Part shown: positions 1 through 64,000 of the stretch, one piece after another
How positions within the stretch are numbered: position 1 is the stretch's first letter
Layout of the letters: the number at the start of each line of letters is the position of its first letter
From: an uncultured Lachnospiraceae bacterium
GTDB taxonomy: Bacteria; Bacillota; Clostridia; Lachnospirales; Lachnospiraceae
NCBI GenBank assembly: GCA_902778165.1
Contig: CACYWQ010000001.1
Location: 333,116-397,115 of the forward strand
Length of the DNA: 64,000 nt
Reading direction: 5' to 3'
The notes under the pieces: generated by a model
Told to the model about the DNA's origin: nothing
The model's database searches: none
Seen by the model: only the letters and a program-made list of their open reading frames with translations
Position numbers and translations under genes: made by a program

Positions 1-717
1 GCCTCATATACTGCAAACTACAATGCTGAGGACCCTAAGATTAAGCTTAAGATTGACCATACATATCGCGTGGCGGATTTATGTGATAGGATTTCACAGA
101 CAGTTTCCGAAGTAAATAGCGATTTGTCGTGGCTGTCGGGAATGCTTCATGACATCGGTCGCTTTGAGCAAATCAGAAGATATAATACTTTTTCAGATGC
201 GGAATCAGTGGATCATGCTGTCTTAGGAGCCGATTTGTTATTCATGGATAATCTTATAGATGTGTTTGGTTCTTATAATGAGCATTGTAAAGATGTACTG
301 GAGACCGTAATCAGGAATCATAACAGATTTAAGATTGATGAAGGATTGTCGGATGAATACCAGGCATATTGTAAGATATTAAGGGATGCGGACAAGATTG
401 ATATTATACGTGTGAGTTATGATACCCCGCCAGAGGAGATATATAACGTATCATCTGAGGAATTGCGGCGAGCATCTGTAACAGAAGAGGTTAAGCAGGG
501 CTTTATAGAAAAGCGTGCAATACTGCGTTCTGTGCGACACACCCCTGTTGATATATTGGTTAGTCATATAAGCATGCTCCATGAATTGGAATATCCTATC
601 AGTATTAGAATTGTACGAGAACAGGGGTATCTCGCTAAACTGCTTGATTTTAAATCCGATAATCCCAATACCCAGGATTGGTTTGAGTATATGAGGGAGA
701 GTATGAGGGGTGTATGA
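1..717 (+). CDS. HD-domain phosphohydrolase, 5' end outside window
   Basis: The reading frame is open from base 1, so the gene starts before the window; a GTG at 70 lies inside the domain and is not the real start. The visible N-terminal part has a histidine at 58-60 followed by T-Y-R-V-A, then 'LHDIGRFE' with the His-Asp pair at 148-153, an R-N-H-N stretch near 313-324, and an Asp in 'RDADKID' at 385-387. This spacing is the H...HD...D metal site of HD-superfamily phosphohydrolases, which cleave phosphate esters of nucleotides, cyclic nucleotides or related compounds. The substrate cannot be told from sequence. The protein is small and lacks visible membrane segments, so it is probably cytosolic. 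The gene ends at TGA 715-717 and is followed by gene debris, not by an operon partner. Confidence 0.8.
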   Translation, partial: ASYTANYNAEDPKIKLKIDHTYRVADLCDRISQTVSEVNSDLSWLSGMLHDIGRFEQIRRYNTFSDAESVDHAVLGADLLFMDNLIDVFGSYNEHCKDVLETVIRNHNRFKIDEGLSDEYQAYCKILRDADKIDIIRVSYDTPPEEIYNVSSEELRRASVTEEVKQGFIEKRAILRSVRHTPVDILVSHISMLHELEYPISIRIVREQGYLAKLLDFKSDNPNTQDWFEYMRESMRGV

Positions 718-782
718 GAAGTTGATATAGATGGTTATTAGTTGGAGAAAGAATTCGGTATAGAGTTCCACGATTGTTAGGA

Positions 783-917
783 GATGAGGTAGTTGCGTCG
801 CTTATATGTTAAAGACGATCTTTAAACAGATATGGCTATCCTTATAAAACCATTGACGATACCTGTGATTAGATTATGAAGCAGGAAGAGAATTATAAAG
901 CAAATTATATAGATTGA
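783..917 (+). pseudogene. Decayed small protein remnant
   Basis: One forward frame reads as protein-like sequence (DEVVASLIC, then a stop, then RYGYPYKTIDDTCD, a stop, and IMKQEENYKANYID) broken by two in-frame stops at TAA 807-809 and TAG 870-872. The composition is that of a small helical protein, and a strong terminator follows 20 bases later, as expected for the end of a former gene. I do not recognise the family. The rest of 718-782 shows nothing I can support. Confidence 0.4.
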
Positions 918-937
918 GCTTAAAATACTTGTAAGTG

Positions 938-972
938 TGCGGGATGATAATAACCATCTTCCCGCATTTTTT
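938..972 (+). terminator. Rho-independent terminator
   Basis: A perfect 7-bp stem (TGCGGGA 938-944 with TCCCGCA 960-966) with a 15-base loop is followed directly by six T (967-972). It would end transcripts from the HD gene and the decayed gene in front of it. Confidence 0.75.
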
Positions 973-980
973 GTATAAAA

Positions 981-1147
981 ATGTATTTCAAAATACAAAA
1001 ACTGTTTAAGATGGCTTGTTTTTGGAGTACTTGAGAGAACTGTTTGTAATAATGGAGCGTATGACGGTGGATAAAGCAATTGATGAAGGGTTACTAGAAC
1101 ATAGAGTTTACCCCAAAGGGAAAGAGTGGAAAATGAGTAGAGCTTAA
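981..1147 (+). pseudogene. Possible frameshifted small gene
   Basis: An ATG at 981 opens a 17-codon frame (MYFKIQKLFKMACF...). If the frame shifts by one near 1022, protein-like sequence continues through LEYLRELFVIMERM and ends in GLLEHRVYPKGKEWKMSRA at TAA 1145-1147. The second half also has its own ATG at 1052 (31 codons). This looks like one broken gene, but the family is unknown and there is no good ribosome site. Bases 1148-1276 hold nothing I can identify. Confidence 0.25.
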
Positions 1148-1276
1148 TTGCACATCAAGGGGCTTATATATGTTCTAGACTTTAGGGAAGTTATTATACC
1201 AAATTTGATGAGAATCTACAGTATTAAGGAAGAGAATGAATAAAAGTTAACAATCAAAAATATGAGCAAACGATTG

Positions 1277-1305
1277 TTGACAGACATGTGTCCATGTGAT
1301 ATATT
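1277..1305 (+). promoter_or_regulatory. Sigma-A promoter of the DUF6076 gene, with inverted repeat
   Basis: TTGACA (1277-1282), a 17-base spacer and TATATT (1300-1305) form a near-consensus promoter 57 bases before the start of the DUF6076 gene. The spacer contains an inverted repeat ACATG-TGTC-CATGT (1284-1297), placed where a repressor would block RNA polymerase. The operator role is inference. Confidence 0.7.
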
Positions 1306-1361
1306 GTTATCAAGGAGTTTGGTGCAAGAATAATTGTTAACCAATATTTAGGAGAAGATTC

Positions 1362-2420
1362 ATGAATCCAAATGAAAAACAGGGGATACTACCTAGTTAT
1401 AATCTTTTTTTAGAATATGATGGAAAAGAGTATGTAGTGTTAAGAAGTAAGGCTCCAGTATATATGCTAGGAGAAATAGTATGTGAGTTAGAAAGGGCTA
1501 CGGATGATTTTAGTTGGCTCATAAAAATAATTATGGGCTGTAAGAATTCAAATGCCCCCGCATCCTATGAAAACATATTACAGGCATTGACAGAAATAGA
1601 TGACACTATTGACTACGCTTTTGGAGCAGCAAGCGGTGCCGTGCTCATGAACGTGCTTGCATCAAGGACTCAGATGATGTTGACATGTCTTGAATTACCG
1701 GATCAATATGACGTAAAAAGTAATTTTAAGGTAAAAGAATCTTCTGTAAAGAAAATACTTGGTAAAGGTGGTTTTAATTCGTTAGGAGCCGAAAACGTGG
1801 CACATGCATTGTTATCTGGGCTAGTGTTATCTGTTGACATGGTATCTCAGTTTCGCGAGCTAACAAGATTGGTTATGGATATACTTACAGAAGCTGATCT
1901 GGAGAATAGAGACACCGCTAAGATTAAGCATATATTATATGATAATGGCGATTTAATTGCAGCACAGCAAATTGACTACAGAATAATGAACATTGAGGAA
2001 AAACTAACTAGCGTATATGGAATTAAAGATATTATGTCAGTTTTGATGTTCGAACTTGCAAACTGTATTAACAATAATGTTTTAATAAAAAAATGCAACA
2101 ATTGTGGGTACCATTTTCCGATACATGGTCGACCGGATGTTATATACTGTTCGTTTAAGGCTCCTAATGGGGATGGAAAGACTTGTAAGGAGATAGGAGC
2201 ACAGGTCAAACGCGCGAATAAAGAAAAAAATGATGCTCTGACCAGTGAATATCGAAAGATATATCTGAGAAAGAAGATGCAGGTACGTCGTCATCCGGGT
2301 GAAGAAAAGTATCAAGTTATGCTATCAGAGTTCTTAGATGAAGGCAAAAAGTGGCAGGACGCAATCGGAGATGGTGTCAAAAGTGAAGAAGAGTACTTGT
2401 TATGGCTTAAGAGTATTTAA
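1362..2420 (+). CDS. DUF6076 family protein with C-terminal zinc site
   Basis: A 352-residue soluble protein that I assign to DUF6076, a family of unknown function frequent in Lachnospiraceae. The first 240 residues are mostly helical and have no motif I recognise. The C-terminal part has a Cys site (C245, C248, C263, C275; 'CNNCGYHF' then 'YCSF' and 'TCKE') followed by a basic, Lys/Arg-rich helical tail. This is like the CGNR-type zinc ribbon seen in DNA-binding regulators, so a nucleic-acid role is possible but unproven. The start at ATG 1362 follows AGGAGA at 1350-1355 with good spacing. It has its own strong promoter and stands alone, followed by a decayed nuclease fragment. Confidence 0.7.
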   Translation: MNPNEKQGILPSYNLFLEYDGKEYVVLRSKAPVYMLGEIVCELERATDDFSWLIKIIMGCKNSNAPASYENILQALTEIDDTIDYAFGAASGAVLMNVLASRTQMMLTCLELPDQYDVKSNFKVKESSVKKILGKGGFNSLGAENVAHALLSGLVLSVDMVSQFRELTRLVMDILTEADLENRDTAKIKHILYDNGDLIAAQQIDYRIMNIEEKLTSVYGIKDIMSVLMFELANCINNNVLIKKCNNCGYHFPIHGRPDVIYCSFKAPNGDGKTCKEIGAQVKRANKEKNDALTSEYRKIYLRKKMQVRRHPGEEKYQVMLSEFLDEGKKWQDAIGDGVKSEEEYLLWLKSI

Positions 2421-2577
2421 CATAGAGATACGCATGTCTGTTGGATGCAGATAAAGATGTTCACATACCTTTGGATTGGTATAAATCATACCTGTCAGAA
2501 GAGAGAATTTTGAACCTACAGTGAAAGATTCTTATCATAAGGTGCTATCAGATGATTGTAATTTGATTAGCTGGTGA
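2420..2577 (+). pseudogene. Broken copy of the TOPRIM gene 3' end
   Basis: Forward translation gives RYACLLDADKD..IPLDWYKS and then, after a frameshift and a loss of about 30 codons, PTVKDSYHKVLSDDC before a TGA at 2575-2577. The intact gene at 6621-7439 ends with RCACLLETDKDTLNPLGWYKS and later PIVEGFYHKVLSDDC, so the two clearly share ancestry. An in-frame stop precedes the fragment and another is inside. It is therefore a relic of a second TOPRIM-type gene. The following bases, 2578-2735, contain only a short open stretch and the ribosome site of the next gene. Confidence 0.8.
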
Positions 2578-2735
2578 TTTGATTACACTGAGTATTATGT
2601 GAAGAAAACATTAGGGTTTAGCGCTTGGTATCTGATCAATATAGTTATGTTGAAAAATGTAAGGCGTACATTTAAAAATAGAGATAAGTTAAAATAGAAA
2701 TATGAACATATCAGATTGAAGGAGTAGTAAACCAA

Positions 2736-4118
2736 TTGGGAAATTGTATTTTAGATAAAATTGTAGATGAGATATGGGGTAAGAAATCAAGTGTTTTTGT
2801 GATGCTATCTATCGTTATTATATTTGGCGCAGTATTATCATCTTCAATATACTCGCAGATGTCATTTTCTGATAATACAAATAATCCAGAATGTGTTTTG
2901 ACACGTACAGGTATATTTTTGCTGAGTGTCATGTGGATTTCTCTACTTGCTCTTTTTGTATGGTACTTGATATTTGTATTTAATCGTAATCATATACGTG
3001 GTGCAAAAAAAGGGTGTATCGGTATAATCATTTATTATGATTGTGAAAGTAAGTGTATATACAAGAATACAGTTCGAAGATTGGGAGAAGAGTTTAGAGC
3101 AAAGATACAAGATAACTTTGATATTATAGATGTTCCATACGGAATAGAAAGAACTAAGGTTAATAACAAAGAGAAGATAGTTGATTTTTTGATGAAAAGG
3201 AGAAGTATACTGTTGATAAATATCATGGTTAATTCTAATGAAGAGGAAAAACTTGTAAACTATGATATGCGTATTGAAGGCGCGATTATACATCCGACAT
3301 ATAGAGATAGTGTAGAGAAAGAGTTCCAAAAAGCCTTTACGCAAGTTGTAAACAATTTTCGCGATACCGTTTTTTCTTCGAAAGAAATGACAAGAAGTAT
3401 GCGCCTTACAGCAAAAGAGATGTCGATAGGATGTGAATATATTATAGGATTATCTTACTTTTTAAATGGTCAGTTATATTTGTCAGAACATATATGTGAT
3501 AATCTGGCAGAGAAACTGAAAGCAAATGAAAACATGTCACAAATGCTTGTGTCAGTCAATAGGATAAGATATGGAATTAATATGTATTTAGCTACAGTTC
3601 ATCTTGATAAATATCAGTTTAGTTGCAATGAAGATGATGAACTGAGAAAAATGAATGAATATCTGGAAAAGGCAAATACATGTTTTCGAAACACACCTGA
3701 GTATTGTATAAATAAAGCATATTATTATATTGCTTATGAAGATAATGTGTCAAAAGCAACAGAATTGATTAATATATGTAAACAAAAGAAGGGCGCTCCA
3801 TTAGTATGGAGATATAGTGATGCGTTTTTAAAGGCTTATTCAAATAGATCAATCGGAAGTATTTGGGCTGCATACAAATCTGCATTGAAGATTCCATATA
3901 ATACGCTGGATTTGACAGTTTATATTGAAAAAATGGCCGAAACCAGACCTGAAAAAGTAGGGTTGTATCTTGCCTTAGGAATTCTATATAAGGTTAATGA
4001 TGATTCACAGTTAGCATCAGAGTGTTTTGAGAAATATATTTCATGTTCTAAAGATTCTAATAACGTAAGAGATGTGCTACATAAGAAGGGATTATATTAC
4101 AATGGTGAGAGTTGTTGA
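2736..4118 (+). CDS. Two-TM membrane protein with helical-repeat cytosolic domain
   Basis: A 460-residue protein I cannot assign to a named family. It has two hydrophobic segments (about residues 19-37 and 59-82) and then a long soluble part. Residues 90-200 look like a mixed alpha/beta domain. From about 225 to the end, helices with paired aromatic and alanine positions (for example 'YLALGILYKVNDDSQLASECFEKY' region near 415-435) resemble tetratricopeptide repeats. The start is TTG 2736, supported by AAGGAG at 2719-2724; no upstream ATG fits. A plausible role is a membrane-tethered scaffold or sensor. Its place between a nuclease relic and an oxygenase gives no functional context. The AT-rich composition matches the accessory region. 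Confidence 0.6.
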   Translation: MGNCILDKIVDEIWGKKSSVFVMLSIVIIFGAVLSSSIYSQMSFSDNTNNPECVLTRTGIFLLSVMWISLLALFVWYLIFVFNRNHIRGAKKGCIGIIIYYDCESKCIYKNTVRRLGEEFRAKIQDNFDIIDVPYGIERTKVNNKEKIVDFLMKRRSILLINIMVNSNEEEKLVNYDMRIEGAIIHPTYRDSVEKEFQKAFTQVVNNFRDTVFSSKEMTRSMRLTAKEMSIGCEYIIGLSYFLNGQLYLSEHICDNLAEKLKANENMSQMLVSVNRIRYGINMYLATVHLDKYQFSCNEDDELRKMNEYLEKANTCFRNTPEYCINKAYYYIAYEDNVSKATELINICKQKKGAPLVWRYSDAFLKAYSNRSIGSIWAAYKSALKIPYNTLDLTVYIEKMAETRPEKVGLYLALGILYKVNDDSQLASECFEKYISCSKDSNNVRDVLHKKGLYYNGESC

Positions 4119-4191
4119 TTTTAGGATAAATATAACGTTGGCTTGAAAGAAACCAACATGGGTATGCTACTACATAGTGAGGAGGTAGAAG

Positions 4192-5154
4192 ATGATTAAC
4201 AACCAGTGGTACGCAGTACTGTCATCGAATGAAGTTAAGAAGGGTAAAGTGGTTGGTGCAAGGAGATTCGGTGATGATCTCATTTTTTTCAGGGATGAGA
4301 AAGGCGAGATTGGATGTATCACGAGCCTGTGTGCGCACAGGGGGGCGTCGTTAACCAAGGGTTGTGTGACGGATGGGCATGTCAGGTGTCCGTTTCACGG
4401 CATCGAGTATGATGTGACCGGCAAATGTGTTTATGTGCCGTCCGAGGGCAGGGCGTCGACTGCCGATTACAGCCGTTTCCATATGAAGCATTATGTGACT
4501 AAGGAGATAGGCGGGATAGTGTTCGCCTGGTATGGTGATGACGAGCCCGTGGGCGAGCCGGATGTATTCGATGTAGTTAAAGACCCATCTTTTACATATG
4601 ACCATATCAATGATACTTGGAATGTGCATTATTCCAGGGTCATAGAGAATCAGCTGGATGTGTCGCATCTGGCGTTTGTGCATCGCACGACGATTGGCAG
4701 AGGCGATAAGCGTCTGTGTAACGGGCCCAAGGTGGTGTGGCTTGATGATAATACTCTGCAGACCAGTGCAAATAATGAGGTCGATTCCGGTCAGACGCCG
4801 AAACCGGCGGATCAGTGCGAGATCAAGTCGACCAATCTGACGTTTAAATTTCCCAATATGTGGCTTAATCATGTGACGGATAAGATTATGATTTTGGCGT
4901 ATTTTGTTCCGGTGGATGATGAGCATTCGATAATAGCGCTTAGGTTCTATAACAGGATAACGGGGCTTAGGGCGATAGATAAGGCGATTGCGTGGCTTGG
5001 AAGCAGGGCGAATAAGATTGTTGAGAGGCAGGATAAGCGGATTGTGCAGACGCAGCTCCCGAAACGTTCACAACTTCGCATGAGCGAGAGCCTTGTCGCG
5101 GCGGATATACCGATTATTGAGTATCGGTCTAGGAGGGATAAGCTGCAGGGGTAG
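4192..5154 (+). CDS. Rieske-type ring-hydroxylating oxygenase, alpha-subunit-like
   Basis: A 320-residue enzyme with an N-terminal Rieske [2Fe-2S] domain: C47-x-H49 ('CAHRG') and C66-x2-H69 ('CPFHG'). The C-terminal half carries the mononuclear iron motif N153-x2-D156-x2-H159-x4-H164 ('NQLDVSHLAFVH'). Family members use O2 and electrons from a partner reductase to hydroxylate or demethylate aromatic or terpenoid substrates; no reductase gene is nearby. The length fits the shorter single-component-type members. The start ATG 4192 follows GAGGAGG at 4180-4186. Base composition is visibly richer in G+C than the flanking genes, which suggests separate acquisition. An O2-dependent enzyme is odd next to anaerobe genes. 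A decayed copy of its first codons lies at 7891-7941. Confidence 0.88.
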   Translation: MINNQWYAVLSSNEVKKGKVVGARRFGDDLIFFRDEKGEIGCITSLCAHRGASLTKGCVTDGHVRCPFHGIEYDVTGKCVYVPSEGRASTADYSRFHMKHYVTKEIGGIVFAWYGDDEPVGEPDVFDVVKDPSFTYDHINDTWNVHYSRVIENQLDVSHLAFVHRTTIGRGDKRLCNGPKVVWLDDNTLQTSANNEVDSGQTPKPADQCEIKSTNLTFKFPNMWLNHVTDKIMILAYFVPVDDEHSIIALRFYNRITGLRAIDKAIAWLGSRANKIVERQDKRIVQTQLPKRSQLRMSESLVAADIPIIEYRSRRDKLQG

Positions 5155-5164
5155 ATTGTTTGGA

Positions 5165-5228
5165 GCGGGCGCAGGTGCGACGACTTTATTACTGCGGTTG
5201 CCTTAGGAGGTTCGGCGACCGAGCCCGC
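5165..5228. repeat. G+C-rich hairpins downstream of the oxygenase gene
   Basis: Two nested inverted repeats follow the stop codon: GCGGGC 5165-5170 with GCCCGC 5223-5228, and CGGTTGCC 5195-5202 with GGCGACCG 5214-5221 (one mismatch). No T-run follows, so it is not a standard terminator. It may be mRNA-end structure or part of the larger structured region that follows. Confidence 0.4.
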
Positions 5229-5261
5229 GGTGAGATAAATAGAGTGCAGAGCAATCGTGTG

Positions 5262-5394
5262 CTTAATTCGGGCTTGATTATGTTTTTTAATATCCCGAGG
5301 CATTTGTCAAGGCTGCCGCGAAGCGGCACCGCGTAGTGGATGCGGCCTTGACGAATTCCTCGGGATAATCTATATTTCGCAAAGCCGAATTAAG
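5262..5394. repeat. Nested palindrome with three-way junction, copy 1
   Basis: Outer arms CTTAATTCGGGCTT (5262-5275) and AAAGCCGAATTAAG (5381-5394) enclose a second stem of about 22 bp (5292-5313 with 5345-5366). Its tip holds two abutting small hairpins: TGCCGC-GAA-GCGGCA (5314-5328) and CCGC-GTA-GTGG (5329-5339). A second element with the same layout but different stem sequence lies at 17322-17464. The element sits alone between two genes of the same strand. It could be a non-coding RNA, a small palindromic mobile element or a protein-binding cruciform; I do not recognise a described family. Confidence 0.75.
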
Positions 5395-5465
5395 TATATA
5401 TACATCATATTACAGAGGTTAAATGTTATGACCAAACAATTGCCGTATTTTTTTTACGGAAAATG

Positions 5466-5494
5466 TTGACAATCGAGTAATAATCTGACATAGT
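5466..5494 (+). promoter_or_regulatory. Promoter of the ATPase/TOPRIM operon
   Basis: TTGACA (5466-5471), a 17-base spacer and CATAGT (5489-5494, four of six matches) lie 27 bases before the ATPase start. A small hairpin with a T-rich loop (CCGTA at about 5443, TACGG at about 5456) lies just upstream and may insulate the operon from read-through. Confidence 0.6.
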
Positions 5495-5520
5495 GAGGTT
5501 AGAGATGGAGGATATCTTAT

Positions 5521-6624
5521 ATGTTAAAGAGATTTACTGTGGAGAATTTTAAATCGTTTGAAGATAGAATTGTTTTTGACTTGGAATCACGGAACAATTA
5601 TGAGTTTAATTCGGATGTAGTGAAGAATGGTATTGTTAATAAGGGCATTATATATGGATTTAACGGATCCGGTAAGAGCAATCTTGGACGTGCTATCTTT
5701 GATATTATCATAATGCTTACGGATAAGAATAAAGCTATTGATGAATATTATCCTTATCGAAACCTTAATACCGATCTTTCTATATCGGTGAGTTTTGAAT
5801 ATGTATTTGAATTTGACGGTTCGGAGCTTGTGTATAAATATAGCAAGGATGATGTTGACAGTTTGGTTGATGAGGTGCTTGAGATAGATGGAAAAGAATA
5901 TATTAAGTATGATTTCTTTAAACAAGATGGCTTTGTACGGTTGAAGGGAGCGGAGAATCTTAGCATCAATGATCCGGACAGTGAGATATCAAGAGTAAAA
6001 TATGTTAGAAGTAACAGTATTCTTGAGAACACTCATGAAAATGGAGTATTTAAGAGTTTTATTCAGTTTGTAGATAATATGCTTATGTTCTATTCGTTAG
6101 ATAATAACAGATACCGAGGATTTAGAAGCGGGGTTAGTAAGATAGCTGCAGAAATAATTAAACAGGATAAAACAGAAGATTTTGAAGGATTTCTTCGTGA
6201 GAATAATATAGATATGAGCATAGAATCTGCTGAGGTGAATGGTGATTTGATTCTCTATGCGAATTATAAGAATTCAAAAGTTGATTTCTTTTCGGTTGCG
6301 TCTAAAGGAACTATAGCGCTAACATTGTTTTATTATTGGTACCTACAGATGAATAAAGCTTCTTTCGTATTTATGGATGAGTTTGATGCCTTTTATCATT
6401 TTGAATTGTCAGAAGCGATTGTTAATAGATTAAAAGAACTAGCTGATACACAAATAATTTTTACAACTCATAATACAGATTTACTTAGTAACGATTTGAT
6501 GCGTCCTGATTGCTATTTCTGGTTAGATGGTGGAAAAATAAAAGCATTGAGTGAACTGACAGAGAAAGAACTACGTAAGGCACATAACCTACAGAAGATT
6601 TTTAAGGCTGGGGGATTTAGATGA
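5521..6624 (+). CDS. AAA/ABC-type ATPase of a two-gene defence module
   Basis: A 367-residue ATPase of the RecF/OLD/AAA_21 type. It opens with the typical 'FTVENFKSF' strand, has a Walker A at residues 46-53 (GFNGSGKS), a short signature 'SKGT' at 261-264, a Walker B with D286-E287 ('FMDEFD') and the switch histidine H317 ('TTHNTD'). There is no TOPRIM domain in this chain; that function is on the next gene, which overlaps by 4 bases (ATGA). This split layout is known from AbiL (RloA/RloB-like), PARIS (AriA/AriB) and related anti-phage systems, in which the ATPase senses infection and controls the nuclease partner. GGAGG at 5507-5511 fixes the ATG start. The exact system type is an inference. 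Confidence 0.8.
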   Translation: MLKRFTVENFKSFEDRIVFDLESRNNYEFNSDVVKNGIVNKGIIYGFNGSGKSNLGRAIFDIIIMLTDKNKAIDEYYPYRNLNTDLSISVSFEYVFEFDGSELVYKYSKDDVDSLVDEVLEIDGKEYIKYDFFKQDGFVRLKGAENLSINDPDSEISRVKYVRSNSILENTHENGVFKSFIQFVDNMLMFYSLDNNRYRGFRSGVSKIAAEIIKQDKTEDFEGFLRENNIDMSIESAEVNGDLILYANYKNSKVDFFSVASKGTIALTLFYYWYLQMNKASFVFMDEFDAFYHFELSEAIVNRLKELADTQIIFTTHNTDLLSNDLMRPDCYFWLDGGKIKALSELTEKELRKAHNLQKIFKAGGFR

Positions 6625-7439
6625 ATGGGTACGTTGCAATAATATACGAGGGGGATAAAACAGAAGTAAACTATTGGAATAGTCTATGGAAGACATTCTT
6701 TCATAATGACAAGGCTTGCTTTATAAGTTTCCCAGCGGGTGAAAATATATACATGCTTTGGAAGCAATTAAAGGACGATGATTTTAACTCTGACATTATA
6801 GAGGTAGTTAGGGAATATAAGCCTGAAGCAGCAGGTATACTTGGAGATTTAACAAGAGAAGATTTTCAGGAAGTATATTTGTTCTTTGATTATGATCCGC
6901 ACAACAATAATCTCAGTAAAGATGACTGTCAATCAGAGAAGGATGTACTGCGCGTAATGTTGCGCGATTTTGATAACGAGACGGAGAATGGCAAACTATA
7001 TATAAGTTATCCTATGAGTGAGGCTTTGCGTGATTATAATCCGTGGAAATGTAAGGCGTTCTCGAAATGTTTCATAAATGTCGAAGAAATAGCGAGTTAT
7101 AAGGAAATCTCTGGATTTGGTAATCCAAATGCAGATTATAGAAAATACGACATAGAAGTATGGGAAATGCTGTTGGTGATTTTCTTAAAGAGATGTGCTT
7201 GCTTATTGGAAACAGACAAAGATACTCTCAATCCATTGGGTTGGTACAAATCACAGGTATCTGCAGAACGGATATATGATAAAGAATCTGATTTGTATAC
7301 GAACCAAGGAAAGGTCTTTCCATTAAGTGCCTTCCCGGAATTCATTCTTGAATATTTCAAGAAAGATAAATTCGAGCCTATAGTGGAAGGTTTCTATCAC
7401 AAGGTGTTATCTGATGATTGTGATATGACAAGAGGCTGA
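6621..7439 (+). CDS. TOPRIM-like (RloB/OLD-type) nuclease partner
   Basis: A 272-residue protein whose first strand ends in E10-G-x2-T-E15 ('IYEGDKTE') and which has an acidic pair D90-x-D92 ('FFDYDP') after a hydrophobic strand. This E...DxD arrangement is that of TOPRIM nucleases of the RloB, AriB and OLD groups, which bind Mg2+ and cut DNA or tRNA. The C-terminal 150 residues are helical and not assigned. It is translationally coupled to the ATPase (4-base overlap) and should act with it as effector. A decayed relative of its 3' end lies at 2420-2577, so the locus once held two such genes. It is longer than typical RloB proteins (about 200-220 residues). Confidence 0.7.
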   Translation: MNGYVAIIYEGDKTEVNYWNSLWKTFFHNDKACFISFPAGENIYMLWKQLKDDDFNSDIIEVVREYKPEAAGILGDLTREDFQEVYLFFDYDPHNNNLSKDDCQSEKDVLRVMLRDFDNETENGKLYISYPMSEALRDYNPWKCKAFSKCFINVEEIASYKEISGFGNPNADYRKYDIEVWEMLLVIFLKRCACLLETDKDTLNPLGWYKSQVSAERIYDKESDLYTNQGKVFPLSAFPEFILEYFKKDKFEPIVEGFYHKVLSDDCDMTRG

Positions 7440-7541
7440 TAACAATCCGCGTTTTTTGAAGTGTATGTTGGGGTTTATGAGAGAATGTTGACCTAGAGAA
7501 GTGGTTAGTAGGTGTATGGTTTGAGTGGAGGAGAATAGTAT

Positions 7542-7784
7542 ATGTATTATAATCAATATCCATATAGCATATTTAATCAAAGCATGTTGGCAACCTATTC
7601 GACAATATTAGTAGAGCAGCAAAGAGAATTACAACATGAAGCAGAACAAGAAGATAATATCTTGAAAATGCGTAGGGCAATTGCAGATTATTGTGATGCT
7701 GCGAAGAAAGTAACGCCTGATTATCATGAATCTGCGATGTGGAACTGTTTGGAAGAAATTGTTGGTCAGATGATGAAGGGGTAA
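7542..7784 (+). CDS. Small helical hypothetical protein
   Basis: An 80-residue protein with a Tyr/Gln-rich N-terminus and a charged helix ('EQQRELQHEAEQEDNIL') followed by 'MRRAIADYCDAAKKV'. It is probably a real gene: GGAGGAGA at 7527-7534 is well placed before ATG 7542 and the composition is protein-like. I do not recognise a family. It lies 102 bases after the TOPRIM gene on the same strand and could be a third member of the defence module or independent. No membrane segment is visible. Confidence 0.55.
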   Translation: MYYNQYPYSIFNQSMLATYSTILVEQQRELQHEAEQEDNILKMRRAIADYCDAAKKVTPDYHESAMWNCLEEIVGQMMKG

Positions 7785-7832
7785 CGGTTTAATCGGTTGT
7801 TTTGCGATATCAGGAATAATGTCAGTATAGAT

Positions 7833-7941
7833 GCTGTTTTGAAAGAAGCAGGCATGGGTTATACTACTACATAGCGAGGGGGCAGAATATGATTAACAAC
7901 TAGTTGTACGCAGTACTGTTGTCGTATGAAATTAAGAAGAG
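7833..7941 (+). pseudogene. Broken copy of the Rieske gene start region
   Basis: The sequence from 7833 matches the oxygenase leader and first codons (4135-4241) closely: GAAAGAA, then CATGGGT, ACTACATAG, a purine-rich ribosome site, ATGATTAACAAC and TACGCAGTACTG are shared. Here codon 5 is a TAG stop (CAG or CAA in an intact copy) and the frame ends after about 15 codons. The remainder up to 8081 holds a 20-codon fragment (7954-8016, MDKIIHFSSPEEAHKIQSII) with further stops behind it, also debris. Confidence 0.8.
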
Positions 7942-8081
7942 CATATAGAAAACATGGATAAGATTATTCACTTTTCATCTCCAGAGGAGGCTCATAAAAT
8001 TCAGAGTATTATCTAGAAGAAAGCAGAAACTTATAGAGAATAGCTCACGATTTGAAGCATATATAGTTGAGGTTTAACTAA

Positions 8082-8888
8082 ATGAAATTATCTGTACTAA
8101 TGGGAAATGAATATATATGGCTAATATTAGCGATGTGTACAATTATGTCCTTGATATATGCCGTATATACGAATGTAAAAAATAGAAAAGGGATGCAAAT
8201 AACGTATTACAGAGAATCAATACGAGTTATAAGAACTGGAAGGCATACAATACGAGGCTTAACAATAGAATATAAGGATAGAGATATTTCAGATTTAGTG
8301 GTTACTAAATATGCTATATGGAATAGCGGAAGTGGTGTAATAAAAAAAGAGGATGTTGCTTCAGAAGATTTCTTATCTATTACTAGTTGTTCTGAAACAA
8401 CTCAAATACTTGATGTAAGTATAATTAGCATGAGTGAATCGACGGAAGGATTTAAAGTAATAGGGTTCTCCGATGATAAAGCATCAGTCGGTTTTGATTA
8501 TATAAATGTAAAAGATGGCGTTGTTGTTCAAGTTGTTCACACTGGACGATCTGATGATCTGATAGTTAAGTGCATCCTTAAAGGTGGAAAGAAAGAAGCA
8601 AAACTATTGAACAAAAAACGAAAGCATATATTTGTGTCAAAATATTTCAAGCAGATTATAATTATCTTTAGTATAATTATGGTGTTTTGGGTTGCATTTG
8701 TCTTTAGTAGGGCTATTAGGGTCGTACTAGATAATAAGAGCCTAACAAGCATTATTGGTTCGGTTTGTTTGTTAGTCTCTTCTTGGATTCCCGCCATCAT
8801 GTCATACTCGCTGATTAGGGAGGTGTTTAAAACCTCAATTCCAAATACCATTAGAAATGAAATGTTTTTTGAAGAGTATAATGAATAG
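8082..8888 (+). CDS. Membrane protein with N- and C-terminal TM segments
   Basis: A 268-residue protein of no named family. It has one hydrophobic segment near residues 11-30, a soluble beta-rich domain (about 40-180) with the motif 'YAIWNSGSGVIKKEDV', and two hydrophobic segments near 190-213 and 223-245. The 'WN.G...I...D' motif occurs in a broad set of bacterial membrane proteins of unknown role. The start ATG 8082 follows the weak site GAGG at 8070-8073. It is the last gene of the AT-rich accessory region; the next gene begins the better-conserved part. Confidence 0.6.
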   Translation: MKLSVLMGNEYIWLILAMCTIMSLIYAVYTNVKNRKGMQITYYRESIRVIRTGRHTIRGLTIEYKDRDISDLVVTKYAIWNSGSGVIKKEDVASEDFLSITSCSETTQILDVSIISMSESTEGFKVIGFSDDKASVGFDYINVKDGVVVQVVHTGRSDDLIVKCILKGGKKEAKLLNKKRKHIFVSKYFKQIIIIFSIIMVFWVAFVFSRAIRVVLDNKSLTSIIGSVCLLVSSWIPAIMSYSLIREVFKTSIPNTIRNEMFFEEYNE

Positions 8889-8906
8889 AATTTTAGTGTG
8901 TGGATA

Positions 8907-8915
8907 TGGTATACT
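8907..8915 (+). promoter_or_regulatory. Extended -10 promoter of the dehydrogenase-dfx-rbr unit
   Basis: TG-G-TATACT (TATACT 8910-8915) is an extended -10 element 68 bases before the dehydrogenase start; no clear -35 is visible. GGAAGG at 8968-8973 is the ribosome site. Confidence 0.5.
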
Positions 8916-8983
8916 ATGTTATGCGCGAATATGGATTGGGGAACCGATTCTTGAGATAAATCAGTAGGAAGGATGTAGTACAG

Positions 8984-10300
8984 ATGAGTTTGTATGAGAA
9001 GATTGTTAAGGGCGAGGAGAAGATAGCGCTCGTAGGATTGGGATACGTGGGTATGCCGATAGCCGTTGCGTTTGCACGCAAGGTAGGCGTAATCGGATAT
9101 GACCTTAACGAGGCTAAGATCAATCAATATAAGAATGGAATAGACCCGACCAATGAGGTTGGCGATGAAGTAATTCGTAATACCAAGGTTGAGTTTACTT
9201 CAGATGAGACTAAGCTTAAGGAGGCGAAGTTTTATATAGTAGCGGTTCCGACACCGGTTAATGATGATCATACGCCTGATCTTACACCTGTTGAGGGCGC
9301 AAGCCGAATCCTTGGACGTAACTTAAGCAAAGGGTCTATCGTAGTATTTGAATCTACCGTATATCCGGGTGTTACCGAGGATGTATGTGTTCCGATTCTT
9401 GAGAAGGAATCAGGACTTAAGTGTGGAGTGGATTTTAAGATTGGTTATTCACCTGAGAGAATCAATCCCGGTGATAAGGTTCACAGACTTGAGACGATCA
9501 CTAAGATAGTGTCCGGTATGGATGAAGAGACACTTGATGAAGTGGCACATGTTTATGAACTTGTTGTTGAGGCAGGTGTTCACAGAGCAGAGTCAATCAA
9601 GGTTGCAGAGGCAGCTAAGGTTATAGAGAATAGCCAGAGAGATATCAATATCGCATTTATGAACGAACTCTCTATTATCTTTGATAAGATGGGCATTGAT
9701 ACTCAGGCGGTTCTTAGAGCAGCAGGTACTAAGTGGAACTTCCTTAAGTTCTTCCCGGGACTTGTAGGCGGACATTGTATAGGTGTTGACCCTTACTATC
9801 TTACATATAAGGCTGAACAGCTCGGATATCATAGCCAGATTATTCTTTCCGGAAGACGTATCAATGACGATATGGGCAAGTATGTGGCTGAATCAATCGT
9901 TAAGAAGCTTATTGCAGCTGACAGACCGGTTAAGGGAGCGAAGATTGCAATCCTTGGATTTACATTCAAGGAGAACTGTCCTGATACGCGTAATACCAAG
10001 GTTATAGATATCTACAATGAACTTGGCGAATACGGAATCACACCCCTTGTAGTCGATACTACTGCAGACGCAGATGAGGCCAAGAGATTATACGGTATAA
10101 CATTTGGTTCCATGTCAGATATCAAGGATATGGATGCCGTGATCATAGCGGTTGCGCATGATGAGTTCCTTAAACTAAATAAGTCGGATATAGACGGCTT
10201 CTTTAATAAGGACAATAAGGTTAAGGTTCTTGCCGATATTAAGGGCTTGCTTGATAAGAGTGAGTATGCAGGCAAGGATTATATATACTGGAGATTATAG
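8984..10300 (+). CDS. UDP-N-acetylhexosamine 6-dehydrogenase (WbpA/TviB-like)
   Basis: A 438-residue nucleotide-sugar dehydrogenase. The N-terminal Rossmann fold has '[11 protein letters not shown]' at about 17-27, and the catalytic cysteine is C265 in '[12 protein letters not shown]', the form seen in WbpA/TviB/WbpO enzymes rather than in UDP-glucose dehydrogenases (compare the second enzyme at 52749). It oxidises C6 of a UDP-HexNAc to a uronic acid with two NAD+. It supplies a precursor to the glycan locus that begins 1 kb downstream. It is followed 24 bases later by dfx and seems to share a transcript with dfx and rbr, an unusual pairing. GlcNAc or GalNAc as substrate cannot be decided from sequence. 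Confidence 0.9.
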
Positions 10301-10324
10301 TATAAGTATTGGAGGGTTATGGTT

Positions 10325-10699
10325 ATGAAATTCTACAGATGTGAACATTGTGGCAACATTGTAATTAAGCTCCATGATTCGGGTGTGCCGGTGGTATGTT
10401 GCGGTCAGCCTATGACAGAACTTGTTCCCGGAGCAACAGACGGAGCATACGAGAAGCATGTACCTGCCGTAACGGTAGATGGAAGCGTTATTAAGGTACA
10501 GGTAGGTGAAGTAGAGCATCCTATGATGGAGGAGCATTACATTCAGTTTATAGTACTGGAGACATCTACAGGTTATCAGATTAAGAATCTTAAGGCAGGC
10601 GATAGGCCCGTGGCAGAATTCACATTGGCAGCAGGTGATAAGGCTATAGCCGTATATGAGTATTGCAATCTTCACGGATTGTGGGTTAAGGAAGTATAA
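10325..10699 (+). CDS. dfx: Desulfoferrodoxin / superoxide reductase
   Basis: A 124-residue two-domain desulfoferrodoxin. The N-terminal desulforedoxin-like centre is formed by 'CEHCG' and 'VVCCGQ' cysteines. The superoxide reductase centre is marked by 'EKHVP', 'EHP...EEHY' and the C-terminal 'CNLHGLW' (the Cys and His iron ligands). It reduces superoxide to peroxide without making O2, a typical anaerobe defence. An ATG at 10319 exists, but the ribosome site GGAGGG (10311-10316) would be only two bases from it; ATG 10325 has normal spacing and gives the usual family length. It lies between the sugar dehydrogenase and rubrerythrin genes. Confidence 0.96.
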   Translation: MKFYRCEHCGNIVIKLHDSGVPVVCCGQPMTELVPGATDGAYEKHVPAVTVDGSVIKVQVGEVEHPMMEEHYIQFIVLETSTGYQIKNLKAGDRPVAEFTLAAGDKAIAVYEYCNLHGLWVKEV

Positions 10700-10717
10700 A
10701 CGGGAGGTATATGGGTT

Positions 10718-11281
10718 ATGGCAGATAATAAATGGAGATGCAGAGCTGAGGATCTTAAGGGTACTCAGACCGAGAAGAACTTACAGGAAGCATTTGCAGG
10801 CGAATCTCAGGCAAGGAATAAGTACACTTTCTTTGCTTCTAAGGCTAAGAAAGAAGGTTATGTTCAGATATCCAATATCTTTGCAGAGACAGCAGCCAAT
10901 GAGAAGGAGCATGCAGAGATCTGGTATAAGATACTTACAGGTATCGGCAGCACAATAGATTGCCTTAGGGAAGCCGCTGAAGGAGAGTCTTATGAATGGA
11001 ATGAGATGTATCCTTCATTTGCCAAGACTGCAAGAGAAGAAGGCTTTGATGAAATAGCCGAGTTATTCGAAGGTGTTGCAGCCATAGAGAAGGAGCATGA
11101 GGAGAGATATCGTAAGCTTCTTAAGAACATTGAGGATAAGATAGTCTTCTCAAGAGACGGCGATTGCATCTGGCAGTGTAGCAACTGCGGACATATAGTG
11201 ATTGGCAAGGAAGCACCTGAGGTATGTCCCGTATGTAATCATGCAAGAGATTACTTCCAGCTTAAGGCTGAGAACTATTAA
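10718..11281 (+). CDS. rbr: Rubrerythrin
   Basis: A 187-residue rubrerythrin: a ferritin-like four-helix domain with the diiron glutamate motifs ('EAFAGESQA', 'EKEHAE', 'EKEHEE') and a C-terminal rubredoxin-like domain with 'CSNCG' and 'CPVC'. It works as an NADH-linked peroxidase that removes H2O2, so it completes the superoxide detoxification started by the dfx product encoded 18 bases upstream. GGAGG at 10703-10707 supports ATG 10718. Expression is probably from the promoter before the dehydrogenase gene; no separate promoter is visible. The unit ends at a strong terminator. Confidence 0.97.
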
Positions 11282-11311
11282 TAAGAACTTAGAATACAGT
11301 ATATGAATAAC

Positions 11312-11352
11312 AATGCGGAAACCGTGATTATTACCACAGTTTCCGCATTTTG
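11312..11352 (+). terminator. Rho-independent terminator after rbr
   Basis: A perfect 10-bp stem (ATGCGGAAAC 11313-11322 with GTTTCCGCAT 11339-11348) with a 16-base loop is followed by a short T run. It separates the rbr unit from the glycan operon. Confidence 0.85.
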
Positions 11353-11361
11353 TGTTATACT
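11353..11361 (+). promoter_or_regulatory. Extended -10 promoter of the first glycan operon
   Basis: TG-T-TATACT (TATACT 11356-11361) lies only 9 bases before ATG 11371. Transcription would start about 3 bases before the start codon, which leaves almost no leader and only AAAGGG two bases from the ATG. See the finding on leaderless starts. Confidence 0.55.
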
Positions 11362-11370
11362 TAAAGGGTT

Positions 11371-12792
11371 ATGAATACGTTTAATAAGAAGAACAATCTT
11401 ATACAGACATATTCGCTGGTACTCATTGATGTATTGTGCGTACTGTTGTCATATGTATGCTCATTCTATTTAAGATATCGTGGTGAATACCGAATGGGTC
11501 AGGTAGACTATATGATATGCCTTGGACTTGTCTTATTCTGCGTATTATACGGCGTTTTGCTTGACTGGAATCATTATATATTCAAGAGAGGCTACTTCGA
11601 AGAACTTATAGCAGTGATCAAATACGCCGTCAGCATGACCATATTACTCGGTTTCACAGTCTTTATTCTTCGCCAGGGCCAGGCGTTTTCACGATTAGTA
11701 TTCGGATGGTATGCCATAATCGACATATTCCTCACATACATTATCCACACGTTATTTAAGAGGTTCCTTAACGGATACTATAAGAAAAGTGTGAATTCTG
11801 AGAAGGTGATGCTCGTTACGTACAGGGAGTTCGTGGGCGAACTGTTGGAGGATATACGTAAGGATCATGAGTGGAGTTATGAAGTCATGGCTATAGCATT
11901 AATGGATGCCGTAGTTGATGATAATGATAAGGAGATTAACGGTATTCCGATAGTGGCTAACGGTGCCGGAGTCTTAGACGGTCTTACAAGCGAAGTTATG
12001 GATGCGGCTTTTCTGTATCTTCCGCATATGGGAAGGGATGCCGTAGAGAGAATAATTAATTACTTCGAGACCATGGGCGTTAAGTGCTATTACAGTGTCG
12101 GCGATTTTAAGCACAGAGGTTCTATGCAGTCTATAGGCGATTTTGCAGGACACTTGGTGATCACTTATGAGAATGCAGCAACGGACTACAGGCGAAGACT
12201 TATTAAGCGTATATTTGATGTAATAGGGGCAATTATTGGTCTTGTTATAACCATAGTTCTTACGCCTTTAGTTGCAATTGCAATTAAACTTAATTCAAGA
12301 GGTCCTGTGTTATTTAAGCAGACTCGTATCGGTAAGGGCGGAAGAAGATTTACCATGTATAAGTTCCGTTCGATGTATACGGATGCCGAGGCACGTAAGA
12401 AGGAATTGCTCAAAGATAACGAGATGGAAGGCCTTATGTTTAAGATGAAGGATGATCCGAGGATTACTGCGGTCGGAAGATTCCTTCGCAAGACCAGCAT
12501 AGATGAGTTGCCGCAGTTTTACAATGTGCTTAAAGGTGATATGAGCCTTGTAGGTACAAGACCGCCCACAGAGGATGAATTCGAGAAATACAGCCCGCAT
12601 TACAGGCGCAGATTATCCATTACTCCGGGACTTACCGGAATGTGGCAGGTAAGCGGCAGAAGCGATATCAAGGATTTTGATGATGTGGTTAAGCTTGACC
12701 TTGAATATATCGATAACTGGTCGTTACTGCTTGACCTTAAGATATTGTTACAGACAATAATAGTCGTATTTACGGGACGGGGTTCTAAGTGA
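11371..12792 (+). CDS. Polyprenyl-phosphate sugar-1-phosphate transferase (priming enzyme)
   Basis: A 473-residue protein of the PHPT family (WbaP/WcaJ/CpsE type). The N-terminal half has about four membrane segments (residues 15-130) and a soluble Rossmann-like part. The C-terminal catalytic domain starts near 270 with a re-entrant hydrophobic helix, followed by 'YKFRSM', the D378-E379 pair in 'SIDELPQ', and 'SLVGTRPP'. It transfers a sugar-1-phosphate from a UDP-sugar to undecaprenyl phosphate at the inner membrane face and so begins each glycan repeat. It is the first gene of the operon, as is common, and overlaps the next gene by 4 bases. The sugar used is unknown. Confidence 0.93.
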   Translation: MNTFNKKNNLIQTYSLVLIDVLCVLLSYVCSFYLRYRGEYRMGQVDYMICLGLVLFCVLYGVLLDWNHYIFKRGYFEELIAVIKYAVSMTILLGFTVFILRQGQAFSRLVFGWYAIIDIFLTYIIHTLFKRFLNGYYKKSVNSEKVMLVTYREFVGELLEDIRKDHEWSYEVMAIALMDAVVDDNDKEINGIPIVANGAGVLDGLTSEVMDAAFLYLPHMGRDAVERIINYFETMGVKCYYSVGDFKHRGSMQSIGDFAGHLVITYENAATDYRRRLIKRIFDVIGAIIGLVITIVLTPLVAIAIKLNSRGPVLFKQTRIGKGGRRFTMYKFRSMYTDAEARKKELLKDNEMEGLMFKMKDDPRITAVGRFLRKTSIDELPQFYNVLKGDMSLVGTRPPTEDEFEKYSPHYRRRLSITPGLTGMWQVSGRSDIKDFDDVVKLDLEYIDNWSLLLDLKILLQTIIVVFTGRGSK

Positions 12793-13997
12793 TCAGATTA
12801 GGTGTTATTACTGCAACAAGAGCTGAATACGGAATACTAAGACCGCTTATAGTTAAACTTAGGGAATATGAGGATGCTTCTCTTAGGGTTGATCTGATCG
12901 TCACGGGCACTCATTTATCCGATGATTATGGCATGACGGTTAATGAGATCGTTAAGGACGGTATCAGGATAGATCATAAGATATCCATCCCGGTTTCTTC
13001 AGGAACACCTAATGATATCTCAGCTAATCAGGCGGTTACATTGGTGGAATTCACGAAGCATTTCTTGGCGATTGGATATGATGCAGTATATATACTCGGC
13101 GACAGGTATGAGATGCTTATGGTGGCTACGGCAGCGATGAATACGCATACACCGATCATACATCTCTGTGGCGGTGATACAACGGAGGGTGCCATTGATG
13201 AAGCGATTCGCCATTCAATAACCAAGATGAGTATCCTGCACTTCCCGACTAATGATGATAGCAGAAGAAGAATAATACAGTTAGGAGAAGCGCCGGACAG
13301 AGTATTTAATGTAGGTGATACAGCTATAGACAATGTGCTTAATATGAAACTTATGACTAAGGAAGAAGTATTAGGCGATCTGGGTGCAGATAAGTGGGGA
13401 TCAGGTAAGTTATCGGACATTCGTTATGCTCTGTGTACATATCATCCGGTTACATTGGAAGATGGCAGTATAGAGGATATGATGAATGAATTCTTAGAGG
13501 CGATCAAGGCAAGGTCTGATATAGAATTCATAGTAACCAAGTCTAATTCGGATATGGGCGGAAGTAAGATTAATGAGATACTTGATGATGCCGAGGGTAA
13601 GATAAGTAATCTTCATGTGTATTCATCACTCGGAGTACTAAGATATCTCTCGGCTATGTCAGAAGCGTTATTTGTGATGGGTAATTCTTCAAGCGGATTA
13701 TACGAAACACCCGCCATGCATAAGCCGACTGTCAATATCGGTGACAGACAGAAAGGGCGTCTTAGATGTGACAGCGTCATAGATTGTTCGCCCGATAAGG
13801 ATAGTATACTTAAAGCGATTGATAAGGCATGTAGCACAGAATTTGTATCTGTATGCAAGAGAGTTGTATCTCCGTACGGAGACGGTCATGCGGCAGAGAA
13901 GATTGCTAAGATAAGCATAGATGCAGTCAGAAATGGTCTCAGTCTTAAGAAGAGATTCTATGATCTTGACAGATGCAGAGATAAAGAGAGTATATGA
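12789..13997 (+). CDS. neuC: UDP-GlcNAc 2-epimerase, hydrolysing (NeuC-like)
   Basis: A 402-residue enzyme of the WecB/NeuC superfamily. It begins with 'GVITATRAEYGIL' and has the subgroup motif at 128-135 (GGDTTEGA followed by IDEAIRH), which in sialic and legionaminic acid enzymes usually reads GGE.TEGA; the first acidic residue is Asp here. 'GNSSSGLYE' near 298-306 is the UDP-binding loop. NeuC-type enzymes make free ManNAc (or a diacetamido analogue) and UDP. The start is GTG 12789 within a 4-base overlap (GTGA). No NeuB synthase gene is in the window, although a CMP-sugar synthetase-like gene is at 33966, so the end product is uncertain. Confidence 0.85.
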   Translation: MIRLGVITATRAEYGILRPLIVKLREYEDASLRVDLIVTGTHLSDDYGMTVNEIVKDGIRIDHKISIPVSSGTPNDISANQAVTLVEFTKHFLAIGYDAVYILGDRYEMLMVATAAMNTHTPIIHLCGGDTTEGAIDEAIRHSITKMSILHFPTNDDSRRRIIQLGEAPDRVFNVGDTAIDNVLNMKLMTKEEVLGDLGADKWGSGKLSDIRYALCTYHPVTLEDGSIEDMMNEFLEAIKARSDIEFIVTKSNSDMGGSKINEILDDAEGKISNLHVYSSLGVLRYLSAMSEALFVMGNSSSGLYETPAMHKPTVNIGDRQKGRLRCDSVIDCSPDKDSILKAIDKACSTEFVSVCKRVVSPYGDGHAAEKIAKISIDAVRNGLSLKKRFYDLDRCRDKESI

Positions 13998-15010
13998 TGA
14001 GAATAGTAATTATCGGTCTTGGATCAATGGGAAAGCGCAGGATGCGACTCCTACATCAGATTGCCGTAAATGAACAATTGGATATTGAACTGTTCGGAAC
14101 AGACGGAAGGGCAGACAGGCGTAAAGAAGCAGAAGATCAAGCTACAGAACTTGGATTTGGCATTAAGACATACGAAAGTCTTGCGGATGTGATTGCATCA
14201 AATAAAGAAATTGACGCAGTTGTCATATCAACATCGCCCTTATCGCATGCAGCAATAATTAAGGAGTGTCTGGGATACGGTCTAAATGTATTTACAGAGC
14301 TTAATTTGGTAACTGATGGGTATGATGAGAACATGTCGCTTGCGGAAGGTAAGGGACTTAAGCTATTCTTATCTTCAACTCCCATATACAGGGATGAGAT
14401 GCGATATATTACATCTAAGGTTAAGGATAGTGATAAGAAGTTACATTATACATATCACGTGGGCCAATATCTTCCGGACTGGCATCCTTGGGAGAGTTAT
14501 AAGGATTTCTTCATAAGCAATAAGAGAACCAACGGATGCAGAGAGATTCTTGCAGTTGAGATGCCTTGGATGGTGAATGCATTCGGAGATATTGAGGCGG
14601 TTCAGGTTATAACTGATAAGAAGACAACTGATCTTGATATAGATTTTAATGATTGCTACAGTGTGTTAGTCAGGCATAAGACGGGTCATACCGGTGTTTT
14701 TACGGTTGATGTAGTATCAAGACCTCCAATTCGAGATCTTAAGATTATAGGCGAAGAATTCTATATCGCATGGGACGGTTCTCCGGAAGGCCTAAGGGAG
14801 TATTCAGGCTCTAAGGAAGAACTTAAATCAGTTGATTTGTATGAACATATAGAACACAGAGAAGGATATAATCCTACAATTGTTGAGAATATGTATGTGA
14901 CGGAACTGCTTGATTTCCTGGCTGTTCTTAAGGGTGATAAAGAAGCAGAGTACAGCTTCAAGAAGGATAAGAAGATTCTTGGTATTATTGATGAAATAGA
15001 AGGATTGTGA
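13994..15010 (+). CDS. Gfo/Idh/MocA oxidoreductase with altered catalytic motif
   Basis: A 338-residue protein with an N-terminal dinucleotide fold ('IVIIGLGSMGKRRMRLL') and a C-terminal beta-sheet domain of the Gfo/Idh/MocA family. The canonical E-K-P motif, whose Lys helps catalysis, is replaced by 'FTELNL' near residue 100, so the usual hydride-transfer chemistry may be changed or lost. It overlaps the neuC-like gene by 4 bases and the next gene by 4 bases, so it is a firm operon member. The sister enzyme at 34734 keeps EKP. A sugar-modifying dehydrogenase or a binding protein derived from one is plausible. Confidence 0.8.
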   Translation: MMRIVIIGLGSMGKRRMRLLHQIAVNEQLDIELFGTDGRADRRKEAEDQATELGFGIKTYESLADVIASNKEIDAVVISTSPLSHAAIIKECLGYGLNVFTELNLVTDGYDENMSLAEGKGLKLFLSSTPIYRDEMRYITSKVKDSDKKLHYTYHVGQYLPDWHPWESYKDFFISNKRTNGCREILAVEMPWMVNAFGDIEAVQVITDKKTTDLDIDFNDCYSVLVRHKTGHTGVFTVDVVSRPPIRDLKIIGEEFYIAWDGSPEGLREYSGSKEELKSVDLYEHIEHREGYNPTIVENMYVTELLDFLAVLKGDKEAEYSFKKDKKILGIIDEIEGL

Positions 15011-16098
15011 TCATGCTTACGATGTGCGATTACTACGGGATGTGTGATGAGAACGGCAGATGTGTTGGCCATCCCGTTAAGATCACAAAAGAATATGGCA
15101 CAATCATTAAAGGTTTTAATGAAGATATCAGACTGGTATGTTCTCCATGTGTTATTGACGGAGTGATCGGATCTGATGCGACTGCAGATGAGACAGGATT
15201 ATTTGCTGAGATTGTAAAGTTGCCGTATGATATATCGATTGTGGGCAACGGTATCGGTAAGAGAATTGTTGATAAATTCAAGCTGTTTAAGAATATATTG
15301 ATTGCGCTTAAGAATAAGGGAACTATATTCTTCTATCAGGTGGATTTCTTCTTCTTTCTCTATCTTAAGTTGTTCTATAGAAGAAGTACTGACAGGAAGA
15401 TTGTGATATTGATATATCATCAGGATTTCACGGGTGGAAGGTTTGCAGGTGTCCTTAAACGAATATATGAGAAGGCTTTAGTTAAAGTTGATACTGTCAT
15501 ATATACACAGAAGGGTGCTCTGGTTCCCCATGACAATGCCGTATGGATGCCTGATTTTATCTATAGGGCAGATGAATATGATAAGTATCGAGGCCGCAAT
15601 AAGACTGACAGAGTGGTATGCTTAGGTACAATGAGCCGCTATAAGCAGATAGAAGAGTTAGTTGATGCTTGGCGAAGATATGAAGGTTTACCGCAACTTA
15701 TTATTGCGGGAAGATTTGATACCAAAGACAGAGTAGAGAAGCTATTAGTCAATCTGCCCGGAAATGTAATATTAAGAGATGAAGTGCTGTCATATGACGA
15801 ATATATGACGATGCTGTCAGAATCCAAGTATTGCATTCTTCCCTATGATATGGGACAGTATAAGAACAGAACATCCGGAGTGTTGCTTGAGAGCATATAC
15901 TGCGGAGTGATTCCGATAGCTCCGGAAGTATTGCTTAAGCAGAACATGTTACCGGGTATCGGATATAAGAATCTGACAGAGATACGTAATCTTCTTGGTG
16001 ATAATACCGATAAGATTAAGGAATTGTTTGATAGCATATACAAAGAATACGGATTGGAATATGCCGCAGGTGTTCTTAAGAATGCCGTATCTGCATAG
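15007..16098 (+). CDS. GT-B fold glycosyltransferase (GT4-like)
   Basis: A 363-residue protein. The C-terminal half has the GT4-type pattern: 'CLGTMSRYKQIEEL' near 202-215, 'LIIAGRFD', and 'YKNRTSGVLLESIYCGVIPIAPE' around 280-305 (nucleotide-sugar binding region, with the family EX7E partly kept). The N-terminal half is divergent and Phe-rich but has no true membrane span. It probably adds one sugar to the lipid-linked repeat. The start is GTG 15007 in a GTGA overlap; ATG 15013 is an alternative. The donor and linkage cannot be predicted. Confidence 0.75.
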   Translation: MIMLTMCDYYGMCDENGRCVGHPVKITKEYGTIIKGFNEDIRLVCSPCVIDGVIGSDATADETGLFAEIVKLPYDISIVGNGIGKRIVDKFKLFKNILIALKNKGTIFFYQVDFFFFLYLKLFYRRSTDRKIVILIYHQDFTGGRFAGVLKRIYEKALVKVDTVIYTQKGALVPHDNAVWMPDFIYRADEYDKYRGRNKTDRVVCLGTMSRYKQIEELVDAWRRYEGLPQLIIAGRFDTKDRVEKLLVNLPGNVILRDEVLSYDEYMTMLSESKYCILPYDMGQYKNRTSGVLLESIYCGVIPIAPEVLLKQNMLPGIGYKNLTEIRNLLGDNTDKIKELFDSIYKEYGLEYAAGVLKNAVSA

Positions 16099-16116
16099 AA
16101 GTTAGGATAGAGGTTA

Positions 16117-16830
16117 ATGAAGACTCTTATTATTATTCCTGCATATAATGAACAGAATACACTGGATTCGTTAATTAACGATATCAAGACTAAATGTCCT
16201 AATGTTGACTATGTTGTTATTAATGACTGCTCTTCTGATGACACTAAGAAAGTCTTAAGTAATATAGGTGCAACATATGTGTCTGCCCCGGTTAACTTAG
16301 GCATAGGCGGAGCTGTACAGACGGGATATATGTATGCTGCTAAGAACGGATATGATATCGCTATACAGGTTGACGGTGATGGACAGCATGATGTGACCTT
16401 TGTTAAGGATATGGTAGATATCATTAACAAGGGCGAGGCAGATGTAGTAATCGGATCCCGCTTTATTGAGAAAGAAGGCTTCCAGTCATCCGGTGCCAGA
16501 CGTATGGGTATACACTTCCTAAGCGGACTCATACATCTTATGTCAGGGACTAAGGTTAAGGATGTTACAAGCGGATTCAGAGCCGTTAACAGAAGATATA
16601 TAGAGGTATTTGCAGACAGCTATCCGGATGATTATCCGGAGCCTGAAGTAATAGTTATCTCTGCGCTTATGGGTGCAAGGATTAAAGAGATTCCCGTTGT
16701 GATGAGAGAGAGAACCGACGGAGTAAGCTCTATTAACATGAAGAAGTCGGTTTATTACATGATCAAGGTTAGTATTGCGATTATACTATGCCGTCTAAGC
16801 CTTGGAATCAGGACAGGGAATAAAAGATAG
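16117..16830 (+). CDS. GT2 glycosyltransferase (dolichol-phosphate-mannose-synthase-like)
   Basis: A 237-residue GT-A enzyme: 'IIIPAYNEQNTL' at the N-terminus, 'VINDCSSDDT', the metal-binding 'QVDGDGQHD' near 88-96, and 'DVTSGFRAVNR' near 148-158. This is the family that makes polyprenyl-phosphate sugars or adds sugars to lipid carriers. There is a hydrophobic end segment that may dock on the membrane. The gene is followed by a DUF2304 gene, a very common pairing in surface-polysaccharide loci. AGAGG at 16108-16112 supports the ATG. Confidence 0.88.
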   Translation: MKTLIIIPAYNEQNTLDSLINDIKTKCPNVDYVVINDCSSDDTKKVLSNIGATYVSAPVNLGIGGAVQTGYMYAAKNGYDIAIQVDGDGQHDVTFVKDMVDIINKGEADVVIGSRFIEKEGFQSSGARRMGIHFLSGLIHLMSGTKVKDVTSGFRAVNRRYIEVFADSYPDDYPEPEVIVISALMGARIKEIPVVMRERTDGVSSINMKKSVYYMIKVSIAIILCRLSLGIRTGNKR

Positions 16831-16857
16831 TGTGGAGAATGATTGGAGGTTCTTCGT

Positions 16858-17214
16858 ATGTTCAGCGATAAGTTAAGAATAGTACTTGTAGCCGCAGTTG
16901 TTATATATTTCGTATTGATACTTTACTGGCTTAAGATTAAAGCGCTTAATCTTAAATACTCTTTGCTGTGGCTTCTAAGCGGTGTGGCGATGGGTATACT
17001 GGTGATATTCCCTGAGACTCTGATATGGATATCGAAGTTAGTAGGTATTCAAACACCGATGTATGCACTTCTGATATTTGCCATAGCATTCGTGATAGCG
17101 ATACTTATGTCCATTACATCGATTGTATCAAGACAGAATCGTAAGATTCGCACTCTTATTCAGGAGAATGCACTTCTTGAGAAAAGAATCAGAGATCTTG
17201 AATCTAATAAATAG
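16858..17214 (+). CDS. DUF2304 membrane protein
   Basis: A 118-residue protein with three hydrophobic segments (about residues 5-24, 36-56 and 64-86) and a charged coiled-coil tail ('SRQNRKIRTLIQENALLEKRI'). This is the standard shape of DUF2304, small membrane proteins encoded next to GT2 enzymes and thought to help their membrane docking. GGAGG at 16845-16849 indicates ATG 16858 as start rather than the TTG at 16843. It is the last gene of the first glycan operon. Confidence 0.85.
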   Translation: MFSDKLRIVLVAAVVIYFVLILYWLKIKALNLKYSLLWLLSGVAMGILVIFPETLIWISKLVGIQTPMYALLIFAIAFVIAILMSITSIVSRQNRKIRTLIQENALLEKRIRDLESNK

Positions 17215-17276
17215 TTGCCGCCGCAAATCTCTTCGTCAAGCATTGTAATAATATTGGAGAATTTGTATAAAAGGAA

Positions 17277-17296
17277 GGAACACCTGCCGGTGTTCC
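17277..17296 (+). terminator. Hairpin at the end of the first glycan operon
   Basis: A perfect 8-bp stem GGAACACC (17277-17284) with GGTGTTCC (17289-17296) and a TGCC loop lies 62 bases after the DUF2304 stop. The T-run is weak (ATTGATT), so termination strength is uncertain. A second small hairpin, TGCGC/GCGCA, follows at 17311-17324. Confidence 0.5.
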
Positions 17297-17321
17297 ATTG
17301 ATTATAAAGATGCGCTATGGC

Positions 17322-17464
17322 GCATAATAATCCATTTCTGCTTGATTACAGTATATCTGCAGGAGAACGGGAGTCAAGGATGCGAAGCACCACTACGTGG
17401 CATGTCCTTGACTCCCGTTCTCTTGCAGATAAGATATCACCTAAGCAGGAATGGATGATTGTGC
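17322..17464. repeat. Nested palindrome with three-way junction, copy 2
   Basis: Outer arms of 18 bp or more (17326-17343 with 17443-17460, two mismatches, weaker pairing to 17322/17464) enclose a 27-bp stem (17354-17380 with 17405-17431, one mismatch). The tip holds two abutting hairpins: TGC-GAA-GCA (17381-17389) and CCAC-TAC-GTGG (17390-17400), then CATG. The layout is the same as in 5262-5394, including the GAA loop, the GATTA after the left outer arm and the GTCAAGG stem end, while most stem bases differ and still pair. Confidence 0.8.
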
Positions 17465-17472
17465 AAGCTAAG

Positions 17473-17503
17473 ATAAGAGGCTTGCGTAGCAAGGCTTCCT
17501 TAT
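17473..17503. repeat. Small hairpin next to the palindrome
   Basis: An imperfect stem ATAAG...CTTAT closes GCTTGC-GTA-GCAAGG-like pairing with a GTA loop, the same loop as in one hairpin of copy 1. It may be a degenerate fragment of the same repeat family or an unrelated terminator-like hairpin. Confidence 0.35.
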
Positions 17504-17529
17504 TGACATAAGAGTACCAATAGGTCTTG

Positions 17530-17571
17530 AACATAACAGTACACTTATTGAAAAAAGTGTACTGTTATGTT
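17530..17571. promoter_or_regulatory. Perfect 17-bp inverted repeat, probable antitoxin operator
   Basis: Arms 17530-17546 and 17555-17571 (AACATAACAGTACACTT and its exact complement) are separated by 8 bases. The right arm fills the spacer of the promoter described next and the left arm lies just upstream of the -35. Type II antitoxins with an HTH commonly bind such sites to repress their own operon; this role is inferred. Confidence 0.75.
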
Positions 17572-17576
17572 AAAAT
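17548..17576 (+). promoter_or_regulatory. Promoter of the toxin-antitoxin operon
   Basis: TTGAAA (17548-17553), a 17-base spacer and TAAAAT (17571-17576), each five of six consensus bases, lie 33 bases before the toxin start and are interleaved with the inverted repeat. Confidence 0.7.
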
Positions 17577-17609
17577 ATAATTGACATTAAGAGTAGGGAG
17601 GTGTTGCTG

Positions 17610-17993
17610 ATGGCGGCTATATTGGCTGACCCGGATGGATATAGCCCAAGCGATATAATAAAGCGCTTACATACATGTATTGATTCCGGGACATATGGTT
17701 TAGATTATATAATTGATTGTAGAGATAAGAACGAAGAGTTTTTTCAAGAATATATTATTTCCGAGAATGATAGGATTGAAATCCTTAAGAAACTATCAAT
17801 TGAGCACTATGTTAGATGGGAGTACAGTAATAACCCAAGATATCCTAATGATATAGTTCATATTTTTTTATACTCAACGCATCTCCGGCAAAGAGGTGTA
17901 GAAGATGCACCGGAGAGGTTAGTAAGAATATATATCAAGGTCACTTGGGCTAAGCCGGTCGGTGTTCTGATCGTTATTTCTTTTCATGATTGA
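17610..17993 (+). CDS. MqsR-like toxin candidate
   Basis: A 127-residue protein (the GTG at 17601 overlaps the ribosome site AGGGAGG 17595-17601, so ATG 17610 is preferred). The overall order, an N-terminal helix 'DIIKRLHTCIDSGTYGLDYII', a charged middle, and a C-terminal strand pair 'RIYIKVTW...GVLIVISFHD', resembles MqsR, the RelE-fold mRNA interferase whose end reads YLKITV...LIVSFK. It is directly followed by an antitoxin with an MqsA-like N-terminus, which supports the call. Toxic activity as a ribonuclease is inferred; I cannot confirm catalytic residues. The 36-base gap and shared promoter indicate one transcript. Confidence 0.65.
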   Translation: MAAILADPDGYSPSDIIKRLHTCIDSGTYGLDYIIDCRDKNEEFFQEYIISENDRIEILKKLSIEHYVRWEYSNNPRYPNDIVHIFLYSTHLRQRGVEDAPERLVRIYIKVTWAKPVGVLIVISFHD

Positions 17994-18029
17994 TTGAATT
18001 TATTTCAGATTTTTGTATGGGAGAGATGT

Positions 18030-19022
18030 ATGGATAAATATATGGATAAGGTTCTTTGTGCATGTTGCAGAAGTGTGCAATCATACTCCGTATTAACAGA
18101 AAAGAAAAAAAGAATATGGAATGGGATTGAATGCACGTATAACAGACGCTACGCAGTGTGTGATAAATGTGGCAACAGAGTGTCTGTTCCGGGAATGGAT
18201 GATTTAAATGAAACGGAATTTGATAATAAATGTAGAGAAGAGCATGACTATATCCTTATAGATGAGATTAATGACATATTGATTAGATATGATGTTGAGA
18301 AAAGGCCTCTGTCGTTAGCACTTGGAATGGGTGAGCATACAATAGAGAATTATTTGAAAGGTCAACTTCCAAACAAGCACTATTCTGATATGCTTAAGCG
18401 AGTCTTGACAAATTACAGATATATGCAGGAACTCTATAGTTCCAACAAAGACAGAATAAACAATCATGCAGCCAAGAAGATCGAATCTAAATTGGAATTC
18501 TATAACAGAATTAATTCTCATTCTTCCATGATTGAGTCTGTGGCATTATATGTACTAAACTCTAAGTATGAAATAACAAATCTGTCCCTTCAGAAGTTAT
18601 TGTACTATGTTGAAGCTTTCTGCCAGGTTCTGTTGCAGGAGAAAATATATAGTAATAGGTGTGAGGCTTGGACATATGGTCCGGTCTATCCGGATATTTA
18701 CGAGAAATACAAAACGTTTGGTAAAGAGCAGATTCTTGTAGATCCTGTTGATTTGTCAAAGGATATAGACGAAAAGTATCGTAAAGTTATAGATTATGTA
18801 TTAAATTTGTTTGCAATATATAATGGAGTTACTCTTAAGGATTTCAGTCATGCCGAGGATCCATGGAAGAATGCTCATGCCGGGTATGGTGAGAAAGAAC
18901 ACTGCCAAGAGATAATTACACACGAGGCAATAACGGATTACTTCACAAAAATCAATAGCAAATATGATTTAAGCAAAGAAGCCGGGGTGAAAAAATATAT
19001 TTCGTCACTTGGAGTTATATAG
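18030..19022 (+). CDS. Antitoxin: zinc finger, HTH and Panacea (SocA-like) domain
   Basis: A 330-residue protein in three parts. Residues 10-47 carry two CxxC pairs (C10/C13 and C44/C47), an MqsA-like zinc site. Residues about 80-125 form an HTH-like region ('LSLALGMGEHTIENYLKG'). Residues about 168-310 match the Panacea/SocA (DUF4065) domain, with 'LSLQKLLYYVEAFC' and 'CEAWTYGPVYPDIYEKY'. Panacea domains are known neutralising modules of many toxin-antitoxin pairs, and MqsA-type HTH proteins repress their operon. GGGAG at 18019-18023 supports ATG 18030 over a TTG at 17994. The pairing of both modules in one chain beside an MqsR-like toxin is noteworthy. Confidence 0.82.
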   Translation: MDKYMDKVLCACCRSVQSYSVLTEKKKRIWNGIECTYNRRYAVCDKCGNRVSVPGMDDLNETEFDNKCREEHDYILIDEINDILIRYDVEKRPLSLALGMGEHTIENYLKGQLPNKHYSDMLKRVLTNYRYMQELYSSNKDRINNHAAKKIESKLEFYNRINSHSSMIESVALYVLNSKYEITNLSLQKLLYYVEAFCQVLLQEKIYSNRCEAWTYGPVYPDIYEKYKTFGKEQILVDPVDLSKDIDEKYRKVIDYVLNLFAIYNGVTLKDFSHAEDPWKNAHAGYGEKEHCQEIITHEAITDYFTKINSKYDLSKEAGVKKYISSLGVI

Positions 19023-19039
19023 TATGTATTCCTACGGAT

Positions 19040-20953
19040 CTAAGTAAGCCACTGGCAGAACATAAGGACATACCATATGACGGTCGAATATCGGCCGTCT
19101 TTCTTATATTGCTGCCATATCTTATCAAAGGCTGCCATATTGATGTAATCTGATGCCTTTGCTCTATTTGAGGATAATATATCCTCAGCCCAGATATTCA
19201 TCTGACCTTCTCGAAGCCACTTGGATACCGGCACAGAGAATCCCTTCTTGGGTCTGTCCATCATCTCCTTAGGGACATAACGATATAAGATATTACGAAG
19301 AGGTTTCTTAGTAATACCGTCACTCATCTTATATGACAGAGGCAGTGACCAGGCGAACTCCATTACATCCGCATCAAGTAAGGGGATTCTTGTCTCAAGT
19401 GAATAATACATGCCTGCTCTGTCGACCTTAGTAAGGATATCATCGGGAAGATACTGAAGCATATCCATTAGCATCAAATTACTCTCAGGATCGGGTAACA
19501 GACCGTCGCTGTAGACATCATCTGATACCTTCGGAATTCCTAAGTCATTAACAGATGAAGCAATTAATCCCGATAACATGGAATTATCACTCATCGCTCT
19601 ATAGTATTCTTCTATGGTCGCAGTACTTAATACCTGATGCAGTTTATGAATATTATCGGCCAAACCGGTATTTACCCCGGATAAGATGTTATCAAGTCCG
19701 CCTGCAAGTGCGCCAAACCCCCTTCTTATTCCGCCTTTAAGGAAAGGCAACTTGCCGTTCATAACGGCAAGACCGGTTCTTGCATCTTTGTATGTATTAT
19801 ATCCGCAATAGAATTCATCTCCCGCATCGCCTGATAATGCAACGATTACATGCTTGCGTGTCATCTTGGATACAAGCATTGTGGGTAGTTGTGATGAATC
19901 CGCGAACGGCTCTCCGTATGCTTCTGATAGAGAAGGCAACAAATCCATTACATCTTTGTATCCTACATACATCTCAGTATGATTGGTACCAAGATGTGCA
20001 GCTGTAGCAGCAGCAAATGAAGCCTCGTTATACTCTTCTTCTTCAAATCCTATTGTAAATGTCTTAATTGGCCTGTCGGATATCTGTTGCATCAGGCTTA
20101 CAACCATTGTAGAATCGATGCCGCCTGATAAGAACGCGCCAAGCGGAACGTCAGATAACATCTGACCCTTAAGAGCATACTTAAGGCGTGACTCGAGTTC
20201 ATCAGCAGCTTCTTCTTCACTTCCGTTAAAAATATTCTTCTGACTGTTAACAGCCGTCTCGGTGATGCTGTAATATGGAGTAATGTCGGCACTGTCCAAC
20301 TGGTATGGTGCACCTATGGTAAGAATTGTTCCGGGTGTAAGCTTATAGATGTTCTCATATATCGTATAAGGCGCCGGTATATAACCGTAACGAAAATATA
20401 CGGGAATAATGCTTCTATTAATGGGATTATTAAATCCTTCTATGGCAGTGATTGAATTGATGTCGGATGCCCAGACAAACTGTCCTCTTACTATTCCGTA
20501 ATAGAGAGGTTTCTCTCCCATGCGGTCTCTTGATATCATTATTGAGCCGGTTTGCCTGTCATATAAGCTTATTGCCCACATTCCGCGAGCCTTGTTAAGT
20601 GTGGCATCCATTCCCCATACAGAAACAGCTTCTAATAGCACTTCGGTATCTGATGTTCCGCGCAGATTAAGTGATCCAAGTTCTGTTTCAAGCTCAGACT
20701 TAATATCCGGAGCATTATAGATCTCGCCGTTAAATGCAATTATGTATCTTCCGTTATGGGATTCCATGGGCTGAGCGCCCGCTTCGGATAAATCAATAAT
20801 AGACAGGCGTCTGTGTCCTATAACTACATGCCTGTCATCATCCATAAAATGCCCGCCTGCATCAGGACCTCTCCTGTACATGCGTTTATTCATCACCTCT
20901 ATATTCCTGATTGGGTCACCGTTATACCCGGCGATTCCTGCGATACCGCACAT
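19040..20953 (-). CDS. asnB: Asparagine synthase, glutamine-hydrolysing (copy 1)
   Basis: A 637-residue class II amidotransferase. The mature N-terminus would begin with Cys2 (MCGIAG), the glutaminase nucleophile, followed by 'RRGPDAGG' and 'FNGEIYN' of the Ntn domain. The synthetase domain has the ATP pyrophosphatase loop SGGIDS at 276-281 and 'SGDAGDEF'. Standard members convert aspartate, glutamine and ATP to asparagine; those inside glycan loci often amidate sugar acids or amino-acid substituents. It is second in a leftward two-gene operon (23-base gap, AGAGG site) and meets the antitoxin gene tail to tail with a 17-base gap and no visible terminator. A clear paralogue is at 23705. Confidence 0.92.
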   Translation of the reverse strand: MCGIAGIAGYNGDPIRNIEVMNKRMYRRGPDAGGHFMDDDRHVVIGHRRLSIIDLSEAGAQPMESHNGRYIIAFNGEIYNAPDIKSELETELGSLNLRGTSDTEVLLEAVSVWGMDATLNKARGMWAISLYDRQTGSIMISRDRMGEKPLYYGIVRGQFVWASDINSITAIEGFNNPINRSIIPVYFRYGYIPAPYTIYENIYKLTPGTILTIGAPYQLDSADITPYYSITETAVNSQKNIFNGSEEEAADELESRLKYALKGQMLSDVPLGAFLSGGIDSTMVVSLMQQISDRPIKTFTIGFEEEEYNEASFAAATAAHLGTNHTEMYVGYKDVMDLLPSLSEAYGEPFADSSQLPTMLVSKMTRKHVIVALSGDAGDEFYCGYNTYKDARTGLAVMNGKLPFLKGGIRRGFGALAGGLDNILSGVNTGLADNIHKLHQVLSTATIEEYYRAMSDNSMLSGLIASSVNDLGIPKVSDDVYSDGLLPDPESNLMLMDMLQYLPDDILTKVDRAGMYYSLETRIPLLDADVMEFAWSLPLSYKMSDGITKKPLRNILYRYVPKEMMDRPKKGFSVPVSKWLREGQMNIWAEDILSSNRAKASDYINMAAFDKIWQQYKKDGRYSTVIWYVLMFCQWLT

Positions 20954-20976
20954 ATTAACCTCTGTCTTTATCCGTG

Positions 20977-21840
20977 TTATTCGGGTGCGTTGTTAAACTT
21001 ATTTCCTAACAATAGGGGTATGCACACTAATCTCTTTATAAGTTTAATAACCTTATTTGGATGATCGGTATAGACCATATAATTGGACAACTTAGGAGAA
21101 TTGGCTATTGCATCACGACTCCTGCGAAGCTCTAATGTTTTAGCTTCGGCAAATGATATAGCCATATTATATTCTTCTGCCATATCATATAGAGACGAAT
21201 AGTCATATGCCATGGCCTCCGTTTCGTGTTTGCTTATGAATCGATCAAGTTCTGCAATATCCTCGTCGTTCATAAGATTTGTATGCAGGCATATTGTGTC
21301 TGTTCCGGTAATTCTTGAATAAGCCTTGAGGCAACACGGAATGAATAACATGCCTTCTCTGGTATAAGGATTGTTATACAGACCGTCTGTTAAGGCATTA
21401 AACCCAAGAGCCTTAAGAGCCTTAATTGTATTAAGATCAAATGAATGTCCGGGAGCCATGAATAACTTGGTGTCTATTCCGAACCTTCTTAATATCTCGC
21501 GACCTTGTTTAAGCTTGGTATACTGAGAATCATAAGATAACCCTGCGAACTCGCTGAACTGATTAATGCCAAGAAGTCCTGATTCTTCCGTTGAATACAC
21601 GTGATTGGTACCGTGTTGGGCTATAGTCCAACCCTTGGCAGCAAGTTCGTGTATCAAAGATACGAAATCATCTCTGTTATATCGATTGCCTTCAGAGGCA
21701 TATATACTCTCATCTCTGCAATCAGGTACAATGCCTATAATAGGGCGTATCTTATGCTTATCAAGAACATCTCTTACAGCCTCAAACTTAAGTCTGTCCA
21801 TATATGGAGTTATATCGTCCAATCTTACCAGATACCGCAT
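20977..21840 (-). CDS. DUF2334 polysaccharide deacetylase-like protein (copy 1)
   Basis: A 287-residue protein starting 'MRYLVRLDDITPYMD', with the Asp-Asp pair of the NodB/DUF2334 metal site at residues 8-9, 'IIGIVPDC', 'AQHGTNHVY' carrying the two metal histidines near 95-100, and 'MAPGHSFD'. Such enzymes remove N- or O-acetyl groups from glycans or act on related amide bonds. It is paralogous to the protein at 41241. No signal peptide is seen, so it may act in the cytosol on lipid-linked or nucleotide-linked substrate. No ribosome site precedes the ATG; the promoter is placed so that the transcript would begin at the start codon. Confidence 0.8.
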   Translation of the reverse strand: MRYLVRLDDITPYMDRLKFEAVRDVLDKHKIRPIIGIVPDCRDESIYASEGNRYNRDDFVSLIHELAAKGWTIAQHGTNHVYSTEESGLLGINQFSEFAGLSYDSQYTKLKQGREILRRFGIDTKLFMAPGHSFDLNTIKALKALGFNALTDGLYNNPYTREGMLFIPCCLKAYSRITGTDTICLHTNLMNDEDIAELDRFISKHETEAMAYDYSSLYDMAEEYNMAISFAEAKTLELRRSRDAIANSPKLSNYMVYTDHPNKVIKLIKRLVCIPLLLGNKFNNAPE

Positions 21841-21846
21841 AGGGTA

Positions 21847-21855
21847 AGTATAGCA
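21847..21855 (-). promoter_or_regulatory. Extended -10 promoter of the leftward DUF2334-asnB operon
   Basis: On the minus strand TG-C-TATACT is followed by six bases (TACCCT) and then the ATG at 21840. The expected transcription start, seven bases after the -10 hexamer, falls on the A of the ATG, so the mRNA would be leaderless. Confidence 0.55.
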
Positions 21856-21865
21856 TAAATATGCT
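21852..21865. repeat. Palindrome between divergent promoters
   Basis: AGCATA-AA-TATGCT is a perfect 6-bp inverted repeat with a 2-base centre. It overlaps the leftward -10 and lies where the -35 of the rightward promoter would be, so one protein could control both directions. The operator role is inferred. Confidence 0.45.
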
Positions 21866-21870
21866 TCTAA

Positions 21871-21879
21871 TGGTATAAT
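21871..21879 (+). promoter_or_regulatory. Extended -10 promoter of the main glycan operon
   Basis: TG-G-TATAAT (TATAAT 21874-21879) lies 29 bases before ATG 21909, with GGAAGG at 21893-21898 as ribosome site. No convincing -35 is visible. Confidence 0.6.
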
Positions 21880-21908
21880 ACTAGGGATGTTTGGAAGGTT
21901 TATAAACG

Positions 21909-23705
21909 ATGTCTAGGGATATGTTGCATAAGCTCTCGGCGATACTTGACAGAGGGCAGAAGATTAAGATTGCAGGACTTATGGTTCTGATACTTATAGG
22001 CGGAATAATGGAGACGGCCAGTGCGTCGCTTATATTGCCGCTTGTGAGCGCTGTGCTTGATGAGGAGAAGTTCTCGTCTAATAAGTATGTTGTTATAGCC
22101 ATGAATGTGATTGGAGTGGACAGTGTCCGCACTTTTACATTCATTCTCTTAGGTGCAATTATTGCCGCATTTGTAATTAAGAATGCATTTCTTATATTCC
22201 AGACTTATCTGCTTGCAAGATTTGCCAATCGTAACAGAGCCAGATGTACGACCAATCTTCTCTGGCAGTTTCTTCACAGACCATATGAATATTATCTCTA
22301 TGCAGAGACATCGGATATAATCCGTACGATATACGGAGATATGGATAACATCTTTAATCTGCTGTTACAATGCATGAATTTCGCTGCAGAACTTATCGTT
22401 TCGGCTTGCCTTGGTATCTTCATTCTCGTTATGGATTGGAAGATGACTATCCTTGTAGCCGGTCTTCTGGGCTTGCTTACTCTTTATAATACCAAGGTTA
22501 TCAAGAGACATCTGAATATTGCAGGCGAAGGAGCTCGTATCACTCAGGCCGGAATGTATAAATGGATATTGCAGTCAGCATCGGGTATTAAGGACGTGAA
22601 GGTTCTTAAGAAGGAGTATTATTTCACTGACAAATATTCCGAGAGTGTGGAAGGATATGCTGACAATCAGATTAAATACAATGTTCTTACCAACCTTCCG
22701 AGACTTCTTATTGAGACAGTGGCTATTGTGGGAATATTGGCATATGTAATGCTTAGCATGGCTCTCGGTACTGATATAGCAGGTCTTTTGACAACGCTTT
22801 CGGCATTTGCCGTAGCAGCTATGAGATTGCTTCCGAGTGTTAACAGGCTTAATACATACATGGCCAATATAGCTTATTATGAGCCCGCACTTAACTTTAT
22901 ATATGAGAACGTGGATACAAAGGGATTAAGCGAAGAGAATGTACTGGTTAAGTATGCAGAACAAGAGCTTTTGCCATCGGCTGAATCTGCCGTAGATGTT
23001 ACAGAGACCACCCCGAGCATGCCACTTACAATGGAGCATTCCATTGACCTTAAGGACATCACTTTTGCATATCCGAAGACGGATAAGCTTATATTCGATC
23101 ATGCGGATATGGAGATACCAGTCGGCAAGTCCATTGGTGTCATCGGTTCATCGGGAGCAGGCAAGAGCACTATCGTTGATATTCTCCTGGGCCTTCTTAA
23201 GATAAGAGAAGGTAAGATATTATGCGACGGAACGGATGTTATGAACAACTACGGCCAGTGGTTATCATATATAGGATACATTCCGCAGAATATATATATG
23301 CTTGATGATTCAATCAGACACAATATTGCCTTTGGTGTGCCTGATGACGAGATAGATGATGCACGGATATGGGAAGTGCTTACAGAAGCACAGATGAAGG
23401 AATTTGTCGAGGGATTACCTGACAAGCTTGATGCTCAGATTGGAGAGAGAGGTGTTCGAATCTCCGGTGGACAGAAGCAGAGGCTTGGTATAGCGAGAGC
23501 TTTATACCATGATCCTAAGCTTATGGTATTTGATGAAGCAACTTCGGCGCTTGATAATGATACCGAGACTGCAATCATGGAGGCAATAGACAGACTGCAC
23601 GGACGCAAGACACTCGTAATAATCGCTCACAGGCTTCGTACGATTGAGAACTGTGACCTGATATATGAGGTTAAGGACGGCAAGATTATAAGGACTGATA
23701 AGTAA
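21909..23705 (+). CDS. ABC exporter, MsbA/PglK-like glycolipid flippase
   Basis: A 598-residue fused half-transporter. Six membrane segments occupy roughly residues 20-310. The nucleotide-binding domain has Walker A GSSGAGKST (413-421), the Q-loop 'YIPQN', signature SGGQ (519-522) and Walker B with D542-E543. The type resembles PglK, which flips lipid-linked oligosaccharides across the membrane. No Wzx-type flippase is encoded in the window, so this is the best candidate exporter of the finished repeat. It leads the main operon and its stop overlaps the start of asnB (TAATG). An acidic linker of about 30 residues precedes the ATPase domain. Confidence 0.88.
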   Translation: MSRDMLHKLSAILDRGQKIKIAGLMVLILIGGIMETASASLILPLVSAVLDEEKFSSNKYVVIAMNVIGVDSVRTFTFILLGAIIAAFVIKNAFLIFQTYLLARFANRNRARCTTNLLWQFLHRPYEYYLYAETSDIIRTIYGDMDNIFNLLLQCMNFAAELIVSACLGIFILVMDWKMTILVAGLLGLLTLYNTKVIKRHLNIAGEGARITQAGMYKWILQSASGIKDVKVLKKEYYFTDKYSESVEGYADNQIKYNVLTNLPRLLIETVAIVGILAYVMLSMALGTDIAGLLTTLSAFAVAAMRLLPSVNRLNTYMANIAYYEPALNFIYENVDTKGLSEENVLVKYAEQELLPSAESAVDVTETTPSMPLTMEHSIDLKDITFAYPKTDKLIFDHADMEIPVGKSIGVIGSSGAGKSTIVDILLGLLKIREGKILCDGTDVMNNYGQWLSYIGYIPQNIYMLDDSIRHNIAFGVPDDEIDDARIWEVLTEAQMKEFVEGLPDKLDAQIGERGVRISGGQKQRLGIARALYHDPKLMVFDEATSALDNDTETAIMEAIDRLHGRKTLVIIAHRLRTIENCDLIYEVKDGKIIRTDK

Positions 23706-25606
23706 TGTGTGGAATAGCCGGATTCTATAATTCACATATGAATACTGATGCCCGTATCACGGCGATTAACGGAATGAATGAGAGAATGTTCCACAGAGGG
23801 CCGGATGCAGGAGGATATTATATAGACGATATAAGTGGTTTGACTTTCGGACACAGAAGATTGTCGATACAGGATCTCTCAGAAAACGGCGCTCAGCCGA
23901 TAACATCTCAAGACGGTCGTTTAATAATGGTATATAACGGAGAGATATATAATGCTCTTAAGATAAGAGACAGGCTTGAGTCAGAAGATGGAACTATTGT
24001 ATGGAGAGGAACATCCGATACCGAGATTCTGTTAGAGGCAATAGCCAAATACGGAATAACGGAAGCTCTTAAGCTTACCAAGGGAATGTTCGCTCTGGCT
24101 GTATATGATAAGAAACTTGGTAAGTTGCATTTGGCAAGAGACAGAGTGGGAGAGAAACCGTTATATTACGGTCACGTTCGGTCTGATTTGGTATTTGCAT
24201 CTGATATAGATGTTATACGAGCATATCCGGGATTTGATAATGAGATAGATACTCAGGCGTTAGGTATGTATTTAAGATACAGTTTTATACCTACGCCTAT
24301 GTCTGTGTATAAGGGGATATATAAACTTAAGCCGGGAACTGTGATGACAATTGATCTTGCATCGTCAGAAAGTAGTACTGAATCCTATTATGACTTGCGA
24401 GATGAGTATGCCTTCGGCAAGACGGAGGACAGGTTTAAAGGCGATTATAATGATGCTGTCGATGAACTTGAGTCAGTTCTTAGAAGTGCTGTTAAGAGCC
24501 AAATGATATCCGATGTACCACTTGGCGCATTTCTTTCCGGAGGAATAGACAGTTCAGTATGTGTAGCATTAATGCAGTCTGTAGCCAATGCTCCGGTTAA
24601 GACATTTACGATAGGATTTGAAGATAAACAATACGATGAATCGGAATATGCTGCATGTATTGCCAAGCACCTTGGTACTGACCATACAAGCCTTATGATA
24701 TCCGAAAAGGATCTTATGGATGTTGTGCCTAAGATGGCGGAAATATTCACAGAACCGTTTGCAGACAGTTCGCAGATTCCGACATATCTTGTAAGCAAAC
24801 TGGCAAGAAGCAAGGTAACGGTATCTTTATCCGGTGATGCCGGAGACGAACTATTCTGTGGTTATAACACATACTGGAAAGTGGCAAATCTGTATAATAA
24901 ATTATCTCCGCTTCCGAAAGGAATTAAGAGATTGGCAGGAAGTGTGATTGCAGGAAGTGGCAATAATACTCTCTACAGAGCGGCACATTGTCTTAAGGCA
25001 AATGATATAGCCAATCTGCATGAGGCAGTATGCTATGACATGACACGAATGTCGAGAATGCTTGGAACCTCACATCAGGATAATAAGCAGGAGTTATTGC
25101 TTGCAGAAGAATTAAGGGATAAAAGTGCCGGGTTGGAAGACGAGATGATGTTAAGGGATCTGTTAAGATATCATCCGGATGACATTCTGGTTAAGGTAGA
25201 CAGGGCAGGAATGGCGGTATCACTTGAGAACAGGGTTCCTATGCTTGATAAGGATGTACTTAAATTTGCGTTCTCATTGCCCGTAGATTACAAATTAGCA
25301 AGTGATAACGAGGGGAGTGTTGTAAATAAGCGAATCTTAAGAGATGTGTTGTACAGACACATACCGAAAGAACTGATGGACAGACCCAAGAAGGGATTCT
25401 CGGTGCCTCTTAAGAAATGGCTTACTGAAGGTCCCGTTCATGACAGGGCATGGGAAGAACTTAATGAGAGTGAACTTGTTAAGGCAGGACTTATAGATAA
25501 GAACGGTTTAACTAAACTTATGAATAACTTCTTAAGTAAAGGAGAGAACACGTCGCTTCTGTGGAGTGTAATTGTATTGGAACAGTGGTACAGAAAGTAT
25601 GAGTAA
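23705..25606 (+). CDS. asnB: Asparagine synthase, glutamine-hydrolysing (copy 2)
   Basis: A 633-residue class II amidotransferase with Cys2 in MCGIAGF, 'RGPDAGG', 'YNGEIYNA', the SGGIDS loop at 278-283 and 'SGDAGDEL'. It is similar throughout to the copy encoded on the other strand at 19040, including the 'MDRPKKGFSVP' stretch near the C-terminus, so both arose by duplication but have diverged well. It is translationally coupled to the ABC exporter gene upstream and overlaps the ATP-grasp gene by 8 bases downstream. The tight coupling to a glycan ligase suggests a role in amide formation on the glycan rather than free asparagine supply; this is inference. Confidence 0.92.
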   Translation: MCGIAGFYNSHMNTDARITAINGMNERMFHRGPDAGGYYIDDISGLTFGHRRLSIQDLSENGAQPITSQDGRLIMVYNGEIYNALKIRDRLESEDGTIVWRGTSDTEILLEAIAKYGITEALKLTKGMFALAVYDKKLGKLHLARDRVGEKPLYYGHVRSDLVFASDIDVIRAYPGFDNEIDTQALGMYLRYSFIPTPMSVYKGIYKLKPGTVMTIDLASSESSTESYYDLRDEYAFGKTEDRFKGDYNDAVDELESVLRSAVKSQMISDVPLGAFLSGGIDSSVCVALMQSVANAPVKTFTIGFEDKQYDESEYAACIAKHLGTDHTSLMISEKDLMDVVPKMAEIFTEPFADSSQIPTYLVSKLARSKVTVSLSGDAGDELFCGYNTYWKVANLYNKLSPLPKGIKRLAGSVIAGSGNNTLYRAAHCLKANDIANLHEAVCYDMTRMSRMLGTSHQDNKQELLLAEELRDKSAGLEDEMMLRDLLRYHPDDILVKVDRAGMAVSLENRVPMLDKDVLKFAFSLPVDYKLASDNEGSVVNKRILRDVLYRHIPKELMDRPKKGFSVPLKKWLTEGPVHDRAWEELNESELVKAGLIDKNGLTKLMNNFLSKGENTSLLWSVIVLEQWYRKYE

Positions 25607-26507
25607 GATTAAAGATTTCATAGACAATCCTGTATATTTCATAACCTCACCTGCAGCCAAAGGCTACCTTGATTGGATGAGTGATGAGGCTTACCTTAAG
25701 CTGTTATACAGGGCATCAATGCACAGAAGGCTTAATCTTAAAAAACCCAGATTGTATAATGAGAAGCTTCAATGGCTTAAACTTCATGACCGTAAAGACA
25801 TATACCATATAATGGTTGATAAGTATGATGTCAGAGACTATATTTCACGTACCATAGGTGATGAGTATCTGATCAAGTGCTTCGGAGTATATGACAGTGT
25901 GGATGAGATAGACATCGATGCATTACCCGACAGATTCGTACTTAAGTGTACGCATGATTCTGGAAGTGTCGAGATATGCAAGGACAAGGCGAACTTTGAC
26001 ATAGAGGAAGCTAAGAATAGACTTAGAGAGGCCTGCAAGCGTAATTACTACAGTACATACAGAGAATGGCCTTATAAGGGAGTTAAGGCGAGAATTATAG
26101 CAGAAGAGTATCTTGAAGATGAGACAGGTGACCTTAAGGATTATAAGGTCATGTGTTTTAACGGCAAGGCTGAAGTCATAGAAGTTCATGAGAACAGATT
26201 CACTGAGGGCAAGGAACATACACAGACCTTCTATGACAGAGACTGGAACAGACTTGATATTCTCCAGGAAGGTCTTAATCCCTGTCTTGAGGCAAGAATA
26301 AGACCTGAGTGTATGGATGAGATGCTAAGACTCTCGGAGTTGATAGCAACGGATATGTATCATGCACGTATAGATTGGTATCAGTTAAACGGTAAGGTAT
26401 TGTTCGGTGAGATAACTTTCTATGACGGTTCGGGATTTGAAGTATTTCCTGTCACGGAACATGAGATCAAGCTTGGAGACATGATACATTTACCTACGGA
26501 TAGGTGA
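25599..26507 (+). CDS. TupA-like ATP-grasp ligase
   Basis: A 302-residue protein of the ATPgrasp_TupA family. Recognisable stretches are 'YNEKLQWLKLHDR', 'DKYDVRDYI', 'RFVLKCTHDSG' (ATP-grasp strand with Lys), 'NYYSTYREWPYKG', 'IIAEEYLED' and 'DYKVMCFNGK', ending with 'LFGEITFYDGSGF' (metal site Glu). TupA itself makes the teichuronopeptide wall polymer, and ATP-grasp enzymes join a carboxylate to an amine using ATP. In this locus it could link an amino acid to a uronic acid. The start ATG 25599 overlaps the end of asnB by 8 bases. Substrates are not known. Confidence 0.83.
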   Translation: MSKIKDFIDNPVYFITSPAAKGYLDWMSDEAYLKLLYRASMHRRLNLKKPRLYNEKLQWLKLHDRKDIYHIMVDKYDVRDYISRTIGDEYLIKCFGVYDSVDEIDIDALPDRFVLKCTHDSGSVEICKDKANFDIEEAKNRLREACKRNYYSTYREWPYKGVKARIIAEEYLEDETGDLKDYKVMCFNGKAEVIEVHENRFTEGKEHTQTFYDRDWNRLDILQEGLNPCLEARIRPECMDEMLRLSELIATDMYHARIDWYQLNGKVLFGEITFYDGSGFEVFPVTEHEIKLGDMIHLPTDR

Positions 26508-26508
26508 T

Positions 26509-27627
26509 TTGTCTAAGACTATGAAGAAGATATTATTCTATATACATTCGCTTAATAAAGGCGGAGCAGAGAGAGTTCTGCTTACCGTAGCGGAAGAATT
26601 GAATAAGACAGAGGATTATGAGCCGGTAATTCTTACGGATGTTGTAGATGAGTTGGAATATAATCTTCCGACAGGAATCAGACGTGAAGTTATTGATGCA
26701 GACGGCTATGGAATGAATTCCGTAAAGCGCATTAAGTCTATCAGGGAGAAAATTGTTAAAGAGGATCCTGATGAAGTAATCGTGTTCATGTTATCAAGTG
26801 TTATCAGAGCCTCATTTGCACTTATTGGAACCAAGTACAGGATCATCGGAGCCGTTAGATCCAATCCATATGATGATTATTCAACCGGAAGAAGCAGAGC
26901 ACTCCTTATGTGGGCAATGAGAGGATGCAAGTATATGGTATGCCAGACGGAGTATCAGGTGAAGTTCTTTCCGGATAGATACAGAGATAAGTGCGTAGTG
27001 ATATCCAACCCCATATTTTCTGAATTTGCATTTAAGGCAGAACAGTTAAATTCAAACAAGGTCGTTTCGACACACACCTTAGGGAATGATTCCGAATCAA
27101 TACAGGGTAAGATTACTGCAACCGGAAGACTGTTTGATTATAAGAATCATAAACTCCTTATTAATGCTTTTGGTAAGATTGCTGAGTCTTATCCGAATGT
27201 GAAAGTGATTATTTATGGGGAAGGTCCGTACAGGAGTGCACTTGAGAGTGAGATAGAGACACTGGGGCTTAAAGACAGAGTATTGTTGCCGGGAGACAGT
27301 GAACATGTATCTGAAGATATAGCAGATTCGCTTATATATGTTCTTCCGTCTGATACGGAAGGTCTCCCCAATGCATTAATGGAGGCCATGGCGCTTGGAT
27401 TACCCGTAATATCAACGGACTGTCCTTGCGGCGGTCCGAGGAGTCTTATTAATGACGGAATAAACGGAATGCTGATTTCGGTAGGAGATACGAACGCCTT
27501 AGCAGAGGCCTTGGATAAACTCCTTAAAGACGAGAATCTCAGAACTCTGATGGGGAATAATGCCAAGAATATTCTTATAACCAATTCGATCGATGTAATT
27601 GTTGATAAATGGAAAAAGATAGTATGA
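26509..27627 (+). CDS. GT4 glycosyltransferase
   Basis: A 372-residue GT-B enzyme. It opens with 'ILFYIHSLNKGGAERVL', the glycine-rich acceptor loop of GT4, and has 'ITATGRLFDYKNH' near 205-217, 'VIIYGEGPYR' and the donor site 'PSDTEGLPNALMEAMALGLPVI' (EX7E motif) near 283-305. It retains the anomeric configuration and uses a nucleotide-activated sugar. The start is TTG 26509, one base after the preceding stop, with AGGTGAT as weak site; ATG 26521 is the alternative. Confidence 0.88.
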   Translation: MSKTMKKILFYIHSLNKGGAERVLLTVAEELNKTEDYEPVILTDVVDELEYNLPTGIRREVIDADGYGMNSVKRIKSIREKIVKEDPDEVIVFMLSSVIRASFALIGTKYRIIGAVRSNPYDDYSTGRSRALLMWAMRGCKYMVCQTEYQVKFFPDRYRDKCVVISNPIFSEFAFKAEQLNSNKVVSTHTLGNDSESIQGKITATGRLFDYKNHKLLINAFGKIAESYPNVKVIIYGEGPYRSALESEIETLGLKDRVLLPGDSEHVSEDIADSLIYVLPSDTEGLPNALMEAMALGLPVISTDCPCGGPRSLINDGINGMLISVGDTNALAEALDKLLKDENLRTLMGNNAKNILITNSIDVIVDKWKKIV

Positions 27628-29123
27628 ACACAGATAAGTATGAGAGATCAAACAGAATATTTATCTTAAGCCTGTGGATTATACCCATAGTTTTCTATCT
27701 TGTATTCTGGATTCTTGACGGTGCGGTATGGTGCGCCGATTCTGACAGCTATGTAGGTATGCATGATTGCAGAGAACCGTTATATCCAATGATGTTAGCA
27801 GCGCTGAGATTTCTTCTCGGAGTGGGTAAGGAAGCAAATCCTGAGAGTAATATAAGTCTGATTGCGATGGCGTTTATTCAGAGTATATTGGCAGGAATAT
27901 CAACAGGTAGTCTTATATCATATATTGCAAGAACTTATCTTAAAGAGAGTATATTTAACGGAACGGTATTCGGAAGAAGAATGTATACCGAAGCAGGATT
28001 AGTTAAGTGTTGGATATATGCCAAGAAGCAGAGGATTGTGGCATATGTATTATTGGCTGTCCCGTTAGTTGTTTCGCTTATCAATCGATTCTTAGCCGGA
28101 AGGTCATCAATGTATTCTAACAGTATTTTGACTGAGGGAATCGCAATAAGCATATATTTGCTTGTATTCAGATTCATACTTGAATACATGATAGAGGGAA
28201 GCAAATATGCATACAAAATGTGCTGTTTAACTGTGCTTATCGGCATAACGTTAAGAAAACAGATGTATGTGTTGCTATGCTTATTTATTATAGCGATGAT
28301 ATACAGAGAGTTTATCACAGATAAGAATCGTGGAAGATTATTGCGTGTAGTTACGGCGCTTATACTTATAGTCGGTGCGGGATTATTAATTGACTGTGCA
28401 TACAATAAGGTTATAAGAGATGTATTTATTATTCATACGGAGGATAACAGATTTGTTACAACAATGGCTCTGTATACTTCCGAAAGAGAATATGTGCAGT
28501 ATATAGATCCGCAACTTCAAGGCATATATCTGCAGATTTATGATGCCTGCGATGTTAATAAGTGGCTTATGCATGATGCACCAAGCGGTTTCAGCGCATT
28601 TGAGGAGCATTTTGCCAATAATTATGATCATATCCAACTTGATACAATGCAGCTTATGTTGGAAGACTATGTTAAGAGTAATTCCTACAGTGGGTTTACT
28701 GATTCAATGACTAAGACTGAGAAGTTGGATGTTATAAGGAGTTCGTTTAACAAAAGTCTTATTCCTCACGAAACAGATAGGCTGCTTATAGTATTCGGAT
28801 GCAATTTTTTAAATGGATTAATTAACACTGTTGCAAAGAGACATTTTATACTGTCGGTGTATGCGGCGATTATTTATATTCTGTTTATTGTTGCCGCGTT
28901 TGGGGTTATGAAGAAGAATAGAGAGAACAATATCTTGGTTACCCTAACGGTGTTAAGCATACTCGGTAATGTGACGCTCGTTGCGGCGGTAATATTTACA
29001 CAGACCAGATACACTATATATAACATGCCGTTATTCTATATAACGTTAATTCTTATGTTATATGACGGAATCAAGTACAGAGAAATAAGAGAAAAAAATA
29101 GACGAGGTGAATCAGGTGTTTGA
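27624..29123 (+). CDS. Multi-pass membrane protein, GT-C-like
   Basis: A 499-residue protein with about nine to ten hydrophobic segments. After the first segment an extracytoplasmic loop has 'WCADSDSYVG' and 'CREPLYPMMLAAL', a pattern seen in GT39/GT-C glycosyltransferases that use lipid-linked sugars outside the membrane. It could add a side sugar or act as the repeat polymerase, which is otherwise not evident in the window. ATG 27624 lies in a 4-base overlap (ATGA) with the GT4 gene; ATG 27609 is a possible longer start but has no ribosome site. The downstream gene overlaps by 8 bases. Confidence 0.65.
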   Translation: MNTDKYERSNRIFILSLWIIPIVFYLVFWILDGAVWCADSDSYVGMHDCREPLYPMMLAALRFLLGVGKEANPESNISLIAMAFIQSILAGISTGSLISYIARTYLKESIFNGTVFGRRMYTEAGLVKCWIYAKKQRIVAYVLLAVPLVVSLINRFLAGRSSMYSNSILTEGIAISIYLLVFRFILEYMIEGSKYAYKMCCLTVLIGITLRKQMYVLLCLFIIAMIYREFITDKNRGRLLRVVTALILIVGAGLLIDCAYNKVIRDVFIIHTEDNRFVTTMALYTSEREYVQYIDPQLQGIYLQIYDACDVNKWLMHDAPSGFSAFEEHFANNYDHIQLDTMQLMLEDYVKSNSYSGFTDSMTKTEKLDVIRSSFNKSLIPHETDRLLIVFGCNFLNGLINTVAKRHFILSVYAAIIYILFIVAAFGVMKKNRENNILVTLTVLSILGNVTLVAAVIFTQTRYTIYNMPLFYITLILMLYDGIKYREIREKNRRGESGV

Positions 29124-30375
29124 AATATTTGAAGAGAATGAATCGGTTGTAAGATCGTATTGCAGGAAGTTCCCAACCGTATTTACGCATGCGAAGAATG
29201 CGATCCTTACAGACAGAGCGGGTAAGGAGTACATCGATTTCTTTGCAGGCGCGGGTGCCATAAATTTAGGGCATAATAATCCTTATGTTAAGAAGGCAAT
29301 TACGGATTATCTTGCAGAAGACAGAATAATACATGCACTTGATATGTATACGGAAGCCAAAGAGGAATTCCTTAATACGATGAGAGATTCCGTATTAAGT
29401 CCAAGAAATCTTACCTTTAAGGTCATGTGTTGCGGATCTACGGGAACAAACGCAGTAGAAGCGGCACTTAAGTTATGTCGTAAAGTTAAGGGAAGAGAGA
29501 ATGTATTTGCATTCTTCGGAGCATTTCATGGAATGACCATAGGGTCTTTGTCCATGACCGGAGACAGATTCTCAAGAAAGGGTGCGGGACTTCCGCTTAC
29601 AAATGTAACATTTATCCCGTATTACAATACATTTGATAATCCGAACACATCCCTTGATTATCTTGAATCTGTTCTTAAAGATGACCATTGCGGAATAGAT
29701 AAACCTGCGGCGATATTCCTTGAGACCGTTCAGGCGGAGGGCGGAATTAATGTTGCACCGATTGACTGGCTTAAGAGATTACGTAAGATTTGTGATGATA
29801 ATGACATACTGATGGTTGTTGATGATATCCAGGTGGGAGTTGGACGTACGGGAACCTTCTTCTCATTTGAAAGAGCCGATATAGTACCGGATATGGTGGT
29901 CTTAAGTAAGTCCATAAGCGGATTTGGTCTGCCCATGTCTTTACTTCTTATGAAACCTGAATATGATGCATTTAAGCCGGCAGAGCATAACGGAACATTC
30001 AGAGGCAATCAGTTGGCTTTTGTCGGATCCAAGGCAGGCATGGAGTATTTTGTTAGGGAAGATCTTGGCAAGCAGGCAAGGGAGAAAGGCAAGATTATAG
30101 CCGACAAAGTTAAGTCTGAGATCCTTCCCCTTGACGAGAGATTAAAGTTCAGAGGAATAGGAATGATAGCAGGTATAGATTTCTCGGGAATTGATTCCAA
30201 GCTTGCATTGGAAGTATGTCATAAGTGTTTTGATCATGGTCTTGTGATAGAACTTGCAGGCAGAGAGGATTGTGTACTTAAGATACTGCCTCCGCTTACC
30301 GTAGAGGAAGAAGTGCTTAATAAAGGAATAGATATTATTCTAAGCAGTGTGAAAGAAGTTCTTAATCTGAATTAA
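29116..30375 (+). CDS. Class III aminotransferase, EctB-like (diaminobutyrate forming)
   Basis: A 419-residue PLP enzyme. The N-terminus 'IFEENESVVRSYCRKFPTVF' is the hallmark of diaminobutyrate-2-oxoglutarate aminotransferase (EctB), followed by 'CGSTGTNAVEAALKL', 'GAFHGMT', 'ETVQAEGGI', the Asp of 'VVDDIQVGVGRTG' and the PLP lysine at about 265 in 'SKSIS'. EctB transfers an amino group from glutamate to aspartate semialdehyde to give L-2,4-diaminobutyrate. No ectA or ectC is present, so ectoine is unlikely; diaminobutyrate may be a glycan substituent. GTG 29116 after GAGGTGA (29104-29110) fits better than GTG 29107. Confidence 0.85.
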   Translation: MFEIFEENESVVRSYCRKFPTVFTHAKNAILTDRAGKEYIDFFAGAGAINLGHNNPYVKKAITDYLAEDRIIHALDMYTEAKEEFLNTMRDSVLSPRNLTFKVMCCGSTGTNAVEAALKLCRKVKGRENVFAFFGAFHGMTIGSLSMTGDRFSRKGAGLPLTNVTFIPYYNTFDNPNTSLDYLESVLKDDHCGIDKPAAIFLETVQAEGGINVAPIDWLKRLRKICDDNDILMVVDDIQVGVGRTGTFFSFERADIVPDMVVLSKSISGFGLPMSLLLMKPEYDAFKPAEHNGTFRGNQLAFVGSKAGMEYFVREDLGKQAREKGKIIADKVKSEILPLDERLKFRGIGMIAGIDFSGIDSKLALEVCHKCFDHGLVIELAGREDCVLKILPPLTVEEEVLNKGIDIILSSVKEVLNLN

Positions 30376-30397
30376 CCTTTAACCGTTTGAGGATTGT

Positions 30398-31957
30398 ATG
30401 GTATTTAATTCATATGTATTCATATTCCTGATGCTTCCCATAAGCGTTGCGGGATATTATCTGATAAACAGAATAAGTAATATGGGTGGGAAATGGTTCC
30501 TTCTTGCCTGTAGTCTGTTCTTTGTAGGATATGTAAATGTTATGTATCTTGCAATACTTATGCCATCAATTCTTATTAACTATTTATTTGGGTTCTTAAT
30601 TAACGGTGTATTTAAGGATAACAATATAAGGCGTAAGGGAGTAACAGTTTTGGGTGTTGTGCTTAATCTGGTTACACTCGGAGTGTTTAAGTATTCGGAT
30701 TTCTTTATAGCCAATGTCAATCAGATTCTTAAGAAGGACTTTACGCTATGCCGATTAATACTTCCTCTTGGAATAAGCTTCTATACTTTTCAACAGATAA
30801 GCTTCTTAGTAGATTATTACAGAGATAATACGTTATCATGTACCCTGCTTGAGTATTGCCTGTATATATCGTTCTATCCTCAATTCGTCCAGGGCCCTAT
30901 TGTTCTACAGAGTGAATTCATTCCTCAATTAAGAGAGGAGATAAGAAGGCACTGGGACAGCAGATATGCATCTAAGGGATTATACAGGTTTACGTTGGGT
31001 CTTGCCAAGAAGGTGCTTATAGCTGATACGATAGCGAAGGCTGTAGACGGTGGATATGACAGATTATCGGAGGTTACGGCATTAGGCGCGGTTGCGCTTA
31101 TATTGGGATATACTCTTCAGATATATTTTGATTTCAGTGCATATTCTGATATGGCCATAGGACTCGGATATTTATTCCATATAGATCTTCCGGAGAATTT
31201 CAATTCCCCCTATAAAGCAAGAACCATTGATGAGTTCTGGGACAGATGGCATATCACACTTACAAGATTCTTCACAAGATATTTGTATTTCCCTCTTGGC
31301 GGAAGCAGGAAAGGAAGGGTAAGAACATATATAAATATTCTTATTGTATTTATCCTAAGCGGCTTATGGCACGGTGCTGAATGGAGCTTTGTATTATGGG
31401 GTGCAATGCACGGTGTTGCGATGCTTATAAGCAGACTTATAAGAGATATAAGTGGCAGCGGGAAGAACTCTGACGATGATTCCATCAAGAATAGAATAGC
31501 CTTTGTATCAATAATACAGCCATGCATTACATTTATCTTTGTTAATGTCGCGTGGGTATTCTTCAGAGCAGATAATACGTCTCAGGCAATTGATGTGATA
31601 TCCAAGGTATTTAAGGGCGGATGGAATGGAATGACTGAGTATATACATGAGTTATTTGGCAAAGTAGTTGAGATTGCATGGTTGCTTAGATTGGATGTAC
31701 TTAATCTTAATGATAAGGTGCCCGGAATCATACTTATATTTGTATTAATAGCGTTAATGTTCATATGTATGTTAACACATAACAGTAAGGAACTGACAGA
31801 TAGGTGGGCAGACAGAATTAATATGATGACTGACACGAATGAAGTCGGCGGAAGATCTTTGACGTTGTTAGTATCTTCAGCGACGATGGCTGTATTGTTG
31901 ACTTGGTCAATCGTTAGCCTTGGAGGAGTGACATCGTATATTTACTGGAATTTCTAA
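30398..31957 (+). CDS. MBOAT O-acyltransferase (AlgI/DltB-like, copy 1)
   Basis: A 519-residue membrane protein with about ten to twelve TM segments of the MBOAT family. Diagnostic stretches are 'LPLGISFYTFQQISFLVDYYR', 'NFNSPYKARTIDEFWDRWHITL' and 'LSGLWHGAEWSF', whose H325 is the catalytic histidine. These proteins pass an acetyl (or other acyl) group across the membrane for O-acylation of a glycan. The next gene encodes an SGNH-like partner, as in AlgI/AlgJ/AlgX or DltB/DltD. A paralogous pair lies at 58986-61563. Confidence 0.93.
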   Translation: MVFNSYVFIFLMLPISVAGYYLINRISNMGGKWFLLACSLFFVGYVNVMYLAILMPSILINYLFGFLINGVFKDNNIRRKGVTVLGVVLNLVTLGVFKYSDFFIANVNQILKKDFTLCRLILPLGISFYTFQQISFLVDYYRDNTLSCTLLEYCLYISFYPQFVQGPIVLQSEFIPQLREEIRRHWDSRYASKGLYRFTLGLAKKVLIADTIAKAVDGGYDRLSEVTALGAVALILGYTLQIYFDFSAYSDMAIGLGYLFHIDLPENFNSPYKARTIDEFWDRWHITLTRFFTRYLYFPLGGSRKGRVRTYINILIVFILSGLWHGAEWSFVLWGAMHGVAMLISRLIRDISGSGKNSDDDSIKNRIAFVSIIQPCITFIFVNVAWVFFRADNTSQAIDVISKVFKGGWNGMTEYIHELFGKVVEIAWLLRLDVLNLNDKVPGIILIFVLIALMFICMLTHNSKELTDRWADRINMMTDTNEVGGRSLTLLVSSATMAVLLTWSIVSLGGVTSYIYWNF

Positions 31958-31983
31958 CCTATATGGATTGAAATACTTATATC

Positions 31984-33159
31984 ATGAGAACTGACAGAGA
32001 AGCTAATACAAAGTCCATATATGATAAATGGTTTATAAGGACAGTGGTGTCTGCCATAGTGCTTGTATTATTAGTGATGGGGTTAAATATCTTAATTGAT
32101 CCTTATTTTCACTATCATAAACCTGTGACTAAGTATAGGTTAAATGAAGAAAGATACATTAATGACGGAATAGCAAGGAATTTTGATTATGATACGATAA
32201 TAATCGGTAATTCTTTATTCCAGAATTTTAAAACCAGTCAGTATGATGAATTAAATGGTACAAAGAGTATCAAACTTCCGTATTCGGGTGCGGGAGTATT
32301 TGAACTGTGGAATGCCCTTGGAAGAGCTATCGGACGTAATGAACTTAAAGTCGATTTGATCAGTTACGATTCTAAGGACGGAGCTAAGAATGTAGCTGAC
32401 TATAAGTCGGAAACCGGATATAAGGATATCGTTAAGAATGTCATAATCTGTACGGATATAGAAGACGTATTGAGGGATTATCATTGGCACAGATACAATG
32501 ATTATCCCACATATCTATATGATGAAGATGTATTGAATGATGTTAAGTATTTGTTGAATAAGGACACTTTATACAGGGGAACGGTAAACAATATATTCAG
32601 GACAGTACTTGGCAAGGAGAGTACGTCATTTGATGATTATTCATCTTGGGTAAGAGTAAGCGGACCTGAAGCTGCATGTGCAGATATCTCGGTCATTGAT
32701 CCTGCAACGGACAGATGCAGACGAAAACTTAGTGATGGGGATATAGAGAAGATTTATTATAATATTCATACCAATATGGTCCCTGTCATTGAGGCCAACA
32801 GTGATGTTAAGTTCAAACTATTAATCCCTCCTGCAAGCCTTGCCAAATGGGCAGAACACTATAACAAGGGAGAGGTAGACTATTATCTTGACGGAATGGA
32901 ATATGCACTGTCAATTCTGACGGATTATGACAATGTGACAGTATACGGATTTGATAATGAATTCTCGATAACAAATGATTTAAACAGATATTGTGACGCG
33001 ATACATTATGATGCAGATGTCAGTGAATGGATATTTGAGGAGATATCTGCAGGAAGACATGAAATAAACAAAGATAATTACAAGGATTATGTGGATGGAT
33101 TAAGAGAGTATTATCTTAATTATGATTTCACGGTTCTTAATGAATATATCAGTGATTAG
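31984..33159 (+). CDS. SGNH-like O-acylation partner protein (copy 1)
   Basis: A 391-residue protein with one N-terminal membrane segment (about residues 19-38), then 'IDPYFHYHKP' and an external domain. It has an SGNH-type block I ('IIIGNSLF', Ser77) and a block V ('CDAIHYD', D338-x2-H341), so a Ser-His-Asp catalytic set is plausible. Such membrane-tethered SGNH proteins receive the acyl group from the MBOAT channel and place it on the glycan. It lies 26 bases after the MBOAT gene. The layout, including the 'DPFFHYH' stretch after the membrane segment, is shared with the protein at 60508. Confidence 0.75.
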   Translation: MRTDREANTKSIYDKWFIRTVVSAIVLVLLVMGLNILIDPYFHYHKPVTKYRLNEERYINDGIARNFDYDTIIIGNSLFQNFKTSQYDELNGTKSIKLPYSGAGVFELWNALGRAIGRNELKVDLISYDSKDGAKNVADYKSETGYKDIVKNVIICTDIEDVLRDYHWHRYNDYPTYLYDEDVLNDVKYLLNKDTLYRGTVNNIFRTVLGKESTSFDDYSSWVRVSGPEAACADISVIDPATDRCRRKLSDGDIEKIYYNIHTNMVPVIEANSDVKFKLLIPPASLAKWAEHYNKGEVDYYLDGMEYALSILTDYDNVTVYGFDNEFSITNDLNRYCDAIHYDADVSEWIFEEISAGRHEINKDNYKDYVDGLREYYLNYDFTVLNEYISD

Positions 33160-33176
33160 TCAGGCGGTTAAATAAT

Positions 33177-33944
33177 ATGATAGAGGTTAAAGTAAGAAAA
33201 CACGGAATAGATTTTTATAAGGTTTGGTTTGCGGATAAGCCGCTTAATAAGCCGGGAATAATCACGTATAACCAGTCAAAGGTTAATGCCAAGAATAGTA
33301 TCGAATTCGAAACACTGATTTCTGACATAACAGGAACCCCGGATGAGATTAAGGGTGTGTTTGCCAAGAACTGCAGATACAAGGTTAACAGAGCAGAGAG
33401 AGAAGATGTAAGCATCAGGTTTATGGATGATGCAGAGATTACGGATGAGGAGATAGATAAGTTCCTTGTATTCTTCAAATCGTTTTGGGAGAGTAAAGGA
33501 AGTGCTTTTGACAGAGAAGATGAAGTCAGACGTGATCTTAAGTCTTACAGAGATGCAGGTGCGCTTACTTTTGCGATAGCAACGGTTAAGGGACAGGACG
33601 CTGTATACCACACATATGTATACGATGATGAGAGGGCTAGACTTCTTCATTCGGCTTCTTTGTACAGATTAATCGGTGATGAAGAGAGTGACAGTCGTAA
33701 CATTATAGGCATGGGAAACAGATATCTTCATTATATGGATATGCTTCATTTCAAGGATAAAGGACTTAAGATATATGACTGGGGCGGTGCCGGAAGAGGC
33801 GAAGATGTAATTAATATCGCGGAATTTAAAGAAAGCTTCGGAGGTGTAAGAGAAGTAAGCTATGAATACGAAGAAGTAAAAGGCATTAAAGCGCATATAT
33901 TTAAGTTTATTGTTAACGCGCTTGATGATGTGATGATCAGGTAA
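33177..33944 (+). CDS. FemAB/GNAT-like transferase
   Basis: A 255-residue protein that looks like a GNAT-fold transferase of the FemAB group (aminoacyl or acyl transfer to a lipid-linked sugar). Supporting stretches are 'CRYKVNRAEREDV' near 66-78, 'FFKSFWESKGSAF', 'VYHTYVYDDERARLLHSAS' and 'GLKIYDWGGAG' near 200-210, which match the order of strands in FemX/FemAB-like proteins. It would use aminoacyl-tRNA or acyl-CoA. The position between O-acylation genes and a CMP-sugar synthetase gene suggests glycan decoration. The assignment is by pattern only. Confidence 0.6.
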   Translation: MIEVKVRKHGIDFYKVWFADKPLNKPGIITYNQSKVNAKNSIEFETLISDITGTPDEIKGVFAKNCRYKVNRAEREDVSIRFMDDAEITDEEIDKFLVFFKSFWESKGSAFDREDEVRRDLKSYRDAGALTFAIATVKGQDAVYHTYVYDDERARLLHSASLYRLIGDEESDSRNIIGMGNRYLHYMDMLHFKDKGLKIYDWGGAGRGEDVINIAEFKESFGGVREVSYEYEEVKGIKAHIFKFIVNALDDVMIR

Positions 33945-33965
33945 TGATTGGAGAGGATAATCAAA

Positions 33966-34724
33966 ATGAACGTATTATTTACAATCTGCGGAAGAGCAGG
34001 ATCAAAAGGAATTCACAATAAGAATGTAAGGGACTTCTGCGGCAAGCCATTGCCCTACAGTTCGTTATCGGCAATTGATCTGTATCTTAAAAGTGATGAG
34101 GCTAAGAATATAGATAAATATGACGTAGTATTGTCTACAGATTCCGATAAGTTAATAGAACTTATAAATGACAATCCCTTTATGAAGGTTGATGTTATTA
34201 ATAGATCCGAAGAATTAAGCGGTGATACGGCTGCTAAGAAGGATGTCATCTGGGATTGCCTTAACCAAATGGAAGACAGAAGAGGCTATGCCTATGATGT
34301 TGTTGTAGATCTGGATATAACATCTCCTCTAAGAACGGTTAAGGATGTGGCTAACCTTATTGATACACATATGAAAACGGGTGCGGATATCACTTATTCG
34401 GTTACAACATCAAGACGTAATCCGTATTTTAACCAGGTTATCAGAACTGACAAGGGATACAGAAAGGCAATTGTCTCGGAATATACTGCAAGGCAGCAGG
34501 CCCCGGAAGTATTTGATATGAATGCATCATTATATGCATACAGACCGGGACATCTTAAGGCCGGCGGAGATTTTAATGAGGGATACTTCGAAGCTATAGT
34601 TATGTATGATACGGCGGTGCTTGATCTTGATCATGAGAATGACTTTGAATTGATGGAGATAATAGCCAAGTATCTGTATGATAAGAAACCTGAATTTGCG
34701 GAAGTATACGATAATATTAAATAA
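33966..34724 (+). CDS. neuA: CMP-sugar synthetase (acylneuraminate cytidylyltransferase-like)
   Basis: A 252-residue cytidylyltransferase. It starts 'MNVLFTICGRAGSKGIHNKN', a variant of the nucleotide-binding motif that usually reads AR.GSKGI..KN, and has 'VVVDLDITSPLRT' near 115-127 and 'FDMNASLYAYRP'. The family activates nonulosonic acids such as sialic or legionaminic acid with CTP. GGAGAGG at 33950-33956 gives ATG 33966 as start rather than TTG 33948. With NeuC-like epimerase at 12789 it suggests a nonulosonic-acid route, but no NeuB gene is here, so another CMP-activated sugar acid is possible. Confidence 0.8.
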   Translation: MNVLFTICGRAGSKGIHNKNVRDFCGKPLPYSSLSAIDLYLKSDEAKNIDKYDVVLSTDSDKLIELINDNPFMKVDVINRSEELSGDTAAKKDVIWDCLNQMEDRRGYAYDVVVDLDITSPLRTVKDVANLIDTHMKTGADITYSVTTSRRNPYFNQVIRTDKGYRKAIVSEYTARQQAPEVFDMNASLYAYRPGHLKAGGDFNEGYFEAIVMYDTAVLDLDHENDFELMEIIAKYLYDKKPEFAEVYDNIK

Positions 34725-34733
34725 GGTGTGAAG

Positions 34734-35633
34734 ATGAAGATCTGTGTAGTGGGACTAGGCTCAATTGCCAAGAGGCATATTAAGAATATTAAGAAATTGT
34801 ATGAAGATGTTGAGATAGATATATTGCGTCACGGCGATAAAGATGAGCCGGAATATGGCAATAATGTTTATTCTTATGAAGACCTTGCGGATAAATACGA
34901 CGCGGTATTTATCACCAATCCGACAACAATGCACATTGATACGCTTAATAAGCTTATGGGTAAGGCGGATGCATTCTTTATAGAAAAGCCACTTAGACCT
35001 ACGGACTGCAGAGAGGACAGTATAGATTCACTTCCGGGGGATAAGGTATTCTATGTTGCATGTCCCCTTCGCTATACGGGGATTATTAAGTATCTTAAGC
35101 AGAATATTGATTGGAATAGGGTGTACAGTTTAAGGGCAATGTCATCAAGTTATCTTCCGGAGTGGAGACCCGGAACTGATTATACCAAGTGCTATTCGTC
35201 TCGTAAGGACTTAGGAGGAGGAGTCGCAGCGGATCTTATCCATGAATGGGATTATATCTCATATCTTATCGGTAAGCCTGATAAGGTTCACACGGTTAGG
35301 AAGAAGATTTCGGAACTTGATATAGATGTTGAAGATGTGGCCCTCTATATCGGCGAGTATAAAGACAAAGTTGTTGAGGTACATCTTGATTATTTCGGTA
35401 GAAAGACATTAAGAGATCTCTATATATTCATGCAGGATGACACTGTATACTGCGATTTGGTTAATAATACGATCACATATTTAAAGCAAGATAAGGTAAT
35501 AGAGTTCGGAGAAGAACGTGATGATTACCAGACAGCGGAATTAAGGCATTTCTTTGATATAGCCTCGGGTAAGATTGATAATGATAATTCTGCATATGAA
35601 GCAGAGAGACTGATGCGTCTGTTGGAGAATTAG
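34734..35633 (+). CDS. Gfo/Idh/MocA oxidoreductase with canonical EKP motif
   Basis: A 299-residue NAD(P)-dependent enzyme: 'MKICVVGLGSIAKRH' fold start, 'VFITNPTTMHI', 'FFIEKPLRP' with the catalytic Lys near residue 90, and 'GGVAADLIHEWDY' near 160-172 with the family His. It probably oxidises or reduces a hydroxyl on a nucleotide sugar. It directly follows the CMP-sugar synthetase gene, as the divergent sister at 13994 follows the NeuC-like gene. AAGGTG (34723-34728) supports ATG 34734; GTG 34728 is part of that site. Confidence 0.87.
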   Translation: MKICVVGLGSIAKRHIKNIKKLYEDVEIDILRHGDKDEPEYGNNVYSYEDLADKYDAVFITNPTTMHIDTLNKLMGKADAFFIEKPLRPTDCREDSIDSLPGDKVFYVACPLRYTGIIKYLKQNIDWNRVYSLRAMSSSYLPEWRPGTDYTKCYSSRKDLGGGVAADLIHEWDYISYLIGKPDKVHTVRKKISELDIDVEDVALYIGEYKDKVVEVHLDYFGRKTLRDLYIFMQDDTVYCDLVNNTITYLKQDKVIEFGEERDDYQTAELRHFFDIASGKIDNDNSAYEAERLMRLLEN

Positions 35634-35634
35634 A

Positions 35635-36990
35635 TTGAACATACTGATAGTCAGATCCTTCGGGTCTAAGATTGACGCAACTTCATATAATGTTCAGGAG
35701 ATAGGTCTTGCCAAGGCATGGGTAAGAGCGGGACATCAGGCTGATGTGGTTCTCTATGGTGGAAGAGATGATGACAGGACTGTGCTTATGCCTGTGGATG
35801 ATACGGGTGTTGTAAGATATGATGAGAACTTACTTGGCGATGATGCATATGCACCTGAAGGCAATATAGACAGAGGCGATCCCGACAGATTCATATCGGT
35901 GTACTATCTTTCGGGAGTAAGCATTCTTAAGAACGGCTTCTTCTTTTCCCTTAAGGAACTTAGTAAGAATTATGATTTTATTCAGGTTCATGAATACGAT
36001 CAGATAACTTCGTGGCTATATTATACGGATAAGAAGTTACGCGATAAGGTCGTTATATATCACGGGCCTTATTATCATGAATTCAACAAGGGGTATAACC
36101 TTAAATGCAAGGTGTTTGACAATACATTCTTAAGACTTAAATCGGCTCCCATGACGACCTGTTATACCAAGAGTATTCCTGCGGCAGAATTCCTTAGGTC
36201 CAAGGGATTTAAGAATGTGTATCCTGTCGGCGTGGGTCTTGATACGGATGCATGGGATGATATAGCAGAAGCCGGAGATACGGATGCATCGGTTAGGATA
36301 GTCGGAACAGAGTTTGGTAATGCGCTAATGAAGGCGGATTCGGTTATACGTACATCACTTGATGAAGGAGCGGACAGTTCGCCTAAGGCGGCAGATAATC
36401 CTGCGGTTGCAGATAATCGCAGTGGCCATAGGTTTTTTACATACATATATGTGGGCAAGATTGAGCCAAGGCGTAATTCGATGTTCCTGGCAGATATTGC
36501 TAACAGACTGCTTAGAACACACGATGATGTAAGATTTATCATTATCGGAGACGGAGATATTGAATATAAGGGCAGATTCTTAGCTAAGATAAGAAAGTGG
36601 ATCGATGCGGGACGGATAATATATGCATCCAAGGCTTCGCAGGAGGAAATGTCGGTAATATACGGGATGGCAGATTGTATGTTATTCCCTACCATATATG
36701 ATATATACGGCATGGTACTGGCTGAGGCTATATACTTCGGATTGCCTGTTATCACAAGTAATAACGGGGGTGCCGGAATGTTATATGAAGACGGTAAGGA
36801 TGCAGTTGTGCTAGATGATATGACGCTTGATACATGGGTAGAAGCGGCTGAGAAGATGCATGATGATGTTAATCTTCGCAACAGGATCAGGGTGGCACTG
36901 CTTGATAAGAAACAGATGCTTAGTTGGGATAATGTCGTAAGGCAGATGCTTAAGACTTGGCCGAAGAAAGAGATGGAGAGAGTAAGATAA
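35635..36990 (+). CDS. GT4 glycosyltransferase with insert
   Basis: A 451-residue GT-B enzyme beginning 'MNILIVRSFGSK' and carrying 'TYIYVGKIEPRRN' near 265-277, 'FIIIGDGDIEYKG' and the donor-site 'PTIYDIYGMVLAEAIYFGLPVI' (EX7E-like) near 345-370. An acidic, alanine-rich linker of about 60 residues (about 205-260) separates the two Rossmann domains and is longer than usual. The start is TTG 35635 with GGAGA eight bases upstream. The end overlaps the HAD gene by one base. Confidence 0.83.
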   Translation: MNILIVRSFGSKIDATSYNVQEIGLAKAWVRAGHQADVVLYGGRDDDRTVLMPVDDTGVVRYDENLLGDDAYAPEGNIDRGDPDRFISVYYLSGVSILKNGFFFSLKELSKNYDFIQVHEYDQITSWLYYTDKKLRDKVVIYHGPYYHEFNKGYNLKCKVFDNTFLRLKSAPMTTCYTKSIPAAEFLRSKGFKNVYPVGVGLDTDAWDDIAEAGDTDASVRIVGTEFGNALMKADSVIRTSLDEGADSSPKAADNPAVADNRSGHRFFTYIYVGKIEPRRNSMFLADIANRLLRTHDDVRFIIIGDGDIEYKGRFLAKIRKWIDAGRIIYASKASQEEMSVIYGMADCMLFPTIYDIYGMVLAEAIYFGLPVITSNNGGAGMLYEDGKDAVVLDDMTLDTWVEAAEKMHDDVNLRNRIRVALLDKKQMLSWDNVVRQMLKTWPKKEMERVR

Positions 36991-37625
36991 TGGGCAATTC
37001 TAATGTGGACGGAATAATATTTGATGTAGACGGAACGGTGTGGGATTCAACTCCCGTTGTTGAGGAAGCGTGGAACAGGGCGCTTATGGAAGCAGGACAC
37101 TCAGAGAGAGTGACTGCGGCAAGACTTAAGGGGCTGTTCGGGCTACCCATGGATGTGATCATAAGAGATATCCTGCCGGATGCGCCGGAAGAAGAGAGGG
37201 TGCGATTTGCTCCTTATTGTTATAAGTATGAGCACGAGTATCTTAATAGGACCGGTGGTGTAGTATACGAGGGATTCGGTGATATGCTTAGAACACTTAG
37301 TGATAAGTATTCGCTGTATGTAGTCAGCAACTGTCAGGCCGGTTATATAGAGCTTATGCTGCAAAAGACTGGATTTGGTAAGTATATTAAAGACCATATT
37401 TGCTTTGGTGATAATGATAAGCTTAAGGCTGAGAATATCCGTATCATATGTGAGCGTAATAATCTTAAGAATCCCGTGTATGTGGGTGATACTCAGATGG
37501 ATGCGGATGCCTGTATTGAGGCAGGTGTGCCCATAGTATTTGCATCATACGGATTCGGAAGTGTTAAGGATCCGGATTATGTTATAGACAGTCCGATGGA
37601 GCTGGTTGAACTCTTCTGCAGATGA
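36990..37625 (+). CDS. HAD-superfamily phosphatase
   Basis: A 211-residue HAD subfamily I enzyme with 'IIFDVDGTVWDST' (nucleophile Asp), 'VVSNCQ' (motif II Ser), a Lys in 'DKLKAENI' and 'YVGDTQMDADACIEAG' (motif IV). The closest general type is phosphoglycolate phosphatase-like. In this locus it may remove the phosphate from a sugar phosphate, such as a nonulosonic acid 9-phosphate, but that is inference. GGAGAG at 36975-36980 gives ATG 36990, which overlaps the previous stop (TAATG). A TTG at 36957 is an unlikely start. Confidence 0.85.
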   Translation: MGNSNVDGIIFDVDGTVWDSTPVVEEAWNRALMEAGHSERVTAARLKGLFGLPMDVIIRDILPDAPEEERVRFAPYCYKYEHEYLNRTGGVVYEGFGDMLRTLSDKYSLYVVSNCQAGYIELMLQKTGFGKYIKDHICFGDNDKLKAENIRIICERNNLKNPVYVGDTQMDADACIEAGVPIVFASYGFGSVKDPDYVIDSPMELVELFCR

Positions 37626-39427
37626 TGAAAAAATGGATGCGTGCGATAATTGCATATCTTATTACGTTTGCCGTATATAACACAGGCGGATTCTCTGCAT
37701 CCGATATCCTTATGGGGCTTATCTTTGCCGGTACATATATGTTGCTCGGACTTCTTCCTAACGGCAAAAAAGGCCCGACTGAGATATTGCAGGACTCGAT
37801 ATATTCGCAGATTCACGGGAAGTTCAGTTCCGATGCGGCTTTTAATAAGAAACTGTCTAAAGCGTCTAGTGCGGTGACATTTATCTGGACTGCCTTATAT
37901 GTTGTATATATGGGCGGCCGTATCAACAGAGATTTGGATAATCCGCTGTTTAGAACGGTATATACGGTATTGACCGTAATCGGATTATATATAGCCATGT
38001 ATCTTGTGATACGTTCGATCCTGGTGCGCATACTTTTTGTTGAGGTCAGACAGGAAACGGGAAACTTTAATCCTAAGATATGGCTTAAATATACACTGAT
38101 TATATTTGCATTTATGCTACCGCTTTTTATACTGAATCATCCGGGAACACTGACAGTGGATTCATTTGAACAGCTGATGCAGGCTCAAGGAGTCAAAGTA
38201 TACAGCGATCATCATCCGTGGATACACACGATGATTATTAAGGCGCTGTATTCTGTGGGATATGCCCTAAGTAACAGCGTATACGGTGGTATAGCATCAT
38301 ATACGCTTTTCCAGATGTTGGCAGTTGCCGTGTCTGTAGCTTATGCAATCGAATCCATGACGGAAGGATATGATACGACAGATCCGAAGGGTAAAAGGAT
38401 ACGTATACTCATGTTGTGCGCCTTTGTTCTCTACCCGTATAATCTCGCATATTCCATTACGATGTGGAAGGATGTGCTGTTTGCGGCAGCCGTTCTTGTA
38501 CTGACTGTGACCGCATACAGAGTATATGTTGTAAATAACGGGTTCAGAGCAAGAGATATCGTATTATTGACCGTAAGCGGACTTCTTATGTGCCTGCTTA
38601 GGCATAACGGGCTGTATGCATATATATTGACAATTATAGTGATTCTTGTGAGGGAATTGGTTCAGAGGAAACGCGTTTTTGCGACAATAGTTATTGTAGC
38701 CGGAACTCTTATAGCGGTCGCCTTGGTGCGTGGGCCGATTCAGAGGGCGAATAATGTAGAGGCGGGCGATTTTGCCCATAATATTCCTATCCCGTTACAA
38801 CAGGTTGCGCGGGTGGTATATGACGGTAACGAGCTAACAGATGAAGAGACAGAGGCTTTACTTAAGATAAATACGATAGATTTCCTCAGAGAGGAATACA
38901 CTCCGGGTGGAGCGGATCCCGTGATACAGTGGGTAATGTTTGGTGATCATAAATATCTCCTTAATCATAAGGCAGAATATATCTCGTTATGGCTTAAATT
39001 AGGATTAAGATATCCGGATGAGTATCTGAGAGCATATATAGATCAGACCAAGGGATACTATACGACTATGGCACCCGAACAGACTGAGTACTATGGTATA
39101 ATGCCAAACAGTATGGATCTTGAGACTAAGCCGATTCTCGGAGCGGGTATACGTATCAAGACAGATGAGATCTTAAGCAAACTTCATGGTATGATACCCG
39201 TATACGGAATCTTATACAGTATGGGCGCATGTTTTATGCTTCTGATTTTTGGTATGGCAATATGTGTAATGCAAGATAAAAAGGGCAAGATGATCATATA
39301 TCTACCGGTATTAACGCTTACACTTACGTTGTTGGTGGCTACGCCGTTATGTGCGGATCTAAGATACGCTTATCCGCTTATGTTATGCATGCCGATGCTT
39401 TTTGTTGCCACTGTCGGTCGTGATTGA
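37622..39427 (+). CDS. DUF6020 multi-pass membrane protein (copy 1)
   Basis: A 601-residue protein with about twelve TM segments, assigned to DUF6020. Family marks are 'LNHPGTLTVDSFEQL', 'DHHPWIHTMIIKAL', 'SITMWKDVLFAA', 'LLRHNGLYAYI' and 'IPLQQVARVV'. The acidic loop after the first long TM pair and the conserved 'HHP' and 'WKD' resemble GT-C glycosyltransferases. It may use a lipid-linked sugar on the outer membrane face. The homologue at 45355 shares all these marks. The start overlaps the HAD stop (ATGA). Confidence 0.78.
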   Translation: MMKKWMRAIIAYLITFAVYNTGGFSASDILMGLIFAGTYMLLGLLPNGKKGPTEILQDSIYSQIHGKFSSDAAFNKKLSKASSAVTFIWTALYVVYMGGRINRDLDNPLFRTVYTVLTVIGLYIAMYLVIRSILVRILFVEVRQETGNFNPKIWLKYTLIIFAFMLPLFILNHPGTLTVDSFEQLMQAQGVKVYSDHHPWIHTMIIKALYSVGYALSNSVYGGIASYTLFQMLAVAVSVAYAIESMTEGYDTTDPKGKRIRILMLCAFVLYPYNLAYSITMWKDVLFAAAVLVLTVTAYRVYVVNNGFRARDIVLLTVSGLLMCLLRHNGLYAYILTIIVILVRELVQRKRVFATIVIVAGTLIAVALVRGPIQRANNVEAGDFAHNIPIPLQQVARVVYDGNELTDEETEALLKINTIDFLREEYTPGGADPVIQWVMFGDHKYLLNHKAEYISLWLKLGLRYPDEYLRAYIDQTKGYYTTMAPEQTEYYGIMPNSMDLETKPILGAGIRIKTDEILSKLHGMIPVYGILYSMGACFMLLIFGMAICVMQDKKGKMIIYLPVLTLTLTLLVATPLCADLRYAYPLMLCMPMLFVATVGRD

Positions 39428-39454
39428 TTTAGTGTGGTGGCTTGGGAAGGACAT

Positions 39455-40423
39455 ATGGATAAATACAAAAAGAGAGTATTCAACATAATAGAGATAGGGA
39501 ATAAGGGCGATGTGATAAGCCATGCGTTTGATGTGCTGATAGTGTTGACCATTATTCTGAATTTGTTCGTAACTCTCGCGGATACATTCGACGAGATGGC
39601 TTTGTATCGCGGCGCTTTCGAAGTAATCGAGCTGGTTACCATTCTTATCTTTACGATAGAGTATATCCTAAGGGTATGGACATCGAAGTACCTGTATCCT
39701 GACAAAGGATATTCAAATCTTAAGGCCGCAGTTTGTTTTATATTCTCATTCTACGGCATTATAGATCTGCTGACATTTCTGCCCTTTTACATGCCCTTAG
39801 TATTCCCATCGGGTATCGTTGTATTCAGACTGCTTCGGGTATTCCGGATATTCAGGCTGTTTAAGATCAATGCACAGTATGATGCGTTTAATGTTATAAC
39901 AGATGTATTAAATGACAAGAAGAATCAGCTGGTATCGAGTACGTGTCTGGTACTCATACTGATGGTGGCATCAAGTCTGGGAATGTATAATCTTGAGCAT
40001 GAGGCACAGCCGGATGTATTTAAGAATGCTTTCTCCGGAATGTGGTGGTCGGTATCGGCTCTGCTCACGGTAGGATACGGTGATATCTATCCCATAACAG
40101 TTGCCGGTAAGATACTGGGGATAATCACGGCATTCTTAGGTGTGGGCATGGTAGCTATCCCTACAGGTATCATAAGCGCCGGTTTTGTGGAGAGATATAC
40201 AAGACTTAAGCATTCGGATGATTATGTTACTGATGAAAATGTAGTCAGTGAGATCGTAAACATTACGGAAGGCCATAAATGGGCAGGACAACGTATATCT
40301 GAGATCGATCTACCAAAGAGAAGCCTGATAATTGCGATACTCAGAGGTGACGATACTGTCATTCCGAGAGGTGAGACGATGATATTGCAGGACGACAGAG
40401 TTGTACTTATCAAAGACAAATAA
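39455..40423 (+). CDS. Voltage-gated-type K+ channel with RCK C-terminal domain
   Basis: A 322-residue six-TM channel. S4 has regularly spaced arginines ('RLLRVFRIFRLFK'), the selectivity filter is T205-V-G-Y-G-D210, and after S6 a TrkA_C-like domain of about 80 residues ends the chain ('IPRGETMILQDDRVVLI'). It should conduct K+ across the cytoplasmic membrane in a voltage- and perhaps ligand-dependent way. The location inside a glycan operon is unusual; only 27 bases separate it from the DUF6020 gene. ATG 39455 after GGGAAGG is preferred over GTG 39434, although the spacing is short. Confidence 0.92.
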   Translation: MDKYKKRVFNIIEIGNKGDVISHAFDVLIVLTIILNLFVTLADTFDEMALYRGAFEVIELVTILIFTIEYILRVWTSKYLYPDKGYSNLKAAVCFIFSFYGIIDLLTFLPFYMPLVFPSGIVVFRLLRVFRIFRLFKINAQYDAFNVITDVLNDKKNQLVSSTCLVLILMVASSLGMYNLEHEAQPDVFKNAFSGMWWSVSALLTVGYGDIYPITVAGKILGIITAFLGVGMVAIPTGIISAGFVERYTRLKHSDDYVTDENVVSEIVNITEGHKWAGQRISEIDLPKRSLIIAILRGDDTVIPRGETMILQDDRVVLIKDK

Positions 40424-40437
40424 ACGGAGATGCATAC

Positions 40438-41241
40438 ATGATCAAATATCTGTATCCTGAGGGCAGGGAAAAAGCCCTTACATTCAGCTATGATGACGGA
40501 GAAATCGGTGACAGAAGACTTGTGTCTATCTTTAATGAGCATGGCCTTAGAGGAACATTTCACCTAAATGACGGTAAATTCGATTCCGGCAATTATATAA
40601 GTGCATCCGAAGTCGCTTCACTGTATAAAGGCCATGAAGTGGCCTGCCACGGTGTATGGCATAAGCATCCGAATGTGATGAGTGTGTCTGAAGCCATGAT
40701 CGAGTTCCATGACAACAGGGTTAAACTTGAGGCACTGACAGGATCTTTAGTCAGAGGTCTATCCTATGCGTACGGCGAATATAATGATGAGATAATAAAT
40801 GTTGCACGTGCCTGTGGCTTGGTATACAGTCGTACTGTTGACAGTACTCACGGATTTCAACTTCCCGCGGATTTTCTTAAGTGGCATCCCACGACCTGGC
40901 ACGGAGATGAGAGACTTAATGAGCATATAGACTTATTCCTTGATTTTCCTGATTATTACGAACTTCCCTTATTCTATATCTGGGGGCACAGTTTTGAATT
41001 TGACAGAAATGATAATTGGGAGATTATAGAGAAAGCAGCTGACAGACTTGCTCATCATGATGATATCTGGTATGCGACCAATATAGAGATATATGAATAT
41101 ATCACTGCCGTAAGGAGCCTTGTATACAGTGCAGACGGTAAGTCTGTGTATAACCCTTCGGCGCTTAATGTGTGGTATAAGGCAGATGACGGCAGTGTCA
41201 TGACTGTTGATGCAAGTACGACCGTAAGATTGGAGAAGTAG
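40438..41241 (+). CDS. NodB-type polysaccharide deacetylase
   Basis: A 267-residue enzyme with 'ALTFSYDDGEIGD' (metal Asp pair near 17-20), 'GTFHLN', 'EVACHGVWHKHP' (metal histidines near 69-75) and 'SYAYGEYN'. It removes N-acetyl groups from glycan sugars by a Zn2+ mechanism. There is no signal peptide, so it may act on nucleotide-linked or lipid-linked intermediates inside the cell. It is followed with a one-base overlap by a DUF2334 gene of related fold, which suggests two successive deacylations or a partnership. Confidence 0.88.
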   Translation: MIKYLYPEGREKALTFSYDDGEIGDRRLVSIFNEHGLRGTFHLNDGKFDSGNYISASEVASLYKGHEVACHGVWHKHPNVMSVSEAMIEFHDNRVKLEALTGSLVRGLSYAYGEYNDEIINVARACGLVYSRTVDSTHGFQLPADFLKWHPTTWHGDERLNEHIDLFLDFPDYYELPLFYIWGHSFEFDRNDNWEIIEKAADRLAHHDDIWYATNIEIYEYITAVRSLVYSADGKSVYNPSALNVWYKADDGSVMTVDASTTVRLEK

Positions 41242-42236
41242 TGAAGACAGCGATAAGACTTGATGATATCACTGTGAATATGGACTGGGAGAGATTCCTT
41301 ACAGTTAAATCTATACTTGATAAGGCCGGTATTAAGCCCCTTATCGGTGTAGTGCCATACCCTGAGGATGATAATCTTGATAGGTTCCGCAACGGAGGCG
41401 GCGCTAAGACTGCTTCATATATTCCTGTGAAGAAATGGAGCGAGGCTGTTAAATCTGCTGTCCCTACAGATGAAGAATCATGGGTTGATTACCTTAAGTC
41501 TCTTAGAGACGATGGATGGGTCATTGCGCTCCACGGCTTTAATCATCTGTATACTACAGATAGGAAGGGCTTATTTCCCCTTAATAACTTCTCTGAATTT
41601 GCAGGAGTACAATACTTCACTCAGCTTAATATGATCAAGAAAGGCCTTGAGAAGTTAAAGGAATGGGGAATTGAGACGGATATCTTCATGGCTCCCGGTC
41701 ATACCTATGACATGAACACACTTAAGGCATTGTTAGCATCGGGAATCAAGAAAGTAACTGACGGATTCGGTGTTCGTCCCTACAGAAGAATTGTCGGCAA
41801 GGCAGGAAGAGCAGAGGCTCTCACTTTTTATCCTATAAGTCGTAAGAGAAGCGAATGCATATCCGATAAGTATGGATTTACTACGCTTGTGTTGCATTGC
41901 AATACGATGACAGATAAGGATATGAAGGAATTTGAAGACCTGTTAAAGGTAGAAAGAGATCACTTCATAGATTATGGAGATTATATTACTGAGCCGCCGG
42001 CTGACAGGTTCTTGTTCGGAAATATGGGGGAATATTTAACTGCACTGGCCAAGTATACTCTTGTTGGGCTCAGAGACAAGATTAGGAATTCGAAGAATAA
42101 AAAGGATGATTCTAATATAAAATCAAAATCAAAGGCAGATAAGAGTTCCGGTAAGGGTGCAGATAAGAATCCCCAGGATAATAAGGCTGTCAAAGAAGAA
42201 CCGGACATAATAGATTTCGACTCATGGATTGGATGA
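41241..42236 (+). CDS. DUF2334 deacetylase-like protein (copy 2)
   Basis: A 331-residue paralogue of the protein at 20977: 'AIRLDDITVNMDW', 'PLIGVVPYPED', 'IALHGFNHLY', 'FMAPGHTYDMNTLKAL' and 'TLVLHCNTM' align one to one. The metal residues (Asp pair at 8-9, two His in HGFNH) are kept. A Lys/Ser/Asp-rich low-complexity tail of about 60 residues (about 275-331) is absent from copy 1. The GTG start overlaps the TAG of the NodB-type gene (TAGTG). Confidence 0.8.
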   Translation: MKTAIRLDDITVNMDWERFLTVKSILDKAGIKPLIGVVPYPEDDNLDRFRNGGGAKTASYIPVKKWSEAVKSAVPTDEESWVDYLKSLRDDGWVIALHGFNHLYTTDRKGLFPLNNFSEFAGVQYFTQLNMIKKGLEKLKEWGIETDIFMAPGHTYDMNTLKALLASGIKKVTDGFGVRPYRRIVGKAGRAEALTFYPISRKRSECISDKYGFTTLVLHCNTMTDKDMKEFEDLLKVERDHFIDYGDYITEPPADRFLFGNMGEYLTALAKYTLVGLRDKIRNSKNKKDDSNIKSKSKADKSSGKGADKNPQDNKAVKEEPDIIDFDSWIG

Positions 42237-42240
42237 GATT

Positions 42241-43377
42241 ATGATAAGAGTGTTGCAGGTGCTTGGCACCATCAGCCTTGGTGGCGCCGAGAGCAGAGTG
42301 ATGGATCTGTACCGTAAGATTGATAAGGATAAGATTCAGTTTGATTTCTTAGTCACAGAGGGTACCGGTAATCACTACAAATCAGAGATAGAGAATATGG
42401 GCGGCAGGGTATACTACCTGCCTGCTTTTCGTATAGTTAATTATTTGACCTATAGAAAAGCTTGTGTAGATTTCTTCGCATCTCATTCCTCTTTTGATGA
42501 GTCCGGTAAGAGAATCAGTGAGTATTCGGCAGTGCATGGTCATATGACAAGCACCGCTTCAATATATCTTCCGATTGCAGCCGGATATGGTGTGCCCCTT
42601 ACTATCGCTCATGCAAGAAGTGCGGGCGTAGATCCGGGACTTAAGGGTATGGCAACTAATGTTCTTCGCCATTCTCTTTATAAGAAATGCGATATGATGA
42701 TAGCATGTTCTGATGAAGCAGGGGATGCGGTATTCGGCCCTAAGTCTGATTATGTATTTATGCCCAATGCAATAGATGTTAAGGAATATGTCTATAATGA
42801 GACATCAAGAAGTAATATTCGTAATCAATATGGAATATCAGATGATGAGATACTGATAGGTCATGTCGGAAGTTTTCGTTATGCCAAGAATCATGATCTT
42901 ATAATAGATATATTTAAGAAGATAAGCGAAACAGATAACGGAGACAAATACAGACTTATGCTTGTCGGAGACGGAACTCTAAGATCTGAGATAGAAGCCA
43001 AAGTCTCTAACCTCGGTTTATCAGATAAGGTAATCTTTACCGGTAATCAGAGTCCCGTAGCACCATACTACAGCGCCTTTGACATCCTGTTATTCCCTTC
43101 TCATTACGAAGGAATGCCCGGTACAGTCGTCGAAGCCCAGGCCTCCGGCCTGCCATGCATAATCTCAGATGCAATAACCAAGCAGGTGATCATTACGGAT
43201 TTGGTTAGGGTGATGTCACTGAAGGATTCGGTAGATAATTGGGTGGAAGCAATTAAGACAATGCTTAGTAAGTATTCAGACAGAAATGTTGATGAGGAAT
43301 TAGAATCAACTATGTATAATGTGAATATGCAAGTGGATTATTATAGTGAGTTATATACCAACAGAGGTATTCTATGA
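42241..43377 (+). CDS. GT4 glycosyltransferase
   Basis: A 378-residue GT-B enzyme: 'MIRVLQVLGTISLGGAESRV' at the start, 'HGHMTSTASIYL', 'IGHVGSFRYAKNHDLI' near 208-223, 'LMLVGDGTLRSEIE' and the donor site 'FPSHYEGMPGTVVEAQASGLP' near 283-303. It belongs to the capsule/EPS GT4 group (EpsF-like). ATG 42241 is preferred because a TTG at 42229 lies inside the previous gene without a ribosome site. The stop overlaps the next start by 4 bases. Confidence 0.9.
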   Translation: MIRVLQVLGTISLGGAESRVMDLYRKIDKDKIQFDFLVTEGTGNHYKSEIENMGGRVYYLPAFRIVNYLTYRKACVDFFASHSSFDESGKRISEYSAVHGHMTSTASIYLPIAAGYGVPLTIAHARSAGVDPGLKGMATNVLRHSLYKKCDMMIACSDEAGDAVFGPKSDYVFMPNAIDVKEYVYNETSRSNIRNQYGISDDEILIGHVGSFRYAKNHDLIIDIFKKISETDNGDKYRLMLVGDGTLRSEIEAKVSNLGLSDKVIFTGNQSPVAPYYSAFDILLFPSHYEGMPGTVVEAQASGLPCIISDAITKQVIITDLVRVMSLKDSVDNWVEAIKTMLSKYSDRNVDEELESTMYNVNMQVDYYSELYTNRGIL

Positions 43378-44483
43378 AGATACATGTATTTATCGCTCAT
43401 ATGGGCATTGGTGGCGCAGAGAGAGTCTGTGTCAACCTTGCGAATGAATGGGCAGATAAGGGACATGAAGTTCATATTGTGGTGCTTAATCTTAAGAATG
43501 ACATCTACACCAAAGACTTGCGTTCCGGGATTACGGTGCATGAACTTGGCGTGAGCAGATTGCGTTATAGTTTCGTTCCGATGCTTAGGTATGTGCGTAA
43601 GAATAAGCCTTCGTTTATGTTTATATTCGGTAATGAGATGGCTGTGATCATGAATAAGCTTAAATCACTTCATCTAGTGAATACACCGCTTGTGGTGCGC
43701 GTACTTAATAACGTGAATATATCTTTGGACAAGGAAGACGGTATCTCTCCGATAGTTGAGGAATATCTTAAGAAAGCACAGAGTAATCTTAAATCAGTTG
43801 AGCACATAGTTGCCCAGTGCGAAGGTATGGGTAAGCAACTTACGGACAAGGGTTTGGTTGTTCCTGAAAGACTAAGCGTGATATATAACCCCGTTAGCAG
43901 AGAATTGTGTGATAAGGTAACCGCCTTACGAGGGAGCAGACCGGATAGCGGTATCAAAGAGATAGTCTTTATAGGAAGGATAGATCCTCAGAAGAGACCG
44001 CTGGATTTGCTTGAAGCCTTTGCCAAACTTTATAAGAATAACAAGGATATTAAGCTTAGATTAGTTGGCGACGGAGTGCTTACGGATACAGTCAGGTCAA
44101 AGGCCGATGAACTTGGCATAGTTGATTCGGTAATATTTGACGGTATCAGGAATGATATGGAGAATGTGTACTCCGGTGCCGATGTAGTGGCATTATCATC
44201 TGAATATGAAGGAATGCCCAATTGCCTGATAGAAGCCATAGGATGCGGAATTCCGATAGTTTCCTATGACTGTCCGATAGGTCCGTCGGAGATAGTTGTC
44301 GATAACGTCAATGGATATCTGATTCCAAAAGGTGATGTTGACGCATTGGCTGAAGGCTTACAAAAAGCTCTTGATAAGCCATGGGATTGGGATTCAATAA
44401 TTGCGACATGTGATAAGTTTGATGTTAAGAACATATCCGATGAGTATCTGCATATTTTTAAGTCTATCAGCGTGGATAAATGA
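43374..44483 (+). CDS. GT4 glycosyltransferase
   Basis: A 369-residue GT-B enzyme with 'VFIAHMGIGGAERVCVNLA', 'IVFIGRIDPQKRPLDLL' near 198-214, 'LRLVGDGVLTDTV' and 'ALSSEYEGMPNCLIEAIGCGIPI' (EX7E) near 268-290. It is coupled to the preceding GT4 gene by a 4-base ATGA overlap, so the two probably add neighbouring sugars. Sugar donors are not predictable. Confidence 0.9.
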   Translation: MKIHVFIAHMGIGGAERVCVNLANEWADKGHEVHIVVLNLKNDIYTKDLRSGITVHELGVSRLRYSFVPMLRYVRKNKPSFMFIFGNEMAVIMNKLKSLHLVNTPLVVRVLNNVNISLDKEDGISPIVEEYLKKAQSNLKSVEHIVAQCEGMGKQLTDKGLVVPERLSVIYNPVSRELCDKVTALRGSRPDSGIKEIVFIGRIDPQKRPLDLLEAFAKLYKNNKDIKLRLVGDGVLTDTVRSKADELGIVDSVIFDGIRNDMENVYSGADVVALSSEYEGMPNCLIEAIGCGIPIVSYDCPIGPSEIVVDNVNGYLIPKGDVDALAEGLQKALDKPWDWDSIIATCDKFDVKNISDEYLHIFKSISVDK

Positions 44484-44549
44484 TGTGTTTATAGACAGTA
44501 ATATATGTCGGAACATAGGATAATTGGGAATAAGTAATAATCAGATTGT

Positions 44550-45362
44550 ATGGGTAAGAAAGTATCGCTTTTGTTAACTACATATAATAGCGAGAGTGTC
44601 ATTGCAAAGACTTTGGATTCGATAATGATGCAGGATTATGATGACATTGAGATCTGTATTGCAGACAGTGAATCTTCGGATTCAACACTTGATATTGTTG
44701 GTAAATACAGTGAATCATCACGATATCCGATCGTATGTAAGTCTAAGAAGGATGGCGGTATATATGAAGGCCTTAATAATGCCATCGCATTATCTTCGGG
44801 TGACTATCTCCAGGTTATGAATGACAGACTGACCACACCCGATGCCATATCTAAATTGGTTAAAGCAATTGAGGATGAAGAGAGTATGTGTGGTAATCCC
44901 GATTCGGTATTGGGAGCACACAGCGATCTTGTATACGCGGAAGGTGATAAGGTTGTCAGATACTGGCATATGGGCAGAGGTAAGATTGGGTCCGGATGGA
45001 TGCCGGCTCATCCTACACTTATGCTTAAGAAGTCAGCATACGATAAGTATGGTTTGTATGATACGACATATATTTGTTCCGCAGACTATGAATTTATGTT
45101 GCGTATCTTAAAGGCCGGCGGAAGATTGGGCTATGTCCCGGAAGTGCTGGTATCCATGTATTATGGTGGAACCAGTAATTCAACATCCGATGCATATGTT
45201 AATTCAATTAGTGAAGCTATTAGAGCACTTAAGGCTAATAACATTCATCCTGCATTGTGGATCACCGGGCTTCGTACTGTCAGAGTGGCTCTTCAATTTG
45301 TCAAGTCGCCATTTGTTAATGCGAAAATTTCAAGGCAGTTAGAGAATAATAAGAATGAATAA
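44550..45362 (+). CDS. GT2 glycosyltransferase
   Basis: A 270-residue GT-A enzyme: 'VSLLLTTYNSESVIAKTLDSI' start, 'EICIADSESSDSTL', 'SKKDGGIYEGLNNAI' and the 'YLQVMNDR' position where the metal-binding DxD normally lies (here N-D). The 'HPTLMLKKSAYDKYG' and 'ADYEFMLRIL' stretches are those of WcaA/colanic-type GT2 proteins. A 66-base gap precedes it, and no strong ribosome site is visible before the ATG. It overlaps the following gene by 8 bases. Confidence 0.85.
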   Translation: MGKKVSLLLTTYNSESVIAKTLDSIMMQDYDDIEICIADSESSDSTLDIVGKYSESSRYPIVCKSKKDGGIYEGLNNAIALSSGDYLQVMNDRLTTPDAISKLVKAIEDEESMCGNPDSVLGAHSDLVYAEGDKVVRYWHMGRGKIGSGWMPAHPTLMLKKSAYDKYGLYDTTYICSADYEFMLRILKAGGRLGYVPEVLVSMYYGGTSNSTSDAYVNSISEAIRALKANNIHPALWITGLRTVRVALQFVKSPFVNAKISRQLENNKNE

Positions 45363-47364
45363 AACAGTTACAAATGTGATCAAGTTCATATTGGCATATA
45401 TCTGCACATTAATAATAGGTGTAGTAACAGGTTACGGTATAACAAGGATAGATGTTATCCTTCCGTTGCTGTGTATCCTGTTCTATTTCCTGTTTGATTT
45501 CTTATATGAGAAATTCGCGATTAAGAGCAAAGATTTCGCTTTAAAGAGAGCATTATCACTTACCGATTACTCTGCAGATGATATCAAATCAGATCTAAAG
45601 TATGCTCTTCCTTTGGCAATAATCTTTGCATTAAGTGTAGCAGTCGGAAGACATATGCTTGTTTGGGATGATGTAATTACGCCATTTGCGATTTTAGACA
45701 TTCCTATCTTTGTCACAGTTACACTCTTTGTCACGTGGTTGATGATTATTCTTTTTAGAAGCATCGACAGGCAGAATGATTCTATTGATAAATGTCAAAA
45801 GAGTACTATCACAAATGACAAATCCTCTGAAAAGTCAGAGTATGCCTCTGCCGCAACTTCAATTCATGCTAAAGAATTACTGGTTTATGCGGGCATATTT
45901 ATTCTGTGCTGGCTTCCGTATTATCTGACTCTTTATCCGGGTAATCTAGGCAAAGATACCTTTGAATCAATTGATATGGTACTTGGCAATATCCCATGGA
46001 CCAATCATCATCCTATATTCTTCACATTACTTATAGGAGCAGTGATTAAGTTTACATCGGGGCTTAGTTTAACGGGCAGCATGGCGGTATTTACGGTGGT
46101 GCATATGACTGTATTTGCGCTTACCTGCAGTTATATCACCCTCTATGTGAAATACAGGGAAATAAATATAGATGCAAAGAGACTTAGATTAAGCAGTATT
46201 ACAGCACTGTTCTTTGCATTGCATCCGTTTATGCCAATGTATTCGATTTATATCACAAAAGATGTATTGTTTTCATGTGCATTGGCTGTATTTGTATTAA
46301 AACTGACTGAATTCAACAGATTTAATATGAATGGTGTTACTAATAATGATGCAAATGTCCAGAATTCAAAGAGTGTAATGAACTACCATATATGTCTTGG
46401 AATTCTGTCTTTGTTTGTTATGCTGCTTCGTAATAACGGACTTATGATAATTGCGATTCTTGCTATTATCATTACAGTTAAGGAATCTGCAAATAATATA
46501 TCCGGCAGTGATTCTAATGCAAAAACAGATAATGGAAATAAATGGCTTAAGGGCCTCCTAATATCATTTGTTATACCCATAATCATTTTCCTGACATTTA
46601 AATCGGTATCATATAACGTTTTAAATGTGCAGCCTGAGTCATTTGCTGAATCAGCATCTGTTCCGCTTCAACAGGTTGGTTATGTGATAAAGAATCATTC
46701 AGATGAAGAAGTGGCATCTGTACTTACCAAAGAACAGGATGAGATACTTAAAACTATCATGCCATATGATGACGTAAGAAGGGCTTATGATCTTGGATAT
46801 ACTGATCCGCTTAAGTTCGATGAAGCGTTTGATGATGAGTATTTTAACGCTCACAGTTCTGATTATATGAAGACATGGTGCAAGCTGCTTATGCATTACC
46901 CCGGTGATTATATTGCCTCTTATCTTGCACAGACTGCAGGGTATTGGCAGTACGGGCAGACCAACACCGTTGCAACCCAGGGAGTATGGGAAGATAATAC
47001 GGTAGGTGTAAACCGAATTGACATCATAGAGAAAATGACAGGCGTATCGCTGTATGGTATTATAGAGAAGTTAATGCTTGGAATGCGTAAGGCACCGCTT
47101 TTATGCATCTTATCAAGCATGGCAATGCAGTTCTATGCGGTAATCCTGGCACTTATTACATATAAGCGTAAGATGGTTCGCCCTAAAGATGCAGATGCTA
47201 CGGAACAGAGGAAAGACTCAGTCGCCATCGCTTTAACCCCGCTTATACTTCTGTGGGTAAGCATAATGATAGCGACACCGGCGTTCTGCCTGTTCAGATA
47301 TACATTTGCAATGTTTATGCTATGGCCTGTGACCATAGGAATAATAGTAAGGAAGTTAAGATGA
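45355..47364 (+). CDS. DUF6020 multi-pass membrane protein (copy 2)
   Basis: A 669-residue protein with about twelve TM segments. It shares with the 37622 protein 'LYPGNLGKDTFESID' (there NHPGTLTVDSFEQL), 'TNHHPIFFTLLIGA', 'YITKDVLFSCALA', 'LLRNNGLMIIAI' and 'VPLQQVGYVI'. A Ser/Asp/Lys-rich insert sits near residue 140-165 and another near 320-340. The family probably has a GT-C-like role in adding sugar or phospho-sugar outside the membrane; this is inference. ATG 45355 lies inside the end of the GT2 gene. Confidence 0.78.
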   Translation: MNKTVTNVIKFILAYICTLIIGVVTGYGITRIDVILPLLCILFYFLFDFLYEKFAIKSKDFALKRALSLTDYSADDIKSDLKYALPLAIIFALSVAVGRHMLVWDDVITPFAILDIPIFVTVTLFVTWLMIILFRSIDRQNDSIDKCQKSTITNDKSSEKSEYASAATSIHAKELLVYAGIFILCWLPYYLTLYPGNLGKDTFESIDMVLGNIPWTNHHPIFFTLLIGAVIKFTSGLSLTGSMAVFTVVHMTVFALTCSYITLYVKYREINIDAKRLRLSSITALFFALHPFMPMYSIYITKDVLFSCALAVFVLKLTEFNRFNMNGVTNNDANVQNSKSVMNYHICLGILSLFVMLLRNNGLMIIAILAIIITVKESANNISGSDSNAKTDNGNKWLKGLLISFVIPIIIFLTFKSVSYNVLNVQPESFAESASVPLQQVGYVIKNHSDEEVASVLTKEQDEILKTIMPYDDVRRAYDLGYTDPLKFDEAFDDEYFNAHSSDYMKTWCKLLMHYPGDYIASYLAQTAGYWQYGQTNTVATQGVWEDNTVGVNRIDIIEKMTGVSLYGIIEKLMLGMRKAPLLCILSSMAMQFYAVILALITYKRKMVRPKDADATEQRKDSVAIALTPLILLWVSIMIATPAFCLFRYTFAMFMLWPVTIGIIVRKLR

Positions 47365-48086
47365 AGAAGACGATAATTGTAATGCCGGTGGCCAATGAAG
47401 GCGCTACGATGGCTGAGGTCATTGATAAGATTCTGGCACTGCCCTATGATAATCTGCATTTGTATCCGGTTGTGGATGATTACAGCAAGGATAATACGGC
47501 AGAGATAATCAGAAGTTACGAGCATACGGGCAGAGTTAAGTGCATATATTATAAGGAGAGTCGCGGCGTCATAAGCTGTTATCTTGAAGGCTTCAGGCGC
47601 GCGCTTGCAGACGGTGCCGAGCAGATAATTGAGATGGATGGCGGCGGATCACATAAGCCTGAAGAGATAGGGCAGTTTATTGATAAGCTTGCCGAAGGAT
47701 ATGACTGCGTCTGGGGTTCGAGATTTGTTAAAGGTGGCGGGATTGCCGAGCAGCCACTGTATCGCAGGGTATTAAGTAGTGGCGGAACGATATTATCAAA
47801 TCTTGTCTTAGGAACCGGACTTAAAGATATGACAAGCGGATTCGAGGCTTTCAAGGCGGAAGTGTTAAAGGCAATGAATCTGGATGCATTCCTCTCAACC
47901 GGGCACATGTACCAGACGGAGATGAGATTCTACTGCAGGAATCTTAATACGATCGAGGTTCCGATCCATTATACCGGCAGTTCCTCATCGCTTAAGCTAA
48001 AGTCTGTAACAGAGGCACTGTCGATTTTATTTAAACTAAAGGAAAATGAGCATAAGGTAGTTGATACGTTTAAGTTAAACTTATGA
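47361..48086 (+). CDS. GT2 glycosyltransferase (polyprenyl-phosphate sugar synthase-like)
   Basis: A 241-residue GT-A enzyme: 'TIIVMPVANEGATMAEVID', 'VVDDYSKDNTAEII', 'IIEMDGGGSHKPEEI' (metal site, with Asp-Gly-Gly in place of the usual Asp-Gly-Asp), and 'DMTSGFEAF'. This type makes undecaprenyl-phosphate sugars used by membrane GT-C enzymes; the adjacent DUF6020 gene (4-base ATGA overlap) fits such a donor-acceptor pairing. The replaced Asp in the metal site is unusual. ATG 47361 is the start; an in-frame ATG at 47253 lies within the previous gene. Confidence 0.85.
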   Translation: MKKTIIVMPVANEGATMAEVIDKILALPYDNLHLYPVVDDYSKDNTAEIIRSYEHTGRVKCIYYKESRGVISCYLEGFRRALADGAEQIIEMDGGGSHKPEEIGQFIDKLAEGYDCVWGSRFVKGGGIAEQPLYRRVLSSGGTILSNLVLGTGLKDMTSGFEAFKAEVLKAMNLDAFLSTGHMYQTEMRFYCRNLNTIEVPIHYTGSSSSLKLKSVTEALSILFKLKENEHKVVDTFKLNL

Positions 48087-48111
48087 CACTTATGTCATCA
48101 CAGAGGTATAT

Positions 48112-49410
48112 ATGAAGACTAAGTATCTGATATTGGGAGCGGGCCCTGCAGGACTTGCTTTTGCCAATACATTATTAAAAAAAGGCGAGACTAACTTCAT
48201 TGTCATCGAGAAAGAATCAGAACCGGGCGGACTGTGCAGAAGCACAGATGTTGACGGCGCTCCCCTTGATATAGGCGGCGGACATTTCTTGGATGTCAGA
48301 CGTCCTTCGGTATGCAAATTCTTATTTGAATATCTGCCTGAGAAAGAGTGGGAACGCTATGACAGGGATTCAAGGATAAGAATTCCGCTACTTCCTAATG
48401 CAGACTCTGCCAAGAAGAAGGAATATGAACTCCATCATCCTTTTGAGGCCAATATCTGGGAATTACCATCTGCACTTCAGAAGAGGTTCTTAGAATCCAT
48501 TGCGGATGCAGGCTGTAATACCGGCGAGCCTAAGCCTGAGAAATTCACGGATTGGATCACATGGAAATTAGGATCGGAGATTGCCAAAGAATATATGCTT
48601 CCGTATAACCGTAAGATGTTTGGGGGCAATCTAAATGAGCTTGGAACATATTGGCTTGAGAAACTTCCCAATGTAAGTTATGAGGAGACACTTGAAAGCT
48701 GCAAGCAGAAGAAGGCCATGGGATCTCAACCCGGGCATGCACAGTTTTATTATCCTAAGAAATACGGATACGGCGAAGTGTGGATAAGGATGGGTGATGC
48801 ACTTGGCGATAAGCTTAAGCTTAATGAGACGGTAAGTAAGCTTGATTGCATGAATTGTGAGGCATATCTGTCTGACGGAGGCGTTATATCTGCTGACACG
48901 ATTATCGTAACTGTGCCTTGGAATACGATGGAACTTATGTGGGCTCCTTCGATCATCAAAAACAGTATAAAGATCCTTAAGAAGACATCCGTTGAGATCA
49001 CATATTTAGAAGATGCTCCTGACACGGATGCTCAGTGGATATATTATCCGGATGAGGAGTTAAGTTATCACAGGATCCTTGTCAGAGGTAATTTCTATAA
49101 GGGCGCCAAGGGATGTTGGAGCGAGACAAGAAGCGAGCGCTATGATAATTATGATCAGCTTGCAATAACTGAGGACCAGACAACTGACGGTGAGGTGGCT
49201 GTTGAATCACAGGATAAGCGAATCAACTTCCACAATGAATATGCGTATCCGGTTAATACTATTGCCAAGCCTCAGGCTATAGGTAAGATTCTTGATTTTG
49301 CAGCCAAGTCACATATCTATGGACTCGGACGCTGGGGTGAGCATGATCACTTTAATTCCGATGTGACGGTTGAGCGAGCAGTCAAACTGGCAGAGAAGTT
49401 GCTTGGTTAA
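48112..49410 (+). CDS. FAD-dependent amine-oxidase/mutase-like protein
   Basis: A 432-residue flavoprotein. It starts with the dinucleotide-binding 'YLILGAGPAGLAFA', then 'VIEKESEPGGLCRS' (GG motif near 40-41), 'DIGGGHFLD', and ends with 'YGLGRWGEHDHFNSDVTVERA', the FAD-closing segment. The general type includes protoporphyrinogen oxidase-like and UDP-galactopyranose-mutase-like proteins that occur in polysaccharide loci. A role in modifying a nucleotide or lipid-linked sugar is likely but not specified. AGAGG at 48102-48106 supports the ATG. Confidence 0.8.
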   Translation: MKTKYLILGAGPAGLAFANTLLKKGETNFIVIEKESEPGGLCRSTDVDGAPLDIGGGHFLDVRRPSVCKFLFEYLPEKEWERYDRDSRIRIPLLPNADSAKKKEYELHHPFEANIWELPSALQKRFLESIADAGCNTGEPKPEKFTDWITWKLGSEIAKEYMLPYNRKMFGGNLNELGTYWLEKLPNVSYEETLESCKQKKAMGSQPGHAQFYYPKKYGYGEVWIRMGDALGDKLKLNETVSKLDCMNCEAYLSDGGVISADTIIVTVPWNTMELMWAPSIIKNSIKILKKTSVEITYLEDAPDTDAQWIYYPDEELSYHRILVRGNFYKGAKGCWSETRSERYDNYDQLAITEDQTTDGEVAVESQDKRINFHNEYAYPVNTIAKPQAIGKILDFAAKSHIYGLGRWGEHDHFNSDVTVERAVKLAEKLLG

Positions 49411-49455
49411 TAGACTATAATGGCTTGCACAGAGTGCTTAGCCGGAGGTTAGATA

Positions 49456-51693
49456 ATGTCATCTGTTATCAAGACAGGACAATTAAATATCAGAAATAAA
49501 GCAATTGCGGCGGTATCGGTAACGGTGCTCGCCGCAGTCTTGATATTACTCTTCTTAAGGCCGTATGGAACGGACTATCAGCTTGAAGAAGTGTTTCCTA
49601 AGCTTGGCCAGGCCCCTGTATATGAAGAATTAACAGAGGGTCAGCCTTATGAGTGTATGTATATGGCTGACAGAGATATGTCTGTTAAAAGCCTTGAACT
49701 TCTTATGGTGAATATGGAAGGTGATATAGATTCTGACGATACGACTATAGAGTCTGCGGAGACAGCAGAGACTGTACAAGGAGAGCCGTCAATACATATT
49801 AGGGTTGTAGACCTTCTGTCATCAGACTCTGCGCCTGTGTGGGAAGGAGATGTATTATTATCTGAACTTAAGACCGGTTCTTGGTCATCGGTATCTGCGG
49901 ATTTTCTGATGCATGATAAACATCTGTATTCGTTTGAATTCACTCCTGTGGGATGCGAGCCGTATTTCATGAAAGTGGATGATTATGAGCCGGGTATATC
50001 CATGGGATTTAAGATCCAAAGTGACAGACGTATCACTTTGGCATATAAGTTTCCTTGTCTTATCCCTGTTGTAATTGTTGTTGCATTTGTCGCAGTGCTT
50101 ATATTGTTTCTTGGAAATACAAAAGCCGGGAAGATATTTAATGTCTTATTCCTGCTTCTATTGTTTGCATCCCTATCGTTTAAAATCTATAAGACTGCTT
50201 ATGTAGACGGAATATACATTACCGCGGATTCTGACGGATATTTAAGAGAGGCTGTTAATCTTGTTGCGGGCAACGGATTCTCTTATGAAGGATTGGCCGG
50301 ATATAAGAGCCATTTCGCCAATTGGCCCATAATCTATCCTGCGATGATAGCGGGAATGATGTTGGTTACGGGTGCCAATGCTTATTTGGCAAGTAAGTAC
50401 GTGACATTTATTTTGCTGGCTCTGATCCTTCTTGTTCTGTATCTTGCATTTAAGGATAAGGCATGGATATATTCACTCGCCCTTCTTAATCTCGGATTTG
50501 CAGGCATTGCATATCACACATGGAGTGAGTTGCCATTTATCTTATTTATGATGATCTTTGTGCTCTGCCTTGGAAAAATAGTAGGCACTGATGATCCTTC
50601 ACCCTTAGTATATGTCGGTCTCGGGGCAAGCGCTCTGGCGACATTCTTAACCAGATATTTTGGGATATTCTTGTGGTTTGTCGCGGGAGCATACGTTGTT
50701 ATACTGTTTGTGCGGGATGAAAACAGAAAGAAGTCCGTGTATATGACGGTATGTCTTGGCATAAGCGGAATTCTTGCATTCGCATATCTTGTGATGAACA
50801 AGATTAGAAACGGCAATCCTACAGGTGTGGCAAGAGGTACATGGTGGGATGACTACAGGACGCTTACGATAGACCTTATTAACAGTCTTGTGACGGAAGT
50901 ATTTAATGTATTCACTGTGGAAGTTCCTGCCGTGATAGTGAATATGAATATCGCTCTAAAGGCCGGTCTGGTGCTTGCAGTGGTGGCCCTTCTGATAGTA
51001 TTGATTGTTATATGCATTATAGAATTGCCTTTTGTTAAGGCGATATGCATGCCATCCATGGTATTTGTCGTAACTGCCGCCATGTATTATGTGATATTTA
51101 CGGTAATCAGATACCGTTCGAGCATGGACACATTCTATTTCAGATTCTTTGCTCCGGCAACAGTGTTACTTGTAATAGGACTAATTGGACTGTTGCTTGG
51201 ACGCTTTGGAAGTGGAACCGATTGTGAAAATGAGTCAGAGGATATCGCTTCGAAGACAACGAGACACAATCTGTTAAATGTGGTCATCTGTGCATCGGGT
51301 GTTGTAATTGCTGTTGCGCTTTTAGACGGAATTATTGATAATAGCAGAGCACTATATATAGAACGTGATGATAAGACTTACTACGATATAATCACCGGAG
51401 TCTGGAATGAGGCGTATTCGGAGATTCCCGCTAAGAGCGTGATTATATGGAATCCTATGGATTTCAGAAGCAGCTGGACTCGCCCTGATGTCTATTCCGG
51501 AGAATTGTTGCCTGATGATACGTGGAACTCTTTGTGTGAGAGATACTACGGTTCTGATTATATCTGCATGTTGCAATCCGATGCAGAGGTTGTCGCTTCA
51601 GAAGGTGGATATGATGATTCTGTTGCTTATAAACTTAGTGAGGCATTGAAGATATCAGATACAGGATCACGATACCTGATAATGAAGAAATAA
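49456..51693 (+). CDS. Large GT-C-like membrane glycosyltransferase
   Basis: A 745-residue protein. One TM segment near 17-35 is followed by an external beta-rich domain (about 40-190), then about eleven TM segments. The first loop after the second TM has 'GIYITADSDGYLREAV' with an acidic DSD motif, as in ArnT/PMT-type GT39 enzymes, and the long C-terminal external part (about 630-745) contains 'WNPMDFRSSWTRPDVYSGELLP'. It may transfer a sugar from a polyprenyl phosphate to the exported glycan. It is the last gene of the long operon that began at 21909. Confidence 0.68.
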   Translation: MSSVIKTGQLNIRNKAIAAVSVTVLAAVLILLFLRPYGTDYQLEEVFPKLGQAPVYEELTEGQPYECMYMADRDMSVKSLELLMVNMEGDIDSDDTTIESAETAETVQGEPSIHIRVVDLLSSDSAPVWEGDVLLSELKTGSWSSVSADFLMHDKHLYSFEFTPVGCEPYFMKVDDYEPGISMGFKIQSDRRITLAYKFPCLIPVVIVVAFVAVLILFLGNTKAGKIFNVLFLLLLFASLSFKIYKTAYVDGIYITADSDGYLREAVNLVAGNGFSYEGLAGYKSHFANWPIIYPAMIAGMMLVTGANAYLASKYVTFILLALILLVLYLAFKDKAWIYSLALLNLGFAGIAYHTWSELPFILFMMIFVLCLGKIVGTDDPSPLVYVGLGASALATFLTRYFGIFLWFVAGAYVVILFVRDENRKKSVYMTVCLGISGILAFAYLVMNKIRNGNPTGVARGTWWDDYRTLTIDLINSLVTEVFNVFTVEVPAVIVNMNIALKAGLVLAVVALLIVLIVICIIELPFVKAICMPSMVFVVTAAMYYVIFTVIRYRSSMDTFYFRFFAPATVLLVIGLIGLLLGRFGSGTDCENESEDIASKTTRHNLLNVVICASGVVIAVALLDGIIDNSRALYIERDDKTYYDIITGVWNEAYSEIPAKSVIIWNPMDFRSSWTRPDVYSGELLPDDTWNSLCERYYGSDYICMLQSDAEVVASEGGYDDSVAYKLSEALKISDTGSRYLIMKK

Positions 51694-51734
51694 TTGACAA
51701 ATGCAGTGAATAACTACAAAGATACACGTTTTTA

Positions 51735-51743
51735 TGGTATTAT
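51735..51743 (+). promoter_or_regulatory. Extended -10 promoter of the GT2-ugd operon
   Basis: TG-G-TATTAT (TATTAT 51738-51743) lies 40 bases before ATG 51784, with GGAGA at 51775-51779 as ribosome site. A TTGACA at 51693-51698 is too far upstream to pair with it. Confidence 0.5.
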
Positions 51744-51783
51744 ATGTAAAGTTGAATTCATAACTCATTCTATGGAGAATTAA

Positions 51784-52749
51784 ATGGACAAGATAGCAGT
51801 ACTTATACCGTGTTATAACGAAGAGAAGACTATTGAGAAGGTGGTGCGCGATTCTAAGGCAGCACTTCCTGAGGCAACAATATATGTTTATGACAATAAT
51901 TCCACTGACAGAACCGTGGAATTGGCCAAGGCAGCCGGAGCTGTTATCAAATATGAATACATGCAGGGTAAGGGCAATGTCATAAGAAGGATGTTTCGTG
52001 AGATCGATGCCGAAGCCTATATAATGGTAGACGGTGATGATACATATCCAATGGAATATGCAGCCGAGATGGTCGATAAGGTTCTTAATCACAATGCGGA
52101 CATGGTGGTTGGAGACAGACTCAGCAGCACATATTTTACGGAGAATAAGCGTCCGTTCCATAACTTCGGTAATTCCCTGGTGCGTGGCAGCATCAATTCA
52201 TTATTTAAGTGTGATATCAAGGATATAATGACCGGATTCAGAGCTTTCAGTTATCAGTTTGTTAAGACTTTCCCTGTAATGAGTAAGGGATTTGAGATTG
52301 AGACTGAGATGACGATTCATGCGGTAAGCAATAACATGCAGGTTGAGAATGTTATTGTGGAATACAGAGACAGACCGGCCGGATCTGAGAGTAAGCTTAA
52401 TACTTATTCAGACGGAATGAAGGTTATTTTTACAATAATAAGACTCTATAGAGAGTATAAACCGTTCGGATTCTTCGGACTGTTGGCACTATTACTGGTA
52501 GCGATAGCCTGCGGATTCTTTATTCCCGTGTTCATTGAGTATTGGGAGACAGGGTTGGTAAAGAGGTTCCCGACACTCATTGTCTGCGGATTCGTAGGGC
52601 TTGCTGCGGTACAGAGTTTCTTTGCGGGAATGATATTGCAGAACATCGCAAGACGTGACAGAAAGGATTTCGAACTTGATCTTATCAGATTAAGCGGAAG
52701 TGACGATGTAGCTGATGCGGTATTAAATAAGATTGGAGACAGACGGTAA
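51784..52749 (+). CDS. GT2 glycosyltransferase with C-terminal TM pair (GtrB-like)
   Basis: A 321-residue protein: 'VLIPCYNEEKTIEKVV' start, 'VYDNNSTDRTVELA', the metal site 'IMVDGDDTYP' near 81-90, 'DIMTGFRAFS' and two TM segments near 231-252 and 264-285. It resembles GtrB/DPM-type enzymes that make undecaprenyl-phosphate glucose or a similar donor. It is coupled to ugd by a TAATG overlap, and together they start a new transcription unit. Confidence 0.9.
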   Translation: MDKIAVLIPCYNEEKTIEKVVRDSKAALPEATIYVYDNNSTDRTVELAKAAGAVIKYEYMQGKGNVIRRMFREIDAEAYIMVDGDDTYPMEYAAEMVDKVLNHNADMVVGDRLSSTYFTENKRPFHNFGNSLVRGSINSLFKCDIKDIMTGFRAFSYQFVKTFPVMSKGFEIETEMTIHAVSNNMQVENVIVEYRDRPAGSESKLNTYSDGMKVIFTIIRLYREYKPFGFFGLLALLLVAIACGFFIPVFIEYWETGLVKRFPTLIVCGFVGLAAVQSFFAGMILQNIARRDRKDFELDLIRLSGSDDVADAVLNKIGDRR

Positions 52750-54059
52750 TGAAGATTGCGGTAGCAGGAACAGGATATGTAGGACTTGTAGCGGGTGTGT
52801 GCTTTGCGGAGAAGGGACATGACGTTACATGTGTGGATATAGACGAGAACAAGGTCAAACTCATGGAATCGGGTGTATCCCCCATATATGAGGAAGGCCT
52901 TGAGGAACTTATGAAGAAGAATAATGCAACCGGAAGATTGCATTATACCACGGATTATGCGTCAGCTTATAAGAATGCCGAGGCTATATTTATCGGTGTC
53001 GGTACTCCGGAGATGCCTGACGGAAGTGCCAATCTTAGTTTCATCGCAACCGTGTGCAGACAGATTGCAGAGAATGTAGAAAATGACGTATTGGTTGTTG
53101 TTAAGTCAACGGTGCCTGTAGGAACCAATGATAAGGTTGAGCAGTTTATCAAGGATTTCTTAGTAAGAGATGTTAAGGTAGAAGTTGCATCCAATCCGGA
53201 GTTCTTGGCGCAGGGCACGGCTGTTCATGATACACTCCATGCTGCAAGAATAATCATCGGCACCGAATCAAAGGAAGCAGAAGCTAAGCTTATGAAGATA
53301 TATGAACCTTTTGGCCTTCCTATTGTATCGGTTAAGAGAAGAAGCGCTGAGATGATTAAGTATGCATGTAATGATTTCCTTGCACTTAAGATAAGTTATA
53401 TGAATGATATAGCTAATCTCTGTGAACTTGTCGGTGCGGATATAGAAGATGTTGCCAAGGGTATGAGTTATGATGCCCGTATCGGTGAGAGGTTCTTAAA
53501 TGCCGGCATAGGATTCGGCGGAAGCTGTTTCCCCAAGGATACTAAGGCTCTTAAATTCTTAGCCAGACAGAACGGATATGAGCTTAAGACGGTTGAGGCA
53601 TGTGTGGATGTTAATACCAGGCAGAAACTCAGATTGTTTGAGAAGGCTAAGGACAGAATGATTACATTTAGTGGCCTTAAGATAGCGGTTCTCGGACTTA
53701 CGTTTAAAGCAGGAACTGATGATCTTAGAGAAGCGCCTTCTTCTGTTAATATTAAGGAGTTGCTTGAACAGGGCGCAGATATATATGCATATGATCCTGC
53801 GGGAATTCCCAGATCCAAACTGCAATTCCCTGAGGGTAAGATAGACAGAGGATCGATAACTTATGTGGATTCTCCAGAGAAGGCCCTTGAGGGCGCTAAC
53901 ATCTGCTTTATATTCACTGAGTGGGGCGAGATTAAGGCTGTTACTCCCGCTAAGTATAAGGAACTAATGCGAACACCGCTTGTATACGACGGACGTAATC
54001 TCTACAGCCTGTCGGATATGAAAGATGCCGGCGTAGAGTACTACAGTATCGGCCGTTAG
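52749..54059 (+). CDS. ugd: UDP-glucose 6-dehydrogenase
   Basis: A 436-residue enzyme with 'MKIAVAGTGYVGLVAGVCFA' (NAD+ site), 'VKSTVPVGT', 'SNPEFLAQGTAV' and the catalytic C260 in 'GFGGSCFPKDTKAL', the form typical of UDP-glucose dehydrogenase (compare [12 protein letters not shown] in the enzyme at 8984). It makes UDP-glucuronate. The following transcription unit begins with a UDP-glucuronate 4-epimerase gene, so the route UDP-Glc to UDP-GlcA to UDP-GalA is complete. The gene ends before a good terminator. Confidence 0.96.
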   Translation: MKIAVAGTGYVGLVAGVCFAEKGHDVTCVDIDENKVKLMESGVSPIYEEGLEELMKKNNATGRLHYTTDYASAYKNAEAIFIGVGTPEMPDGSANLSFIATVCRQIAENVENDVLVVVKSTVPVGTNDKVEQFIKDFLVRDVKVEVASNPEFLAQGTAVHDTLHAARIIIGTESKEAEAKLMKIYEPFGLPIVSVKRRSAEMIKYACNDFLALKISYMNDIANLCELVGADIEDVAKGMSYDARIGERFLNAGIGFGGSCFPKDTKALKFLARQNGYELKTVEACVDVNTRQKLRLFEKAKDRMITFSGLKIAVLGLTFKAGTDDLREAPSSVNIKELLEQGADIYAYDPAGIPRSKLQFPEGKIDRGSITYVDSPEKALEGANICFIFTEWGEIKAVTPAKYKELMRTPLVYDGRNLYSLSDMKDAGVEYYSIGR

Positions 54060-54085
54060 GATTCAAGATAATAATGTGAGTTTGG

Positions 54086-54118
54086 GGACTGTTGCCTGAT
54101 TCGGGCAGCAGTCCTTTT
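54086..54118 (+). terminator. Rho-independent terminator after ugd
   Basis: GGACTGTTGCC (54086-54096) pairs with GGGCAGCAGTCC (54103-54114), allowing one G-U pair, and TTTT follows. Confidence 0.8.
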
Positions 54119-54158
54119 CCTATATATAGACAAAAAAGTGGCAATCAAACGCTATATG

Positions 54159-54167
54159 TGGTATGAT
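54159..54167 (+). promoter_or_regulatory. Extended -10 promoter of the 4-epimerase operon
   Basis: TG-G-TATGAT (TATGAT 54162-54167) lies 111 bases before ATG 54279, which leaves a leader of about 105 bases. The leader has a small hairpin GCGCC-ATAA-GGCGT near 54222-54235 and the ribosome site GAGG. The -35 region (TGGCAA, 17 bases upstream) is weak. Confidence 0.5.
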
Positions 54168-54278
54168 GTTATAGATTATGGGATATTATGTCTACCAATA
54201 GGTGTGGTCATGATTAATATGTGCGCCATAAGGCGTGTAAGTGCAATAGATTAAAGGAAACAGACGAGGTAAGAAACA

Positions 54279-55286
54279 ATGAATGATTTTAATCCTAAAT
54301 ACACATATCTTGTTACCGGAGCGGCAGGCTTTATCGGATATTACTTAAGCAAGCGAATAATGGAATCCGGCGGAAGCGTCATAGGCTATGACAATATGAA
54401 TGACTATTATGATGTTTCGCTTAAGGAGAGAAGACTTGCTGAACTTAATGCAATAAGCAAAGAGTCGGCCACATTTACATTTATAAGAGGAGATCTTGCA
54501 GATAAGGCTGCACTTAGTGAAGTGTTTGATAAGTATTCTCCTGACGTAGTTGTTAATCTTGCGGCTCAGGCCGGAGTAAGATACAGCATAGAGAATCCGG
54601 ATGCATATATTCAGTCCAATCTTGTGGGATTTGCCAATATATTAGAGTGTTGCAGACATCATGAGGTTAAGCACCTTGTATATGCATCTTCATCATCCGT
54701 ATATGGTGGTAATAAGAAAGTTCCGTTCTGCGTAGATGATCAGGTAGACAGACCTGTATCTCTGTATGCTGCCACCAAGAAGAGCAATGAGCTTATGGCA
54801 TATTCGTATTGTAAGTTATACGGAATCAAGGCAACGGGCCTTAGGTTCTTTACTGTATACGGACCCATGGGAAGACCTGATATGGCTGCGTTTAAGTTTG
54901 CAGACCTTATGAATGCCGGTAAGCCGATTGATATATACAATAACGGCGACATGTACAGAGATTTCACTTATATAGATGATATTGTGACAGGTGTATATAA
55001 GCTTCTGTGTACGCCTCCTAATGAAGATGATCTCGGAGCCTGCTATAAGGTATATAACATAGGTCGTGGCAAACCTGAGAAGCTTATGGATTTTGTAACT
55101 GAGCTTGAGAATGGGCTCGGCATTAAGGCAGATAAGAATCTTATGCCCATGCAGCCCGGAGATGTTTATCAGACGTATGCGGATGTATCTGAGCTTAAGA
55201 AGGACTTTGATTACAGCCCTTCAACAGATATGAAGGACGGCGTTAAGAAGTTTACCGAATGGTACAGAGAATATAGAGGTTTATAG
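54279..55286 (+). CDS. UDP-glucuronate 4-epimerase
   Basis: A 335-residue extended short-chain dehydrogenase: 'YLVTGAAGFIGYYLSKRI' (NAD+ site), 'GYDNMNDYYDVSLKERRL' (the segment that marks UDP-glucuronate 4-epimerases such as Cap1J/LspL), 'SSSSVYGG' and the catalytic Tyr and Lys in 'SLYAATKKSNE' near 163-173, and 'YRDFTYIDDIV'. It converts UDP-GlcA to UDP-GalA. It directly follows the ugd unit, whose product it would use, and precedes a large cell-wall hydrolase gene by 22 bases. Confidence 0.94.
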   Translation: MNDFNPKYTYLVTGAAGFIGYYLSKRIMESGGSVIGYDNMNDYYDVSLKERRLAELNAISKESATFTFIRGDLADKAALSEVFDKYSPDVVVNLAAQAGVRYSIENPDAYIQSNLVGFANILECCRHHEVKHLVYASSSSVYGGNKKVPFCVDDQVDRPVSLYAATKKSNELMAYSYCKLYGIKATGLRFFTVYGPMGRPDMAAFKFADLMNAGKPIDIYNNGDMYRDFTYIDDIVTGVYKLLCTPPNEDDLGACYKVYNIGRGKPEKLMDFVTELENGLGIKADKNLMPMQPGDVYQTYADVSELKKDFDYSPSTDMKDGVKKFTEWYREYRGL

Positions 55287-55308
55287 ACTGTATAAAGGAC
55301 GTAATCGT

Positions 55309-58300
55309 ATGAATTCGTTAGGACGTGTTAATAACAGGGAAACGAACAGTTTTAAGTTTGTTGATATAAGGTATCGAATAACGGCTCTTATTCTCGGTAT
55401 TATGATCGTTATTTCATCCGTATTCGGAGCTGCTATTGTTGCATATGCGGCAGGCAATCAGGCAGCTGTTAAGAAATCCAATTATGTCATATCCAAGTTA
55501 AGTGATGCGCAATCGGCTCTTAGCGGAATAGTAAGAGAACGTCAGATACCTGCGCTTGTATATCTTAAGGATGCTTATACTATAAGACATGATGCGGATG
55601 CATACAGCGATTCTGTTGCAACGGTTGCGTCAGGTCAGTTGTTGTATATAATCGGAGTTGATGCCGATTCCGGCCGTAATATATGGTATAAGGTTCGATA
55701 TACCAGCGATTCAGGCAATCTCGAAGGCTATGTTGAACGAGAGTTCCTTGCTTGTTCCGATGCCAGATTGCTTGATTGGGAAGATAAATATGTCACCACA
55801 GTTAAAAGAGAAGAGACTGCATCTGTGACGGATTGTGCGGATATCGAAGCCTTCCCGGGAAGTTATCGTGATGCACTGTATGATCTTAAGAAGGCACATC
55901 CGGATTGGATATTTGTTAAGCAGAATACAGGTCTTGATTTCTCGTCTTCCGTAGCAAGTGAAGGCAGAGGTGAATACAGCCTTATATGGACGAAGTCATG
56001 TTTAAGTTCATGGATAGAGTCCAAATATGACGGTTCATGGTCATATGCGACGGACGGAATCATAGCATACTATATGGATCCGAGAAACTTCTTGGATGAG
56101 ACCCATATATTTATGTTTGAGCAACAGACATATAATCAGACATATCATACCGAGAGTTCGGTTCAGAAGATATTAAACGGATCATTTATGTCAGGTGGAA
56201 TACCCGGCACAAATGTATCCTATGCATCGACATTCATGTCATTGGCCGCAAGGTACAATATCAGCCCTATTCTTCAGGCAGCCAGAGTTCTTCAGGAACA
56301 GGGCGTTCAGGGCACATCGCCGCTTATATCCGGTACATATCCGGGATATGAAGGATATTACAATTATTATAATGTAGGAGCAGTTGCGTCCAATCCGATT
56401 CGCGGCGGACTTGATTATGCTGTAGATAAAGGATGGAACAGCAGACTTGCAGCACTTGAAGGTGGAGTTAAGTTTATCAATAACAACTATATCAGCAAAG
56501 GTCAGGATACGCTTTATCTCCAGAAATTCGATGTTGATGCAAGTTATTACGGGGTACTTACTCATCAGTATATGCAGAATATAGCTGCTCCGTATAATGA
56601 GTCTGCATCGGCTTATAAGGGTTATAAGGCAGCGGGACTGTTATCATCAACTCCTTTCGTATTCAGAATTCCCGTATACAATAATATGCCATCAGGCAGA
56701 TCCAATAAGCCTGATACACCGGATGTGCTTACTGTCAATATGGATAAAGTGGAGAACCTGCCGGTAGAGCAGAGCGCTGTTCTCACTCCTTATATTAACG
56801 GTGGCTTATGTGAGGCTTATGAATATGTATATTCAAGTTCGGATAAATCTGTTGCAACCGTAGATGACAACGGTGTCATAACAGGTAAGAAGCCGGGAAG
56901 TGCGACCATCACATGTAAGGCAGGAAGCGCCGGAAGTACTACATGTCTGGTATCGGTAATTAAGGCAGATATTGCAATGGGCGATGTAGACAGACCGGAT
57001 TTAAGCGTTACATATGACCCTGAGGCAACACTTGCAAGTATAGATCTTCCCGATGAATTTGCATGGACAGATGACAGTATTGTTCCGACAGTTGAGAATA
57101 ATGGTTATACAGCTACATACAGTCCGGACAACAGTAGATTCAACAGTCTTATTATGACGCTTGATGTTACGGTAGATAAAGCCAAGATATCTGTAGATGA
57201 CATAGAGATCCCTTCTGATATTTCGGTAGCAGCAGGAAGCGAGTTATCCGCAGCAGCATTGCCTAATAACTTTAAGTGGGATGATTCGACCATGACTGTA
57301 TCTGCCAAGGCGGGAACATACAAATACAAAGCTGTATATTGTTTGGACGAGGCTAATTATGAGCCCACTGAAGATATAGAGATTCCTGTTGAAGTAGTTT
57401 GCTCAGAACACAGATTCTCGGAGTGGAGTGAACCAAATGGCGGATATATCACAAGAGAATGTGAGATATGTGGTGAAACAGAGAGACTTAAGGTTGCAGA
57501 ACAGGTAACAGAAGAAGACTGTACCACAAACGGCCATAATATGGTGGACGGAGTGTGTACAAGGTGCGGTTATGAGGAACCTACACTTCAGGAACACAGC
57601 CATGAGTATACTTTATCTTCTGATACAGCCACATGCACAGAGGCCGGAGTTAAGACTTATACCTGCTCATGCGGTGACTCATATACAGAGGAGTCGGCGG
57701 CACTCGGACACCATATGGTCGGTAATAAGTGCGACAGGTGTGACTACGTATATACACCGACGGCTGCAGTGACACCGTTGCCAACAAGCGTACCTACGAG
57801 GATTCCCTCTCCGACGGTAGTACCGACACCTACAAGTGTGCCTACACCTACAGCGGTTGCGAACCCAACGAGTGTGCCAACGCCTACGGCCATTCCGACA
57901 CCTACGAGTATACCTACGCCCACGGTTATTCCGACACCTACAAGCATACCTACGCCCACGGTGATCGCTAGGCCGACTATTGTTCCTATAGTAACGGTAA
58001 CACCGACACCCACAGTCATCCCGTCACCCACAGCGGCATCCGGTGGTAAAGTAGTGGCGCAGGTAACAAAGATAGTATTACCAACACCCACGGCAGTTCC
58101 GACAGCCACGGTAGCGCCGGCTCCAACGACAAGTGCCAAACCACAGATAACCAAGGTGGTTGTGCCTACAGAGCAACCGAAGGTTACGCAGAGTGCAAAG
58201 CAGGAAACAGAGGATAAACAAGAGGCTGCCGTTACACCACAGACGCAGGCAGCAGAGGCTGTTGCTGAGACTAAACCTGCAGATAAGCCGGCTATAAAGC

Positions 58301-58971
58301 CTGCGATCACTTCGGCTGTGGAAGAGAAAGCAGATATTACAGAGGATAAGAAACTTACAGAGACTGAATCGACGCCGGCGGAGTCTACAGAGAATACGCC
58401 TGTTAAAGAGCCGGAATCTGTGGCAGAGTCTGAAGATAAACATGAAGATATCACAATAGAGGCCGGCGAAGGAGCAAGTTGGACTATATCGGATTCCGAT
58501 GAATCTGCAGCAGAGATGATCGATATGTCAGTGACATTCGGTGAGGCGCAGGTTCCTGATAAGGCTATATCTAAGCTTAAGACCGATGATTATATGACGA
58601 TGTCAATAGCTTATGACGGAGAATTCGGATTTGATGCTAAGTTAACCGTGCAGACGGGTGAAGAGCACGCAGGCAAATATGCCAACCTGTATTTCTACAA
58701 TCCTAATGATGAGAAATTGCAACTTATCGAATCTGTTAAGACGGATCCTACCGGAAATGCTACATTTGATATGAGTCATGCATCCGATTATGTGATCACA
58801 TTTACGGATAAACAGATGATCGCTCAGAATGGAAGCAATACGATGTTATTCATGATGCTTGCGATAATACTTGCCGGAGGAGTAGCAGTACTTATATTTG
58901 TTCTGGTAAGGGTCAATATGGTTAATAGAGAAGATGAAGACTTCTATTTTGATCTGGACGATGACAGGTAG
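55309..58971 (+). CDS. Membrane-anchored glucosaminidase with SH3, Ig-like and PT-repeat regions
   Basis: A 1220-residue surface protein. Order: N-terminal hydrophobic signal segment (about 24-48, ending VAYAAG), bacterial SH3-like domain (about 80-150), an endo-beta-N-acetylglucosaminidase domain of the LytD type (about 180-460; 'DPRNFLDE', 'ARVLQEQG' with probable catalytic E330, 'GYYNYYNVGA'), a Big_2 Ig-like domain (about 475-552), further beta domains, two Cys-rich 'CEICG/CTRCGYE/CSCGDSY/CDRCDYVY' zinc-like repeats (about 724-820), a Pro/Thr repeat linker (about 825-915), an acidic linker, a beta domain (about 1045-1170) and a C-terminal TM with short charged tail. It should cut peptidoglycan glycan strands. 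There is no LPxTG motif. Confidence 0.88.
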   Translation: MNSLGRVNNRETNSFKFVDIRYRITALILGIMIVISSVFGAAIVAYAAGNQAAVKKSNYVISKLSDAQSALSGIVRERQIPALVYLKDAYTIRHDADAYSDSVATVASGQLLYIIGVDADSGRNIWYKVRYTSDSGNLEGYVEREFLACSDARLLDWEDKYVTTVKREETASVTDCADIEAFPGSYRDALYDLKKAHPDWIFVKQNTGLDFSSSVASEGRGEYSLIWTKSCLSSWIESKYDGSWSYATDGIIAYYMDPRNFLDETHIFMFEQQTYNQTYHTESSVQKILNGSFMSGGIPGTNVSYASTFMSLAARYNISPILQAARVLQEQGVQGTSPLISGTYPGYEGYYNYYNVGAVASNPIRGGLDYAVDKGWNSRLAALEGGVKFINNNYISKGQDTLYLQKFDVDASYYGVLTHQYMQNIAAPYNESASAYKGYKAAGLLSSTPFVFRIPVYNNMPSGRSNKPDTPDVLTVNMDKVENLPVEQSAVLTPYINGGLCEAYEYVYSSSDKSVATVDDNGVITGKKPGSATITCKAGSAGSTTCLVSVIKADIAMGDVDRPDLSVTYDPEATLASIDLPDEFAWTDDSIVPTVENNGYTATYSPDNSRFNSLIMTLDVTVDKAKISVDDIEIPSDISVAAGSELSAAALPNNFKWDDSTMTVSAKAGTYKYKAVYCLDEANYEPTEDIEIPVEVVCSEHRFSEWSEPNGGYITRECEICGETERLKVAEQVTEEDCTTNGHNMVDGVCTRCGYEEPTLQEHSHEYTLSSDTATCTEAGVKTYTCSCGDSYTEESAALGHHMVGNKCDRCDYVYTPTAAVTPLPTSVPTRIPSPTVVPTPTSVPTPTAVANPTSVPTPTAIPTPTSIPTPTVIPTPTSIPTPTVIARPTIVPIVTVTPTPTVIPSPTAASGGKVVAQVTKIVLPTPTAVPTATVAPAPTTSAKPQITKVVVPTEQPKVTQSAKQETEDKQEAAVTPQTQAAEAVAETKPADKPAIKPAITSAVEEKADITEDKKLTETESTPAESTENTPVKEPESVAESEDKHEDITIEAGEGASWTISDSDESAAEMIDMSVTFGEAQVPDKAISKLKTDDYMTMSIAYDGEFGFDAKLTVQTGEEHAGKYANLYFYNPNDEKLQLIESVKTDPTGNATFDMSHASDYVITFTDKQMIAQNGSNTMLFMMLAIILAGGVAVLIFVLVRVNMVNREDEDFYFDLDDDR
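57777..58041 (+). repeat. Degenerate tandem repeat coding a Pro/Thr linker
   Basis: The coding DNA repeats units of PT(S/A)(V/I)PTPT(A/V)(V/I). The best pair of 36-bp units is 57895-57930 and 57931-57966, which differ at only a few bases (PTPTSIPTPTVI twice). The linker is probably length-variable between strains by slippage or recombination. Confidence 0.75.
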
Positions 58972-58985
58972 GTAACGGAGGGAAT

Positions 58986-60491
58986 ATGCTGTTTAATTCA
59001 TACATATTCATATTCCTGTTTCTGCCGATATGCGTGGCCGGATTCTATCTGCTTAAAAACAGAGCTCCGATTGCAGCCAAGATGTGGCTTATCGGATTCT
59101 CGTTATGGTTCTACGGGTATTTTAACCTGAGCTATCTGGCTATAATGATCGGGTCGATCTTATTTAATTATCTGATATACCGGTTGATAATACGTGCTAT
59201 GTCAGATGAGGATTCATGTGTAAATAGCAATGCTGACAGCGCCGGAAGGCCCATGAATTCCGGAAGAATCCCGTTAATAATCGGAATACTTGGTAATGTT
59301 GCGCTGCTGGGATATTTTAAATACACGGACTTCTTAATAGACAGTTGTAACCATATATTTAAGACTGACTATCCCCTTAGAAATATTCTGCTTCCCCTTG
59401 GAATCAGTTTCTTTACATTTCAACAGATCGGGTTTATTGCGGATGTGTACAGAGGAGAAATCAAAGAATGTGATTTTATTGATTATGCACTTTTTGTAAG
59501 TTTCTTCCCTCAGCTTATAGCAGGACCTATTGCCGACGGTAAGAGCATGTTGCCGCAGTACAGGAGTCTTGGTAAGCCTGATAAAGTCATAGAAGGAATT
59601 ACACTTTTTATCCTGGGATTATCTAAGAAAGTATTGATTGCGGATACCCTTGGAGTGGCGGTTGATTATGCATATGATGCCGTAATAGGTGGAATTAATT
59701 CAATAGAAGCTCTGTTGGCTATATTGTTCTATGCTCTGCAATTGTATTTTGATTTCAGCGGATATTGCGATATGGCTTTGGGTCTTGGAAAAATATTTGG
59801 ATTTGAGATACCGATTAACTTCGATTCACCGTATAAATCGCGTAATATCATAGAGTTCTGGCGTCGTTGGCATATAACTCTTAATAAGTTCTTATCCCGT
59901 AATGTATATATACCGCTTGGTGGCAACAGAAAGGGAAATATAAGAACTTATATCAATCTGTTAGTTGTGTTTTTGATCAGCGGAATCTGGCATGGTGCAG
60001 GTGTTAACTTTATATTATGGGGATGTATGCACGGTGTGATGTACGTGATTACAAGACTGATAATCAAAAACAGTAAGAATGAGTCATCATGCACCGGAGT
60101 ACTGTCTCATGTGATAACCTTTGTTTTCGTAAGTATTGCGTGGGTATTCTTCAGAGCACCAAGTGTATCAGTGGGATGTCAGATGCTTACAAGTGTTATG
60201 GCAGGCGGAATCGGCCGTATCGGTGATGAATTCCTGAATGGTTTTAACTCAGGCGAATTCTGGTATGTGCTTAAAGCTGCACATTTAACCGGATTTGCCT
60301 TCAGCAGATATATTGTAATGTCATTGTTTGGATTATTCGCAACACTGATAGTTTTTCTTGCCCCCAGCGCAAGAGAAATCTCCGGAAAGATAAAATACAA
60401 TATATTAAACGGAATATTGCTTGGGGCATTGTTCGCTTGGTGTGTATTATCCCTTTCAGGAGTAAGTACGTTTTTATATTTTAACTTCTAG
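58986..60491 (+). CDS. MBOAT O-acyltransferase (AlgI/DltB-like, copy 2)
   Basis: A 501-residue MBOAT protein with the same marks as copy 1: 'MLFNSYIFIFLFLPI', 'LPLGISFFTFQQIGF', 'NFDSPYKSRNIIEFWRRWHITL' and 'ISGIWHGAGVNF' with the catalytic H336. The start follows ACGGAGGG (58975-58982). The next gene again encodes an SGNH-like partner 16 bases later. The pair is paralogous to 30398-33159, so the organism has two glycan O-acylation machines in one locus, probably for different positions or glycans. Confidence 0.93.
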   Translation: MLFNSYIFIFLFLPICVAGFYLLKNRAPIAAKMWLIGFSLWFYGYFNLSYLAIMIGSILFNYLIYRLIIRAMSDEDSCVNSNADSAGRPMNSGRIPLIIGILGNVALLGYFKYTDFLIDSCNHIFKTDYPLRNILLPLGISFFTFQQIGFIADVYRGEIKECDFIDYALFVSFFPQLIAGPIADGKSMLPQYRSLGKPDKVIEGITLFILGLSKKVLIADTLGVAVDYAYDAVIGGINSIEALLAILFYALQLYFDFSGYCDMALGLGKIFGFEIPINFDSPYKSRNIIEFWRRWHITLNKFLSRNVYIPLGGNRKGNIRTYINLLVVFLISGIWHGAGVNFILWGCMHGVMYVITRLIIKNSKNESSCTGVLSHVITFVFVSIAWVFFRAPSVSVGCQMLTSVMAGGIGRIGDEFLNGFNSGEFWYVLKAAHLTGFAFSRYIVMSLFGLFATLIVFLAPSAREISGKIKYNILNGILLGALFAWCVLSLSGVSTFLYFNF

Positions 60492-60507
60492 CAATCAAAG
60501 ATAAAAT

Positions 60508-61563
60508 ATGACAGAGAATGGTAAGCGCAACTTCATAATAGCGTTGATTGCGACGATTGCTGCGGGCCTTCTTATACCCGCGACAGCCGTAGCTGTAGTC
60601 GACCCTTTTTTTCATTACCATGCACCCCTTAAGGACTTTCCGTATGTGGTGGATGATCAGGTTGATATGAATCCGGGGCTTGCAGCTCATATGGATTATG
60701 ACAGTGTGCTGCTTGGTTCGTCTATGACAGTGGCATTCGATACCGACTGGTTTAATGAAGAAATGGGCCTTAAGACGCAGAAGTTAAGTTATAACGGTGC
60801 CTATCCCAAGGACCAGGCCATAATAATGGATAAGATATTTAATGCCAAGGGCGATGATGTTAAGAGGGTGTTTCTTGGTATAGATGAGCTTAATTATTCA
60901 TCGGATATTAATCAGACCAAGTTCCCTGTGACGGATTATATATATGACGATAATCTGTTTGATGACGTAAAATATCTGTGGAATAAGACAGTATTGCTTG
61001 ACTATGTGATCAAACCCCTTATTGATAGGTCTGATGCTTCAGAGTGGAATATGATATATAAGCCCTGGTGGCAACCCATGCATTATAATCTGGCAAATGT
61101 AAGGCTATATTATACACCAGCGCCTGAAGTGATCGATACAACTCCGACAGAGGAATACATAGCGGGTATTGAAGCTAATCTTAATGCCAACATTATTCCT
61201 TATATTGAAGCACATCCTGATACGATGTATACTGTATTCTATCCGCCATACAGCATTCTGTACTGGTATGATGCATACAGGCAGGGTCAGATAGATAAGA
61301 TAGCGGATAAATATGATTATATGACCAGACGTCTGCTTGAATATGATAATGTGGAAGTATATTTCTTCCAGAATGACACGGATGTCGTATGTAATTTCGA
61401 TAATTATGCGGACCACACTCACTACAGTCCTGAAGTGTGCCATTATATGGTGGATTGCATGTCACAGGGCAAGCGTAAGGTGACAATTGATAATCTGGAT
61501 GAAGAACTTAAGGCCTTAAAGGACATGGCCTATAACTATGATTATGAGAGTATAGATTTATGA
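60508..61563 (+). CDS. SGNH-like O-acylation partner protein (copy 2)
   Basis: A 351-residue protein with an N-terminal TM (about 9-30), 'VVDPFFHYHAPL', block I 'LLGSSMT' (S71-S72; S72 aligns with Ser77 of copy 1) and block V 'DHTHYSPE' (D302-x2-H305). Two segments after the anchor and before block I match copy 1 in position. It should take the acyl group from the MBOAT partner and transfer it to the glycan outside the membrane. It overlaps the next gene by 4 bases (ATGA). Confidence 0.75.
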   Translation: MTENGKRNFIIALIATIAAGLLIPATAVAVVDPFFHYHAPLKDFPYVVDDQVDMNPGLAAHMDYDSVLLGSSMTVAFDTDWFNEEMGLKTQKLSYNGAYPKDQAIIMDKIFNAKGDDVKRVFLGIDELNYSSDINQTKFPVTDYIYDDNLFDDVKYLWNKTVLLDYVIKPLIDRSDASEWNMIYKPWWQPMHYNLANVRLYYTPAPEVIDTTPTEEYIAGIEANLNANIIPYIEAHPDTMYTVFYPPYSILYWYDAYRQGQIDKIADKYDYMTRRLLEYDNVEVYFFQNDTDVVCNFDNYADHTHYSPEVCHYMVDCMSQGKRKVTIDNLDEELKALKDMAYNYDYESIDL

Positions 61564-62606
61564 TTACGAAAGCTTTGGCGCTTATCATAATACTGATTGT
61601 TATTCCATATTGTATCGGACTGCTCCCGGCTTCATTTGTTGACAAGGAGATTAGGACGATGCCGATGATCTATGTCTTCGGATTCGTCTTATCCCTTGGA
61701 CTGTTTGAACTTATCTCAGTGCCGGTGACGGTGATTGTTCCTGACGGGTTCCCCAAGATTGTGGGTATATATTTAGGAGTCGAATGCGCATTTGCGATGG
61801 CAGGACTCATAGTCTATAACTTCCATAAGAAGCCGCAGAGCGAGAAGATTGTTCTTAAATTCGATGAGAACATGGTCCTGTGGATCATAGTCGGATTAAG
61901 TATTCTATTCCAGGTGATAATGTATGTGTGTCTGCAGTCCTTTGACGGGGATGATGCATATTATGTGGTTCAGTCGGTCCTGGCAGAGCAAACCAATATG
62001 CTATACAGGATCAAACCTTATACAGGTTTATCCACTTCCATGGATTTAAGACATGCATTGGCATCTGTACCTATCTGGATAGCATTTCTTGGCAGAGTAA
62101 GCGGAATACATCCGACAATCATAGCTCATTCCATAATCGGGATAATCTTAATTCCGCTTATCTACATAGTCTATTATAATTACGCGAGAGTACTGTTCGG
62201 CAAAGACAGTAGAAGATGCGCTGCATTTATGCTCTTTGTCAGTTTCATGTATATTTTCGGTAATGTGTCCATATATACCCAGACGACATTCATGCTTACA
62301 AGAACCTGGCAGGGCAAATCCATGCTTGCTAACTTGATCCTTATAACGATAGGGTGGATTATGCTTGTGCTGTTTCGTAAGGATGAAGAGTCTGAGATAA
62401 GTACGTTTGGTTGTTGGATTGTACTGTTCTTCTTAAGTATAGCGGCAGCTATGTGTTCGACGGCAAGCGTGTTCTTAGTGGCCCTTATGATGGCTGTATA
62501 TGGAGTGACTCTTGCAATATGCAAGAAGGATGTGCAGATAGCGCTTAAACTGATGATCACCTGTGTGCCCCTTGTGGCATACGGAGCAATATATATACTT
62601 CTGTAG
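61560..62606 (+). pseudogene. DUF6077 membrane protein, N-terminal part before an amber codon
   Basis: A 348-codon frame with about nine TM segments, assigned to DUF6077 by general shape ('GDDAYYVVQSVLAEQ', 'TFMLTRTWQGKSMLANLI'). It stops at TAG 62604-62606 directly after the TM 'VPLVAYGAIYILL'. The same frame continues at 62607 without a shift, through further TM segments, to 63410. A single-base change of the TAG would restore one protein of about 616 residues. So the gene is either inactivated by a nonsense mutation, read through, or split into two working halves. I mark it as pseudogene with reserve. Confidence 0.55.
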
Positions 62607-62615
62607 AGGATGCAT

Positions 62616-63410
62616 ATGGCTGAGACTGTTGAAATCTTCAAAGCATATAACGGAACCGGATACTTCTGCCTCTTATTTATAGCGGCTTTATTGTATCTGT
62701 GGTTTACGGAGGAAGATAAGAATCTTCGTCTGCTATTTGTGGTTGTTCCGACAGTTCTTCAGGTACTGTTCTTCGTTCCGTATTTCTATATGGCATACAA
62801 TATGCTTGATGAGGGTACGTATTACAGAATCTTATGGCTGTTGCCGATGACGGCCGTGATAGCATACAGTGCGGTTAAGGTTATAGGTACCAACTTAAGA
62901 CTTGGTGTGGCTTTGATGTGCCTTATCATTATTCTAAGCGGAACCTATGCATACAACGGTATGGTATTTACTAAGGCTGAGAATGCATATCACATACCAA
63001 ATGAAGTAATAAGCTTATGTGATATGGTTAAGCCTGAAGATAAGGATGAACGCATATTTGTAGCGTTCCCCCCTAAGCTTGTTCATTATGTAAGACAGTA
63101 TACGATCAATATAATGTTACCTTTCGGAAGAGACAGTATGGTGGATAGTTGGAAGAAGGCCGACAATGCGTTGTATGATATGTATTCATCGGGTTATCTG
63201 CCTGCAGAGCAGTTAGCTAAGTGCGCAACGGATTATCTGTGTGATTATGTGATCGTCTCAGAAGATGAGACTATTGACGGTGATCCGACGGAGTACGGCC
63301 TTATAAGATGCGGAGCGGTCGGAGAATACACGGTATATGAGAATAAGGCTAGTCATATATGGCATAATCCTAGTCCGGACGGATTCTACAGTGCGATGTT
63401 TGCTGAGTAG
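62616..63410 (+). CDS. DUF6077 membrane protein, C-terminal part after the amber codon
   Basis: A 264-residue frame (ATG 62616; another ATG at 62610) in the same frame as the part before the stop. AGAGG at 62605-62609, overlapping the TAG itself, sits 6 bases before ATG 62616, so translation could restart. It has about four TM segments (to residue 115) and then a soluble external part with 'DERIFVAFPPKLVHYVRQYT' and 'CDYVIVSEDE'. The external domain resembles the C-terminal part of GT-C-like membrane proteins. Whether it functions alone is unknown. Confidence 0.55.
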   Translation: MAETVEIFKAYNGTGYFCLLFIAALLYLWFTEEDKNLRLLFVVVPTVLQVLFFVPYFYMAYNMLDEGTYYRILWLLPMTAVIAYSAVKVIGTNLRLGVALMCLIIILSGTYAYNGMVFTKAENAYHIPNEVISLCDMVKPEDKDERIFVAFPPKLVHYVRQYTINIMLPFGRDSMVDSWKKADNALYDMYSSGYLPAEQLAKCATDYLCDYVIVSEDETIDGDPTEYGLIRCGAVGEYTVYENKASHIWHNPSPDGFYSAMFAE

Positions 63411-63426
63411 TATAGAGGTGTTATAA

Positions 63427-64000
63427 GTGTGGATTGCAGATAAATGGAAAGATTATGAGGTAATAGATACTTCAAACGGTGAGAAACTTGAGCGATGGGG
63501 AGACTATTTCCTTATCCGCCCGGATCCGCAGGTAATATGGGATACGGATAAGAAAGATCCCGGATGGAAGAAGTACAACGGCCATTATCATCGCAGCAAA
63601 TCAGGCGGCGGTGAGTGGGAGTTTCATAAACTTCCCGAAGAATGGCAGATATCATACAGGAATCTTAAGTTTAATCTTAAACCTTTCTCATTTAAGCATA
63701 CGGGACTATTCCCGGAACAAGCGCTTAACTGGGATTGGTGTGCAGATAAGATAAGATCCCGAATAGGTAAAAATGGTGGCGACTCACAGGTTAAGATCCT
63801 TAACTTATTCGCTTACACGGGCGGAGCAACGATATCCGCACTTGAGGCGGGTGCACACGTGACCCATGTCGATGCATCCAAAGGAATGGTCGGTTGGGCC
63901 AAGGAAAACGCTGCAAGCTCAGGGTTATCTGACAGGCCTGTCAGATGGCTTGTTGATGATTGCGTTAAGTTCATCGAAAGAGAGATAAGACGTGGAAATA
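63427..64000 (+). CDS. SAM-dependent rRNA methyltransferase-like, 3' end outside window
   Basis: A frame of 191 codons runs to the window end without a stop. It starts at GTG 63427 after GAGGTG (63415-63420). The N-terminus 'WIADKWKDYEVIDTSNGEKLERWGDYFLIRPDPQ' region is followed by 'KPFSFKHTGLFPEQALNWDW', then the SAM site 'ILNLFAYTGGATISALEAGA' (written here in parts: VKILNLFAYTGG and ATISALEAG) and 'VTHVDASKGMVGWAKEN'. This is the Methyltrans_SAM (PF10672) type, related to RlmI/RlmK 23S rRNA methyltransferases. It is a housekeeping-type gene and probably marks the end of the glycan locus. Confidence 0.88.
   Translation, partial: MWIADKWKDYEVIDTSNGEKLERWGDYFLIRPDPQVIWDTDKKDPGWKKYNGHYHRSKSGGGEWEFHKLPEEWQISYRNLKFNLKPFSFKHTGLFPEQALNWDWCADKIRSRIGKNGGDSQVKILNLFAYTGGATISALEAGAHVTHVDASKGMVGWAKENAASSGLSDRPVRWLVDDCVKFIEREIRRGN

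What the first reader, a model, noticed from the sequence alone, without database searches (positions are those of the whole stretch)
5262..5394. Structure-conserved, sequence-diverged nested palindrome (pairs with 17322-17464)
Two elements 12 kb apart have the same fold: an outer stem, an internal loop that starts GATTA on the left, a long second stem ending in GTCAAGG, then two hairpins that abut with no gap (a GAA-loop hairpin and a CCRC/GTGG hairpin), 4-5 unpaired bases (ATGCG or CATG), and the closing strand CCTTGAC. The stem sequences differ widely yet pair in both copies (the outer arms are unrelated in sequence; the GAA hairpin is 6 bp in one and 3 bp in the other; one G-T pair in copy 1 is A-T in copy 2). 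Independent pairing changes in the same layout point to selection on structure, as RNA or as cruciform DNA. I know no named family with this layout; HEARO, REP/PATE-type palindromes and attC sites come to mind as comparisons.
Basis: partly seen in the sequence, partly recalled or inferred. Interest (0 to 1): 0.72.

Follow-up and report, generated by a model that had tools for sequence, protein, structure and literature searches.

The report
T-tipped nested DNA palindromes
Two odd hairpin-forming stretches belong to a previously unnamed, widely scattered family of bacterial DNA palindromes whose folded form is preserved while its sequence changes, and which in gut-type bacteria carries promoter signals arranged as in promoters that work on single-stranded DNA.

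Summary
Both elements share one layout: outer stem, internal loop, second stem of about 20 bp, a GTCAA.../...TTGAC collar, two abutting hairpins, a few unpaired bases. The own genome has four model-found places. Relatives occur in the same family (taken as Lachnospiraceae), other families of the phylum, proteobacteria and viral contigs. Covariance model R1, built only from same-family elements, scores proteobacterial members at 50-81 bits. Covariation is strong: 34 of 48 pairs change on both sides; 87% of cells pair, 67% shuffled.

Folded DNA fits better than RNA. At one orthologous locus the 25-bp tip is identical but inverted between conserved arms. Some copies have lost the inner hairpin from near its base. 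G·T and A·C mismatches are roughly balanced overall, though not in the same-family alignment.

In the own phylum the collar resembles a -35 box. A -10-like TAnnnT follows at 15-18 nt on the tip-defined right side in 16 of 33 same-family elements and 10 of 15 from other families, mostly in the unpaired loop, as in single-strand promoters (Frpo/ssi). It is absent from 15 proteobacterial or viral elements. The mechanism is uncertain; no mobilising enzyme was found.

The parts
5262..5394 (+). Copy 1, whole nested palindrome
   Evidence: model R1 86 bits, E 4.7e-14 in the own genome, a member by construction
5262..5276 (.). Copy 1 outer stem, left arm (pairs with 5380-5394; CTTAATTCGG then GCTT)
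   Evidence: I14, 15 nt, 87% complementary
5276..5290 (.). Copy 1 left internal loop (GATTATG...)
   Evidence: GATTA-like in alignment A1
5291..5313 (.). Copy 1 second stem, left arm with collar GTCAAGGC
   Evidence: (I2)
5314..5344 (+). Copy 1 tip: hairpin 1 (5314-5328, GAA loop), hairpin 2 (5329-5339), unpaired ATGCG (5340-5344)
   Evidence: sequence; alignment A1
5345..5367 (.). Copy 1 second stem, right arm with collar GCCTTGAC
5348..5376 (+). Copy 1 outward promoter-like pair: TTGACG (5348-5353), 17 nt, TATATT (5371-5376) at the right internal loop
   Evidence: consensus match; function not shown
5380..5394 (.). Copy 1 outer stem, right arm
   Evidence: I14
17322..17464 (+). Copy 2, whole nested palindrome
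   Evidence: model R1 124 bits, E 3.7e-22, a member by construction
17322..17344 (.). Copy 2 outer stem, left arm (right arm 17442-17464)
   Evidence: fold
17345..17353 (.). Copy 2 left internal loop (ATTACAGTA)
17354..17380 (.). Copy 2 second stem, left arm with collar GTCAAGGA
   Evidence: I1, 27 nt, 96%
17381..17404 (+). Copy 2 tip: hairpin 1 (17381-17389), hairpin 2 (17390-17400), unpaired CATG (17401-17404)
17405..17431 (.). Copy 2 second stem, right arm with collar TCCTTGAC
   Evidence: I1
17408..17435 (+). Copy 2 outward promoter-like pair: TTGACT (17408-17413), 16 nt, TAAGAT (17430-17435)
17350..17377 (-). Copy 2 second, opposite promoter-like pair: TTGACT (17377-17372), 16 nt, TATACT (17355-17350)

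Best explanation
The two elements are members of a dispersed family of T-tipped nested palindromes ('T-palindromes') that act in DNA, in the folded state (hairpin of one strand or cruciform). Shown here: the shared fold with covariation; the narrow range of second-stem length; the copy number; the wide spread; tip inversion at an orthologous locus; loss of the inner hairpin in some copies. Inferred: in the own phylum the fold is a single-strand-type promoter or priming site. When the strand is single, the collar (GTCAA/TTGAC) and the roughly 20-bp second stem rebuild a double-stranded -35 box plus spacer, and the -10 hexamer sits already open in the internal loop, so RNA polymerase can start an outward RNA, which may prime second-strand synthesis, as in Frpo/ssi sites. 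The spacer needs length and pairing but not sequence, which explains arms that differ freely yet pair. The outer stem closes the bubble. The role of the two-hairpin tip is unknown (possibly a cap that keeps the collar paired or binds a protein). Near-perfect arms and the flipped tip are explained by arm-to-arm templating of an extruded palindrome.
For: Covariation: 34 of 48 pairs with changes on both sides, score 0.539 against 0.177 shuffled and at most 0.174 slid. Orthologous loci in two species of the genus: element outside the tip 104 of 110 identical, flanks 75-88%, tip 25 of 25 identical but inverted. Inner-hairpin losses in L475 and L483. Second-stem arms mostly 16-22 bp in unrelated genera. 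TAnnnT at spacer 15-18 on the tip-defined right side: 16 of 33 in the test set (shuffles mean 2.4, max 9 in 2000), of which 12 of 24 among those found by core pattern alone; left side 4 of 33. Model-found elements with no collar demanded: 10 of 15 from other families (null 1.1, max 7; left side 2), 8 of 16 same-family (null 1.9, max 7). Single-strand DNA fold of the 16 hits: unpaired probability 0.07 for -35, 0.06 for the spacer, 0.67 for -10, above 0.5 in 14 of 16. Frpo as a stem-loop that reconstitutes -10 and -35 boxes: passages of PMC9849209 and PMC11541004.
Against: No -10-like hexamer in 15 of 15 elements from two alphaproteobacterial MAGs (4 and 4), an unplaced proteobacterial MAG (3) and viral contigs (4); in 8 IS-borne ones only 1 on each side. 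So the promoter reading cannot explain the whole family, although collar and tip are shared. In 17 of 33 same-family elements no TAnnnT was found. One-sidedness is weak in model-found same-family elements: 8 right, 6 left of 16. The collar's constancy is partly search bias: patterns and the core finder demanded it, and model-found elements have both TCAA and TTGA in 23 of 31. Model R1 contains the loop columns, so model-found sets may lean to A1-like loops. The promoter side faces a co-oriented gene in 14 and an opposed gene in 22 of 36. The same boxes would also work as an ordinary double-stranded promoter. In A1 G·T pairs exceed A·C, 76 to 42, which leans a little to RNA. Elements were not shown to lie in leading regions, and no expression data were available.
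Confidence: 0.35

Rival explanations
1. A REP/MITE-like non-autonomous mobile element with no host role: the T-shaped hairpin is the recognition end for a trans-acting enzyme (unknown), copies spread within genomes and ride on IS110 elements; promoter-like boxes are incidental.
For: Multi-copy with genome-specific sequence: outer-stem 16-mer (1 mismatch allowed) 31 forward and 32 reverse matches in one Xanthobacteraceae MAG, most paired at 116-118 bp; 10 places in a Maricaulis MAG and 7 in G343, 8 in G092. Patchy within the genus: 6 of 20 genomes. Present after the transposase stop in most related IS110 copies, absent in L494. Close pairs about 360-700 bp apart at six loci.
Against: No neighbour gene is general: blastp clusters of neighbours are mostly orthologous loci, copies in one genome or translated arrays, with a few pairs of broad families. 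RAYT (PF01797) is absent from 8 of 16 searched genomes including the own one, and no element was found at 10 RAYT loci. No target duplication or clean empty chromosomal site was found. Orthologous retention with better conservation than flanks suggests a kept function.
Confidence: 0.3
2. A structured RNA: a 3'-UTR element or small RNA whose long stem protects or processes transcripts.
For: More gene 3' ends (42) than 5' ends (25) face the elements (mechanical ORFs). It lies directly after, or overlaps, the stop codon of IS110 transposases. G·T 76 against A·C 42 in alignment A1.
Against: Over 72 elements (near-duplicates included) G·T 80 against A·C 64 by tip orientation, p 0.21; by gene sense 36 against 31 in 20 elements. 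The tip inverts at an orthologous locus. The model scores both strands of the same place. No Rfam match at gathering score. Terminator-like hairpins lie on either side of the element, e.g. L425 and L318 (by eye).
Confidence: 0.17
3. A chromosomal cruciform or protein-binding site (nucleoid organisation, gyrase, replication-fork or repair role), as proposed for BIMEs, with no promoter function.
For: Mostly intergenic by mechanical ORFs, palindromic, similar on both strands, conserved at an orthologous locus.
Against: Few copies per genome (four in the own one), patchy in the genus (6 of 20), and a -10 signal that this does not predict.
Confidence: 0.1

Closest known systems
Frpo / ssi single-strand promoters of conjugative plasmids (PMC9849209, PMC11541004, passages read; Masai and Arai 1997 known only from their citations)
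   Same: A single strand folds into a stem that rebuilds -35 and -10 boxes; here -35 and spacer are paired and -10 is mostly unpaired.
   Different: Dispersed chromosomal copies, nested palindrome with a two-hairpin tip, arms free to vary, not aligned with gene starts, not shown to sit in a leading region.
REP / BIME / REPIN palindromes and RAYT transposases (PMC3733652, passages read)
   Same: Dispersed palindromes, genome-specific families, often near gene ends.
   Different: About 130-145 bp instead of 20-40 bp, nested with T-shaped tip, no RAYT link.
IS110/IS1111 elements and their seekRNA / bridge RNA (PMC11187229, passages read)
   Same: Model R1 hits a palindrome beside the transposase 3' end in 9 of the 13 IS110 copies fetched (E up to 1; L493 and L498 weak by the model).
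   Different: A conserved downstream region follows separately and is present in L494, which lacks the palindrome; most family members have no IS110 gene among the neighbours examined.
HEARO RNA (Rfam)
   Different: No HEARO match, in the window at gathering score or in seven member loci at E up to 1.
Integron attC sites
   Same: Single-strand hairpins with conserved layout and variable stem (recalled).
   Different: Not tested: no search for attC core sites or an integron integrase was run.

Membership tests
Frpo/ssi single-strand promoter | fold of one strand rebuilds -35 and -10 with promoter spacing | tested here: inconclusive
   own phylum: 16 of 33 and 10 of 15 on the right side, -10 mostly unpaired; not met in 15 proteobacterial or viral elements and in 7 of 8 IS-borne ones on that side
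Frpo/ssi single-strand promoter | drives adjacent leading-region genes | tested here: not met
   promoter side co-oriented 14, opposed 22 of 36
Frpo/ssi single-strand promoter | transcription or primer synthesis from ssDNA by RNA polymerase | not testable with these tools
   needs in vitro transcription
REP/REPIN (RAYT-mobilised) | 20-40 bp palindromic unit | tested here: not met
   element length about 130-145 bp
REP/REPIN (RAYT-mobilised) | GTAG or CGTC tag at one end | not tested
   no tag search was run; CGTC occurs inside the outer arm of the Xanthobacteraceae set
REP/REPIN (RAYT-mobilised) | associated RAYT gene | tested here: not met
   PF01797 in 8 of 16 searched genomes, absent from the own one; 0 of 10 RAYT loci hold an element
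MITE | partner transposase with matching ends | tested here: inconclusive
   no general neighbour gene; IS110 copies carry the palindrome internally
MITE | target site duplication or empty site | tested here: inconclusive
   no clean chromosomal empty site found for copy 2; within IS110, L494 lacks the element
HEARO / any Rfam family | match to the covariance model | tested here: not met
   0 matches at gathering score in the window; in seven member loci only sub-threshold hits, six of seven to miRNA families
IS110/IS1111 seekRNA (bridge RNA) | encoded beside a DEDD transposase gene | tested here: not met
   true for the IS110 group only; not for the genes flanking the window copies
attC site | R'/R'' core sites and integron integrase | not tested
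   no search was run

The most novel reading that the evidence does not exclude
T-palindromes are a cross-phylum class of genome-resident single-strand promoters or priming sites, whose second stem is a promoter spacer built to be double-stranded when the rest of the DNA is single; they fire when DNA passes through a single-strand state (conjugation, rolling circle, fork stalling) and have been taken up by IS110 elements and prophages. The proteobacterial branch would use a different -10 or a different polymerase.
Probability: 0.22. Interest if true: 0.85.

Novelty: new variant of a known kind. Interest (0 to 1): 0.6.

Why it matters
The best-known bacterial palindromic repeats are short and tied to RAYTs. 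This is a larger, elaborately folded family whose core model crosses phyla while stem sequences turn over, so structure rather than sequence is being kept, and one ortholog pair shows the tip inverting in place. If the promoter geometry is functional, chromosomes would carry Frpo-like single-strand promoters outside plasmids, which can be tested with one oligonucleotide and RNA polymerase. Even if not, it is a searchable family (model R1) for studying how palindromes are kept perfect and how IS elements acquire structured ends.

Tried and rejected
Structured RNA as the main reading: rejected as first choice because G·T and A·C mismatches are roughly balanced over all elements (80/64 by tip orientation, 36/31 by gene sense), the tip inverts and Rfam has no match; kept as a rival because A1 alone gives 76/42.

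The d(GCGAAGC) super-stable DNA mini-hairpin (recalled, no call) as the key signal: dropped, because the GAA loop is in only 5 of 21 parsed tips of 40 places.

RAYT as mobiliser: not supported. General neighbour gene: none. A 276-aa 'gene' between two copies in G361 is a translated tandem array, not a transposase. TIGR arrays as an explanation of the repeat arrays: considered, not pursued; the array spacers are near-repeats, not unique (by eye). Promoter serving neighbour genes: not supported. Empty site for copy 2: only diverged flank hits.

IS256 link: an IS256/Mutator-type transposase (PF00872) in viral L283 has a similar palindrome within 30 bp of its stop, but model R1 gave no hit at E up to 0.1 in L276, the related contig; treated as a look-alike.

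With 120 viral stretches, 5 of these 238 had the full layout. A same-family scan was also too loose (258 of 299 genomes).

Mended after a recount: a notebook entry says 14 of 38 loci have arrays; one search shows 12 of 38 (L413 in addition under other settings). Another gives 13 of 28 for promoter orientation, counted by hand; one search gives 14 of 36. The TTGA constancy printed is imposed by its core finder; redid the test without that demand.

Dropped rows: near-duplicates L418, L419 minus, L426, L427, one L411 copy and L434 were left out, but all of these are in A1; one search keeps L426, L427 and L434 and leaves out the other three. One search skipped seven of 41 same-family and three of ten other regions. 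In one search the other-family set had 8 elements (7 of 8 right, 1 of 8 left); L447, L452, L454, L456-L458 were left out there and are included. One element counted as same-family (L446) is from another family of the same order; one search counts it as other.

Full report
NAMES. I call its family Lachnospiraceae by inference: G092, of the same family, is colinear at 86.6% over 1556 bp with L318, from the genome of a MAG titled Lachnospiraceae bacterium. 'Other families' below means other families of the own phylum as drawn.

CHECK OF THE OBSERVATION. Their folding energies lie 8.66 and 10.95 standard deviations below shuffles, and the paired core is expected 0.02 times in the window. The layout is read directly from the sequence. 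The two-hairpin tip is not the single-sequence minimum-energy fold; it rests on comparison.

MEMBERS. A stricter viral scan gave 24 stretches, about ten with the layout by eye; a third gave 9, several with the layout by eye. In the own family 27 of 397 genomes matched a core pattern with GCGAAGC; 7 of those match only through another conserved sequence (AACAAGGCGAAGCCGATACGCC...) and a few others look like chance. Several genomes are multi-copy: 8 places in G092, 4 in G361, 3 each in G434 and G277; 10 in the Maricaulis MAG, over 20 in the Xanthobacteraceae MAG, 7 in the unplaced proteobacterial MAG.

STRUCTURE IS KEPT, SEQUENCE IS NOT. MAFFT alignment A1 holds 25 same-family elements, several from the same genomes. 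Under the stated structure 87.1% of cells pair (shuffled 66.6%, slid at most 45.5%), 34 of 48 pairs change on both sides, and the covariation score is 0.539 (shuffled 0.177, slid at most 0.174); 0 of 500 shuffles reach any of the five measures. Related rows inflate such counts. Model R1 has hits at E <= 0.001 in 18 of 249 genomes drawn from the phylum (weak ones such as L457 and L458 are doubtful), with four places in the own genome: C1:338373 (copy 1), C1:350442 (copy 2), C12:33479 and C3:16649. In the own genus 6 of 20 genomes have a hit at E <= 1e-5. R1 scores pattern-found proteobacterial elements it was not built from: 81 and 77 bits (Xanthobacteraceae MAG), 74 (Maricaulis), 50 and 50 (unplaced MAG); viral contigs L270 70, L269 69, L280 65, L278 58, L171 44, L273 39, L266 35, L276 none. 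The second stem is mostly 16-22 bp long in the sets compared.

FOLDED DNA RATHER THAN RNA. (i) L434 (G006) and L439 (own genome C12) are orthologous: 80.4% identity over 2.3 kb, colinear. Outside the tip the element is 104 of 110 identical (94.5%) against 75-88% for flanking stretches, and the 25-bp tip is identical but inverted. (ii) In the Xanthobacteraceae MAG the two internal-loop sequences swap sides relative to the tip among copies (by eye), and some copies have lost the second stem and tip from near its base, keeping five bases of one arm (L475, L483, possibly L478). (iii) G·T against A·C mismatches: 80 to 64 by tip orientation over 72 elements (p 0.21, near-duplicates included), 36 to 31 by gene sense over 20 elements. 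Against this, A1 alone gives 76 to 42. (iv) The model scores both strands of a place. A second orthologous pair, L318 and L411, differs at several stem positions on both arms (by eye). Such compensation can come from selection or from arm-to-arm templating; the better conservation of L434/L439 favours a kept function.

PROMOTER GEOMETRY. Scans gave TTGACG-17-TATATT at copy 1 and TTGACT-16-TAAGAT (plus strand) and TTGACT-16-TATACT (minus strand) at copy 2. Orienting elements by the tip and asking for TAnnnT at spacer 15-18: same-family right side 16 of 33 (shuffles mean 2.36, max 9 in 2000), left side 4 of 33; a set of 8 from other families 7 right, 1 left; 8 IS-borne 1 right, 1 left; 15 proteobacterial or viral (4 Xanthobacteraceae MAG, 4 Maricaulis, 3 unplaced, 4 viral) 0 and 0. 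Of the 33, 24 were found by core pattern alone and 12 of these have the hexamer. The finder demands TCAA and TTGA. One search repeats the test on 31 model-found places with the collar taken from the model alignment: both TCAA and TTGA in 10 of 16 same-family and 13 of 15 others; TAnnnT on the right in 8 of 16 (null 1.9, max 7) and 10 of 15 (null 1.1, max 7), on the left in 6 of 16 (null 2.1, max 8) and 2 of 15 (null 1.2, max 5). So the signal holds without the demand, while one-sidedness is weak in the same-family model-found set; and R1 contains the loop columns, so these sets may lean to A1-like loops. A less strict test that ignored orientation agreed for the own family (17 of 34 on each side, shuffles about 5) and for the other families on one side (6 of 7), and was null for the proteobacterial and viral set. 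Folded as single-strand DNA, -35 and spacer are paired (unpaired probability 0.07 and 0.06) and the -10 is mostly open (0.67; above 0.5 in 14 of the 16 hits). This is the arrangement reported for Frpo (PMC9849209 and PMC11541004, passages). The promoter side faces a co-oriented gene in 14 and an opposed gene in 22 of 36 (mechanical ORFs), so the promoter is not placed to drive neighbours; a priming role would not need that. This step is inference.

IS LINK. An IS110-family transposase (PF02371, PF01548) in the own family is followed by a T-palindrome: R1 hits beside its 3' end in 9 of 13 copies fetched (L486, L487, L488, L489, L490, L495, L497; L493 and L498 weak, E 0.01-0.03; L488 and L497 give identical hits and downstream sequence), and in L392 (the same place as L489), L430 and L317. 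Of the four without a hit, L491, L492 and L496 matched only part of the transposase; L494 has the full 3' end and lacks the palindrome, while the conserved downstream region is still there. So the module can be gained or lost. No general mobilising enzyme was found: neighbour clusters are mostly orthologous loci, copies in one genome or translated arrays, with a few pairs of broad families, among them Rieske-type genes upstream of copy 1 and of L341. RAYT genes (PF01797) occur in 8 of 16 searched genomes, not the own one, with no element at 10 RAYT loci.

WINDOW CONTEXT. Copy 1 lies between a Rieske/VanA_C gene (4192-5154) and an AAA_21 gene followed by a gene with a sub-cut-off RloB-like match. 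Copy 2 lies between a DUF2304 gene and a 130-aa ORF (no Pfam match) followed by a SocA/Panacea antitoxin-like gene. Both right-hand promoter sides point at these downstream genes, but that is two cases.

LITERATURE. Nine searches of the held library listed nothing that I recognised as this layout; exact core words gave 0 papers. PMC3733652 and PMC8632094 (passages) and PMC2267715 (abstract and outline) were looked at; supplements were not. Absence from print is only as strong as these searches.

VERDICT. A real family of structure-kept palindromic DNA found in at least two phyla and in viral contigs; most likely acting as folded DNA; in the own phylum probably a single-strand-type promoter or priming site (0.35), with a plain mobile repeat as the nearest rival (0.30).

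Noticed in passing
L412, L413, L417-L419, L422-L427, L461, L468: In several same-family genomes the palindromes flank tandem arrays of short inverted repeats (period 52-74 bp): 12 of 38 element loci, from five genomes, against 0 of 50 control loci; L413 in addition with looser settings. Meaning unknown.
   Followed up: partly
L430, L486-L498, L317: IS110 clade with a T-palindrome after the transposase stop; in L488, L497, L498 and L317 the stop codon lies at the start of the tip.
   Followed up: partly
L283 1280-1460: An IS256/Mutator-type transposase (PF00872) with a look-alike palindrome within 30 bp of its stop; its relative L276 is not scored by model R1.
   Followed up: partly
L477 position 171 (minus strand): A palindrome truncated inside its second hairpin by foreign sequence, possibly an insertion sequence; the contig ends 171 bases on.
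   Followed up: no
L482, L484, L485: The Xanthobacteraceae MAG carries a second tip type resembling the Maricaulis tip, with its own second-stem type.
   Followed up: no
window 5521-7439: AAA_21 (RloA-like) gene plus a gene with a weak RloB-like match beside copy 1, a possible defence pair.
   Followed up: no
window 17601-19022: 130-aa ORF plus SocA/Panacea antitoxin-like gene beside copy 2, a possible toxin-antitoxin pair.
   Followed up: no
window 17527-17574: 23-bp, 91% complementary inverted repeat with a 2-base gap, just upstream of the possible toxin-antitoxin pair.
   Followed up: no
window 57823-57961: 36-bp tandem repeat, 3.9 copies.
   Followed up: no
G338, G380, G289, G234, G162, G070, G267: A different conserved sequence, close to TCAAGGAACAAGGCGAAGCCGATACGCCGTAGGGCAGTCCTTGA, in seven same-family genomes; not identified.
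   Followed up: no
window 17277-17296, 17310-17325, 17481-17493: Small flanking hairpins on both sides of copy 2; similar flanking hairpins beside Maricaulis copies (by eye).
   Followed up: partly
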